IMG/VR virus record: IMGVR_UViG_3300025030_000241 | Coordinates: 1 to 39,995 of that record | Length of the DNA: 39,995 bases | Origin: a virus | Strand: one strand, 5' to 3' | Part shown: in pieces, positions 1 through 39,995 of the stretch | Layout: every line of letters starts with the position of its first letter | Numbering within the stretch: position 1 is the stretch's first letter | Program-made: the position numbers and the translations under genes | The notes under the pieces: generated by a model | Database searches by the model: none | Seen by the model: only the letters and a program-made list of their open reading frames with translations | What the model was told of the DNA's origin: nothing

Positions 1-49
1 TCTCACTTTTTTGCACAGTCAAAATTGAGATTCCAAAAATGAGGCAGAT

Positions 50-469
50 ATGACCAAGGGTCGAAAGCCAACACCATCAGGCGCCAAGGTGATCACAGGG
101 ACATTCCGGAAGGATCGGGACAACGAGGCGGCGGTTGATTACGAGCTCGTGGAGGAATTCCCGAAGGCTCCGGGCTACCTCAACGCAGACGGCAAGGACA
201 TGTGGAAGAAGCTCGGGCCGCAGCTTGTAGCTTCCAAGGTTCTCCAGGTGGTCGACCTCTACGCGCTCGAGCAGCTCTGTTGTTCCTGGCAGAGATTCCG
301 CGCAAAGATGAAAGCCGGGATGGAGCCGAGCGCCGCAGAAGACAACGCCATGAAATCACTCTTTGCAGAGTTCGGCATGACGCCGGCCAGTCGCTGCAAG
401 GTCACATCAACCGGCGACAAAAAGCCGGCCAACAAGTTCGCGACCAATGGGAAACGGGCGCAGGGTTGA
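50..469 (+). CDS. terS: Terminase small subunit, P27 family
   Basis: A 139-aa protein resembling P27/Terminase_4 small terminase subunits, which recognise packaging DNA and pass it to the large subunit. It has the family layout: a basic Gly-rich start (TKGRKPTPSG), a helical middle with a YLNADGKDMWKKL-type segment, and a C-terminal region ending in a basic tail. The ATG is preceded by GAGG. It is the first gene of the packaging module and is followed by the large subunit after one small insert gene. Identification rests on these sequence patterns and on position. Confidence 0.9.
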   Translation: MTKGRKPTPSGAKVITGTFRKDRDNEAAVDYELVEEFPKAPGYLNADGKDMWKKLGPQLVASKVLQVVDLYALEQLCCSWQRFRAKMKAGMEPSAAEDNAMKSLFAEFGMTPASRCKVTSTGDKKPANKFATNGKRAQG

Positions 470-480
470 AAGGAGGGGTG

Positions 481-663
481 ATGAGTGAAGGTTTTTCACT
501 GATAGGTATCGGGGCTGTTTTAACTATCATTTATTTGGTTTTTGGCATCGGAACGGCTAGGGCTGTATCGAAAATGAAAAATACAGATTTTTCTTTGTTG
601 TTTGTTTTTATGTGGCCAGTTGTTTTATTTGTTATCGCAGCGTCAGGTACTATTGAAGAGTGA
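481..663 (+). CDS. Small two-helix membrane protein inserted between terminase genes
   Basis: A 60-aa protein starting at an ATG behind AAAGGAGGGGTG. Two hydrophobic segments (about residues 4-27 and 34-56) predict a membrane hairpin. The gene is visibly AT-richer than both terminase genes, which suggests separate acquisition (a moron). Its stop overlaps the GTG start of the large terminase subunit (GTGA), so it is co-translated with that gene. I do not recognise the family; a holin-like or superinfection-exclusion role is possible but unsupported. Confidence 0.7.
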   Translation: MSEGFSLIGIGAVLTIIYLVFGIGTARAVSKMKNTDFSLLFVFMWPVVLFVIAASGTIEE

Positions 664-2354
664 AACCCTACGTCAAAATAGCCACCGATTACGCAAAGGC
701 CGCGATAGCCGACAAGAAGGGCCGCAAGTTCGGCAAGTGGATCCGGCTTGCGGCCTCTCGTTTCCTGAACGACCTCGAACGCGCCAAGAAAAAGGATTGC
801 CCGTTCCTCTTTGACGAGTGGCACGCCTGTGACCCCTGCGACTTCGTCGAGAAGCTGCCGCACGTCGAGGGTAAATGGGACAGCGACACCATTGAGCTTC
901 ACCCCGCGCAGGTTTTCTTCATCGTTCAACTCTTCGGGTTCCGGAACAGATCGACCGGGGCCCGCCGCTTCACCTCTGCGCTCTACGCCACAGCCCGTAA
1001 GTCCGGCAAGTCCACCGTCAGCTCCGCGATCCTCCTTTATTGCCAATGCTGCGAGAATGAGCCGGGCGCCCAGATCGTTTCCGCGGCTACCACGTTTCCA
1101 CAGGCTGCGATCATCTTCAACGTGGCAAAGCGCATGGTTGAAAAAACTCCGGACCTACGCGACGCTTTTGGCCTGGAATGTTGGGCTAAGGCGATCAGCC
1201 GTATGGAAACCGGCTCTTCGTTCAAGCCGATCCACGCCAAAGCATCCACCCAGGACGGCCTGAACCCTTCCCATGTCGGCCTCGATGAGATCCACGCCCA
1301 CAAGACAGCCGACCTTCTGAACGTTTTGACTTCTGCAGCCGGTGCACGGAGTAACCCTCTGTGGCTCTACACGACCACGGAAGGCTACACAAACCCAGGA
1401 CCGTGGGGCGAGATAAGGCTTTTTGCTAAAAAGCTGCTGGAGGGCGTTTTCGGAACTACTGCTGATCACTTCCTTGCTCTCTTCTGGGCCATCGATGATG
1501 AGGACAACGAGTTTGATGAAACGGTCTGGGTGAAAGCTAACCCGCTGATCGACGTCAACCCGCATCTCCTCGACGCAATCCGCAAGGAAGCCGTCGAAGC
1601 AAAGCAGATGCCCTCGAAGCTGGCCGAGTTCCGCATCAAGCGCCTGAACCGGCCCGCCTCGACCGCTGAGGGCTGGATTGACTTGATGAAGTGGCAGCAA
1701 TGCGGCGGCGAGGTTGACCTTGAATGGCTGGCACAGTTCCCTTGCTATGGCGCGTTCGACCTTGCCAGCACCCGAGATATGACCGCATTCCGCCTGGTGT
1801 GGAACGTGAAGGGTAAGATTTACACCTACGGCATGCGATGGGTGCCGCAGGACGCAGTAGCGCAAAGAACAGAGCGCGGCACCGTCCCTTACGCGGCATG
1901 GGTAGAGTCTGGACTGGTGAAGGTCACTCCCGGGAACACCACAGATTACGCAATAATCGAGCAAGACATCATTGCGGCGTTCGAGCGTTTCAAGATTCAA
2001 GGCATCGCCTACGACAGCTGGAATGCCTCCGACTTGGTAAACCGGCTCGTAGCGCAAGAACTGCCCATGATCGAGTTTATTCAAGGCCCGAAGTCCTACC
2101 ATCCCGCCATGCAACAGCTCGAACTCTTCTACATCAACGGCAACGTCTGCCATGGCGGCGATCCGGTACTGAACTGGTGTGCTTCCAACCTAGTTGCGCG
2201 CCGGGACCAGAATATGAACATGGCGCCGGACAAGAAGCGCTGCGCCGACAAAATCGACGACATGGCCGCGCTGCTCATGGCTGTCGGTATCAGCATGTCG
2301 CCGGTTGAGCAGGATGATTTTGACGATTTTCTCCGCAACCCCATCATCGTTTAA
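660..2354 (+). CDS. terL: Terminase large subunit
   Basis: A 564-aa ATPase-nuclease that translocates DNA into the prohead and cuts it (Terminase_1 type). The Walker A-like motif ARKSGKST is at residues 112-119, and a Walker B-like acidic motif lies in HVGLDEIHAH. The C-terminal RNase H-like nuclease begins at GAFDLASTRDMTAF and ends with DKIDDMAALLMA. Length is normal for the family. The start is GTG and overlaps the stop of the small membrane-protein gene by four bases. Confidence 0.95.
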   Translation: MKPYVKIATDYAKAAIADKKGRKFGKWIRLAASRFLNDLERAKKKDCPFLFDEWHACDPCDFVEKLPHVEGKWDSDTIELHPAQVFFIVQLFGFRNRSTGARRFTSALYATARKSGKSTVSSAILLYCQCCENEPGAQIVSAATTFPQAAIIFNVAKRMVEKTPDLRDAFGLECWAKAISRMETGSSFKPIHAKASTQDGLNPSHVGLDEIHAHKTADLLNVLTSAAGARSNPLWLYTTTEGYTNPGPWGEIRLFAKKLLEGVFGTTADHFLALFWAIDDEDNEFDETVWVKANPLIDVNPHLLDAIRKEAVEAKQMPSKLAEFRIKRLNRPASTAEGWIDLMKWQQCGGEVDLEWLAQFPCYGAFDLASTRDMTAFRLVWNVKGKIYTYGMRWVPQDAVAQRTERGTVPYAAWVESGLVKVTPGNTTDYAIIEQDIIAAFERFKIQGIAYDSWNASDLVNRLVAQELPMIEFIQGPKSYHPAMQQLELFYINGNVCHGGDPVLNWCASNLVARRDQNMNMAPDKKRCADKIDDMAALLMAVGISMSPVEQDDFDDFLRNPIIV

Positions 2355-2375
2355 CCTCCCGCACTACAATCTGCG

Positions 2376-2425
2376 TTGACAAAGCCCTGCAAATTGCGTT
2401 GCTTTTTTCTTGCAATGAGTAAAAT
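2376..2425 (+). promoter_or_regulatory. Control region upstream of the portal gene
   Basis: The 114-bp gap between terL and portal is AT-rich. It holds TTGACA (2376-2381), a 19-bp block nearly identical to one at 34794-34812, a dyad TTGCTTTTTTCTTGCAA (2399-2415) and TAAAAT (2420-2425). It probably acts as promoter plus operator for the head genes. The exact -35/-10 pairing is unclear because TTGCTT to TAAAAT is only 15 bp. Confidence 0.5.
2388..2406 (+). repeat. 19-bp repeat, copy 1 (upstream of portal)
   Basis: TGCAAATTGCGTTGCTTTT here matches TGCAATTTGCGTTGCTTTT at 34794-34812 at 18 of 19 positions. Both copies are intergenic, in the same orientation, and followed 13-15 bp later by a TAAA(A/G)T box. 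This suggests a phage-specific promoter or regulator-binding element. Confidence 0.75.
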
Positions 2426-2468
2426 CTTGGATTAAAGTGTGTCCGGATTGTACTCACAGGGAAATCGA

Positions 2469-3710
2469 ATGGCTAAAAAGCCTAGCGGGAAAATCAAAGC
2501 TGCGCTGTTGGATTGGCTGGGGATACCTGTCGGCTTAACTGACGGCGCTTTCTGGTCCCAAACCGCGACCAATGCTGCCGGCCAGACAGTCAACGAGCAG
2601 ACCATTCTGAAACTCACCGCCGTCTGGGCTTGCGGTCGGCTCATCTCTCAGACCATTTCAACGCTCCCGCTCGGGCTCTTTGAGAAAACCACCTCCGGAC
2701 GCTCTGCAGCAAAAAACCACTCACTCTACACAATCATCCACGACCGCCCGAACGCGAACAGCACCGCCGCGATGTTTTGGGAGTCGTTCATCCTCTCCAT
2801 GCTGTTTCACGGCAACGGCTTTGCTGAAAAGCTGAAGATCGGCAACCGACTTGTTGGGCTGAAATTCCTGAATCCGAACTGCCTGCACATCACCCAGGAT
2901 CTGAACCTCAACTATCGCTACGCCTACACCGAGAATGGCAGGCGCCGCGAGATCTCCGAAGCCGACATTTTCCACGTCCCTCACTTCACCATGGGCGGGC
3001 GCTGGGGGCTTTCGGCGATCAGGTACGGCGCAAGCACGTTTGGTTCCGCTCTGGCTGCTGATACCGCCGCTAACAGCACGTTTGAGAAGGGGCTTGCTCC
3101 GACCGTGGCGCTGACGTTCCCGCACTTCCTGAAACCTGAACAGCGCGAAGAATTCAGGGGCAACCTGAAGAAAATTTCGGGCGCACTGAATGCTGGTGAA
3201 TCCCCGCTCCTTGAGGGCGGTATGGATGCAAAGGTTATCGGCATCAATCCGAAAGACGCGCAACTCCTCGAATCCCGAGTGTTCAGCGGCGAGGATGTCT
3301 GCAGGTGGTTCGGCCTCGACCCCTCCATGGTGGGGTATGGCGGCAAGGTCTCCAATTGGGGAACCGGCCTAGAGCAGAAGAACTTGAGCCTACTCAACTA
3401 CTGCCTGCGCCCGATCATGATCAAGATCGAGCAGGGCATCCTTAAAGATTTGATCTTGCCGCAAGAGCAGCCGCGACTCTACGCAGAATTCAACATTGAG
3501 GGGCTGCTCCGTGGAGACTCTGCAGCCCGCAAAGAGTTCTACGCTTCCGCGCTGCAAAACGGCTGGATGAACCGCAACCAAGTCGCCGCGATGGAAAATC
3601 AGCCTTCGCTTGAGGGTGGGGAAATTTACACGGTGCAGAGCAACCTGATACCGATTGACCAACTAGGAAAGGGGGTTCCGAGTGAAACGACAGTTACCGG
3701 CCGCGTATAG
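2469..3710 (+). CDS. Portal protein, HK97 family
   Basis: A 413-aa portal that forms the dodecameric DNA channel at one capsid vertex. The sequence is typical of HK97-type portals: an N-terminal WACGRLISQTISTLPL segment, the SLYTIIHDRPN motif, the FWESFILSMLFHGNGFAE segment and the GEDVCRWFGLDPSMVG region. I chose ATG 2469 because AGGGA lies about 7 bases upstream; the in-frame GTG at 2439 has no such site. It is followed at once by the prohead protease, as in HK97. Confidence 0.93.
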   Translation: MAKKPSGKIKAALLDWLGIPVGLTDGAFWSQTATNAAGQTVNEQTILKLTAVWACGRLISQTISTLPLGLFEKTTSGRSAAKNHSLYTIIHDRPNANSTAAMFWESFILSMLFHGNGFAEKLKIGNRLVGLKFLNPNCLHITQDLNLNYRYAYTENGRRREISEADIFHVPHFTMGGRWGLSAIRYGASTFGSALAADTAANSTFEKGLAPTVALTFPHFLKPEQREEFRGNLKKISGALNAGESPLLEGGMDAKVIGINPKDAQLLESRVFSGEDVCRWFGLDPSMVGYGGKVSNWGTGLEQKNLSLLNYCLRPIMIKIEQGILKDLILPQEQPRLYAEFNIEGLLRGDSAARKEFYASALQNGWMNRNQVAAMENQPSLEGGEIYTVQSNLIPIDQLGKGVPSETTVTGRV

Positions 3711-4509
3711 CGGGGCACCTTTCCCAGGCATCAGGTTTGACCTTTCGCCGCGCGCGCTTGAAAAGTGGAACCCGGCGATCAAGGCGGCAAGTTCTGACGA
3801 CAACACCATCACCATCTTCGACGTGATCGGGCAGGACTACTGGACCGGCGAAGGCGTGACGGCAAAGCGCATCGCAGGAGCGCTCCGGGCAATCGGTGAT
3901 AAGCCGGTAACGGTGATGGTGAACTCACCGGGCGGCGACATGTTCGAGGGTCTAGCGATCTACAGCCTCTTGCGCGAGCACCCCGCAGAGGTGACCGTCA
4001 AAGTCCTTGGCCTTGCCGCTTCCGCCGCCTCCATCATCGCTATGGCCGGAGATACCGTACAGGTTGCCCGCGCAGGATTCCTTATGATCCACAACGCATG
4101 GATCTACGCCGCCGGCAACCGCCATGAGTTCCGAGAGTACGCCGACTACCTCGAACCCTTCGACCGCTCCATGGCCGACATCTACGCCGCCCGTACCGGT
4201 TCCGACATCAAGGCGATGCAAAAGCTCATGGACGCGGAAAGCTGGATAGGGGGCAGCGATGCAATCGATCAAGGCTTTGCTGATTCGCTTCTGGCTTCTG
4301 ATGAAGTGGCAGCCGGCGAAACCAGCCAGGCGCGTGCAGCGGTCCAGCTCGATATCGCGCTCGCCAAGGCTGGGATGCCGCGCTCTGAAAGGAAAAAGCT
4401 TCTTGCCGAGTACAAGGTCTCCACGCCGTGCGCTGGGGATAACGATACGCCGTGCGCTATCTCGCTGAACGAAGAACTCGCAGAACTCAGGATGCAAATA
4501 ACCGCTTAA
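3682..4509 (+). CDS. Head maturation protease, ClpP-like
   Basis: A 275-aa serine protease of the ClpP/S14-like prohead protease type, which would cleave the capsid N-terminal delta domain and itself. Visible features are the VNSPGGDMFEG strand-turn, the nucleophile region LAASAAS (likely Ser114) and MIHNAW carrying the catalytic His137. The GTG start at 3682 lies inside the last 29 bases of the portal gene and has a very strong site, AGGAAAGGGGG. Order portal-protease-capsid supports the call. Confidence 0.92.
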   Translation: MKRQLPAAYSGAPFPGIRFDLSPRALEKWNPAIKAASSDDNTITIFDVIGQDYWTGEGVTAKRIAGALRAIGDKPVTVMVNSPGGDMFEGLAIYSLLREHPAEVTVKVLGLAASAASIIAMAGDTVQVARAGFLMIHNAWIYAAGNRHEFREYADYLEPFDRSMADIYAARTGSDIKAMQKLMDAESWIGGSDAIDQGFADSLLASDEVAAGETSQARAAVQLDIALAKAGMPRSERKKLLAEYKVSTPCAGDNDTPCAISLNEELAELRMQITA

Positions 4510-4527
4510 CCAATAAGGAGAAACATC

Positions 4528-5715
4528 ATGGCTCAGATCGAAGAAGAAGTAAAAGAAGTCAAAACGTTGCTCAAGGACGTGAACGACAAGCTGAAAGCGT
4601 CCGCTGAAGCCGCGGAGAAGCAGATCAAGGCACACTCCCAGATGAGCGAAGAGACCAAAGCCAGCGTCGACAAGCTCCTGATCACCCAGGGCGAACTGCA
4701 GTCGCGACTCCTCGCCGCCGAGCAGCTGATGGTCAGCATGGAAAACAAGGGTGCACCGGCCGGTCCCAAGTCCATGGGCCAGATGGTCACCGAGTCCGAA
4801 GCGTTCGCCAGCTTTTCCGGGCGTGGCTCCATCACCATCCCGGTGCAGAATGCCGTCACCTCACTGACCGGTTCCGCTGGGACCCTGATCGAGCCGCAGC
4901 GCGTCGGCTTCATCTCCCAGCCGGTTCAGCGCCTCACGATCCGCGACCTGCTCACCTGGGGCCGCACCGGTTCCAATGCGCTTGAATACGTCCGCGAGTC
5001 CGGTTTCACCAACGGCGCTGATGTAGTCAGCGAGAATCCCGGCAGCGACAAGCCCGAATCGGATATCACCTTCGAACTCGACTCCGCACCGGTCGCTACC
5101 ATCGCCCACTGGATCAACGCCTCGAAGCAGGTGCTGCAGGACGCCGCCATGCTAGCCTCCTACATCGACGGCCGGCTCCGCTACGGGCTGAAGCTGAAAG
5201 AAGAGGCCCAGCTGCTCAAGGGTTCCGGCGTCGGCCTCAACATCACCGGTCTGTTGACCGCTGCCACCGCCTACGTCAACCCCGGCGTCACCGTCCAGGC
5301 TGAGACCATGATCGACCGCCTGCGCCTGGCGCTCCTGCAGGTCACTCTCGCCGAGTACCAGGGCGACGGTATCGTACTTTCGCCCATCGACTGGTGCGCG
5401 ATCGAGCTGACCAAGACCACCGACAACAAGTACCTGTTTACCTCGCCGACCGGCATGACCACGCCGGGGCTGTGGGGCCGTCCGGTTGTGGACACGCAGT
5501 CCATGACTGCGGGAGACTTCCTCGTCGGCGCGTTCCAGCAGGCCGCGCAGGGCTGGGATCGCGAGGACGCAAACGTGACCATCTCCACCGAGAACAAAGA
5601 CAACTTCGTCAAGAACATGGTCACCATCCTCTGCGAGGAGCGCGTGGGCTTGACCATCTTCCGCCCCGAAGCTCTCGTTGCTGGCGACTTCGACGGCTTG
5701 CCGGCATCGGCATAA
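4528..5715 (+). CDS. Major capsid protein, HK97 fold, with delta domain
   Basis: A 395-aa Phage_capsid-family protein. Residues 1 to about 75 are charged, coiled-coil-like and heptad-rich, which fits a scaffolding delta domain removed by the upstream protease. The HK97-fold core follows from roughly residue 95 (SGRGSITIPVQ), ending in a domain with a conserved ERVGLTIFRPEALVAGDFD tail. A strong AAGGAG site precedes the ATG. A terminator directly after the gene should limit read-through, which fits high expression relative to downstream genes. Confidence 0.94.
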   Translation: MAQIEEEVKEVKTLLKDVNDKLKASAEAAEKQIKAHSQMSEETKASVDKLLITQGELQSRLLAAEQLMVSMENKGAPAGPKSMGQMVTESEAFASFSGRGSITIPVQNAVTSLTGSAGTLIEPQRVGFISQPVQRLTIRDLLTWGRTGSNALEYVRESGFTNGADVVSENPGSDKPESDITFELDSAPVATIAHWINASKQVLQDAAMLASYIDGRLRYGLKLKEEAQLLKGSGVGLNITGLLTAATAYVNPGVTVQAETMIDRLRLALLQVTLAEYQGDGIVLSPIDWCAIELTKTTDNKYLFTSPTGMTTPGLWGRPVVDTQSMTAGDFLVGAFQQAAQGWDREDANVTISTENKDNFVKNMVTILCEERVGLTIFRPEALVAGDFDGLPASA

Positions 5716-5721
5716 CCTAAC

Positions 5722-5748
5722 GGGCGAGGGCTTCGGCTCTCGCCCTTT
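5722..5748 (+). terminator. Terminator after the capsid gene
   Basis: A 10-bp stem (5722-5731 with 5736-5745, one G-T pair) capped by a TTCG tetraloop and followed by TTT. It starts 6 bases after the capsid stop codon. The short T run suggests partial termination, so connector genes may be transcribed at lower level. Confidence 0.8.
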
Positions 5749-5752
5749 AAAT

Positions 5753-5837
5753 GGAAGCTGTCCGGCATGGACGAGGACACCGGTTTGAACCCGGCTGGCC
5801 GCAAGGCTCAAGAGTTCGATTCTCTTAGCTTCCGCCA
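5753..5837 (+). tRNA. tRNA-Ser(UGA)
   Basis: An 85-nt tRNA with encoded CCA. The acceptor stem pairs GGAAGCT (5753-5759) with AGCTTCC (5827-5833), followed by GCCA. The T arm is AAGAG-TTCGATT-CTCTT. The anticodon loop TTTGAAC (5784-5790) is closed by CCGG/CCGG and gives anticodon TGA at 5786-5788. A variable arm GGCC-GCAA-GGCT marks it as class II serine type. Beginning GGAAG and ending CTTCCGCCA also match bacterial tRNA-Ser. The connector between acceptor and D stem is one base shorter than usual, so T7 may serve both as pair and as U8. It may supply UCA decoding for phage genes. Confidence 0.85.
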
Positions 5838-5951
5838 AATCTTTTTGACAAGCGGGGTGGACTCCTGGTAGTGGCGAAATCTGGTATTCAGCCTCGCATC
5901 CCGCAGAGCTTAACCGCTCTCATCGCACGGGACTGATAATCGGACGGGCTC

Positions 5952-5978
5952 GGGGCCTGCGGAAACGCTCAAGGCCCC
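5952..5978 (+). other. Strong GAAA-tetraloop hairpin upstream of the connector genes
   Basis: GGGGCCT (5952-5958) pairs with AGGCCCC (5972-5978); an inner GCG/CGC stem is closed by a GAAA tetraloop, with a TCA bulge on the 3' side. It sits 21 bases before the next start codon and lacks a T run. It could be an mRNA-stabilising element, a processing site or a weak terminator. Apart from this hairpin and the tRNA, I see no gene in the 5716-5998 gap. Confidence 0.55.
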
Positions 5979-5998
5979 CCCAACTAAAAGAGGATCGC

Positions 5999-6253
5999 AT
6001 GATAACTGTCACCCCCCTGAAAAGCTTCGACCATGAAGGGCCCCGCAAGAAAGGTGTCCCCTTCGAGTGCAGCGAGCCGACCGCGAACGCGCTGAAGCGC
6101 TGCAAGCTCGTTTCCTTCGGCGAGGTGCTGGACTTAAACCCTTCGGAGCCGGTCGTACCTTCGTCTGCATCGCTTCCGGCCCCTCCCTCAACGCAGACGA
6201 CTGTGAAGCTGTCCGAAGGTGGCGCGAAAAGGGGCCGGAAGAAAGGGCGGTAA
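5999..6253 (+). CDS. Small hypothetical protein after the capsid gene
   Basis: An 84-aa protein with AGAGGA upstream of ATG. The N-terminal 45 residues look folded (ITVTPLKSFDHEG...); the C-terminus is Pro/Ser-rich and then very basic (GGAKRGRKKGR), probably disordered. Its last 187 bases overlap the next gene in a different frame. A heptamer A-AAC-CCT at 6136-6142 in this frame would allow a -1 shift into that gene, so this could be the N-terminus of a longer product. Function not recognised; small proteins in this position are often head proteins. Confidence 0.65.
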   Translation: MITVTPLKSFDHEGPRKKGVPFECSEPTANALKRCKLVSFGEVLDLNPSEPVVPSSASLPAPPSTQTTVKLSEGGAKRGRKKGR

Positions 6254-6711
6254 TCGCGGTCAACAGTTCGTTCATGGCCGCACCTTGGGCGGATGTGCTT
6301 TACGCGATGGATCGGAACTGGTGGGCGCGGTATGTGGCCCAGGTAGAGGCGGAATGCGAAGGGTTGAGAGTGTCGCCGTTGAGCGGGATGAAGGGCGTCA
6401 GCAAGATACTGTTCAAGCACTATCAAAACAGCGGATGCGGGGCGGTATCTCTGGCCGCACATTGGAATGCGAAAAGAATCATCCTTCTCGGCTACGACTG
6501 CCAGAAGACATGCGGCAAAGCCCATTGGCACGGTGACCATCCCAAGGGATTAGGAAACGCCGGATCAATTGCAACCTGGCCGGGACAATTTAAAAAGCTG
6601 GCGGCTGATCTGACCGGCTTGGAAATCATTAATTGTAGCAGAGAAACGGCTTTGACGATGTTCGAGCGTAGGCCACTGGCAGAGGTATTAAATGAGCGTT
6701 CTCCCGCTTGA
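6067..6711 (+). CDS. DUF115-like phage morphogenesis or glycan-related protein
   Basis: Up to 214 aa from a GTG start. The recognisable domain begins near residue 29 with TFVCIASGPSLN (a nucleotide-binding-like loop), then AVIAVNSSFMAAPWADVLYAMDRNWW, and later RIILLGYDC. This pattern is found in phage proteins related to DUF115-type sugar-handling enzymes. The start is uncertain: GTG 6067 has only a distant AAAGG and lies inside the previous gene, and no better in-frame start exists before the domain. Neighbouring glycosyltransferase and methyltransferase genes suggest virion modification. Function is inferred. Confidence 0.7.
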   Translation: MQRADRERAEALQARFLRRGAGLKPFGAGRTFVCIASGPSLNADDCEAVRRWREKGPEERAVIAVNSSFMAAPWADVLYAMDRNWWARYVAQVEAECEGLRVSPLSGMKGVSKILFKHYQNSGCGAVSLAAHWNAKRIILLGYDCQKTCGKAHWHGDHPKGLGNAGSIATWPGQFKKLAADLTGLEIINCSRETALTMFERRPLAEVLNERSPA

Positions 6712-7000
6712 AGACATAAAGAGCTACCTCGACGTGTTCCACTCTGCCGACGATGTGAAGCTACAGCTTCTTCTTGACGGTGCCGAGGATGAGGCTGCAC
6801 AGTTCATGAATCGCGCCGATGTTTCTGAGTGGGAAAGCGAGTACGTTTTCAGCAGCGATTACCTGATGCCCCCCGGCACGATGCTAGGCGTTCTCCTCCT
6901 CGTTCAAGCGGCGTATCAGGCTAACCCGGATGATGCCGACAAGCTCAGGCGCGCGGCAGAAACAAAGCTCATGCCGTATAGGTTGCATCTCGGATGCTAG
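6692..7000 (+). CDS. Head-tail connector, gp6-like
   Basis: A 102-aa, mostly helical protein resembling HK97 gp6-type connectors, which form the ring under the portal. Features are the LEDIKSYLDV start, a DDVKLQLLLDGAEDEAAQFM helix and a C-terminal hydrophobic helix before a basic end (MPYRLHLGC). It starts at ATG with AGAGG upstream and overlaps the neighbouring genes on both sides. Confidence 0.85.
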   Translation: MSVLPLEDIKSYLDVFHSADDVKLQLLLDGAEDEAAQFMNRADVSEWESEYVFSSDYLMPPGTMLGVLLLVQAAYQANPDDADKLRRAAETKLMPYRLHLGC

Positions 7001-7350
7001 CGCACCGGCTGCGGCATAGGGTCGAGTTTCAGGAGCTTGTTGAGGAACAGGACAGCGAGACGGGCGCATCAGTTTTGACGTGGGTAACAGCCTTCCTTGA
7101 TTCCGATACCCCGCTGGACTCTGTACCTGCCGAAGTGCTGACTGGGCCAGGGCGCGAGTTCCGCGAATCCGGCACGACTCAGGCCGAGACGACCGCAAGA
7201 ATCAACCTACGATGGTTCCCTGGCCTTTCTTCCGAGTGGCGTCTTCTCTGGGATGGCAGGGTTTACAACATCGGCAGCATTGAGACGGACGCGACCGGTA
7301 GGCGGGAATACTGGCTCAGATGCACGGATGGGGTGAGTGATGGGCGATAA
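6994..7350 (+). CDS. Head-tail adaptor / stopper protein
   Basis: A 118-aa protein of the head-closure (Phage_H_T_join, SPP1 gp16-like) type. It starts MLAHRLRHRVEFQE, has the central ...TARINLRWFPGLSSEWRLLWDGRVYNIGSIE strand pattern, and ends with RREYWLRCTDG. These are normal for beta-barrel stoppers that seal the connector. It overlaps the gp6-like gene by 7 bases, which supports joint function. Confidence 0.85.
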   Translation: MLAHRLRHRVEFQELVEEQDSETGASVLTWVTAFLDSDTPLDSVPAEVLTGPGREFRESGTTQAETTARINLRWFPGLSSEWRLLWDGRVYNIGSIETDATGRREYWLRCTDGVSDGR

Positions 7351-7936
7351 GGCATACAGAGCGCTGCAGGACGCTTTGAAGATCCTCGTTGACGTGGGCG
7401 ACAACACCCATGCGGAGCGCGCTGTGATGCTGCTTGCCGGTGGGCTTCGTCCGGTCGCCGACGCCCACACCCGAATCCATCGCGGCGAAATGTTCACGGC
7501 TGACACAATCGCCGCGTCTCTTGCCAACAACGCAAACCTCGACATCATCATGACCACTCCCGCCACGGATTGGCCGCACTTGACAGTCAAGGCGATGATT
7601 GGCGGTGACGGAGAGTTGAGAGTTTACGAGGCGCCAGCTTTCACGGACGGGACTGTAATAACCCCGGTCAACCATAAGTTCTACAGTTCAAACACGTGGG
7701 CCGGCGCGGTGGTGCACACCCCAACAGTTTCAAGCGCTGGGACGCTAAAGATATCGCACTATATCCCAGGTGGTACGGGTGGTGTGGCGTCAGGCGGGAT
7801 CGGTGGCCGCGACGAAGAGGTTCAGTTGAAACCGTCGACATCTTATCTAATCCGACTCACCAACGTTTCAGGACAGTCGCGACGTGCTGCCCTTGACCTG
7901 ACATGGTACGAGTCTAAGGAGATCCCGGACGCATGA
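7340..7936 (+). CDS. Putative virion surface/decoration protein
   Basis: A 198-aa protein from ATG 7340, preceded by GGGG (an in-frame GTG lies one codon earlier). The N-terminus is helical; from about residue 45 (HRGEMFTADTIA) a beta-rich domain contains a Gly-rich stretch (IPGGTGGVASGGIGG) and ends in YLIRLTNVSGQSRRAALDLTWYE, which looks like a jelly-roll edge. Similar proteins occur in prophage head-tail modules without a firm function. A capsid decoration or head-fibre role is inferred. Confidence 0.6.
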   Translation: MGDKAYRALQDALKILVDVGDNTHAERAVMLLAGGLRPVADAHTRIHRGEMFTADTIAASLANNANLDIIMTTPATDWPHLTVKAMIGGDGELRVYEAPAFTDGTVITPVNHKFYSSNTWAGAVVHTPTVSSAGTLKISHYIPGGTGGVASGGIGGRDEEVQLKPSTSYLIRLTNVSGQSRRAALDLTWYESKEIPDA

Positions 7937-8769
7937 TAATTTCTGCTATGCGCGGGCTCGGAGATTCCATATATCAACGGGCTTTCGTCCGAGAGATCCC
8001 GAAGCCGGTCTGGATCGATACTCCTTGGCCGGAACTTTATGAAGACATCCCCGGCGTCAACTTCGTCAAGCCGGTCACCAAGCTCAGGACGCAGGCGAAG
8101 AGCGCAGCAAAGAGCGGTGTCAAGTGGGTGCCGCAACCGCGCGGGCCGGTAACACAGATCAGCTACGGCAACATCGGCATCATTCCGGGGATGCAGCGGA
8201 GGTTCAGAGTTAAGCCACAGGCCTTTGACCTCCCCGATTTTGGACCGCCGCCAGTTGCCGGAAAATACATCGTTGTTCGGCCCTCCACGATCCGCGCTGA
8301 ATGGCATGCCGAGTCCCGGAACCCGCTACCGGAATACATCGTTCAGGCGGCGGACGCGATGAGGGCCAAGGGGTACACGGTCGTTTCGGTGGCCGACCTT
8401 GAAGACGGTAAGGAATGGCTCGCAGGAGATGCACCGCAAGCCGACATCTGCTACCACAAGGGCGAGCTGGGAATAAAAGACCTGATGGCCCTCGTTCAAG
8501 GCGCATCGGCGGTGATTGGGGGGATTGGCTGGCTTCTCCCTGCTGCAGTGGCTTACAGAGTGCCGGCCTGGATCATTTGCGGCGGCTGGGGAATGTTCAA
8601 CTCGCCGGAGAAGCTGACCGCGCCACCAATGGACCTTAGCAACCTGACTTTCGCGGTGCCTGACAACTTCTGTTTGTGCTCCGCGAACAACCACAAGTGT
8701 GACAAGAGGATTTCCGACTATGCTGCCAAACTTGCCCGATGGGCTGAAAAATTCCCTGCTGTGGTCTGA
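7933..8769 (+). CDS. Glycosyltransferase, GT9/heptosyltransferase-like
   Basis: A 278-aa GT-B-type enzyme. The N-terminal ISAMRGLGDSIYQRAFVREI segment matches the GLGD loop of GT9 sugar transferases. The C-terminal VQGASAVIGGIGWLLPAAVAYRVPAWIICGGWG corresponds to the donor-binding region, although the usual His of that motif is replaced by Trp. It starts at an ATGA overlap with the previous gene and lies within the connector genes together with a methyltransferase. A role in glycosylating capsid or tail is likely but inferred; an LPS-modifying role is the alternative. Confidence 0.75.
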   Translation: MIISAMRGLGDSIYQRAFVREIPKPVWIDTPWPELYEDIPGVNFVKPVTKLRTQAKSAAKSGVKWVPQPRGPVTQISYGNIGIIPGMQRRFRVKPQAFDLPDFGPPPVAGKYIVVRPSTIRAEWHAESRNPLPEYIVQAADAMRAKGYTVVSVADLEDGKEWLAGDAPQADICYHKGELGIKDLMALVQGASAVIGGIGWLLPAAVAYRVPAWIICGGWGMFNSPEKLTAPPMDLSNLTFAVPDNFCLCSANNHKCDKRISDYAAKLARWAEKFPAVV

Positions 8770-9334
8770 CGAGCTAGGGCGTGGATGGTGCGGCAAGGAG
8801 CTGGTGCCCTACGATTCCGCTTACTGGCAGAAGTACCTGGAGATGGACGCTACCGACCTGGGCGCACAGCTGACTGCGGCAAGGGTCGACATGGTGCGCC
8901 GTCACTTCAAGGGACAGGGCGTTGATGTTGGCATCGGCGGTGGGCGGTTCGCCAAGGAAAGCGGTTTCAGCGGTTACGACGTCAACAAGGACGCTGTTGC
9001 ATGGCTCAAGTCCGGCGGCAGGTACTCGGACCCCTATCAGAACAACCCCGCCGCCGTGACGTGTTGGGATAGCCTGGAGCATATCCCGAATCCTGACCTT
9101 CTGCTCGAATCGGTGCGCGAGTGGCTGTTCGTCTCCATGCCGATCTATGAGGGGCAAGTGCATTGTCTCAAGTCCAAGCACTACCGACCCGGCGAGCACA
9201 TCCACTATTTCACGTTTGAAGGTTTCGTCTCCTACTGCGCCGGGCTTGGTTTCCGGCTGGCCGAGTACAACACCATCGAAAGCGACCTTGGCCGGGAAGG
9301 AATCGTGTCTTTCGCATTCAAAAGGGTGAAGTGA
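8720..9334 (+). CDS. SAM-dependent methyltransferase, class I
   Basis: A 204-aa Methyltransf_23/11-like enzyme. Motif I is GVDVGIGGGRFA, the acidic strand-2 end is GYDVNKDAVAWL, and the post-I motif VTCWDSLEHIPNPDLLLESV is typical of small-molecule or sugar methyltransferases. ATG 8720 is chosen because AAGAGGA lies 8-9 bases upstream; the GTG at 8699 lacks such a site. The gene overlaps the end of the glycosyltransferase by 50 bases, so the two probably act on the same glycan. Confidence 0.78.
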   Translation: MLPNLPDGLKNSLLWSDELGRGWCGKELVPYDSAYWQKYLEMDATDLGAQLTAARVDMVRRHFKGQGVDVGIGGGRFAKESGFSGYDVNKDAVAWLKSGGRYSDPYQNNPAAVTCWDSLEHIPNPDLLLESVREWLFVSMPIYEGQVHCLKSKHYRPGEHIHYFTFEGFVSYCAGLGFRLAEYNTIESDLGREGIVSFAFKRVK

Positions 9335-9810
9335 TGGCCGACGCGGTTGAGTTCAGCATTATCGGCCTGGATCCTCTCCTTGCGAAGCTGGCTTCGGTCT
9401 CCTACGACATGAAGCGAAAAGGTGGCCGGTTTGCACTCAGGAAGGCCGCGCAGGTGGTAGAGAAGGCGCTTAAGCAGAATGCCGCAAGAGTAGACGATCC
9501 GCAGACCGGCAGAAGTATCGCGGCAAACGTGGCGATTCGGTGGAACGGGCGCATGTTCAAGCGCACCGGGGATCTTGGCTTCCGGATTGGCATCCTTCAC
9601 GGCGCGGTACTCAAGAAGGGTGGCAGCACTGAGGCGAACGCGCCGACTCCTCACTGGCGGCTTCTCGAGTTCGGGACAGAGAAAATGAGAGCGCAGCCGT
9701 TCGCAAGGCGTTCGTTAGAAGACAACATCAACCCGGCAACAAACGAGTTCGTCACCCAGTACCAAAAGGCTCTAGACCGCGCTATCAAACGCGCCGCAAA
9801 GGGTAAATGA
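9334..9810 (+). CDS. Tail completion protein, HK97 gp10-like
   Basis: A 158-aa protein with the HK97-gp10 pattern: a folded N-terminus (SIIGLDPLLAKLASV), a helical ALRKAAQVVEKALKQNA segment and the C-terminal LLEFGTEKMRAQPFARRSLED motif typical of this family. It acts at the head-proximal end of the tail. Its ATG overlaps the previous stop (TGATG). Confidence 0.88.
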   Translation: MADAVEFSIIGLDPLLAKLASVSYDMKRKGGRFALRKAAQVVEKALKQNAARVDDPQTGRSIAANVAIRWNGRMFKRTGDLGFRIGILHGAVLKKGGSTEANAPTPHWRLLEFGTEKMRAQPFARRSLEDNINPATNEFVTQYQKALDRAIKRAAKGK

Positions 9811-10175
9811 TGTTCGCTCCCGTGTTTGCAATATGCGCCGCAAGCGCCGCCGTAAAAACCGAGCTAGGCACGTCTCCCGTGAGGCTCTACCCTTTCGGCC
9901 AGGCTCCGCAAGGTGTCGCGCTACCCTACGCGGTGTGGCAGCAAATCGGCGGGGCACCGGAAAACTACATCGGCAATATTCCCGACCTCGACACTTTTAG
10001 TATCCAAGTCGATGTCTACGCCGCAACCGAAACCAGCGCGAGGAACGCGGCCAAGGCCCTCAGAGACGCAATCGAGCCGCACGCGCACATAACGAGATGG
10101 GGCGGCGAGTGGACCGACCCTGATACCTTCCACAAGAGATACAGCTTTGACGTTGACTGGCACGTAAAACGATAA
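9807..10175 (+). CDS. Tail terminator, DUF3168-like
   Basis: A 122-aa protein with the DUF3168/gp11 pattern: [27 protein letters not shown], a central strand [11 protein letters not shown], a helix [14 protein letters not shown]-like and a final SFDVDWHV strand. Such proteins cap the growing tail tube. It starts at ATGATG overlapping the gp10-like gene and is followed by the tube gene. Confidence 0.85.
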
Positions 10176-10185
10176 GGAGAACACC

Positions 10186-10662
10186 ATGAGCAAACTCACC
10201 CAAGGAACCAAGATTTACTTTGTGGACCCGGACAGCCTGGCAGTGACCGAAGTGGTCTGCGTCACCGCTTTCAACCCCGGCGGCGCGCCGGCTGACCAGA
10301 TCGAGGACACCTGTCTCGCCCTGGATGAACGCACCTACAAGAAAGGGCTCCGCACCCCCGGCCAGGCGTCCCTGACCATCAATGCCGATCCGGAGTACCC
10401 TAGCCACATCCGGCTTCACGAACTCAGCGAGGAGAACGTGGACCGGCAGATCAAGTGGGCCGTAGGGTGGAGCGACGGCACCGCAGCGCCGACCGCCGAC
10501 ACCGAAGGTAACTTTGTCCTCCCGACCACAAGGACCTGGTTTACCTTCGAGGGTTACGTCTCCGACTTCCCGCTCGACTTCGCCCAGAACTCGGTGGTCA
10601 CCACGGCGGCAACCATTCAGCGCTCTGGTGGGTCCGTCTGGACGCCGAAGGTGATCGTATGA
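10186..10662 (+). CDS. Major tail tube protein
   Basis: A 158-aa tube subunit resembling the lambda gpV N-terminal/TTP families: it begins [12 protein letters not shown], has a [23 protein letters not shown] segment and ends in a strand-rich region ([21 protein letters not shown]). The AAGGAG site is strong, which suits an abundant structural protein. The next genes are the chaperone pair and the tape measure, the conserved siphovirus order. Confidence 0.88.
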
Positions 10663-11009
10663 TCCTGAGCGTCGACAACCTCAAATCCATCGGGGCGTTT
10701 ACGGGCGCTCCGATGGAGAAGGAAATCACCTGGAAGCAGGGCGACAAGGAGCACAAGGCGACGGTGTTCGTCCGCCCTCTCTCCTACCAGTCCACCGTCG
10801 CCGACCTCCAGGCGCTGAACGCGAACAAGGACCAGCTTGCCGTCCGCATCGCAACGGCCATCTGCGACGAGAAGGGCAATCCGGTATTCACCGCCGACGA
10901 TATCACCGGAGACGCCGACCCTGAACGCGGGGCGCTGGACGGCAACCTGACGATGGCGCTCCTTGCCGTGATCGCCGAGGTGAACAGCCTGGGAAAGAAT
11001 GGGAACTGA
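10659..11009 (+). CDS. Tail assembly chaperone (gpG-like short form)
   Basis: A 116-aa protein in the G position of the lambda G/GT pair. It has the phage tail-assembly-chaperone look: an N-terminal beta region ([25 protein letters not shown]) followed by helices. Near its 3' end codons CTG-GGA-AAG-AAT contain GGGAAAG in the correct register for a -1 shift, after which translation would continue to 11299. The short form is the product of normal termination. Confidence 0.88.
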
Positions 11010-11299
11010 CCGAGGCTGAAGAGCTTTGGCATGAATTGGTCCTGTCGGGAGTCGGCGGCAGGACCATTGCCGAAGCACAGGAGCGGCTCAGTTTTCGAGA
11101 GTTCCAGGGGTGGCAAAGGTACAGGATGAAGCGCGGCAGTTTGAATGTGGGCATGAGGGTCGAGCGCGGCGCGGCATTGCTTGCCACACTCTACGCCAAC
11201 AGCAACAGCAAGAACGGCGGGTTCAAGGTCCACGACTTTATGCCGCACGAGGATGAGCCGGAAGTACCGCTGGAAGTGGCGATGAAGGAATGGGGGTAA
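10659..11299 (+). CDS. Tail assembly chaperone, -1 frameshift fusion (gpGT-like)
   Basis: Predicted 213-aa product made by a -1 ribosomal frameshift at G-GGA-AAG (10991-10997), the heptamer used by lambda G/T. After codon 113 the ribosome re-reads base 10997 and enters a frame that stays open to 11299. The extension starts [15 protein letters not shown]. It lacks a convincing start of its own (only TTG 11036, no good site), which supports the fusion. The T domain would bind the tape measure encoded two bases downstream. Confidence 0.82.
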
Positions 11300-11300
11300 G

Positions 11301-13595
11301 GTGGCAAATCTCGGGACGCTCACGTTGGACCTCGTAGCACGGACAGGTGGCTTCACCGCCCCCCTGGACAAAGCCGCGCGTGACACCAAGAAGCACATGC
11401 ACGGCATCGAGTCGGCCACCAAGGGAGCCTCCAAGGCCATATCCGACATGAAAGCCCACGCTCACGGCGCTATGGGTGGCATGACCGACTTTGAAAAATC
11501 CCTCATGGGCGTACAGATGCGTCTCATGAACGTCAGCATGGCCGCCGCACTGGTAGCTCTTCCCCTTATCAGCGTCTCCCAGGCAGCACTCCTCTCTGAA
11601 AAGAATATGCGACTGTTCAGCGCGGCTGTTGGTGACGCTGCGCTCTCAGCCAAAGAACTTGAGTATGTTCGCCAACTCTCGCACGATCTAGGGCTAGAGA
11701 TTACCGCCACCACTATGAGCTATGGCAAATTCATGGCGGCGATACGCGAAACGAGCATTGAAGGCGCAGAAGGTCGAAAAATCTTTGAATCAGTTTCGGG
11801 CGCGGCTACAGCTCTAGGCTTAAGTGCGGACGAAACTAGCAACATCTTCAGAGCTTTGCAGCAGATGATGTCTAAGGGCAAGGTGCAAGCTGAAGAGTTG
11901 CGCGGTCAATTAGGTGAGCATCTTCCTGGCGCTTTCCAGATGGCAGCAAAGGCTATGGGCGTCACCACTGCCGAGCTGAACAAAATGATGGAAGATGGCA
12001 AGGTGTTTTCGAACGAGCTTCTGCCAAAACTTGCTATAGAGCTGGATAAAACCTATAGCAAGGCTGCGGTAGAGGGTGCCACCTCTGCGCAGGCCGCAAT
12101 CAACCGGATGAACAATGAGATTTACGAAACCAAGGTTTTGTTCGGGAAAGAGATACTCCCCGGTATCGTAACTTTTGGCACAAAAGCCGTGGAAGTATTT
12201 AACTCGGTGATCCAAAAGATCGGCGAGTCCAAAATCATCTGGACCGGCTGGGCTAAAGAGTTCGGGCAGATGATGAACGGCGGGGCGCTTGGCTCTAACT
12301 GGATGACCAAGGCAGGTCGCGCCGAGATAGCCGCCGCGATGGATGCTCAAGACCAGATGACCGAACACACGCTTGCCGAGTGGAACGCACGTTTCAACGG
12401 TGGAGGGGCAACAGGCTACACGGCCCAAGAGAAGCGGCAGCAGAAGTTAGCAGCAGCAACGGCAAAATCGCGACAGGAAGCTGACGCAGCGGAGAAGAAA
12501 AATAAAGAGGCGGCCAAGTCAGCAGAAAAGGCGTTACGCGAGCAGGAAAAGCAGCAGAGAAAAGTAAACGCTGCACTGAAGGAGCAGAATAACCTTCTCG
12601 AAGAATCAGTGAAAGGATGGGATCTCAGCGGGTTAGGTAAGGGCTTGCTTGATAATCCGTTGACCGTTGCCAAGCCTCAAGCCCCTAAATTTTCCCTCAC
12701 AGGCTCTTTTCAGACTGCAGGTTTCGGCGGCAACGATGTGTTTGGCCCGGAACTTGACCCAAGCGCAGCGGCGGAGATGCTGGCCGGTATGTCTTCCGCT
12801 CCTGACTTTGTCGGGGTTGACGGCGCAGTCGGTGGCCCGTTTGGTGAACTCGCCAAGATTGACGAAGCCCAAGAGAAGCTCGCCGAGTGGTACAACTCAC
12901 AGCTTGAAATGCTTGACCAGTTCCGTAGCGACCGTGCCGACCTCTCCGCAGTATGGGACAGCAAAGAGCAGGACCTTGACAAGAAGCACCAAGCCGAACT
13001 CCTCCGCATCGAGCAGGCCCGTCAGTCCATGCAACTACAAGCGGCATCCAGCGTCTTTGGCGACTTGGCTGGAATGTCCAAGAGCTTTGCCGGGGAGCAG
13101 TCTAGCATCTATAAGACCATGTTTGCAGTCTCTAAGGCGTTTGCCATTGCTGACAGTATCGTGCAGATTTCGGCGGGTATCGCCAAGGCCGCAAACAACC
13201 CGTGGCCGATCAACCTGGGGGCGATGGCAACAGTTGCGGCGGCAACGGCGGGTATCGTCTCCAGCATCCAGTCTGTCGCGATGGTAGGCATGGCTCACGA
13301 TGGCATCGACAGCGTACCCAAAGAAGGAACATGGCTGCTCAACAAAGGCGAGCGCGTCACCACCGCCGAGACTTCCGCGAAGCTTGACCGCACCCTTGAT
13401 AATGTCCAGAAGTCGCAGGGCGGCGGCGCTCCAATCGTCAATCTCTACGAAGACAAGAGCAAGGCCGGGACGGTCAACAGCCGCAACCAGGACGGCAGGA
13501 GCATTATTGACATCTTCGTGGCCGACCTCATGGGCGACGGCAGGACGCAAAAGGCGATGTCCCGTAAATTTGGGCTTTCGCCGGTGGGGGCGTAA
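11301..13595 (+). CDS. Tape measure protein
   Basis: A 764-aa protein that sets tail length. The N-terminal region has the TMP-type pattern ...SAKELEYVRQLSHDLGLEI... followed by the MMSKGKVQAEELRGQLGEHLPGA motif of the tape_meas domain. A charged coiled-coil lies around residues 375-430, further helices around 530-590, and hydrophobic Ala/Gly-rich segments near 620-670. GTG start with GGGGG upstream. The length would give a tail a little over 100 nm by the usual 0.15 nm per residue rule. Confidence 0.93.
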   Translation: MANLGTLTLDLVARTGGFTAPLDKAARDTKKHMHGIESATKGASKAISDMKAHAHGAMGGMTDFEKSLMGVQMRLMNVSMAAALVALPLISVSQAALLSEKNMRLFSAAVGDAALSAKELEYVRQLSHDLGLEITATTMSYGKFMAAIRETSIEGAEGRKIFESVSGAATALGLSADETSNIFRALQQMMSKGKVQAEELRGQLGEHLPGAFQMAAKAMGVTTAELNKMMEDGKVFSNELLPKLAIELDKTYSKAAVEGATSAQAAINRMNNEIYETKVLFGKEILPGIVTFGTKAVEVFNSVIQKIGESKIIWTGWAKEFGQMMNGGALGSNWMTKAGRAEIAAAMDAQDQMTEHTLAEWNARFNGGGATGYTAQEKRQQKLAAATAKSRQEADAAEKKNKEAAKSAEKALREQEKQQRKVNAALKEQNNLLEESVKGWDLSGLGKGLLDNPLTVAKPQAPKFSLTGSFQTAGFGGNDVFGPELDPSAAAEMLAGMSSAPDFVGVDGAVGGPFGELAKIDEAQEKLAEWYNSQLEMLDQFRSDRADLSAVWDSKEQDLDKKHQAELLRIEQARQSMQLQAASSVFGDLAGMSKSFAGEQSSIYKTMFAVSKAFAIADSIVQISAGIAKAANNPWPINLGAMATVAAATAGIVSSIQSVAMVGMAHDGIDSVPKEGTWLLNKGERVTTAETSAKLDRTLDNVQKSQGGGAPIVNLYEDKSKAGTVNSRNQDGRSIIDIFVADLMGDGRTQKAMSRKFGLSPVGA

Positions 13596-14033
13596 ATGCA
13601 ATTTCCCGACTCCTTACCATCCCCGCTCAGGTCTGGCTACGGCTTCAAGCCTGAGAACAATATCATCCGGACGGAGATGGTTTCCGGCAGGGCGCGGCAG
13701 CGGGTGGCCTACACCTCCGTGCCGACCTACAGCGATCTTTCTTGGATACTGACGGCTGTGCAAGCGCAACTCTTCGAAGCCTTCGCGGCAGAAGTGGGCG
13801 GCGACTGGTTCAGCCTGAAGTTGAAAGCGCCGACAGGCTTCTATCTTCAAGACTGCCGATTCACCGAGACGCCGAGCGGCCCTGAATTGGTGGGTGTCGA
13901 TCTCTGGGCTTACAAGGTCCTTGCCGAGATCAAAGACCGCCCGATGCTCGATAGTTCCTATGCGCTCATTCCCGGCATGGTCCTAATGCAGGACATTTTT
14001 GACATTGCCATGAATCAGGAGTGGCCCGAATGA
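13596..14033 (+). CDS. Minor tail protein, distal region
   Basis: A 145-aa protein just after the tape measure. It has a beta-rich pattern (TEMVSGRARQRVAYTSVPTYSDLSWILT...; GGDWFSLKLKAPTGFYLQDCRF; VDLWAYKVLAEI), as in minor tail proteins at this position of lambda-like phages of proteobacteria. It overlaps the next gene as ATGA. The exact role in the distal tail or tip is inferred from position. Confidence 0.75.
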   Translation: MQFPDSLPSPLRSGYGFKPENNIIRTEMVSGRARQRVAYTSVPTYSDLSWILTAVQAQLFEAFAAEVGGDWFSLKLKAPTGFYLQDCRFTETPSGPELVGVDLWAYKVLAEIKDRPMLDSSYALIPGMVLMQDIFDIAMNQEWPE

Positions 14034-14512
14034 GTGTACTAGAAACCGTCTACGCTTCCGGTGGTGACATCATCATCAACACGCTAGAGCTGACATGCGC
14101 GGCGTGGGCTGAGTCGATCTTCCTTTGTGACGGCTTCGAGAATCAAACCTGCACCGATGAGGACGGCAGAGAGATCACCTTTACTGCGTCCGGCATCGCA
14201 ATCGCACTTCCGAAGAAGGACAACAGCGGCAACCAAACACTCTCGTTCCAGATCGACAACGTGACCGGGGAAGCACAGGCACTCATTGACCAAGCCATTG
14301 AATCAAACGAGCGGGTAACGCTTATTTACCGCTGCTTCCTTGCTTCCGACAAGTCAACGCCAGCCGAGCCGCCGTATCGTATGACCGTCCTTTCCGGCAC
14401 CACAAAGGGCGTATCGGTCCGCATCGAAGCGGGGTTCTTCGACCTCTTGAACACCGCATGGCCGCGCGACACCTACACAGCGGCTTTCGCACCGGGGCTC
14501 AAGTACCTATGA
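14030..14512 (+). CDS. DUF1833-like minor tail protein
   Basis: A 160-aa protein with the DUF1833-like order of segments: TLELTCAAWAESIFLCDGFEN, then the AEDGREITFTASGIAIALP-like beta stretch, then a late DLLNTAWPRDTYT. In many siphoviruses such a gene sits between the minor tail and NlpC/P60 genes, equivalent to lambda gpL. ATG 14030 overlaps the upstream stop and has AGGAG nine bases before it; the GTG nine bases earlier is less likely. Confidence 0.82.
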   Translation: MSVLETVYASGGDIIINTLELTCAAWAESIFLCDGFENQTCTDEDGREITFTASGIAIALPKKDNSGNQTLSFQIDNVTGEAQALIDQAIESNERVTLIYRCFLASDKSTPAEPPYRMTVLSGTTKGVSVRIEAGFFDLLNTAWPRDTYTAAFAPGLKYL

Positions 14513-14895
14513 AGCTAAACGATTTCATCGGCATGGAGTACGAGGACGGCGCGAGGGGCCCGGCAAAGTACGACTGTTGGGGTCTGGCTCGAACGATCCG
14601 CCATGAGGTCTACGGACTGCCCTTGCTGCCCTCTCACGGCCATGTGCGCCATACGATGCTGCGAGAGTTCAACCGCTGCTACCAGGTAACCGCCGACACG
14701 ATGCAGGAGTGCGCGCCCGAGGTCGGCGCAGTCGCCGCAGTCTTCCGGGGTCCAATATGCGTTCACGTCGCCGTGGTGGTCGAAATAGACGGCGCTCTGG
14801 CTGTGATGGAGATCAACCCCACAACGAATTGCCGCTGGCTCAGGGTGCCGGATTTCGAGCGCCGATACCTAAAGGTGAAATACTACCGTGATTAG
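14509..14895 (+). CDS. Tail peptidase, NlpC/P60 family (lambda gpK-like)
   Basis: A 128-aa cysteine peptidase. The catalytic motif is YDCWGLAR (Cys23) and the His is in CVHVAVVV (His86). In lambda-like tails this enzyme is part of tip assembly and may cut peptidoglycan at infection. Start ATG overlaps the previous stop (ATGA); the in-frame ATG at 14458 lies deep inside the upstream gene. It overlaps the tip gene by 8 bases. Confidence 0.88.
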   Translation: MKLNDFIGMEYEDGARGPAKYDCWGLARTIRHEVYGLPLLPSHGHVRHTMLREFNRCYQVTADTMQECAPEVGAVAAVFRGPICVHVAVVVEIDGALAVMEINPTTNCRWLRVPDFERRYLKVKYYRD

Positions 14896-17581
14896 AATCT
14901 ATCCCTCAAAGCTTGATGGCGCACCAATCGAAACTTATTCGATAGCTTGCGCTGTCTCCATAGAAGAGTTCATCTGCGGGAAAGCTCCCTCGTATAGTCG
15001 CCAGGATCCGCCGCCGATTTCGGTTTCAGTGAACGGGCAGACGGTGGAGACTTCCAAGTGGGCCGACGCTATTATACACCCCGCAGATGCCGTTGATATC
15101 TGTGTTGAGGCAAAGGGACTAGACCCGTTTACCGTAACTTATTTGATGGTCGTAGGGACTCAAAAGCTGGTGTCAATGCTGGTGCGCGTCCCGTCCATGT
15201 CTGCATCTGCAGGTGGCACACGAAAAGGGGACGCTCTTTCTGAGGCGACAGCGAAGGCAAACCAAGCAAAGCTCAACTCCATAATCCGGGAAGTGGCCGG
15301 CACGTTCAAGGTATACCCCGATTACCTCCTGCCAATGCACCGCTACTTTGTGAACAAAAAAGAGCAGTGGGCGGAAACGCTGCTTTGCGTCGGAAAGGGC
15401 GAGTTTGAAATCCCGGCATCCTCAATCCTCATCGGAGACACCAGGATTATCTCGCTTGGTGACGACGCTGATTACTCGATACATGCCCCCGGCGCGGACC
15501 TTTCCGCGCTCACTGCCGCGAAATGGTGGCACTACGCGCCGGAAGTCGGCGGCACTTCGACCGGCAAGGCGGGACTTGAGCTCAATGCGGCCTACGACGC
15601 CGCCCCGGTCCCTTCTGCGTCATCATATCAGTTCAACTCAGTCACCGTCACCATACCCACCGGCGCCGGGTTCTTCCCCGCAGGCTGGATCGTTGGCATG
15701 AACCTGCGGGTTGAGGAATTCCTTGATTATACCGTCGTAGAGGGATGGTCCGACCGCGACATGATTTATGGTGATTTCACCAGCCTTCAGCCATTTGGCG
15801 GCATGGTGATTGAAATCACAGGAGACAACGCAGGTTTTTACACGATCTACGAGTACATATCAGATTCGGACGGCGACAGGATCACCCTGAATTACGATGA
15901 CGGCTCGCAGGTCAACGGACTATGGACCGGCACCCGCCGCATGTCCATAGCCTACCGTGGTAGCAAATACCAGATCACCGGCTTGACTTCAGACGTGGGC
16001 GGGAACATTACCGCCCTCGACGTCGACCGCTACACTGATGAAGGAATCATCGACGCGACATGGACCGGCTTCGGATTCGCCATAGTCAATGATGCCGTCA
16101 TCCAGTTGGACGGATCCGGTATTGAAGGCGGGTGGGTGGGACCGTTCGCCGCATGCCCCGATGGTGAAGCGACCAGCACCGTTGAGTACGACATCATGTT
16201 TCCTGGCGGCCTGGCAGAGATCGGAGGCAACGGGGCGGTTAACCCTAAGTCGGTCGTGGTGGAGCTCCAGTGGCAGGACATGGGAAACCCTACCGGGTGG
16301 ACTTCTGTCCAGAAGACATATACCGAGAGCAGTCTTGACCAGATGGGGTTCACGGAAACACTTTCCCTTCCCGGAACGATCCGGCCCGAAATCAGAATGA
16401 GACGGGTAGGGGCCAAATCGACCAGCACCAGCGTTCAAGACACGGTTCAATGGTACGCGCTGAAGGCGAACCTTGCCGCCCCTTCTTCATACGCTGGCGT
16501 CACTACCATGACCGTAAGCGTGCGCGGCGGCGACCGGCTTTCGGCTCAGACAGACAACCAGATCAGCGTCAAGGCGACCCGCAAACTTCCGACCCGCAGC
16601 GGCGGGGCATGGACCGCGCCAACAGCCACAAGGGGAGTTGTGCCGTGGGTCTGCTACGTCCTCAAGAGCATGGGCTACGCAGACTCCGACATTGACATGG
16701 TGGCAATGGATGCACTGGATTCGCTCCTGAACTCTCGCGGTGACTTCTACGATTTTTCCGTCGAGTCTCAAGGTACTGTGAAAGGCGAACTTGCAAATGC
16801 CCTCCGCGCCGGATTTGCAGAATTCACCCTGGACCGGGGCGCGATCAAACCGGTACGCGACGGGGTACGCACGGTCTACGAGCACATGTATACCCCGCAG
16901 AACATGGCGGAACAGCTTACCCGCGCCTTCGCCACTCTAGGACCTGACGATTTCGATGGCGTGGACGTGGAATACATCGACGACACCACATGGGCCAAGG
17001 AAACGGTTCAGTGTCGTCTCACCGGTGACCTGGGCGTGAAGGTGGAGAAAATCAGCCTGGAGGGGGTAACTGACCGCACCCGCGCATGGCGGATCGGCAT
17101 GAGACAGAGACGGGCGCATCGTTATCGCCGATGGAACTACGAGTTTGCAACGGAACTCGACGCGCTCAACAGCTCTTACCTGTCATTCTGTGCCTTGGGC
17201 GATGACGTGCCAGGTTACAGCCAATCGGCGATCCTGCTTGAGGCTGTGGTAGGTGACGCCGTCATTCTCAAATCTTCCGAGCCGTTTACCTGGACCGATG
17301 GTGAATCTCATGTTGTCGGCATCCGCAGGCCGGATGGCACATTATCCGGGCCCTACGCCGCGACAAGGATCAGCGACACGCTCCTCGAAATACCGTCGAT
17401 CGACTTTGTGCCGGACACCTCAGGAGTATTGGAACCGCCGCATCTGATATTCGGAACGCTCACCAGGTGGAGCTATCCGGCCCTTATCACGTCGATAGCT
17501 CATGGTGGCAATAAGGTTTCAGTTGAGGCAATCAATTACGATGCCCGCGTATACGCTGATGATGATAATTCCCCCGCATAA
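14888..17581 (+). CDS. Tail tip / host-specificity protein, gpJ-like with fused ubiquitin-like domain
   Basis: An 897-aa tip protein of the TipJ type. Residues about 20-80 (including VSVNGQTVETSKWADAIIHPADAVDI) look like the MoaD/ThiS ubiquitin fold that lambda carries as separate gpI; here it is fused. The rest is beta-rich with hub-like segments (VNKKEQWAETLLCVGKGEFEI) and a later RMRRVG...; a domain near 640-700 resembles the gpJ hub. Start GTG with AAGGTGAAA upstream. It would form the central hub contacting the receptor. Confidence 0.85.
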   Translation: MIRIYPSKLDGAPIETYSIACAVSIEEFICGKAPSYSRQDPPPISVSVNGQTVETSKWADAIIHPADAVDICVEAKGLDPFTVTYLMVVGTQKLVSMLVRVPSMSASAGGTRKGDALSEATAKANQAKLNSIIREVAGTFKVYPDYLLPMHRYFVNKKEQWAETLLCVGKGEFEIPASSILIGDTRIISLGDDADYSIHAPGADLSALTAAKWWHYAPEVGGTSTGKAGLELNAAYDAAPVPSASSYQFNSVTVTIPTGAGFFPAGWIVGMNLRVEEFLDYTVVEGWSDRDMIYGDFTSLQPFGGMVIEITGDNAGFYTIYEYISDSDGDRITLNYDDGSQVNGLWTGTRRMSIAYRGSKYQITGLTSDVGGNITALDVDRYTDEGIIDATWTGFGFAIVNDAVIQLDGSGIEGGWVGPFAACPDGEATSTVEYDIMFPGGLAEIGGNGAVNPKSVVVELQWQDMGNPTGWTSVQKTYTESSLDQMGFTETLSLPGTIRPEIRMRRVGAKSTSTSVQDTVQWYALKANLAAPSSYAGVTTMTVSVRGGDRLSAQTDNQISVKATRKLPTRSGGAWTAPTATRGVVPWVCYVLKSMGYADSDIDMVAMDALDSLLNSRGDFYDFSVESQGTVKGELANALRAGFAEFTLDRGAIKPVRDGVRTVYEHMYTPQNMAEQLTRAFATLGPDDFDGVDVEYIDDTTWAKETVQCRLTGDLGVKVEKISLEGVTDRTRAWRIGMRQRRAHRYRRWNYEFATELDALNSSYLSFCALGDDVPGYSQSAILLEAVVGDAVILKSSEPFTWTDGESHVVGIRRPDGTLSGPYAATRISDTLLEIPSIDFVPDTSGVLEPPHLIFGTLTRWSYPALITSIAHGGNKVSVEAINYDARVYADDDNSPA

Positions 17582-17594
17582 AATGGAGAGATAC

Positions 17595-17876
17595 ATGGAA
17601 CATTGCCAGCAGGCCGTGCCAATCGCAAAACTTGAAGTCACCACCGAACAGATAGGCCGCACGTTGGAACGGCTCGGGAACGTCCTGGAGAAAATAGCCG
17701 AACAGGGCACCCGCGTTGAGACGCTGGAAGAGAATCAGGAGATCCTTTTCGGCAGGATGCGCTCCGCCGAAATAAAGCTGGCGAAAGAGCAGACCAAAAT
17801 CGGGTTCATCGTAACCGTCATAGCCGCCGCTGTTTCCGCCATTACCGGCGTTATCGTCAAAATCATCACTGATTAA
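17595..17876 (+). CDS. Coiled-coil protein with C-terminal membrane anchor, XhlA-like
   Basis: A 93-aa protein with a heptad-rich N-terminal two-thirds (TEQIGRTLERLGNVLEKIAEQ) and one C-terminal membrane helix (about residues 68-90). This layout is like XhlA-type cell-lysis accessory proteins. ATG 17595 is preferred because GGAGAG lies six bases upstream; another ATG exists at 17583. It sits between the tip and spike genes, so a lysis or tail-associated membrane role is possible. Function inferred from topology only. Confidence 0.6.
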   Translation: MEHCQQAVPIAKLEVTTEQIGRTLERLGNVLEKIAEQGTRVETLEENQEILFGRMRSAEIKLAKEQTKIGFIVTVIAAAVSAITGVIVKIITD

Positions 17877-17887
17877 GGAGATCCACC

Positions 17888-19678
17888 ATGACCACCTACA
17901 ACACCGGTAACCCGCTAGGCAGCACCGATGCACGCGACCTGTCCGACAACGCGCAGAACCTCGATAAAGCGGTCAACAGTTCCGACCTTACCTTCATCGA
18001 CCGACTAGGCATGACTCGCCCCACATGGAACGGGCTGGCCCAATACGCCGGCCCTGCTTACGATGTGTCGAACTATGCCAGCCTGGCCGCAGCCGTCGCC
18101 GCTTTCCCGAGCACCCCGGCAACGATCCAATACGGGGAGGATCAAACGCTGACCGCTAACCTCGTTGTGCCTGCTCACATTGAATTGATGCCACTCAACG
18201 GTGCGGTAATCAGCCACGGCGCCTACACAGTCACCGTCAACAGCAGTACCGCGCGGTGGCCGCTGGCGCAGATATTCAACGGCACCGGGGATGTTACGGG
18301 GCTACAAGAAGCATACCCCCAGTGGTTTGGTACGGACGGTGCAGCGGATCAGGTCCAAATAAGAGCGGCTCTTGTAGCGTCGGCAACTGTGCGGCTGGTG
18401 GGCAGTTACGATGTCGGCGAGACGATTGAGGTAGCCGGGAACCGGAGCATCTTAGGCGTTGACGCCGGTGTCCCAGCGTACCAGCCTACTGTGATAAACC
18501 ACAGTGCGGCGTCTGGTCCTCTGTTCTCGGCGGTTAGCAACGAATTCGGCGGAGTGAGAATCGCCAACTTCATGATTACCGGCGGCAACGGTTCTCCTGC
18601 TATCGTGAGCAGCCGCGCCCAATCAGTCTACGAATATCTCCACATGGAGCCGTACAACGGCGGAGGTATCCAGTTGCTGGCAACCGGCGCTGGGTCATGG
18701 GGCACCACAATCAGAGAATGCAAGTGGGTAGCCCCTGCATCACCGACTGCATATACCGGGTACGAGATAAGCGTCAACGGTGGTGACGTAACGCTCGATC
18801 ATGTGACGGCTATCCGGGGTGCCATCGGTATCAACATCCTTCAGGGCGAAACGATTACCCTTATAACCCCGAGCACGAACTATCAGTCAAATAACCCTTC
18901 AGGAACAGTCTACTCTTCGGCAACCAGCGAGAACACTGCAGGTATCAAGCTCTCAGGTGCTGGCTATAAGAAAAGCATCACGATCTTAAATCCCTACATA
19001 GAAGCGTTCACGCACGGGCTTTATGTGGAGTCCGTTGAGGGTCTGAATCTTTTGGGCGGATATATTGCCGACGCGGGTTTGAACTCGAACAATTCCTCCG
19101 TTTTCCTCAAGGATGCTAACTGTGTCGGAGTCAAACTGACTGGGGCGACGATTAGCTCAAATGGGAATAGTTCATCTTCAATCAAAATCGGCTCAGGGGT
19201 TAATGGTTCTATCTTAGAGGGTCTAATTATAAGTGACACCGGCATCGGCAGTGGGAACATAAACAACGTTGGGGGGGCAAATATTTATCTACTCTCCAAT
19301 AAATTAACTTACGGCGGGACAGGGTACGGGTTGTCCGACACCGTATATGGAACGGTCAATCTTGATGCCACCGTTACTGGTTTCAGCAATTACAAAAGGG
19401 TGCAAACCGTACAAGCGGCAACAGCTGCAGAGCTGGTATCAATTGCGAATGCCGAGATGTGGGAGGCTACAGCGTTCACAAACGGGGCGGTCGGGACTGC
19501 TGGAAAGCGTTCACTAATCGTGGTGGATAATGCTGGCACAGCAAGGGTCGAGACATTGGCAACATGGACGGCTGGCGGTTACAACGTCACCTTTACTGTT
19601 GCCGGAGGCAAGATCAAGGTTTCACACGACTCAGGAGGAGCAGTCTCTCTCAACATTGCACTGCAGAAATTAAAATAA
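17888..19678 (+). CDS. Tail spike / tail fibre protein with beta-helix
   Basis: A 596-aa receptor-binding protein. The N-terminal 60 residues (NPLGSTDARDLSDNAQNLDKAVN, then FIDRLGMTRPTWNGLAQYAG) form the conserved particle-anchoring module found on many podo- and siphovirus spikes. From about residue 130 (YPQWFGTDGAADQ) the sequence shows right-handed beta-helix features: many short strands, Asn/Gly turns and repeated hydrophobic coils to about residue 490. The C-terminal 90 residues look like a trimerisation or tip domain. It may degrade or bind surface polysaccharide. An AAGGAG site precedes the ATG. Confidence 0.88.
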   Translation: MTTYNTGNPLGSTDARDLSDNAQNLDKAVNSSDLTFIDRLGMTRPTWNGLAQYAGPAYDVSNYASLAAAVAAFPSTPATIQYGEDQTLTANLVVPAHIELMPLNGAVISHGAYTVTVNSSTARWPLAQIFNGTGDVTGLQEAYPQWFGTDGAADQVQIRAALVASATVRLVGSYDVGETIEVAGNRSILGVDAGVPAYQPTVINHSAASGPLFSAVSNEFGGVRIANFMITGGNGSPAIVSSRAQSVYEYLHMEPYNGGGIQLLATGAGSWGTTIRECKWVAPASPTAYTGYEISVNGGDVTLDHVTAIRGAIGINILQGETITLITPSTNYQSNNPSGTVYSSATSENTAGIKLSGAGYKKSITILNPYIEAFTHGLYVESVEGLNLLGGYIADAGLNSNNSSVFLKDANCVGVKLTGATISSNGNSSSSIKIGSGVNGSILEGLIISDTGIGSGNINNVGGANIYLLSNKLTYGGTGYGLSDTVYGTVNLDATVTGFSNYKRVQTVQAATAAELVSIANAEMWEATAFTNGAVGTAGKRSLIVVDNAGTARVETLATWTAGGYNVTFTVAGGKIKVSHDSGGAVSLNIALQKLK

Positions 19679-19681
19679 CTC

Positions 19682-19699
19682 GCCCCGGTTCGCCGGGGC
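19682..19699 (+). terminator. Hairpin after the spike gene
   Basis: A perfect 7-bp GC stem (19682-19688 with 19693-19699) capped by TTCG, just after the spike stop codon. It lacks a long T run, so it may be a weak terminator or an mRNA 3'-end stabiliser between structural and lysis genes. Confidence 0.6.
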
Positions 19700-19717
19700 T
19701 AACTCTTGAGGTGGGGA

Positions 19718-20194
19718 ATGAGAAATATTCAGTACATCGTTATTCATGAATCGGACACGCCCAGCGGCAGGCCGCATACGGCCAAGGACATTGACCAGTG
19801 GCACACGGACAGGGGATTCAGGCGTGGGGATGCCGCGCGCAAGGCGTTCAACCCGCAGCTGCGCGCTATCGGCTACCACTACGTGATCTGCATCGACGGC
19901 ACGCTGCAGACCGGCAGAGCAGAAAGCGAAGTTCCCGCCGCCGTGCAGGGCTACAATTCCATTTCAATCAACATTTGCATGATAGGGAAAGGAAAGTACA
20001 CCGCCGCGCAGTGGCAGAGCCTGCAGATGTGCGTGAGCATGTTGCGCCAGAAGTACCCTGGAGCGGCGGTGAAGGGGCACTATCAGTTCGACACGGCCAT
20101 TGCACAGGGCAAGACCTGCCCTGATTTTGACGTGCCTGCATGGTACGCAAGCGGCATGGTTCCGCCAGCCGGTCATATCTTGGAGCGCGCATGA
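19718..20194 (+). CDS. Endolysin, N-acetylmuramoyl-L-alanine amidase
   Basis: A 158-aa Amidase_2 (T7 lysozyme-like) zinc amidase that cuts the bond between muramic acid and L-alanine in peptidoglycan. Predicted zinc ligands are His10 (IVIHESDTP), His121 (KGHYQFD) and Cys134 (GKTCPDFD); the Lys just before the TCP motif matches the T7 catalytic Lys. There is no signal peptide or cell-wall-binding domain, as in simple Gram-negative phage endolysins, so it needs a holin. Start ATG 19718 follows GAGGTGGGG. Confidence 0.9.
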   Translation: MRNIQYIVIHESDTPSGRPHTAKDIDQWHTDRGFRRGDAARKAFNPQLRAIGYHYVICIDGTLQTGRAESEVPAAVQGYNSISINICMIGKGKYTAAQWQSLQMCVSMLRQKYPGAAVKGHYQFDTAIAQGKTCPDFDVPAWYASGMVPPAGHILERA

Positions 20195-20397
20195 AGGGGC
20201 GATTCCGTAGGCTGTGTGAAACCTTCATCGCCAAGAAGTACGTTGCCTGGGCCGTGGCGTGTGCCTTCCTCTGGTACGGCAAAATCACCGGCACGGATTG
20301 GGTGCTTCTGACCGCCGCCATATTCACCCTGGACCTGTTCACCAAGTCACAGGTAGGAGTTCCGAAAGGAGAACGATTTGACGAATCCGCGATTTAA
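20191..20397 (+). CDS. Putative holin, two membrane segments
   Basis: A 68-aa protein with a basic N-terminus (MKGRFRRLCETFIAKK), then two hydrophobic stretches (about residues 17-29 and 36-50) separated by a short loop with GKITGTD, and a charged C-terminus. It overlaps the endolysin stop as ATGA and precedes a spanin candidate, the usual holin place. The family is not recognised directly; the call is from size, topology and context. Confidence 0.65.
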   Translation: MKGRFRRLCETFIAKKYVAWAVACAFLWYGKITGTDWVLLTAAIFTLDLFTKSQVGVPKGERFDESAI

Positions 20398-20968
20398 ACT
20401 CTACGCAGCCGCAGCGCTGGCAATAATCGTCCTCACTCTCACAGGCGCATGGTATCTCTGGAAACCGGCGCCAAAGGTTCCCGAGGTGGCCGCACCGGAA
20501 CAGCGGCAAGCTGATGATTCGCTGGTCCTGGCGAAGATGCCCGACCGGAACGCCAAGCCAGCGCACAAGATCCCGAAAGGGACGAAGCTCGAACGCACCA
20601 CAACCGTGACAGTGACGCCGACAGCAGGACCGACGCCTGACGGCAAATGTCCCGACGTGACGGTTGACCTTTCGCTCGTGAGAAATCCGGACCACACCCG
20701 CCGCGTCATCGCCTCCAGTCCGGACGGCAGGATAGCAAAGGGGATCGATATTCCGGTTGAAGACGCAGAGCCGCCGCCGAAAGAGAAGCTTTGGGCGGTA
20801 GGCGTAACCATGGACCCCTTTCGAGTCGGCACCGATCCGGTCAAATCTCTCGGCGCGTTCCTCGACCGGGATGTTGGGCCGTGGCGAACTGGCGCGCAGA
20901 TCCACCAAGTCAAGGTAAGGGATGCGGAAGGCTGGGGCGCGCAGGTAAAGGTGGGAATCCGGTTCTAA
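20378..20968 (+). CDS. Membrane-anchored periplasmic protein, spanin candidate
   Basis: A 196-aa protein starting at TTG 20378 with AAAGGAG ahead. One N-terminal membrane helix (about residues 8-28) is followed by a long Pro- and charge-rich periplasmic region, a strand-rich middle (TTTVTVTPTAG) and a C-terminal strand set ending GAQVKVGIRF. Position after endolysin and holin fits an inner-membrane spanin, but it lacks the typical coiled-coil of Rz. No lipoprotein partner was found nested in it. It overlaps the holin candidate by 20 bases. Confidence 0.5.
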   Translation: MTNPRFKLYAAAALAIIVLTLTGAWYLWKPAPKVPEVAAPEQRQADDSLVLAKMPDRNAKPAHKIPKGTKLERTTTVTVTPTAGPTPDGKCPDVTVDLSLVRNPDHTRRVIASSPDGRIAKGIDIPVEDAEPPPKEKLWAVGVTMDPFRVGTDPVKSLGAFLDRDVGPWRTGAQIHQVKVRDAEGWGAQVKVGIRF

Positions 20969-20987
20969 ACCTCATCGCCAATTGGCA

Positions 20988-21024
20988 CCCCGTCAGGCTT
21001 CCTTCTCCTGGCGGGGCATTTTTT
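20988..21024. terminator. Terminator between late genes and the leftward island
   Basis: A 10-bp stem (20988-20997 with 21007-21016) followed by CATTTTTT ends rightward late transcription. It also touches the stop codon of the leftward zinc-finger gene at 21023-21025, so it lies exactly at the convergent junction. Confidence 0.85.
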
Positions 21025-21175
21025 ACTCCCTTTGTTTCGCCAGATCCTCTTTCCTCGGCCTTCCGCCCTTCTTGCCATTATTGCGCGAGGCATCGCTTTT
21101 TATTTCCGATTTGATCGAGCCTAGAAGTGAGGCGGGGCTGATCTCCTTGTCGCAATGGGGACATTTACAGGTCAT
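21023..21175 (-). CDS. Small zinc-binding protein
   Basis: A 50-aa protein read on the minus strand. The N-terminus has a C-x-C-x2-C cluster (CKCPHC) typical of half a zinc ribbon; the C-terminus is basic with a GGRPRK AT-hook-like core. AAGGA lies just upstream of the ATG, supporting translation. It is the last gene of the leftward set and ends in the terminator. Probably a DNA- or protein-binding accessory; function unknown. Confidence 0.7.
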   Translation of the reverse strand: MTCKCPHCDKEISPASLLGSIKSEIKSDASRNNGKKGGRPRKEDLAKQRE

Positions 21176-21214
21176 GATTTTTCCTTTGCCGGTTAAGCCA
21201 CCGGCAGGGCGGGG

Positions 21215-21358
21215 TTAGTAGCCTTCGTGGAGAAGCCAACCTTTGCCTGAAGCGTATAGCTTCGCCGCTTTCTTGGTGGCAAAGGGTTGCAGGGTCGTAT
21301 TGTCTCTTGTGCATATGACCCACTTCTTCCCATCTCTCAAAAGCCAAGTGTGCGTCAT
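21215..21358 (-). CDS. Small hypothetical protein
   Basis: A 47-aa protein read on the minus strand, starting at ATG 21358 with AGGAG seven bases upstream. It has the pattern WLLRDGKKWVICTRDN followed by a helix (TKKAAKLYASGKGW), which resembles a small alpha/beta fold. No family recognised. It lies between two other leftward small genes and is likely co-transcribed with them. Confidence 0.65.
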   Translation of the reverse strand: MTHTWLLRDGKKWVICTRDNTTLQPFATKKAAKLYASGKGWLLHEGY

Positions 21359-21402
21359 TTTGGGCTCCTGCGCCATTTAGCCGTGGCGCTCGGCGGTGGG
21401 GG

Positions 21403-21597
21403 TTAGGGTTCCCTGATGACGCCTTGCAGCGGCCTGTCCGCCTTGAAGTCCCTGCGCCCCCTGTCAGTATCGATCTCCTGGCTGAGCGGGTAACGAGGGT
21501 CGGCAGGATAGACCTTCTCTACGGTCAAGTACCCGTACTCAATGCTGAAAACCTTATCACCCTCCTGCAGGTCTTTCGGGTAAATTACCAAATTCAT
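21403..21597 (-). CDS. Small beta-rich hypothetical protein
   Basis: A 64-aa leftward gene with an excellent ribosome site (AGGAGG, six bases before ATG 21597). The sequence YPKDLQEGDKVFSIEYGYLTVEKV suggests a small SH3-like barrel. It is the first gene after the promoter at 21639-21667. No known family; probably an accessory protein expressed under control of the dyad in that promoter. Confidence 0.7.
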   Translation of the reverse strand: MNLVIYPKDLQEGDKVFSIEYGYLTVEKVYPADPRYPLSQEIDTDRGRRDFKADRPLQGVIREP

Positions 21598-21638
21598 CTC
21601 ATACCTCCTGAGTTAGTTTGCGCTGCATCGTTGAAACA

Positions 21639-21667
21639 ACTATAAACCCAGCGTTGGGTTATGTCAA
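21639..21667 (-). promoter_or_regulatory. Near-consensus leftward promoter with dyad operator in its spacer
   Basis: On the minus strand: TTGACA (21662-21667), a 17-bp spacer, TATAGT (21639-21644). The spacer contains a perfect inverted repeat, AACCCA-N4-TGGGTT (21645-21660). A repressor bound there would block RNA polymerase. The promoter lies between the repressor gene and three small leftward genes. Confidence 0.85.
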
Positions 21668-21688
21668 CAGGAAAATTGCAAAATAATT

Positions 21689-22054
21689 TTACTGCCGCCG
21701 CCTCTCCGGATACCTCCGCATCAGCCGCACCGCCTCCCGCACAAATGGCACCGCATCCCCCGGCAGCTTTGCCAGTTCTAGCGCCACGGCTAGCTTTTCC
21801 CTGTCTCGCCGTAGAGCCTCGATTAGTTTGACCTCCTGGCGGGTGAATTTGGCCCTCTGGTAGCCATATCGCAGCACTTCCTCTGTGACCGCGAACGCAT
21901 CGCAGAAACGCTCTATGCTTTTATGCCCCGCGCCACGTTCCCCCCTCTCGATAGCAGAGATGTACTTTTCAGAGACGCCGGATATTTTGGCGAGGTCTAC
22001 CTGTGTCCAGTGATGCAGCTCCCTTAATTTGCGGATATTGTCACCTAATGTCAT
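21689..22054 (-). CDS. XRE-family transcriptional repressor
   Basis: A 121-aa protein with an N-terminal Cro/CI-type helix-turn-helix: MTLGDNIRKLRELHHWTQ, then VDLAKISGVSEKYISAIERGERG as turn and recognition helix. The C-terminal half is helical and basic, without a LexA/CI-type protease domain, so RecA-driven self-cleavage is not expected. ATG 22054 follows GGAGG; longer in-frame starts lack a site. It is the likely lysogeny or copy-control switch, transcribed away from the early operon. Confidence 0.85.
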   Translation of the reverse strand: MTLGDNIRKLRELHHWTQVDLAKISGVSEKYISAIERGERGAGHKSIERFCDAFAVTEEVLRYGYQRAKFTRQEVKLIEALRRDREKLAVALELAKLPGDAVPFVREAVRLMRRYPERRRQ

Positions 22055-22088
22055 CACGCCACACCTCCAAAAAGTACGAGATAAAACT

Positions 22089-22116
22089 ATTGTAAAACAG
22101 CACCTTGCAAAGTAAA
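22089..22116 (-). promoter_or_regulatory. Candidate promoter of the repressor gene
   Basis: On the minus strand TTTACT (22111-22116), 16 bp, TACAAT (22089-22094). The -35 box lies within the dyad at 22105-22120, consistent with autoregulation. Weak -35, so moderate confidence. Confidence 0.5.
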
Positions 22117-22120
22117 GCAA
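22105..22120. promoter_or_regulatory. Operator-like dyad in the genetic switch
   Basis: TTGCAAAGTAAAGCAA has half-sites TTGC/GCAA separated by 8 bp. Read on the minus strand it is TTGCTTT-N4-TGCAA, matching dyads at 2399-2415 and 34783-34798. It lies between the divergent repressor and early genes. Confidence 0.55.
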
Positions 22121-22148
22121 AAAATACGATTAGTGGTAAGAATTTCTC

Positions 22149-22177
22149 TTGTCAATTAAGAAGGGTCATGATATACC
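22149..22177 (+). promoter_or_regulatory. Rightward early promoter
   Basis: TTGTCA (22149-22154), 17-bp spacer, TATACC (22172-22177), 43 bp before the first early gene. An imperfect inverted repeat TACCT...AGGTA spans 22174-22195, downstream of the -10, and could be the site of the ribbon-helix-helix protein or the repressor. Confidence 0.65.
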
Positions 22178-22219
22178 TTCATTACATTTTAGGTAGCACA
22201 AATTGTTTAAGGGGGAAAC

Positions 22220-22396
22220 ATGGAAGAAATCAGTATTGGCAAGGGTCCGCTGACGGTCACGATGCCGGATGAACTGCGGAAAGTTTTGGCCGAAATCGCT
22301 GCAAAGGAAAGCCGTTCATTAACTTTTCTGGTGGTGGAGGCCGTCAGGGAGAAGTACGCGGCCAAACCTAAACGCCAAAAAAGGGGGAAGCAATGA
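22220..22396 (+). CDS. Ribbon-helix-helix (CopG/Arc-like) DNA-binding protein
   Basis: A 58-aa protein. The pattern LTVTMPDELRKVLAEIAAKESRSLTFLVVEAVREKYA is a classic RHH fold: a beta strand, helix A, a short turn and helix B, ending with a basic tail. The ATG follows GGGGGAAAC. As the first gene of the early operon it sits where lambda Cro would be and may regulate its own promoter or oppose the XRE repressor. It overlaps the next gene as ATGA. Confidence 0.8.
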   Translation: MEEISIGKGPLTVTMPDELRKVLAEIAAKESRSLTFLVVEAVREKYAAKPKRQKRGKQ

Positions 22397-22608
22397 GAGA
22401 TCGCCACAGCAAACGCTTCATGTTCGCAGTCACCATCATCATCTGTGCCTGCATGTACGCCGTGGCCGCAGTCGAACAGATGACCGAGGAGCAGATGGCC
22501 GCCGAGATGACGCAGGCGCTGCAGGAGGATCGGGAGTCCGCAACGCTGGCTCAGGCGCTGTTTGAGGAGGGCCGTGGAAGATGGGCGGCTAAGGGGGTGA
22601 GGCCGTGA
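22393..22608 (+). CDS. Small exported or membrane-anchored protein
   Basis: A 71-aa protein with a basic start (MRDRHSKR), one hydrophobic helix (FMFAVTIIICACMYAVAAV, residues 9-27) and a Glu/Gln-rich helical tail. This fits a single-pass inner-membrane protein with its tail outside, or a signal peptide. Overlaps on both sides (ATGA, GTGA) put it in the early operon. Function unknown. Confidence 0.68.
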   Translation: MRDRHSKRFMFAVTIIICACMYAVAAVEQMTEEQMAAEMTQALQEDRESATLAQALFEEGRGRWAAKGVRP

Positions 22609-22826
22609 AGGTTGATAATCCGAGGTTCAACAGCCCCAATCCCGTTAACACGGTTGGCTGCACAGAATGCCCTTTTGCTGACGAAGATGGATGGTGCGAG
22701 CCAGGCACCCCTCTTTATGGGCTCTGCAACAGTTGGGGCCGCGATCATACGCCGTGTTGCCCGACTGCAGAGAATTATCAAAAAGCCTGCGCCCTTGCAG
22801 AAGCGGCAGAGAAGGAGGGGAGATGA
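22605..22826 (+). CDS. Small cysteine-rich protein
   Basis: A 73-aa protein with seven Cys, including CTEC, C-x8-C and CC pairs (GCTECPFADEDGWCEPG; LCNSWGRDHTPCCP). This suggests a zinc site. GTG start overlapping the upstream stop. No family recognised; one of several Cys-rich small early proteins in this genome. Confidence 0.68.
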   Translation: MKVDNPRFNSPNPVNTVGCTECPFADEDGWCEPGTPLYGLCNSWGRDHTPCCPTAENYQKACALAEAAEKEGR

Positions 22827-23071
22827 AAAGGCACTGGTGGGACGGGGGGGACGGCATAACCAACTTTGACAAGAAGCACCGACCCATTTACGAAGAGGCT
22901 ATTGCAGTTTCGGGGATGGCTGGACTCTATGTGTGTGATGAAGGTCTCTACCCCGGCGAAGGGCCTAGCCTCTGCGATGGTGCAGGATACAGAGACCTCG
23001 GACCCTTTTGGCTCATTTTTGATGTAATCAAAGCGGGTAACTTTGTAGACCCCGAAGAGGTGCTCCCATGA
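22823..23071 (+). CDS. Small hypothetical early protein
   Basis: An 82-aa protein with a very strong AGGAGGGG site. Trp/Gly-rich start (KRHWWDGGDGITNF) and an acidic core. No motif recognised. It overlaps both neighbours by four bases, so it is surely in the same operon. Confidence 0.68.
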   Translation: MKRHWWDGGDGITNFDKKHRPIYEEAIAVSGMAGLYVCDEGLYPGEGPSLCDGAGYRDLGPFWLIFDVIKAGNFVDPEEVLP

Positions 23072-23310
23072 CCTACCCCGAAGCCGACCGCATCCGAGAC
23101 GAGCGCAACGCGGCGATACTTGCCGAAAACGCCCGACTACGCGGAGAGGTCGCGCACCAGAATCTTAGGCTGCAAAACATTAAAGCAGAGTGCCGGGCGC
23201 TGGAAGTGCTGCAGACTGAAGACCACGCTTATTATCTGCGGCGGACCCAGCTAGAGCGCGAGGGCCTTACGCTGTCGGCGGATCGTGTGGCAATGGGGCG
23301 CTCATGGTAA
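23068..23310 (+). CDS. Small coiled-coil protein
   Basis: An 80-aa protein that is almost fully helical: AENARLRGEVAHQNLRLQNIKAE-type heptads followed by RRTQLEREGLTL. It probably forms a dimeric coiled coil. It is in the early operon with 4-7 base overlaps. Function unknown. Confidence 0.68.
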   Translation: MTYPEADRIRDERNAAILAENARLRGEVAHQNLRLQNIKAECRALEVLQTEDHAYYLRRTQLEREGLTLSADRVAMGRSW

Positions 23311-23450
23311 GCCGCTTCGACAAATGCCAGCGGGCATATGACGCGATGCTGCCGGAAGATCCGGAAGAGATCCAGGAAAAGGAATCCAAGCAGTCCGCGA
23401 AGGTTGAGCGGCAGATAGACGACTACGAAGACCGGAGACGCGCAAAATGA
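23304..23450 (+). CDS. Very small charged protein
   Basis: A 48-aa protein from ATG 23304, overlapping both neighbours. It is highly charged and helical (ESKQSAKVERQIDDYEDRRRAK). The ATG-to-stop frame fits exactly between the two flanking genes, with ATGA coupling to the MazG-like gene, which is the main reason to accept it. Confidence 0.6.
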   Translation: MVSRFDKCQRAYDAMLPEDPEEIQEKESKQSAKVERQIDDYEDRRRAK

Positions 23451-23734
23451 AAACCTACACCGAAGCCCTAGCAGTATTCATCGCCACCCACGAAATCCCC
23501 CGCGACCTCGCCAGCCGGATTCGCAAGGCAAACGAGGAGTTGGGCGAGCTTTCCGAGACCATCATCAACGGCAACATCTACGAGATGGAGGCCGAGGCTT
23601 GCGACCTCTGCAACGTGGCATTCGACATTCTGCGGGTGCTGACGAAAGATCCGGAGGCGGCGTTGCTGCGGAATCTGGAGGTGAAGGGCGCGAAGTATGA
23701 GGCGGGGCGGCAGAGGACGGAACCTAAAAAATAA
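23447..23734 (+). CDS. MazG-like nucleotide pyrophosphohydrolase
   Basis: A 95-aa all-alpha NTP pyrophosphatase. The metal-binding motif EExxE is at residues 30-34 (NEELGELSE) and the second acidic pair ExxD at 50-53 (EACD). Phage MazG-like proteins hydrolyse (d)NTPs or alarmones, which adjusts nucleotide pools or the host stress response. Short single-domain form. It is ATGA-coupled to the preceding small gene. Confidence 0.82.
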   Translation: MKTYTEALAVFIATHEIPRDLASRIRKANEELGELSETIINGNIYEMEAEACDLCNVAFDILRVLTKDPEAALLRNLEVKGAKYEAGRQRTEPKK

Positions 23735-23745
23735 AGGGAGGATTT

Positions 23746-23967
23746 ATGGCAAGGCCAAATTTGGCAAAGATGCAGAAGCAGTGCGACGTTTTCAACGCAG
23801 CATGCCCGGTTGGGGGTGCGGTGACCGTGAAGCTGGACGGCGTTGATGAGCCGATGGTGACCACTACCCGCAGCGAAGCTCAGATACTCAGCGGCCACTC
23901 TGCCGTTATCTGGCTGGTCGGCGTCTCGGGCTGCTATCTGCTCGACCGCGTGACCATCAAAAAGTAA
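23746..23967 (+). CDS. Small hypothetical protein
   Basis: A 73-aa protein with AAAGGGAGG upstream. A helical N-terminus is followed by strands (GAVTVKLDGVDEPMVTTTRSEAQILSGHSAVIWLVG) that suggest a small beta domain, ending LLDRVTIKK. No family recognised. A GC hairpin follows its stop codon. Confidence 0.68.
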   Translation: MARPNLAKMQKQCDVFNAACPVGGAVTVKLDGVDEPMVTTTRSEAQILSGHSAVIWLVGVSGCYLLDRVTIKK

Positions 23968-23969
23968 AA

Positions 23970-23985
23970 GGGCGCGGGAACGCCC
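23970..23985 (+). terminator. Short GC hairpin between early genes
   Basis: GGGCG (23970-23974) pairs with CGCCC (23981-23985) around a 6-base loop. No T run follows, so this is at most a weak pause or processing site. Confidence 0.35.
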
Positions 23986-24014
23986 TCAACCCTACAACAC
24001 GAACAGGAGCCAGT

Positions 24015-24047
24015 ATGCAAAAGGAAAAGGAGATCCTCAATGAGTAA
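24015..24047 (+). CDS. Possible 10-codon leader peptide
   Basis: ATG 24015, preceded by AGGAG, opens a 10-codon frame whose stop overlaps the start of the next gene by 8 bases. The ribosome site of that gene (AAAAGGAGA) lies inside the leader. This layout allows translational coupling. It could equally be chance. Confidence 0.3.
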   Translation: MQKEKEILNE

Positions 24048-24927
24048 TTTACCGGCTGTGAGGGAGCAGTACCAGATCGCGGAGCAAAAACCAAGGACCC
24101 TGATCGAACTGGCCCAGGGCAAGGCCGTTATCAACCAGATCATGAAGGCCATCATGAAGGGGCCGAGCAAGGAGAACTCGCTCGGCGTCCACTACGGGAA
24201 GATCCCGGGTACTCCGAAGCCGACCCTGTTTAAGGCCGGTTCGGAACTGATCCTTTCCACGTTCAGGATCTCCGCTGATATGGAGGTCGAGGACCTCTCC
24301 ACCGAGGACTGTATCCGCTACCGCGTGAAATGCATCGGGCGCTTCCCTGACGGCACCGTGGCCGGTTACGGTATCGGCGAGTGCTCCACCGACGAGGAGA
24401 AGTACCGCTGGAAGAAACCGGCATGTGATGAGGAATGGGAAGCCGCCCCTGAAAATATGCGCCGCATCAAGTGGGGTAACTACAACGGCAAGACCACGCA
24501 GACAAAGCAGATCCGCACCACACCAGCCGACCTCGCCAACACGGTACTCAAGATGGCGAAGAAGCGCAGCCAGATCGACCTTACCCTAACGGCGACCGGG
24601 GCCTCTGACGTGTTCGACCAGGACCTTGAGGACCTGAAGGACGTGATAGACATCACCGACTACCAGAAGCCCACCGGCAAGCCTGCCGTGAAAACTCCTC
24701 AGTCGACTCAGCAGCAGAGCAGTGAAAGTGGCGCACCCCCCGACAAGGACCCGGCGGCGAAGATCTCCGGCGGTGGAGCCGTTTACCTTACGAAGCAGCT
24801 CGACGCCAAGAACGTCCCCCATGAGGACTTCTGCGCCTACATGAAGGTTGCAGCCATTGGCGACATCACCAACGAGCAATTCAACGCAGCCTGCGCAGCC
24901 GTCAAGAAGTGGGAGGCCATGCCGTAA
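24040..24927 (+). CDS. Recombination-module protein of unknown function
   Basis: A 295-aa protein. Residues about 1-190 form a compact domain with HYGKIPGTPKPTLFKAGSELILSTFRIS, then KCIGRFPDGTVAGYGIGECSTDEEKY; such a domain is seen in phage genes next to exonucleases. A low-complexity Gln/Ser/Pro linker (about 205-235) leads to a small helical C-terminal domain ending QFNAACAAVKKW. The linker plus two-domain form resembles DNA-annealing or ssDNA-binding partners of phage nucleases, but I cannot assign it to a named family. One-base overlap (TAATG) with the nuclease gene. Confidence 0.6.
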   Translation: MSNLPAVREQYQIAEQKPRTLIELAQGKAVINQIMKAIMKGPSKENSLGVHYGKIPGTPKPTLFKAGSELILSTFRISADMEVEDLSTEDCIRYRVKCIGRFPDGTVAGYGIGECSTDEEKYRWKKPACDEEWEAAPENMRRIKWGNYNGKTTQTKQIRTTPADLANTVLKMAKKRSQIDLTLTATGASDVFDQDLEDLKDVIDITDYQKPTGKPAVKTPQSTQQQSSESGAPPDKDPAAKISGGGAVYLTKQLDAKNVPHEDFCAYMKVAAIGDITNEQFNAACAAVKKWEAMP

Positions 24928-25544
24928 TGCTGACCTTCGACCCCGAGAAGCACAGGTACTTCCTCGACGGCGAGCCGCTGCCGAGCGTCTCCCAGGTCAA
25001 GGAGTCCCTAACGGATTTCTCGATGGTCGATCCCCAGGTGCTCCGGGCTGCCGCTGATTTCGGCACCGCAGTCCACAAGATGGTGGAGCTCTACCTTGCG
25101 GAGACGCTCGACTTCTCCGCCCTGGACGAAAACCTCTACGGCCCCCTCGAGGCGCTTGAGCGATGGCTAGCAGAGGTTAAGCCTTTCACTGCAGGCCCTG
25201 CGATCATTGATGTGAAGTCCCGCAAATATGACCGCGTGGCTGATCCGGTGCAGCTCGCCGCGTACCACCAGCTCTACCTAGAGAACGAGCTTGAAGGCGT
25301 CACAATCGAGCGCCCCATGGCCAGCATCACGCACCGCTACGCCGGGACACCCGACATCATCATCCCGGCAGAGGACGGCGGCCCGATTCTGAATCACCGC
25401 ATCCTCTACTTGGGGCGGGACGGGAAGTATCAGTACACACCTTGCTACGACGCGAACGCATGGCCGATGTTTGGCCGACTGCTTGGCGATTACCACCGGC
25501 AGCAGGTCACTAACCAATTAATTCATTCCTGGAGGAATAGATGA
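24927..25544 (+). CDS. RecB-like PD-(D/E)XK nuclease with unusual motif order
   Basis: A 205-aa protein. ADFGTAVHKMVELYL is the helix-with-His motif of RecB-family nucleases; AIIDVKSRK is the D-x-K core; QLAAYHQLY is the QxxxY motif. In usual members an AGTPD-type strand comes before the core, but here RYAGTPDIII follows it (after residue 125). The sequence ends with LGRDGKYQYTPCYDANAWPMFGRLL, as in the family. It would be the exonuclease of the phage recombination set; activity depends on whether the permuted order still folds. Confidence 0.7.
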   Translation: MLTFDPEKHRYFLDGEPLPSVSQVKESLTDFSMVDPQVLRAAADFGTAVHKMVELYLAETLDFSALDENLYGPLEALERWLAEVKPFTAGPAIIDVKSRKYDRVADPVQLAAYHQLYLENELEGVTIERPMASITHRYAGTPDIIIPAEDGGPILNHRILYLGRDGKYQYTPCYDANAWPMFGRLLGDYHRQQVTNQLIHSWRNR

Positions 25545-26290
25545 GCAATTTGGCAGAGAAGATAGAAGAGCAGCCGCCGACGAACGCGGCGCTGGAGGTT
25601 TACCGGGAGATCATCACCCTTGAGATCGTCGACCAGGACAGCTGCGCGTTGATGGTCTCCCACGTCAAGAAGATGAAGGACGCCGTGAAGGGGATCGAAG
25701 CCTGGTTCAAGCCGATGATGGACAAGGCCAAGAAGGTAGTCGACGAGGCGAAGCACGCGCTGGACGGCGTGAAATCCCAGCAGACCGAATCCACCGCGCC
25801 CTTTGTCGAGGCGGCTACTACCGGACAGAACGCGATCAACGCCTTCCTCACCGCTGAGCGTCAGGGGGCGGCAGCAGAGCAACTCAGGCTCCAGGAGGAA
25901 GCAGCGGCCCAAAGGAAGGCCGAGCAGGAAGAGCTGCAGCGCTCCGCTGAGGCTTTGGAGAAGTCCGGCAGCACCACGGCGGCGGCAGCACTCCGACAGG
26001 AGGCCGAGCGCGTTGTTGAGGCCCCCGTCTTTGTCCCGACCGTCGATAAGACGCTTCGCGTGGACGGCGGACGCGCAGCTGGCGGCGCGACCATGTCGCA
26101 GGTCGTCACCATCAACGCACAGGTGACCGACGTCAAAGCGTTTCTCAAGTACCTGGTGGACCAGGGGAGCGCCGCGACCTTCATCGACTTCCCGAAAGCG
26201 AAGCTCAACGCCTGGGTGAAGGCCAACGGCATAAAGGCAGGGGAAGTCCCGGGTCTTGCTATCGAAGAGTCCGTCTCTTCGCGGATATAG
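25541..26290 (+). CDS. Coiled-coil protein of the recombination module
   Basis: A 249-aa protein. The N-terminal half is helical (MKDAVKGIEAWFKPMMDKAKKVVDEAKHAL), residues about 105-160 are an Ala/Glu/Gln-rich coiled coil, and the C-terminal 70 residues form a small alpha/beta domain (VVTINAQVTDVKAFLKYLVDQG...FIDFPKAKLNAWVKANG). Such proteins often lie beside phage exonucleases and annealing proteins. ATGA overlap with the nuclease gene. Role inferred as a nuclease or annealing partner. Confidence 0.65.
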   Translation: MSNLAEKIEEQPPTNAALEVYREIITLEIVDQDSCALMVSHVKKMKDAVKGIEAWFKPMMDKAKKVVDEAKHALDGVKSQQTESTAPFVEAATTGQNAINAFLTAERQGAAAEQLRLQEEAAAQRKAEQEELQRSAEALEKSGSTTAAAALRQEAERVVEAPVFVPTVDKTLRVDGGRAAGGATMSQVVTINAQVTDVKAFLKYLVDQGSAATFIDFPKAKLNAWVKANGIKAGEVPGLAIEESVSSRI

Positions 26291-26298
26291 GGGGCGTC

Positions 26299-28116
26299 AT
26301 GAATATCAGACTCGAACAGGTAGCAACGATCCCTGAGATCTTCTCCGAGGTGCAAGGCATCAAGGTGATCATCGGGGCGATTCAGAACCAGATAGCCACG
26401 ACTGACCAGCAACTACAGGTACTGGCAAACGATAAGGCGGCGCTTGAAGTAATCCTCGAAGAGAAACAGGCGCTCTTGGTTGCGGCAGTTCAGCGCATAG
26501 ATTCCACCCTTGCGGAGCTTTATCATGCGGCTCAGGTTCCCACAGCAAGGCGCACCAAGAAAGCGGAATCCGCCGTCCCAACTGAGAAGCATCCGTGCCC
26601 GACCTGCGGCGACATCTTCTACAACAAGATCGACCTGGTGAAACACGCGCGGACCTCGCATGGGGTTTCGCTGGAGGATACGGCTTCGACTTGTACCAGA
26701 GAGTCCATCTGCGGGAATGCAGAAGACTGCAACAACGGCGAACCTTGCGACGATGAACAACCGCAAGATCTTAGCGTCGCGCTCGCCGCAGCCCGTGAAG
26801 GCCGCAGCAAAGCACTCGCAAAAGAAGCGGGGCCGGTCACCTGCTGGAACCGCTCCTGTGCCTGGAGCGATCTTGCGCAGGCCGACCACTGCGATGCCGA
26901 TGATCAATTCCGCCAGGGCCGCCCGGTTGCCGAGTGCAAATGCTTCGTCACAGGCGCTGGTCCGATTGACGGCCAGGACGCCGCCGCCTGCTTCAATACG
27001 AACTGCGCCTCCAATGACCCGGAGTTGCCGACGTGCTGCGAAGCGTGGGGCGAGGTGTGGGAATGCCCCGATGTCGTAACAGCTGGGTGGGGGGCTGCGA
27101 AAGAGGTTGAGGTGCTGAGCGGCAACGATGACGCCGTGCCGACCGATGCCGAGATTCTGAGCCAGTACGAACCGGCAGAAGCGATCCAGCCTCGCGGGGA
27201 GTTCAGGACCGCAGATCTTCCCAAGGGCAAAAAGAAGCAGGCTGCCATGCTTGAAGAGCGCAGGAAAGATGTTGCTAATCTCGTTGCAAGGCGTCAGGAC
27301 CTGTTCAGGCGTGGGAGTGCCGCTATCAGCGAATACGACAAGAACATAGGCTACGACCTTAACTACAACTTGAAGCTGAACGCGACACAGCTCAGTTATG
27401 CGCTGTCGCAGCTTAACGGGCTGGAGCAGCTTCTTAATCCCAAGGAGCCCATCAATGAGACAGCTACGCAGGAAACGGGACCGGAGATTGTTGAAGCGGA
27501 ACAGTGCGGCGCTGCTGATGCTGCTCCTGTTGCTGAGCAGGTAGCGTACGCGCCTCTCGACGAGCCGCTCGGCGACTGCGAACTCTGCCACGGCTTCGGC
27601 GTGATCGACGGGGAACTCTACGGCGAGTTCGCGCTTATCCCCTGCACTTGCGAGGCAGGGAAGAAGGTGGCCGGGAATCCCCAGTCGACCACTCCGAAGT
27701 GCTGCGAAGACTGCAGCATCGAAGATCCTGACTGCGCGAGCTGCCACCTGCCCGACATGGAGACACCTTTCGAGGCGGAGGATACTAACCCCTCCCAACT
27801 CCCCCGTTGCGCCTCCGGTCCCTGCACGGCGACAGGGAAAAGCCCGAAGGATACATGTCTCCGCGTCCAGGGTAAGGAGTGCGTCAACTTCGTCCCCGCC
27901 GAAAAATGCCAGCACAGCAAATGGAAGCAGACCACACAGCCGGACGGCTCCATTACCTGTGACCTCTGCGATCAGGTTGTGCAAGCCGCGCCGGTCAAGG
28001 TTGAGCTGACGTCTCTTCAGCAGCGCTGCACCCATCCCAAGGTGTTCCGCATTCAAACCGAGGACGGCGAGACATGTAAGGCTTGCAAGCTGGCCCTAAC
28101 ACAGGCAGGTGCATAA
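26299..28116 (+). CDS. Large cysteine-rich multi-zinc-finger-like protein
   Basis: A 605-aa protein. Residues about 27-75 are coiled coil. A C2H2-like finger follows (CPTC at 100-103, His116 and His121). Many further Cys groups occur: CTRESIC, CWNRSC, CKCF, CFNTNC, TCC, then after a helical middle with KKKQAAMLEERRKDVANL (about 310-390), CELC, CTCEAGK, CCEDC, CASC, CDLC and CKAC. It looks like an assembly of several zinc-ribbon modules. No family recognised for the whole. It lies between recombination and helicase-methylase genes. Confidence 0.7.
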   Translation: MNIRLEQVATIPEIFSEVQGIKVIIGAIQNQIATTDQQLQVLANDKAALEVILEEKQALLVAAVQRIDSTLAELYHAAQVPTARRTKKAESAVPTEKHPCPTCGDIFYNKIDLVKHARTSHGVSLEDTASTCTRESICGNAEDCNNGEPCDDEQPQDLSVALAAAREGRSKALAKEAGPVTCWNRSCAWSDLAQADHCDADDQFRQGRPVAECKCFVTGAGPIDGQDAAACFNTNCASNDPELPTCCEAWGEVWECPDVVTAGWGAAKEVEVLSGNDDAVPTDAEILSQYEPAEAIQPRGEFRTADLPKGKKKQAAMLEERRKDVANLVARRQDLFRRGSAAISEYDKNIGYDLNYNLKLNATQLSYALSQLNGLEQLLNPKEPINETATQETGPEIVEAEQCGAADAAPVAEQVAYAPLDEPLGDCELCHGFGVIDGELYGEFALIPCTCEAGKKVAGNPQSTTPKCCEDCSIEDPDCASCHLPDMETPFEAEDTNPSQLPRCASGPCTATGKSPKDTCLRVQGKECVNFVPAEKCQHSKWKQTTQPDGSITCDLCDQVVQAAPVKVELTSLQQRCTHPKVFRIQTEDGETCKACKLALTQAGA

Positions 28117-28117
28117 C

Positions 28118-30616
28118 ATGTTTGACTATATCGAGTTCCTTAAGGGGAAGATCGAGATCGCCAAGGATAGCGGGTTTGATGTCACCGACAGCGAAATCAG
28201 CATTTGCCTCAAGCCTCACCAGCGTGACGCTGTGAAGTGGGCCGTCAGGGGCGGCCGGCGCGCACTGTTTGAGTCGTTCGGCCTTGGTAAGACCCTGCAG
28301 CAACTGGAAGCACTCCGGCTGGTCATTTCCCGGCACGGTGGCAAGGCGCTGATCGTCTGCCCTCTCGGGGTGCGCCAAGAGTTCAAGCAGGACGCGGAAA
28401 ATCTGCTGGGGATTCGGGTGGAATACGTCCGCAACATGGCAGAGGTCAAGACATCAACCGCAGACATCTTCATCACCAACTATGAGCGCGTGCGGGACGG
28501 TGACATCAACCCTAAGCACTTTACGGCGACAAGCCTTGACGAGGCATCCTTACTTCGCTCTTTCGGCTCTCTGACCTATCAGGTCTTTTTGCAGAAGTTC
28601 AAGGGCGTCCCGTTCAAATTCGTTTGCACGGCCACACCGTCGCCCAATAAGTACAAAGAGCTGATCCATTACGCCGGATACCTGGAGGTCATGGACACCG
28701 GGCAGGCCTTGACCCGGTTCTTCCAGCGCGACAGCACCAAGGCGAACAATCTGACCATCTACCCGCACAAGGAGGAGGAGTTCTGGTTGTGGGTATCTAC
28801 CTGGGCGATCTTCATCACGAAGCCGTCGGACCTGGGATACCCTGATGAGGGCTACGACCTACCGCCGCTGAACGTGATCTATCACGAGGTGCCGGTCGAC
28901 CACATATCAGGACCTGCCGAGAAAAACGGGCAGGCAAAGTTGTTTAGGGACGCAGCCGAAGGACTGAAAGAAGCTGCGCGGGAGAAGCGCGACAGCATCG
29001 ACTCACGCATCTCTAAGGCGATGGAGGTTATCACCGGTGCGCCGGATGATCATTTCATTATCTGGCACGACTTGGAGGCCGAACGCCACGCCATCAAGAA
29101 GGTTCTCCCTGAAGCGGTGGAGGTGTACGGCTCACAGGATATCGAAATCCGCGAACAGAACGTGATTGACTTTAGTCAAGGCCGTATCAAGTACCTCGCT
29201 ACGAAGCCTGAACTGTCCGGGAGCGGCTGCAACTTCCAGCGCCACTGCCATAAGGCCATTTTCCTGGGCATCGGGTACAAGTTCAACGATTTTATCCAGG
29301 CAGTGCACCGAATCTACAGGTTCCAGCAGACGTTCGAGGTCGAGATCCACATCATCTACACCGAGAGCGAACGCGCTATCCTTGAAACCCTGCTCAAGAA
29401 GTGGAAGCAGCATGACCACCTAGTAGAGAACATGACGCGCATCATCAAACAGTACGGGTTGTCGACCACTTCTGTAATCGACAAGCTGGCCCGTAAGATT
29501 GGAGTTGAGAGGGTGAAAATCGAAGGAAGGCTCTACACCGCCGTCAATAATGACTGTGTGCTGGAAACATTGAATCTGCCGGATGATTGTATTGATCTGA
29601 TTCATACCAGCATCCCATTTGCCAATCATTACGAGTACACGCCGAGCTACAACGACTTCGGCCACACCGACAGCAATGCCCATTTCTGGTCTCAGATGGA
29701 CTTCCTGACGGCCCAACTACACCGCATTTTGAAACCGGGAAGGATTGCCGCCATCCACGTCAAGGACAGGATCCTTTTTGGCAACGCGACCGGAGACGGT
29801 ATGCCGACCTGTGACAGTTTCCACGAGGATACAAGTCTCCACTTCCAGAAGCACGGATTTCGCAAGATCGGCATGGTCACGGTGTTGACGGACGTGGTGC
29901 GAGAGAACAACCAGACGTATCGCCTGGGGTGGACGGAGCAGTGCAAGGACGGAAGCAAGATGGGCGTCGGTTGCCCCGAGTACATCCTGATCTTCCGAAA
30001 GCTCCCGAGCGACACTAGCCGCGCCTACGCCGACGAGCCGGTGGTGAAAACCAAGGAGGATTACACTCGGGCTCAGTGGCAGCTCGATGCTCATGCCTTC
30101 TGGCGATCCTCAGGCAACCGCCTGGTGAAAAAGGAGGAGCTAGCCGCTATCCCGGTCACGGACCTACAGCGCGTCTACCGCGAGTTTTCCCGCAGTGAGA
30201 TCTATAGCTACGACGATCATGTCAGGCTGGCGAAGGACCTGGATGAGAATGACAAACTGCCGGCCACATTCATGGTGGTGGCGCCGGGTAGTTGGAGCCT
30301 CGATGTTTGGGACGACATCAACCGGATGCGAACCCTCAATGGCGAGCAGGTACGCCGCAACGTTCAGATGCACGTCTGCCCCCTCCAGTTTGACATCGTG
30401 GAACGCATCATTAACCGCTACAGCAACCCCGGCGATGTCGTTTTCGATCCGTTTGGTGGGATAGGTACGGTCCCTTATATGGCGATCAAGGCTGGGCGCC
30501 GGGGCTACATGACCGAGTTGAACCCTGACTATTTCCGAGATGCAGTCGGGTACCTGAACGCAGCGGAGCAGGAAGCGGAAATGCCGTCGCTCTTCGACTT
30601 CATGGAGGCTTCGTGA
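28118..30616 (+). CDS. SNF2-type helicase fused to a DNA methyltransferase
   Basis: An 832-aa fusion. The helicase half has GLGKT (55-59), DEAS (141-144), TATP (171-174) and QAVHRIYR (394-401), the motifs I, II, III and VI of SF2/SNF2 ATPases. The methyltransferase half has its catalytic motif IV, TSIPF (497-501), before the SAM motif DPFGGIG (777-783), the beta-class order for N6-adenine or N4-cytosine enzymes. The usual TSPPY/F is altered by Ile in place of the first Pro. ATG 28118 has AGGCAGG upstream. Probably modifies phage DNA against restriction; reminiscent of DarB-like proteins. Confidence 0.85.
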   Translation: MFDYIEFLKGKIEIAKDSGFDVTDSEISICLKPHQRDAVKWAVRGGRRALFESFGLGKTLQQLEALRLVISRHGGKALIVCPLGVRQEFKQDAENLLGIRVEYVRNMAEVKTSTADIFITNYERVRDGDINPKHFTATSLDEASLLRSFGSLTYQVFLQKFKGVPFKFVCTATPSPNKYKELIHYAGYLEVMDTGQALTRFFQRDSTKANNLTIYPHKEEEFWLWVSTWAIFITKPSDLGYPDEGYDLPPLNVIYHEVPVDHISGPAEKNGQAKLFRDAAEGLKEAAREKRDSIDSRISKAMEVITGAPDDHFIIWHDLEAERHAIKKVLPEAVEVYGSQDIEIREQNVIDFSQGRIKYLATKPELSGSGCNFQRHCHKAIFLGIGYKFNDFIQAVHRIYRFQQTFEVEIHIIYTESERAILETLLKKWKQHDHLVENMTRIIKQYGLSTTSVIDKLARKIGVERVKIEGRLYTAVNNDCVLETLNLPDDCIDLIHTSIPFANHYEYTPSYNDFGHTDSNAHFWSQMDFLTAQLHRILKPGRIAAIHVKDRILFGNATGDGMPTCDSFHEDTSLHFQKHGFRKIGMVTVLTDVVRENNQTYRLGWTEQCKDGSKMGVGCPEYILIFRKLPSDTSRAYADEPVVKTKEDYTRAQWQLDAHAFWRSSGNRLVKKEELAAIPVTDLQRVYREFSRSEIYSYDDHVRLAKDLDENDKLPATFMVVAPGSWSLDVWDDINRMRTLNGEQVRRNVQMHVCPLQFDIVERIINRYSNPGDVVFDPFGGIGTVPYMAIKAGRRGYMTELNPDYFRDAVGYLNAAEQEAEMPSLFDFMEAS

Positions 30617-31116
30617 GCACCGCCGAGATAGAACGCCTCAAAGCAGCACTCACCCTCATCGGCAACCTGCCGCTTGAGTTCAACACTCGGGCGCGAGCCC
30701 TTGCACAAGAAGCTGTTGACCCTCCGCCGGAAGGGTGGCGCGATCACCTCACCCCGGCGGAGATCAGAAAAATACTTTACCGCGAACCGCTGCATCGAGC
30801 ATCGAAGGAGAAGGATATGAGCACGGAAACGAAAGTAGCAATTTCCGGAACAACTCCGGCTGAAAACGAAACGCCGTACATCCCGCCGCAGATCGATATG
30901 ATCCCGGTGGAGAGCAGCAACATCGAGAGCGTGGGGCATGACGGGAAGGAGACACTGAGGGTCCGGTTTAAGGGGTCCGATACTCGTCCGGCCACCAACT
31001 ACGATTACGTCGGCGCGACCGAGCAGGACTTCTTTGACATCATCAACGCTGAATCCCCGGGCAGGGCCTACCAGATGTTCACCAAGGCGCGCGGGATCAA
31101 GGGGATCAAGCTGTAA
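30613..31116 (+). CDS. KTSC-domain protein with an internal start site
   Basis: A 167-aa protein from GTG 30613 (overlapping the previous stop). Residues about 95-160 form a KTSC domain: SSNIESVGHDGKETLRVRF ending with AESPGRAYQMFTKARGI. These small domains are linked to nucleic-acid enzymes, function unclear. An in-frame ATG at 30817 (residue 69) has its own AAGGAGAAGG site and would give a 99-aa protein with just the KTSC domain. The N-terminal 68 residues are helical and of unknown role. Confidence 0.72.
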   Translation: MSTAEIERLKAALTLIGNLPLEFNTRARALAQEAVDPPPEGWRDHLTPAEIRKILYREPLHRASKEKDMSTETKVAISGTTPAENETPYIPPQIDMIPVESSNIESVGHDGKETLRVRFKGSDTRPATNYDYVGATEQDFFDIINAESPGRAYQMFTKARGIKGIKL

Positions 31117-31288
31117 AGGAAATACCGGGAGCCCGCAGCGGTAATAGTGTCGCGAGGGGCCGTATTGGACAACGACCGGCAGTCGGAGAAGTGCGGAGCC
31201 GATGGAGACCGGCGAGAGTGGTCAGCCCCAATAACTTGCAGTCAAAAGGGTGAGGGGCGAGACCACACCACATTCAAAGGAGAATGCC
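31117..31288 (+). ncRNA. Candidate structured leader RNA
   Basis: This 172-bp gap is G-rich and has no convincing gene. Complementary blocks are fully nested: GGGGC (31156-31160) with GCCCC (31225-31229), GACC (31174-31177) with GGTC (31220-31223), TCGG (31183-31186) with CCGA (31199-31202). An alternative CCGG/CCGG pairing (31176-31179 with 31209-31212) competes with the second stem, as in a switch. It ends before AAAGGAG of the RdgC-like gene. No known riboswitch class recognised. Confidence 0.4.
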
Positions 31289-32449
31289 ATGGGCATCTTA
31301 TCGAATACCGTCACCATCTGCCACTTCCGCGTTCAAGGGGAGCTTGCCTCCGGACAGGACTTTTTCGACGTCGCACCGCAGGCACTCGCCGCCAACGCTT
31401 TCCGCCCCATCGACGACACTGCCGACGAACTCTCACTCGGCTGGGTCCACCTGGACGATTCGAAAGAGCACGACTTCCCGGCCGCCGCCTGCTGGCGCGA
31501 CAGCTACCTCATGTTTTCCTTGCGCCGCGATCAACGCAAGATTCCTGCCGCTCTCCTGAAGGAACATATGGAGAAGGCGCAAGAAGCTTTCCTTGCGGAA
31601 AACCCCGGCTTCACCCGGGTCCCGAAGCAAAAACGGGAGGAAATCAAAGAGGCCGTGCGCCTGAAACTGCTTTCAAAGACTCTGCCGACTCCTGCCATCT
31701 ACGACGCTGTGTGGGACACGCAGAACAACCTGGTCACCTTCACGACCATCTCGACCAAGACGGTGGAGCTGTTTCAGGATCATTTCAAGAAGACCTTCGA
31801 GGGGCTGCGGCTTACTCCCTTCATCCCCTACCACCGGGCCATGATGGTTACCCCAGACTGCAACGCTCTTGCCGCAGCAAACAAAGCCTCCGGCGACAGC
31901 TACCTGGAGTTGATCCAGGGGAACCAGTGGCTCGGCTTCGACTTCATGCTGTGGCTGCTTCATCAGACCATGAACGGAAACGCCGAATACAGGGTGAATC
32001 AGCCGGGACCCACAGTCTTGGGGGATCAGTTCATCGGCTACATAGACGACAAGGTCGTGCTCTGCGGCGAAGGGGAAGGCGGTACGCAGATGATCACGGT
32101 CAACGGCCCCCAGGATCGTTTTAGGGAAGTGAAAAGCGCCCTACAGGGAAAGAAGCAGATCGTCGAGGCGACAATCCACCTGGAGGCCGAGGATGGGAAG
32201 TGGTGCCTCACCCTCAAAGGTGATGTTTTTCACTTCGCTGGATTCAGCTCCCCGGCGGTGAAGATCGAGAAGGACAACACTGTCGACGAGCAGATGGAGC
32301 GCGAGGCCGTGTTCTTTGAGCGCATGCTGCTGCTGGAAAAGGGGTTGCAGCTGTTCGACTCCCTCTTTGCCACGTTCCTGGTTGAGCGACTTGGCGGAGA
32401 CTGGGGCTTTATCTCGACCGACATTAACGAGTGGATCAACGAAGGATGA
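31289..32449 (+). CDS. RdgC-like recombination-associated protein
   Basis: A 386-aa protein. The order of features matches RdgC: an N-terminal strand followed by LSLGWVHLDD, the CWRDSYLMFSLRRDQRKIPAALLKEH segment, a charged helix (KQKREEIKEAVRLKLLSKTLP), then YDAVWDTQNNLVTFTTISTKTVELF. RdgC forms a ring on DNA and limits RecA. Somewhat longer than the bacterial protein (about 300 aa), with a helical C-terminal part. ATG 31289 follows AAAGGAG. Phage copies may tune recombination or replication. Confidence 0.82.
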   Translation: MGILSNTVTICHFRVQGELASGQDFFDVAPQALAANAFRPIDDTADELSLGWVHLDDSKEHDFPAAACWRDSYLMFSLRRDQRKIPAALLKEHMEKAQEAFLAENPGFTRVPKQKREEIKEAVRLKLLSKTLPTPAIYDAVWDTQNNLVTFTTISTKTVELFQDHFKKTFEGLRLTPFIPYHRAMMVTPDCNALAAANKASGDSYLELIQGNQWLGFDFMLWLLHQTMNGNAEYRVNQPGPTVLGDQFIGYIDDKVVLCGEGEGGTQMITVNGPQDRFREVKSALQGKKQIVEATIHLEAEDGKWCLTLKGDVFHFAGFSSPAVKIEKDNTVDEQMEREAVFFERMLLLEKGLQLFDSLFATFLVERLGGDWGFISTDINEWINEG

Positions 32450-32889
32450 TCAGCTTTTTCGTTCCGGGTGTTCCCGTCCCTAAAGGTTCGGCCAAGGGCT
32501 TTTACAACAAGGCCCTTGGCCGGGTGATGATCATCCAGGACAACGCGGACAAGCAAAAACCCTGGGCGTCGATGATAGCTGTCGTCGCTCAGGAGCACTT
32601 TGCTAAGCCTATCGAGGGTCCGGTGATGATCAGCTTGGCCTTCAAAATGCCGCGGCTGAAAGGGCATTTTGGGAGCGGAAAGAATGCGGGTGTCTTGAAG
32701 GCATCCGCGCCCATCTACCACATAGTAAAACCTGACGTTGATAAGTTGGAACGCTGCATTTACGACGCTTTGACGGGCATAGCCTGGAAGGATGATTGCC
32801 AGGTAGCAGTGGTTGCTCACAAAAGCAAGAAGTACGGCGACAAGCCCGGCGTGTTCATCAAGATCAACGAGATAAAGGAGGGGTTTTGA
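32446..32889 (+). CDS. RusA-like Holliday junction resolvase
   Basis: A 147-aa protein. N-terminal SFFVPGVPVPKGS is the RusA start pattern; the acidic active site lies in KPDVDKLERCIYDALTGIAWKDDCQV (Asp97, Asp99, Asp116/117), and the basic stretch HKSKKYG follows. It resolves four-way junctions made during phage replication and recombination. ATG 32446 overlaps the previous stop. Confidence 0.9.
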   Translation: MISFFVPGVPVPKGSAKGFYNKALGRVMIIQDNADKQKPWASMIAVVAQEHFAKPIEGPVMISLAFKMPRLKGHFGSGKNAGVLKASAPIYHIVKPDVDKLERCIYDALTGIAWKDDCQVAVVAHKSKKYGDKPGVFIKINEIKEGF

Positions 32890-33548
32890 AAGCCTACATC
32901 ATAGACACAGAGACTACCAACGCCGAGGACACCGCCGAGATCATCGAGGCCGCATGGATCGACCAGGACAGCGGCGAAGAATACTGCGAACGATTCCTCC
33001 CTGCCGGCCCCATCAGCTTCGGAGCCATGGCCACGCACCACATCATGCTTCAGGACCTCGAAGCCTGCCGCGCGTCTTCCGAGTTCAGCATGCCGCCGGC
33101 GGATTACATCATCGGTCACAACGTCGACTTCGACTGGAGGGTGATGGGGAACCCGAACGCGAAGAGGATCTGCACCCTGGCGCTTTGCCGCTATCTCTGG
33201 CCGGAGCTGGACAGCCACAAGCAGGGCGCGATGATGTACTTCCTTTTTGGTGCCGACGCTCAGGAGCAGGTGAAGCTTGCTCACTGCGCCCTAGACGATG
33301 TTCGCATGTGCCAGCAGATCCTACACGCCTGTGTTGGCGAACTGATCCAGCGCGGCATCTGCTGCGACACTTGGGAGGATATCTGGCAGGCCTCGGAGAT
33401 CGCCCGGAAGCCTACCGTGATGTCGTTTGGTAAATGGAAAGGCACCGCTGTCAAGGACGTACCACGCGACTACATGCGCTGGTATCTCGGCCAAACCGAG
33501 ACGGACGAGTACATGCGGAAGGCTTTTCTGGAGGTGATGCAACCATGA
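32886..33548 (+). CDS. DEDDh 3'-5' exonuclease, ExoX-like
   Basis: A 220-aa exonuclease. Exo I is IIDTETT (Asp7, Glu9), Exo II is GHNVDFDW and Exo III is HCALDDVRMC, giving the DEDDh set. The C-terminal 45 residues (FGKWKGTAVKDVPRDYMRWYL) are the ExoX-type tail domain. TTG start at 32886 with AAAGGAGGGG upstream and TTGA overlap with the resolvase gene; upstream in-frame starts lie inside that gene. Likely works in recombination or proofreading with RusA. Confidence 0.85.
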   Translation: MKAYIIDTETTNAEDTAEIIEAAWIDQDSGEEYCERFLPAGPISFGAMATHHIMLQDLEACRASSEFSMPPADYIIGHNVDFDWRVMGNPNAKRICTLALCRYLWPELDSHKQGAMMYFLFGADAQEQVKLAHCALDDVRMCQQILHACVGELIQRGICCDTWEDIWQASEIARKPTVMSFGKWKGTAVKDVPRDYMRWYLGQTETDEYMRKAFLEVMQP

Positions 33549-33715
33549 ACCAGTGCAACCAGTCGCACCCTATCAACATCCTCTGCCGGGATCGCCACTG
33601 CTACCTGGGCGACAAGAACCCTTTTCTCCGGCTGCAGCGTCGCCTGGATCGTAAGACCAGTGAGTGTAACAGCCTGCGCGAATCGCTGACGAAGCGAACA
33701 AGGAGCCAGACATGA
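33545..33715 (+). CDS. Small basic hypothetical protein
   Basis: A 56-aa protein starting at an ATGA overlap. Four Cys in the first half (CNQ, CRDRHC) and a basic helix (FLRLQRRLDRKTSECNSLRESLTKRTRS). No family recognised; probably nucleic-acid associated. Confidence 0.6.
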   Translation: MNQCNQSHPINILCRDRHCYLGDKNPFLRLQRRLDRKTSECNSLRESLTKRTRSQT

Positions 33716-33837
33716 ACTGCAACATTTGCAACCGTCCCCGCGTCTCCATGAAGGTGACGCATCAGAAGGGCCAGTGGTCGGCAGTGGAGACCGTCTGCCG
33801 GAAGTGTCAGAGGTGGGCCCGGAGGTTGATGAAATGA
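33712..33837 (+). CDS. Tiny zinc-ribbon protein
   Basis: A 41-aa protein with two CxxC knuckles (CNIC at residues 3-6 and CRKC near 31-34), the layout of a minimal zinc ribbon. AAGGAG lies upstream of the ATG, and it overlaps both neighbours by four bases. Its shortness is consistent with this operon's other tiny genes. Confidence 0.68.
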   Translation: MNCNICNRPRVSMKVTHQKGQWSAVETVCRKCQRWARRLMK

Positions 33838-34592
33838 CCCCGGATCCTGCCCTTTTATTCCAACGAATGACGCGGGGAGCCTGCAGAGGTTCCGTCGCCG
33901 AAGAGATACCAACGATGTCCAGATGCAAAGGGAAGATGGAGGGCGGTGCACGCTGTGCGGTTGTTGCAGCACGTGGCAAAGACCTGTGCACCAAATGCGA
34001 GGCACGCGGTGCGGAACTGTATGACAAGGTGGTGATGGCGCCGGAGGTCAAACCGCTTCGATCAAACGATCTGGTCGGAAAGAAGCGTGGCCGTCCGGCG
34101 AAGAAGGGGCAGATCTCGGAAGCCGAAAAAGAGCTGCAACTGGCAACCGAGCTGTGCGCCAGTTGCGCCGGGGAGAACAGCTGTAATGGTCCCGGCCACG
34201 GAGTGAACGAGTGCGCCGCTTACTCGCCGAAGGAACAGGAAGCGGCGATGGCGGGATCTGCTTCAGTGAACGAGATTTTCTACGAGGACAGCGCCAAAAA
34301 GGCTGTTTTGGCTGGCGGTCCTATCGACCTCCAAATTTCGCCTATAGCCGACGAACTCATTAAAGAGGCGGCTACCCCTTGCGCTAAACTGAGTTTGCCT
34401 CTTGCTGCCATACTGACGGAGCTTCCCGTGCCCACTCCGCCCCTCCCCGATACCTCAGTTGTAATCGATTTACCGGAAGACATGCACGAGGCCCTGGTCG
34501 GCAAGGGCGTCGGCACCGCGACAATCATCGAATTACTCCACGTGTTATTCATCAGCGAGGAATACAGGTTGGTGCGTCATGCGGCTGATTAA
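33834..34592 (+). CDS. Hypothetical protein with zinc knuckle and AT-hook
   Basis: A 252-aa protein starting at ATG 33834 with GGAGG. It has a Cys cluster (MSRCKGKMEGGARC and LCTKCEARG, about residues 28-62), an AT-hook-like KKRGRPAKKG near residue 85, and a second Cys group (LCASCAGENSCNG). The C-terminal 100 residues are mixed hydrophobic and Pro-rich. Probably DNA-binding; family not recognised. An in-frame ATG at 33914 is an alternative start. Confidence 0.6.
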   Translation: MTPDPALLFQRMTRGACRGSVAEEIPTMSRCKGKMEGGARCAVVAARGKDLCTKCEARGAELYDKVVMAPEVKPLRSNDLVGKKRGRPAKKGQISEAEKELQLATELCASCAGENSCNGPGHGVNECAAYSPKEQEAAMAGSASVNEIFYEDSAKKAVLAGGPIDLQISPIADELIKEAATPCAKLSLPLAAILTELPVPTPPLPDTSVVIDLPEDMHEALVGKGVGTATIIELLHVLFISEEYRLVRHAAD

Positions 34593-34743
34593 GCCTGAAC
34601 CGTACAGGTTCGACCCTGGGCGCGTCCTTCCTCCCGAGGAGGCCGCCCAGGTAGCGCCAGAGATCACGCCAATTACGGAGATCAAGCCGAAGGCGTGTAA
34701 ACGGGAAACCAACAACGACAGGTACAGGCTGGGTAGGAAATAG
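34579..34743 (+). CDS. Small basic protein ending the early operon
   Basis: A 54-aa protein overlapping the previous gene by 14 bases. Pro-rich, with a basic end (KPKACKRETNNDRYRLGRK). Ribosome site is poor, so translation would rely on coupling. Retained because the frame spans exactly to the next control region. Confidence 0.45.
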   Translation: MRLIKPEPYRFDPGRVLPPEEAAQVAPEITPITEIKPKACKRETNNDRYRLGRK

Positions 34744-34782
34744 ATTTTCAAGGGGTGGTGGGGGCAGGTAGAACAATATGTG

Positions 34783-34833
34783 TTGCTTTGACATGCAATT
34801 TGCGTTGCTTTTGTGGCTAGCATGGTGTAAAGT
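34783..34833 (+). promoter_or_regulatory. Control region of the replication module
   Basis: It holds a dyad TTGCTTTGACATGCAA (34783-34798), then TTGCTT (34805-34810), a 17-bp spacer and TAAAGT (34828-34833). The middle is shared with the portal control region. Transcripts would start near 34840 and run into the HNH and replication genes after a hairpin at 34918-34956. Confidence 0.6.
34794..34812 (+). repeat. 19-bp repeat, copy 2 (upstream of replication genes)
   Basis: TGCAATTTGCGTTGCTTTT, 18/19 identical to 2388-2406 and in the same orientation relative to its downstream gene. A second GTTGCTTT lies 22 bp upstream of the one in the repeat, so the site may be two-part. Confidence 0.75.
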
Positions 34834-34917
34834 GGCGGCACATAAAAAGCATCTTCACGGATTTGACGGAATCCGCAGAGTCATAAGCTTTGGTTTCTGG
34901 TGATTGCCAGAACCCCT

Positions 34918-34960
34918 AACCCTCTTCAGGCGAGCCGTCACTCCCTGAAGAGGGTTTTGT
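34918..34960 (+). terminator. Terminator or attenuator in the HNH gene leader
   Basis: A perfect 13-bp inverted repeat (34918-34930 with 34944-34956) followed by TTGT. It lies downstream of the promoter at 34.8 kb and 32 bp before the next gene, so it either ends the early operon or attenuates the replication module. Confidence 0.7.
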
Positions 34961-34992
34961 ATTTCAAATGCTGTGTGGCGGAGGAACCAACC

Positions 34993-35373
34993 ATGAGCAC
35001 ATTTTATCATCCGAGCTTTGTTGACGATAAGGCCCACCTTTGCGACAACTGCAAAATAGATGATGGCAGGGCTACGCTCTATTGGAAGGAGTCGAATTTT
35101 GACCTCTGCCACGAGTGCTTGCTCCAGTTGACCAAATACCACGTTGACCCGCTACTTAAAGCGAGTGAATCGCTGACAGTTAGGCGCATGGCAATACCTG
35201 AGTCTCTACGAAACGAGATATTTGACCGCGATGGCAACAAGTGCATCATGTGCAATTCCACCAGCCACCTCCAGTTGGATCACATAAAACCTTTTTCCCG
35301 TGGAGGTCGAACTGTAAAGGAAAACCTTCAGACTCTTTGTGCGCCTTGCAACCTCAAGAAAAGGGCATCGTAA
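34993..35373 (+). CDS. HNH endonuclease with N-terminal zinc site
   Basis: A 126-aa protein. N-terminal Cys pairs (CDNC, CHEC at about residues 17-42) suggest a zinc ribbon. The C-terminal HNH fold is clear: RDGNKCIMCNSTSHLQLDHIKPFSRGGRTVKENLQTLCAPCN, with the DH dyad and two CxxC knuckles. Start ATG has GGAGGAAC. It is the first gene after the replication-module promoter and overlaps the initiator gene (TAATG). Could be a homing-type nuclease or a replication-linked nickase. Confidence 0.82.
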   Translation: MSTFYHPSFVDDKAHLCDNCKIDDGRATLYWKESNFDLCHECLLQLTKYHVDPLLKASESLTVRRMAIPESLRNEIFDRDGNKCIMCNSTSHLQLDHIKPFSRGGRTVKENLQTLCAPCNLKKRAS

Positions 35374-36092
35374 TGCAGGACGGTTACATAAAACTCCACA
35401 GGTGCATCCTTGACAGTGGATGGGCGCGGCATCCTGATTATATGGCGGTCTGGGTTTACTGCCTTTTGCGCGGGAACTATAAGCCCGCAGATGTGGTGAC
35501 TAAATGGGGTGGCGTGGTCAAGCTTGAAGCTGGCCAATTTATTACGTCCCGCGAGCAAATAAGTTTGAACACTGGAGTGCAAGAATCCAAGGTCGAAAGA
35601 ATCCTAAAACACTTCAAAAATGAACAGCAGATTGAACAACAGAATAGAGGAAAATTCCGAATAATATCAATACTTAACTGGCGTAAATACCAAGTAAGTG
35701 AACAGGAAAATGAACAACAGGTGAACAACACGCGAACAACAGGTGAACAACAGGTGAACACAGATAAGAAGGTAAAGAAAGAAAAGAAGAAGAAAGAAGA
35801 AAGGGCTGTAGCCGACCTCCTTCCGATCTGCAAAGCCTGGAAGGCCTACATCGAAATGCGGAAGAAGATCCGCAAGGACGCATCACCAAAAGCTATGGAG
35901 ATGGCAGCATCAAAACTTATCGCGATGCAGAAGATGGGGCAAGACCCTGTGGCCATTCTCAACCAGAGCATTTTCAATTCATGGCAGGGGCTTTTTCCGG
36001 TAAAGGCTGAATCGAAGGAATCACATAGACAGGCAGAACAAACGCAGACACTGGACGATCTGAGGGCCAAGGGGCTACTTGATGACGATTAA
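35373..36092 (+). CDS. Replication initiator-like protein (lambda O/DnaD-type position)
   Basis: A 239-aa protein. The N-terminal about 105 residues form a winged-helix-like domain (GYIKLHRCILDSGW, a segment common to phage replication proteins, then LNTGVQESKVERILKHF). A low-complexity Gln/Asn/Thr and Lys/Glu linker follows (about 110-150), then a C-terminal helical domain (AWKAYIEMRKKIRKDASPKAMEMAASKL). The linker DNA holds an 11-bp tandem array, as lambda O carries the origin. The next gene is a DnaB-like helicase, so it probably binds the origin and loads helicase. Confidence 0.78.
   Translation: MQDGYIKLHRCILDSGWARHPDYMAVWVYCLLRGNYKPADVVTKWGGVVKLEAGQFITSREQISLNTGVQESKVERILKHFKNEQQIEQQNRGKFRIISILNWRKYQVSEQENEQQVNNTRTTGEQQVNTDKKVKKEKKKKEERAVADLLPICKAWKAYIEMRKKIRKDASPKAMEMAASKLIAMQKMGQDPVAILNQSIFNSWQGLFPVKAESKESHRQAEQTQTLDDLRAKGLLDDD
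35712..35766 (+). repeat. 11-bp tandem array (candidate replication origin iterons)
   Basis: GAACAA or GAACAC begins at 35712, 35723, 35734, 35745 and 35756, exactly 11 bp apart; three units are GAACAACAGGT. Weaker copies sit at 35622 and 35634. Because 11 is not a multiple of 3 the repeat is not conserved in the protein, so selection acts on DNA. A purine-rich, AT-rich stretch follows to about 35808, suitable for unwinding. This resembles lambda ori inside O. Confidence 0.75.
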
Positions 36093-37353
36093 TTTTGAGG
36101 ACCACGACATAGAGCAGGAATTGATAGGAAACATCGTCAACGACCACAACGCCTACATGGATATTTTTGACATTCTCAGGCCGGATCATTTCGCCTCAAG
36201 GATGGGGGAGGTCTACAAGTCCTACGGCGAGCAGATCCACAAGAAAGAGCCTACCGACTTATCAACCCTTTCTAAGTTGTCTGGTGTCAGTGGTAAAGTC
36301 CTTGCCGAGTGCATGGAAAAGGGGTGGATGAGCGCAAACGTGAAAGCCAAAGCGCGCAAGCTGGTTTCTCTGGCCCACAAACGCCACACCTACCGGGACT
36401 GTCGCAAACTCGTTGCAGAAATGGAAATGCTCGACTCTTCCGAGATTGCCAAGCGGCTCTCAGACATGGCTGCAAGTGTTGCCATGAACAACCAGACGAA
36501 GCACATCTATGACGGTAGGCAGCTCGCGCAAAGGTTGACCACGATCATGGAGCGCCGTCACGAGAACAAAGGACGAATGGAAGGGATTATGAGTGGGTAC
36601 AGGAGCCTCGACAGAGTTATCCGAGGGTTCCGCCCCAAGCGCATGACGGTTATCGCTGCGGCTACTGGGTTTGGCAAGTCCACCCTGGCGCTAAACCTCC
36701 TGAGCAATATTGCCATGGCTGGGCATAAGGCACTTTTTATCAGCAACGAGAATGACGTCGACGACAACCTGGACCGGCTGCACGGCATTCAGTCTGGTCT
36801 GGAACTCCGCACCATTGAAAAGGCAGGTGATGAGGTTTGGGGTCCAACTTGCAAGTTTGCCGAGCATCTTTATCAGAGTAACCTTTTCATATCCGACAAC
36901 TCCCCTAGGACCATAGATGAGGTGGTAGGCACCATTAACCGCCATGTGGTGCAGCATGGGGTGGAAATTGTCTTTGTCGATTACATCGGCGAGATAATGG
37001 TCGACTCTGACAACCGAGAGACTGAAGAGGCAAGGCTTGCTCGGTTTGCTCAAAGGCTGGTTGACTGCGCCAAGTCAATGGGGATTCATGTTGTCGTTAT
37101 GGCGCAACTCAACCGGCAAGGAAACGCAAAAGGCAGGCCCGGGAAGAGTGATCTGGCGTCATGTTTTAAGATTGTGATGAAGGCGCACAGCCTTCTGATG
37201 TTTTGGCAAGACGAGAACAAGCAGGACATCCTCACAGTAGAGAAGAACCGCCAAGGACCGCCCAACGTTGACCTCTGCGCCGATTACAACCGTGCCACCC
37301 AGCGCATCATCATCAACGGTTATCTTGGAGAAAGAGTGTCCAGTGAAATTTGA
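36082..37353 (+). CDS. Replicative DNA helicase, DnaB-like
   Basis: A 423-aa helicase. The N-terminal domain (DIEQELIGNIVNDHNAYMDIFDILRPDHF) matches DnaB N-terminal helices. The RecA-like motor has Walker A ATGFGKST (194-201), Walker B-like VDYIGEIM and the H3/H4 area MAQLNRQGN with a later KNRQGPPNV. Start ATG 36082 (a TTG lies just before it) overlaps the initiator gene by 11 bases. It unwinds the fork at the phage origin. Confidence 0.9.
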   Translation: MTINFEDHDIEQELIGNIVNDHNAYMDIFDILRPDHFASRMGEVYKSYGEQIHKKEPTDLSTLSKLSGVSGKVLAECMEKGWMSANVKAKARKLVSLAHKRHTYRDCRKLVAEMEMLDSSEIAKRLSDMAASVAMNNQTKHIYDGRQLAQRLTTIMERRHENKGRMEGIMSGYRSLDRVIRGFRPKRMTVIAAATGFGKSTLALNLLSNIAMAGHKALFISNENDVDDNLDRLHGIQSGLELRTIEKAGDEVWGPTCKFAEHLYQSNLFISDNSPRTIDEVVGTINRHVVQHGVEIVFVDYIGEIMVDSDNRETEEARLARFAQRLVDCAKSMGIHVVVMAQLNRQGNAKGRPGKSDLASCFKIVMKAHSLLMFWQDENKQDILTVEKNRQGPPNVDLCADYNRATQRIIINGYLGERVSSEI

Positions 37354-37435
37354 GATGATAAAAACTCTTGCTCCGGTCGAGTCCCGAACGGGACAAATGG
37401 AACCGTCATTCGCGGAGACATCAAGAGCGACATGA
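37343..37435 (+). CDS. Possible very small protein after the helicase
   Basis: A 30-codon frame from GTG 37343 overlapping the helicase stop by 11 bases, with GGAGAAAG upstream. No motif. The stretch from here to 37519 holds no better gene; it may be untranslated. Listed only because overlap coupling is the rule in this genome. Confidence 0.3.
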   Translation: MKFEMIKTLAPVESRTGQMEPSFAETSRAT

Positions 37436-37519
37436 GGTGAAGGTTGATGGTGAGGTAGGTCGTCAATGAGGCGGTGAACTAGTCTAGCTCTCCGATTGGA
37501 GACGAGCGAGGGGGGGGGA

Positions 37520-37753
37520 ATGAGATACGGGCCGAACGTGGAAAACTTGGAGTTGATAGCGCAGAAAGCCAAGGGCAAGAATAACGGCGTTTATTCCTTC
37601 CGAGGCTTAGAATACCGTGTCCACAACGGAAGATTTACCCATTACGCTCATGGCGGCAAGATTTGCGAGTGCTGCGGTCACTTCGTTGTTGAGATTGGAG
37701 GCTATAGCGGCTATTCGGACGACGCTCGCAAGATGCTGAAGCAAATCAAATAA
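37520..37753 (+). CDS. Small zinc-knuckle protein
   Basis: A 77-aa protein with a very G-rich ribosome site (GAGGGGGGGG). Beta-rich middle (VYSFRGLEYRVHNGRFTHYAHGG) followed by CECCGH, a possible metal site, and a short C-terminal helix. Family not recognised. Confidence 0.65.
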   Translation: MRYGPNVENLELIAQKAKGKNNGVYSFRGLEYRVHNGRFTHYAHGGKICECCGHFVVEIGGYSGYSDDARKMLKQIK

Positions 37754-37787
37754 CATGTAGCAACGGGTTAAACCCTGGGAGGGGATG

Positions 37788-37931
37788 ATGTCAGAGTGTT
37801 ACAAGAAAAACTGTGATGAGCATGGCTGCGAGGATTGCGCCCGTGATGAAGGCGAATCTGAGGAGTGCCGTGACTGTGAAAATGTTTGCCATTGGGAGAA
37901 GAGAAAAGCGGCAGAGCCGGTGCGGCCATGA
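37788..37931 (+). CDS. Very small cysteine-rich protein
   Basis: A 47-aa protein with seven Cys and His residues (YKKNCDEHGCEDC; ECRDCENVCHW) that could hold two zinc ions. GGAGGGG lies before ATG 37788; an ATG one codon earlier is possible. ATGA overlap with the next gene. Confidence 0.62.
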   Translation: MSECYKKNCDEHGCEDCARDEGESEECRDCENVCHWEKRKAAEPVRP

Positions 37932-38062
37932 GCATAACGATACCGGCATGGGTGATGTGGAGCATCGGCGGTCTAGTGATTGGTGCGCTTGCGCTTCTCG
38001 GCTTGCTTCTCCTTTGGCTGATGTGGAAGGGCCGGAACATCGACTTCAGGATTAACTGGTAG
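37928..38062 (+). CDS. Very small single-pass membrane protein
   Basis: A 44-aa protein dominated by one hydrophobic helix (AWVMWSIGGLVIGALALLGL..., residues 7-33) and a short basic tail. ATGA-coupled to the Cys-rich gene. Too short for a family call; possible holin accessory or exclusion peptide. Confidence 0.6.
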   Translation: MSITIPAWVMWSIGGLVIGALALLGLLLLWLMWKGRNIDFRINW

Positions 38063-38102
38063 CCACCACCAACGAAAACGCAAGCCGCCAGGGAGGGGAG
38101 AG

Positions 38103-38630
38103 ATGAACAGAGACATTCAAGACATAATCAGCGACTATTGGAACTGTGCCTATCAGCAAGGACTGGAGCGCAGAGAACATGATGACCAAAAAGGAACAGC
38201 ACAAAGGCTGGAGTCCGAGCTGCAAGCCGCCGTTGCCACCCTCACCGCCGAACGCCTCACAGTGATCGGGCGGATTGCGGAGCTGGAGGGCCAAGTTCAA
38301 TCCGCGCTGACCTGTGCTCCCGATTGCCAGCACGTCGGGCCTGTGAGGGTGGCACTTGTGGCTGCTAAGGCCGAAATCAAAGTCGCTGATGAGGAATCCG
38401 CAGGGCTACACCTCAAGTGCATCGGCTACCTGAGCCAGATCATCGCCGTGCAAAAAGAAGCAGAAGCCGCCAACTCTCGCGCCGAGAGGCTGGAGAAGGC
38501 GATGGAGGGTGCTAGAAGTACGCTATCAATGGGGCACACTGTCAGAGAGCGTGAAGCATACAGCATAATTTTAAAAGCTCTCGCGGCTGAGAAAGGGGAG
38601 GAGAATGGCTGCGAAAAAGAAAGGTTTTAA
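38103..38630 (+). CDS. Long coiled-coil hypothetical protein
   Basis: A 175-aa protein that is almost entirely helical with heptads (QRLESELQAAVATLTAERLTVIGRIAELEGQ; EAEAANSRAERLEKAMEGA). Two Cys lie in CAPDCQH. A GGGAGGGGAGAG site precedes the ATG. Similar coiled-coil proteins are common in phage early regions; role unknown. It overlaps the next gene by 26 bases. Confidence 0.68.
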   Translation: MNRDIQDIISDYWNCAYQQGLERREHDDQKGTAQRLESELQAAVATLTAERLTVIGRIAELEGQVQSALTCAPDCQHVGPVRVALVAAKAEIKVADEESAGLHLKCIGYLSQIIAVQKEAEAANSRAERLEKAMEGARSTLSMGHTVREREAYSIILKALAAEKGEENGCEKERF

Positions 38631-38802
38631 CGGGGCGGATTGTGTCTTCTGTGGTACACGTCACACATTTGAGTCGCCGCGCAAGTCGTTTACCTGTGAC
38701 GGATGTGGAGTTGGGCAAAAGATCGAGATACCAATCACAGCGCGGGAGACGGTGGGCCGGAACGCCACTGGCCACTATCTGCCGCCAGGAACATCAACAT
38801 AG
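38605..38802 (+). CDS. Small zinc-ribbon protein
   Basis: A 65-aa protein with two CxxC knuckles (CVFCGTRH and CDGCGVG), the layout of a zinc ribbon, plus a basic start (AAKKKGF). Strong AGGGGAGGAG site. Starts inside the end of the coiled-coil gene, so probably co-translated. Likely a nucleic-acid-binding accessory. Confidence 0.7.
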   Translation: MAAKKKGFNGADCVFCGTRHTFESPRKSFTCDGCGVGQKIEIPITARETVGRNATGHYLPPGTST

Positions 38803-38832
38803 CCGCACTCGCGGCGAGGGGTGGGCAAAATA

Positions 38833-39051
38833 ATGGAAGAACTTGCACGGAAACTTACAGAAGTCGCGAACCAGATGACCGTCATAGGCACCGAGATGAC
38901 CTATTATGGCGGATTTGACGAACAGATGGTGCGGCATGGTTACGAGATGATAGGCGCCGCAGTCGTTGCGTTGGGGTGGACAGAGGAGATAGCTAAGGCA
39001 AAAGACCGCGCCGAACGCACAGCCGAGCCGCAGAATATAGCAGAACGGTAA
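38833..39051 (+). CDS. Small helical protein
   Basis: A 72-aa helical protein (MEELARKLTEVANQMTVIGTEM...). ATG 38833 has GGGGTGG nine bases upstream; an in-frame GTG at 38821 is possible. Its first residues resemble those of the gene at 39110, which hints at an old duplication or shared fold. No family recognised. Confidence 0.6.
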   Translation: MEELARKLTEVANQMTVIGTEMTYYGGFDEQMVRHGYEMIGAAVVALGWTEEIAKAKDRAERTAEPQNIAER

Positions 39052-39057
39052 CGCTCT

Positions 39058-39092
39058 TGAGTATTGACTGAGTACATAACTGAGTATATGCT
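39058..39092 (+). promoter_or_regulatory. Candidate promoter with TGAGTA repeats
   Basis: TTGACT (39064-39069), a 17-bp spacer and TATGCT (39087-39092). TGAGTA occurs three times (39058, 39069, 39081), 11 and 12 bp apart, so a regulator could bind the same DNA face. It would drive the last small genes, the HNH gene and perhaps packaging genes across the junction. Confidence 0.5.
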
Positions 39093-39109
39093 GCACACGC
39101 GGAGGGTCT

Positions 39110-39256
39110 ATGGAAGAACTGATACTTGCTTTGAAGGAGCAAACCGCAGCAATTAACGCGCTTGTGCAAAGCAACGCACAGTTGATCATGGTGCTGGCAG
39201 ACAGTGCCGAGGATGATGCACCACCCACCACATACATGGACGGGAGTAAGGCATGA
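39110..39256 (+). CDS. Very small helical protein
   Basis: A 48-aa protein starting at ATG 39110 with GGAGGG. Helical N-terminus (MEELILALKEQTAAINALVQSNAQLIMVLAD is the pattern, given here in part as MEELILALKEQTAAINALVQ) and an acidic Pro-rich end. ATGA overlap with the next gene. Unknown function; the start resembles that of 38833. Confidence 0.58.
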   Translation: MEELILALKEQTAAINALVQSNAQLIMVLADSAEDDAPPTTYMDGSKA

Positions 39257-39420
39257 GCGAGCAAAAGGAACAGCCTATCGAATACGTGGTCGATATATCA
39301 AAAACATTGTGGGCTGCGTCGGTAAGATTGAGATCGGAAATGGACAAAATCAAGGCCGAGCTGGTGGACTCTCTTCCTGTTTGGGGTCAGCGCCTTGCTA
39401 GGGGTTCCCGTTGCCGGTAA
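39253..39420 (+). CDS. Small hypothetical protein upstream of HNH
   Basis: A 55-aa protein, helical in the middle (DISKTLWAASVRLRSEMDKI) and basic at the end. It is coupled by ATGA to the gene before and overlaps the TTG start of the HNH gene by 10 bases. No family recognised. Confidence 0.55.
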   Translation: MSEQKEQPIEYVVDISKTLWAASVRLRSEMDKIKAELVDSLPVWGQRLARGSRCR

Positions 39421-39719
39421 AGCCGGGGACGCACAAGCCAGCGAGGCCGCAGACCAAGAAACATCTGGCACCGGAAACAGCGAGAGGCAAGACTGCTGAG
39501 CGAGGCTATGGGGCAAAGTGGCAGAGGACCAGGGCGGCATACCTCAAGGCGCATCCGTTGTGCGTTCATTGCGAGAGGCAGGGCAAGATAAAGCTGGCGA
39601 CCGACCTTGATCACATCGTGCCTCACAGAGGTAACATGGTGCTGTTCTGGGATATCAAGGGGAACGTGCAAGGTTTATGCAAGCCTTGCCACTCGCGCAA
39701 GACGGCGAAAGGAGAATAG
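39411..39719 (+). CDS. HNH endonuclease of the packaging module
   Basis: A 102-aa HNH nuclease: ERGYGAKWQRTRAAYLKAHPLCVHC, then ATDLDHIVPHRG, then NVQGLCKPCHSRKTAKG. These are the conserved motifs of the HNH proteins next to terminase genes in HK97-like cos phages, where they help cut cos DNA. TTG start with AGGGG upstream. If the window ends join, it lies about 0.3 kb upstream of terS, with one tiny gene between. Confidence 0.9.
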   Translation: MPVKPGTHKPARPQTKKHLAPETARGKTAERGYGAKWQRTRAAYLKAHPLCVHCERQGKIKLATDLDHIVPHRGNMVLFWDIKGNVQGLCKPCHSRKTAKGE

Positions 39720-39720
39720 G

Positions 39721-39888
39721 GTGAATAAACAAAACATGTTGATACGCGGATTAGTTTCGACGCTGCCTCAAGATCAGCAGGACGCAATACAAGCCTGCAA
39801 GAAGGACATTGAGACCGTTATGTCTGGTTACGACGAAGGGTTATGGATGCTGGCCGTTGCACTCATCGGGTCTGAGGCTATTGACTGA
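39721..39888 (+). CDS. Small hypothetical protein between HNH and the window end
   Basis: A 55-aa helical protein from GTG 39721 with AAAGGAG upstream; an ATG five codons later is possible. Pattern LPQDQQDAIQACKKDIETVM then a hydrophobic end. Proteins of this kind often sit between HNH and terminase small subunit. Function unknown. Confidence 0.62.
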   Translation: MNKQNMLIRGLVSTLPQDQQDAIQACKKDIETVMSGYDEGLWMLAVALIGSEAID

Positions 39889-39958
39889 AATCGTGCTCTA
39901 ATGAGGCCGATTGTTCAAAAAATGCACAGATTTTTTCTCTAATGAAAGGCGAGGGGTA

Positions 39959-39984
39959 GGCGGGTTGAAAGTTCAAAACCCGTC
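39959..39984 (+). other. Hairpin near the right end, possible cos/terminase-site region
   Basis: GGCGGGTT (39959-39966) pairs with AACCCGTC (39977-39984, one G-T pair). With the bases after 39889 and the first 49 bases of the window it makes the gene-free stretch where cos or a packaging-recognition site is expected. TGCACAG occurs at both ends (13-19 and 39933-39939). No terminal overlap between the window ends was seen. Confidence 0.35.
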
Positions 39985-39995
39985 TCAGCCATGAC

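Follow-up and report, generated by a model that had tools for sequence, protein, structure and literature searches.

The locus studied here raises the question of what a short tandem repeat is doing in the middle of a phage gene that appears to code for a replication initiator, and whether it could mark the place at which replication of the virus begins. The window, by which we mean the whole stretch of 39,995 nucleotides that was analyzed (positions 1 to 39,995 of IMG/VR virus record IMGVR_UViG_3300025030_000241), carries the repeat in a gene that an earlier note on this DNA had read as an initiator, followed directly by a gene for a DnaB-like helicase. Both assignments were supported by profile matches, and the features concerned are as follows.

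35373..36092, + strand, initiator or replisome-organizer gene, 239 aa (phrog_2514, E=4e-33; phrog_186, E=1e-19; phrog_678, O-like, E=2e-18)
35400..35693, + strand, winged-helix DNA-binding domain, about residues 10-107 (AlphaFold pLDDT 94-98; relatives)
35583..35621, + strand, recognition helix, residues 71-83 (AlphaFold model; divergence there best tracks iteron divergence)
35766..35975, + strand, helical C-terminal module, residues 132-201 (the part swapped between relatives)
36082..37353, + strand, DnaB-family replicative helicase (PF03796, E=3e-34; PF00772, E=5e-10; phrog_19, E=4e-62)

The helicase gene starts at 36082 and overlaps the end of the initiator gene at 36092 by 11 bp, with no gene in between. 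The PHROG families matched by the initiator protein are named DnaD-like helicase loader and O-like replication initiation, and in the AlphaFold model the protein has wing strands at residues 87-92 and 95-100, a disordered linker at about residues 110-131 and a helical C-terminus. Pfam returned only sub-threshold matches: Phage_rep_org_N (PF09681) scored 15.4 bits against a gathering cut-off of 23.3, which the window protein thus fails, and 11 of 30 relatives matched it at E<=0.01. Phage_rep_O (PF04492), the lambda O family, gave no match at E<=1 for the window protein and matched 1 of the 30 relatives at 0.005. When the structure of the N-terminal domain was compared, 4pt7 appeared at E=0.006 (TM 0.53) amid other winged helix-turn-helix (wHTH) proteins and no match reached E<=0.001; a weak fold similarity was seen to 4pt7, 4pql and 5kbj, which are of the RepA_N type, and the window protein had no sequence match to RepA_N (PF06970).

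The repeat itself and the DNA around it can be divided into the following elements.

35711..35765, + strand, main array of five 11-bp iterons, the last partial, encoding the disordered linker (pLDDT about 50 or less)
35699..35710, + strand, weak extra iteron TGAACAGGAAAA at a 12-bp step (repeat family D2)
35621..35643, + strand, upstream iteron pair TGAACAGCAGA and TGAACAACAGA in wing-coding DNA, starting at 35621 and 35633 with a 12-bp step (family codon-choice test)
35644..35698, + strand, AT-rich spacer between the iteron groups, possibly an unwinding element (30% GC, the neighbourhood minimum)
35762..35803, + strand, purine-rich and A-rich stretch 3' of the array, candidate unwinding element (sequence; same layout in relatives)

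Five units at exact 11-bp steps in linker-coding DNA, as had been described before, were confirmed at 35711 (TGAACAACAGG), 35722 (TGAACAACACG), 35733 (CGAACAACAGG), 35744 (TGAACAACAGG) and 35755 (TGAACACAGAT, partial). Tandem Repeats Finder placed the array at 35711-35760, with a period of 11, 4.5 copies and a score of 86, the highest in the window (the runner-up scores 44), and the best 44-base stretch had 36 of 44 period-11 matches against a maximum of 29 in 200 dinucleotide shuffles searched over the whole window at periods 8-30. The period is indeed out of step with the codons, as the unit starts fall in phases 2, 1, 0, 2 and 1 of the reading frame. The extent given previously held for the main array and missed the copies at 35699 and at 35621 and 35633. 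Likewise, the AT/purine-rich stretch said to follow the array was found as a purine-rich one at 35762-35803, whereas the local AT maximum lies 5' of the array, at 35630-35719 (30% GC), between the upstream pair and the main array. In 103 relatives, the 10-40 bp that follow the array had an AT content of 75-78% and a purine content of 75-77%, compared with about 62% and 59% around. No second iteron cluster resembling oriR of SPP1 was found within the window, no clear origin signal was seen in the GC skew across the 40 kb, and a literature search for the exact repeat gave no match.

To what extent the array is a property of the gene family was addressed by two kinds of search. A DNA-only search with two adjacent units matched 18 viral contigs, in 17 of which the match lay at the same place of the same kind of gene. 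Thirteen divergent N-terminal domains gave a profile that varied too much for searching, and in its place a more closely related set and single seeds served; the protein search, made without the linker and with further seeds, gave 313 loci carrying the N-terminal domain. L114, which by sequence is among the nearest relatives, belongs to a Geobacteraceae MAG. Dereplication by ungapped identity left 117 members, and when redone with proper alignment it left 115 (<=85% N-terminal identity), with results that held. The earlier note had said that relatives with the protein and without the repeats would count against its reading, and the opposite was found: an 11-bp score of at least 0.75 at the same place in 101 of 115 relatives, with 11 or 22 as the best period in 98. 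At a stricter identity cut of 60%, 45 of 52 relatives passed, and other coding segments of the same contigs reached a score of 0.75 in 4 of 2,363 cases (0.17%). Five full units are the commonest array length (73 of 107), and the array sequences vary by lineage (TGAACAACAAG, GGACAACAAAC, GTCCAGCAAAT, GACCAGCAAAC, CACCAACCAAA, TACCAGCAGAT and others); the proportion of TGAAC-type iterons should not be read as the one found in nature, since the protein-search patterns favour one type of recognition helix together with the peptide EQQI. A clear 11-bp array was absent in 10 of 117 relatives. Three members without one are L128, which has a 12-bp in-frame repeat, L133, in which the array is broken, and L105, and the origins of these have possibly decayed or relocated.

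Among family members, more than 30 clusters of C-terminal modules can be told apart. L034 shares 82% identity with the window initiator (35373-36092) in the N-terminal domain and has an unrelated C-terminus, so that the N-terminal domain and the array behave as a cassette. In the members that could be scored, the downstream gene products included DnaB-like (21), DnaC-like (20) and HK022 P-like (8) proteins.

Origins within initiator genes are already known, and the closest precedents are not those that had been proposed at first. The protein gp38 (G38P) of Bacillus phage SPP1 is reported to bind the oriL direct repeats, which lie within its gene (gene 38), at nanomolar affinity and to start replication together with gp39 and gp40 (PMC6316719). 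With our family profile, gene 38 gave E=8e-22 when scaled to 50,000 sequences. Like the window, it combines a homologous N-terminal domain with 11-bp repeats in linker-coding DNA (GAAACGACAGA, GAAACGACACG, AAAAAGACACG, AAAAAGACACA), an AT-rich stretch 3' of the repeats and a DnaB-family helicase gene nearby. SPP1 differs in its GAAACGACACG-like iterons, in the loader gp39 placed between initiator and helicase, and in a second origin, oriR, neither of which was seen in the window. For Salmonella phage L, an origin consisting of six 11-bp repeats within gene 18 was put forward on sequence only (PMC8022706). In ST64T, a close relative of phage L belonging to the same virus species, we found 11-bp repeats in gene 18 (TGTCCAACGGA), and gp18 matched the profile at 1e-24. 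Both resemble the window in the in-gene 11-bp repeats and in the order of initiator (gene 18) and DnaB-type helicase (gene 12), and differ in their iteron sequence and in an array that is split by a spacer. The O proteins of HK022, HK75 and HK620 are also family members; HK022 and HK75 have 11-bp linker repeats (TACCAGCAGAT, TTGTCCAACGG) with a P or helicase gene next, although the HK022-type O has another iteron sequence and two sub-arrays with a spacer between them. Arrays of 11 bp were likewise seen in PVL orf46 and phiAT3 ORF30, and in Anoxybacillus phage A403 the best period was 22 bp. As SPP1 gp38, ST64T gp18 and HK75 O all match one N-terminal profile and the window protein shares the homologous winged-helix domain, sequence comparison places the window initiator with the group of SPP1 gp38, phage L gp18 and HK022 O.

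The analogy first drawn with lambda O stands for in-gene iterons of a differing unit length, but SPP1 gp38 and phage L gp18 are closer precedents. A further difference is that lambda P acts as a loader and not as a helicase. In lambda, too, the iterons lie within the O gene itself, near its middle, and an AT-rich region comes after them (PMC7466680), a layout shared with the window, yet the four lambda iterons are about 18-20 bp long (PMC8022706) compared with 11 bp here, and the window protein has no match to the lambda O family. In plasmid pSK41, the N-terminal domain of Rep binds repeats in the middle of the rep gene, where the encoded linker can be dispensed with (PMC5703833). RepA_N initiators of this kind resemble the window in their mid-gene repeats, with a weak similarity in the fold of the N-terminal domain that falls short of E<=0.001, and differ in belonging to a plasmid rather than a phage and in lacking a sequence match. 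RepA_N plasmids and lambda O operate in a similar way, yet by the tests made they fall outside this initiator family. In Staphylococcus phage 80alpha, the origin is presumed to lie within the gene for the initiator gp20, whose deletion was not complemented in trans (PMC5499656). As a family relative gp20 was rejected, the family profile giving no match, and unlike the window its repeats are of 15/30 bp.

Taken with the layout of the locus, the array very probably constitutes the core of the phage replication origin, with iterons bound by the winged-helix protein of the surrounding gene and a helicase loaded thereafter. We infer array binding, melting, helicase loading and origin activity in this phage along the following lines. 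The encoded protein would bind the 11-bp iterons through its winged-helix domain and, as 11 bp is about one helical turn, we propose that several copies could align on one face of the DNA. The pair in wing-coding DNA, about 70-80 bp upstream, might serve as outlying sites. The bound complex would then put strain on the adjoining DNA, whether AT-rich or purine-rich, and the DnaB-like helicase, product of the following gene, would be handed on by the C-terminal module. The array may be located in linker-coding DNA because a disordered linker can take any hydrophilic sequence; CAACAA-like DNA, as in the iteron core, gives polar residues in all three frames. Regulators are common among wHTH proteins, and autoregulation is a further function of many plasmid iterons, so the iterons here might be thought of as an operator at which the protein regulates its own transcription, with the origin elsewhere. 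We regard this as improbable, given that the array lies mid-gene, about 340 bp past the start codon, that an AT/purine-rich stretch follows it on the 3' side as in known origins, and that the related SPP1 gp38 is reported to be active at an in-gene origin. The iterons may have a double role, as operator and as origin.

It had been claimed before that the repeat is maintained at the DNA level. The contrary explanation, which we consider very improbable, is that the repeat is a mere protein feature, a low-complexity linker rich in Q, N and T that looks repetitive in DNA. The array does encode a disordered polar linker, and family linkers that were recoded synonymously still retained some 11-bp similarity; but their mean identity at 11 bp was 0.63 compared with 0.84 observed, and 107 of 117 members passed the recoding test at 5%. 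When periods of 6-30 were tested, only 11 and its multiple 22 were clearly above recoding, all others differing by at most 0.06, and in the window, with the protein fixed, an equal 11-bp score was reached in 0.25% of draws. Furthermore, 11 is not divisible by three, and the array covers less than two peptide periods of 33 bp. In members of the TGAAC type, TGA opened 117 of 124 and 108 of 119 units that were out of frame (93%), whereas in-frame units had TGA in 0 of 70 cases and CGA in 53 of 70. The absence of in-frame TGA is required by the open frame; the telling part is that the change is minimal and restricted to the in-frame phase, and in the window the sole in-frame unit, at 35733, is the one in which CGA replaces TGA. 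This pattern makes sense only when the DNA word is conserved, and it supports, together with the recoding result, that the repeat is maintained as DNA.

The iteron set reaches further upstream than had been thought, into wing-coding DNA. The DNA for residues 80-95 carries extra copies that match the lineage's own array, GTCCATC being found with GTCCAGC arrays, AACCATC with AACCAGC and GAACAACAGATTGAACAACAA with TGAACAAC. In non-GAA members, matches to the own array in wing DNA exceeded those in shuffled pairings, and only wing segments clearly exceeded synonymous recoding, whereas segments 5' of the wing did not. At residue 88, Thr was encoded by ACC in 13 of 15 cases (22% background), and Asn was always AAC (42%), Asp always GAC (36%) and Glu always GAA (67%), counts that codon bias inherited by descent can inflate; the bias persisted at 60% dereplication (Thr ACC in 7 of 9). 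As the codon choice matches the own iterons, the wing appears to be written partly in the predicted binding sites of its own domain.

Like the wing copies, the recognition helix varies with the iteron. When iteron divergence was compared with protein divergence in pairs of relatives, allowing for the rest of the domain, the partial correlation peaked at 0.32 over residues 72-80 and was 0.35 for the exposed helix face, a value equalled in 0 of 300 permutations and one in which relatedness is controlled only roughly. A smaller second peak was seen at residues 51-65, with values near zero over most of the remaining domain, and the single columns sharing most information with the iteron were R76 and S72 of the recognition helix. 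A tree-based test on independent pairs gave just 4-6 supported independent contrasts, too few for a decision, which leaves the evidence for covariation strong yet short of proof. That the recognition helix covaries with the array points to binding of the array by the protein, as judged from these alignments. We consider it very improbable that the repeats work as an RNA element, or as a recombination hot spot, and not as an origin bound by protein. Although the linker is the exchange site of C-terminal modules in L034, such exchange may come about as a by-product, the covariation favours protein binding, and the RNA-element and hairpin readings were rejected as no Rfam family matched and the array RNA folded no better than shuffles (z=+1.1).

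While the in-gene arrangement was known from SPP1 and, as an 11-bp proposal, from phage L, the regularities that extend over the family are the more interesting part. It is reasonably likely that we are dealing with a broad and fast-diversifying initiator family under one rule, with 11-bp iterons in linker DNA and copies in wing DNA, in which iteron and helix change together, origin and specificity can be read from sequence, and the N-terminal domain and origin form an exchangeable cassette. No description of the 11-bp rule or of the matching of protein and repeat was found in the literature searched, and the 11-bp rule may have been noticed earlier. An unannotated stretch of a metagenomic phage thereby becomes a testable candidate origin, and what had been separate cases (SPP1 gene 38, phage L gene 18, HK022 O, and Staphylococcus and Lactobacillus phage genes) are joined in one family that shares an 11-bp spacing. 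Should the pairing of helix and iteron prove true, replication specificity and compatibility among phages or satellites could become predictable from sequence, and the helix-iteron code would lend itself to direct testing by swaps in laboratory phages.

Several further observations were made on the repeats and on the surrounding region. Direct repeats of 9 bp (AAGAATGTA-like, encoding KN-x) are often found 3' of the 11-bp array in family linkers, and 9 is the second commonest best period among these linkers. L024, the sole pattern match outside the gene family, was set aside as a family locus, no initiator gene being detected in the part inspected; this phage contig has about 2.5 intergenic copies of the window-type iteron at 8030-8062. 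In the replication and recombination region of the window phage, an RdgC-like protein is encoded at 31250-32446 (PF04381, E=2e-12) and a RusA-type Holliday junction resolvase at 32431-32886 (PF05866, E=1e-16), with an exonuclease-like gene next at 32796-33545 (RNase_T, sub-threshold). Two HNH endonuclease genes are also present, one immediately upstream of the initiator at 34990-35370 and the other close to the end of the window at 39411-39716.
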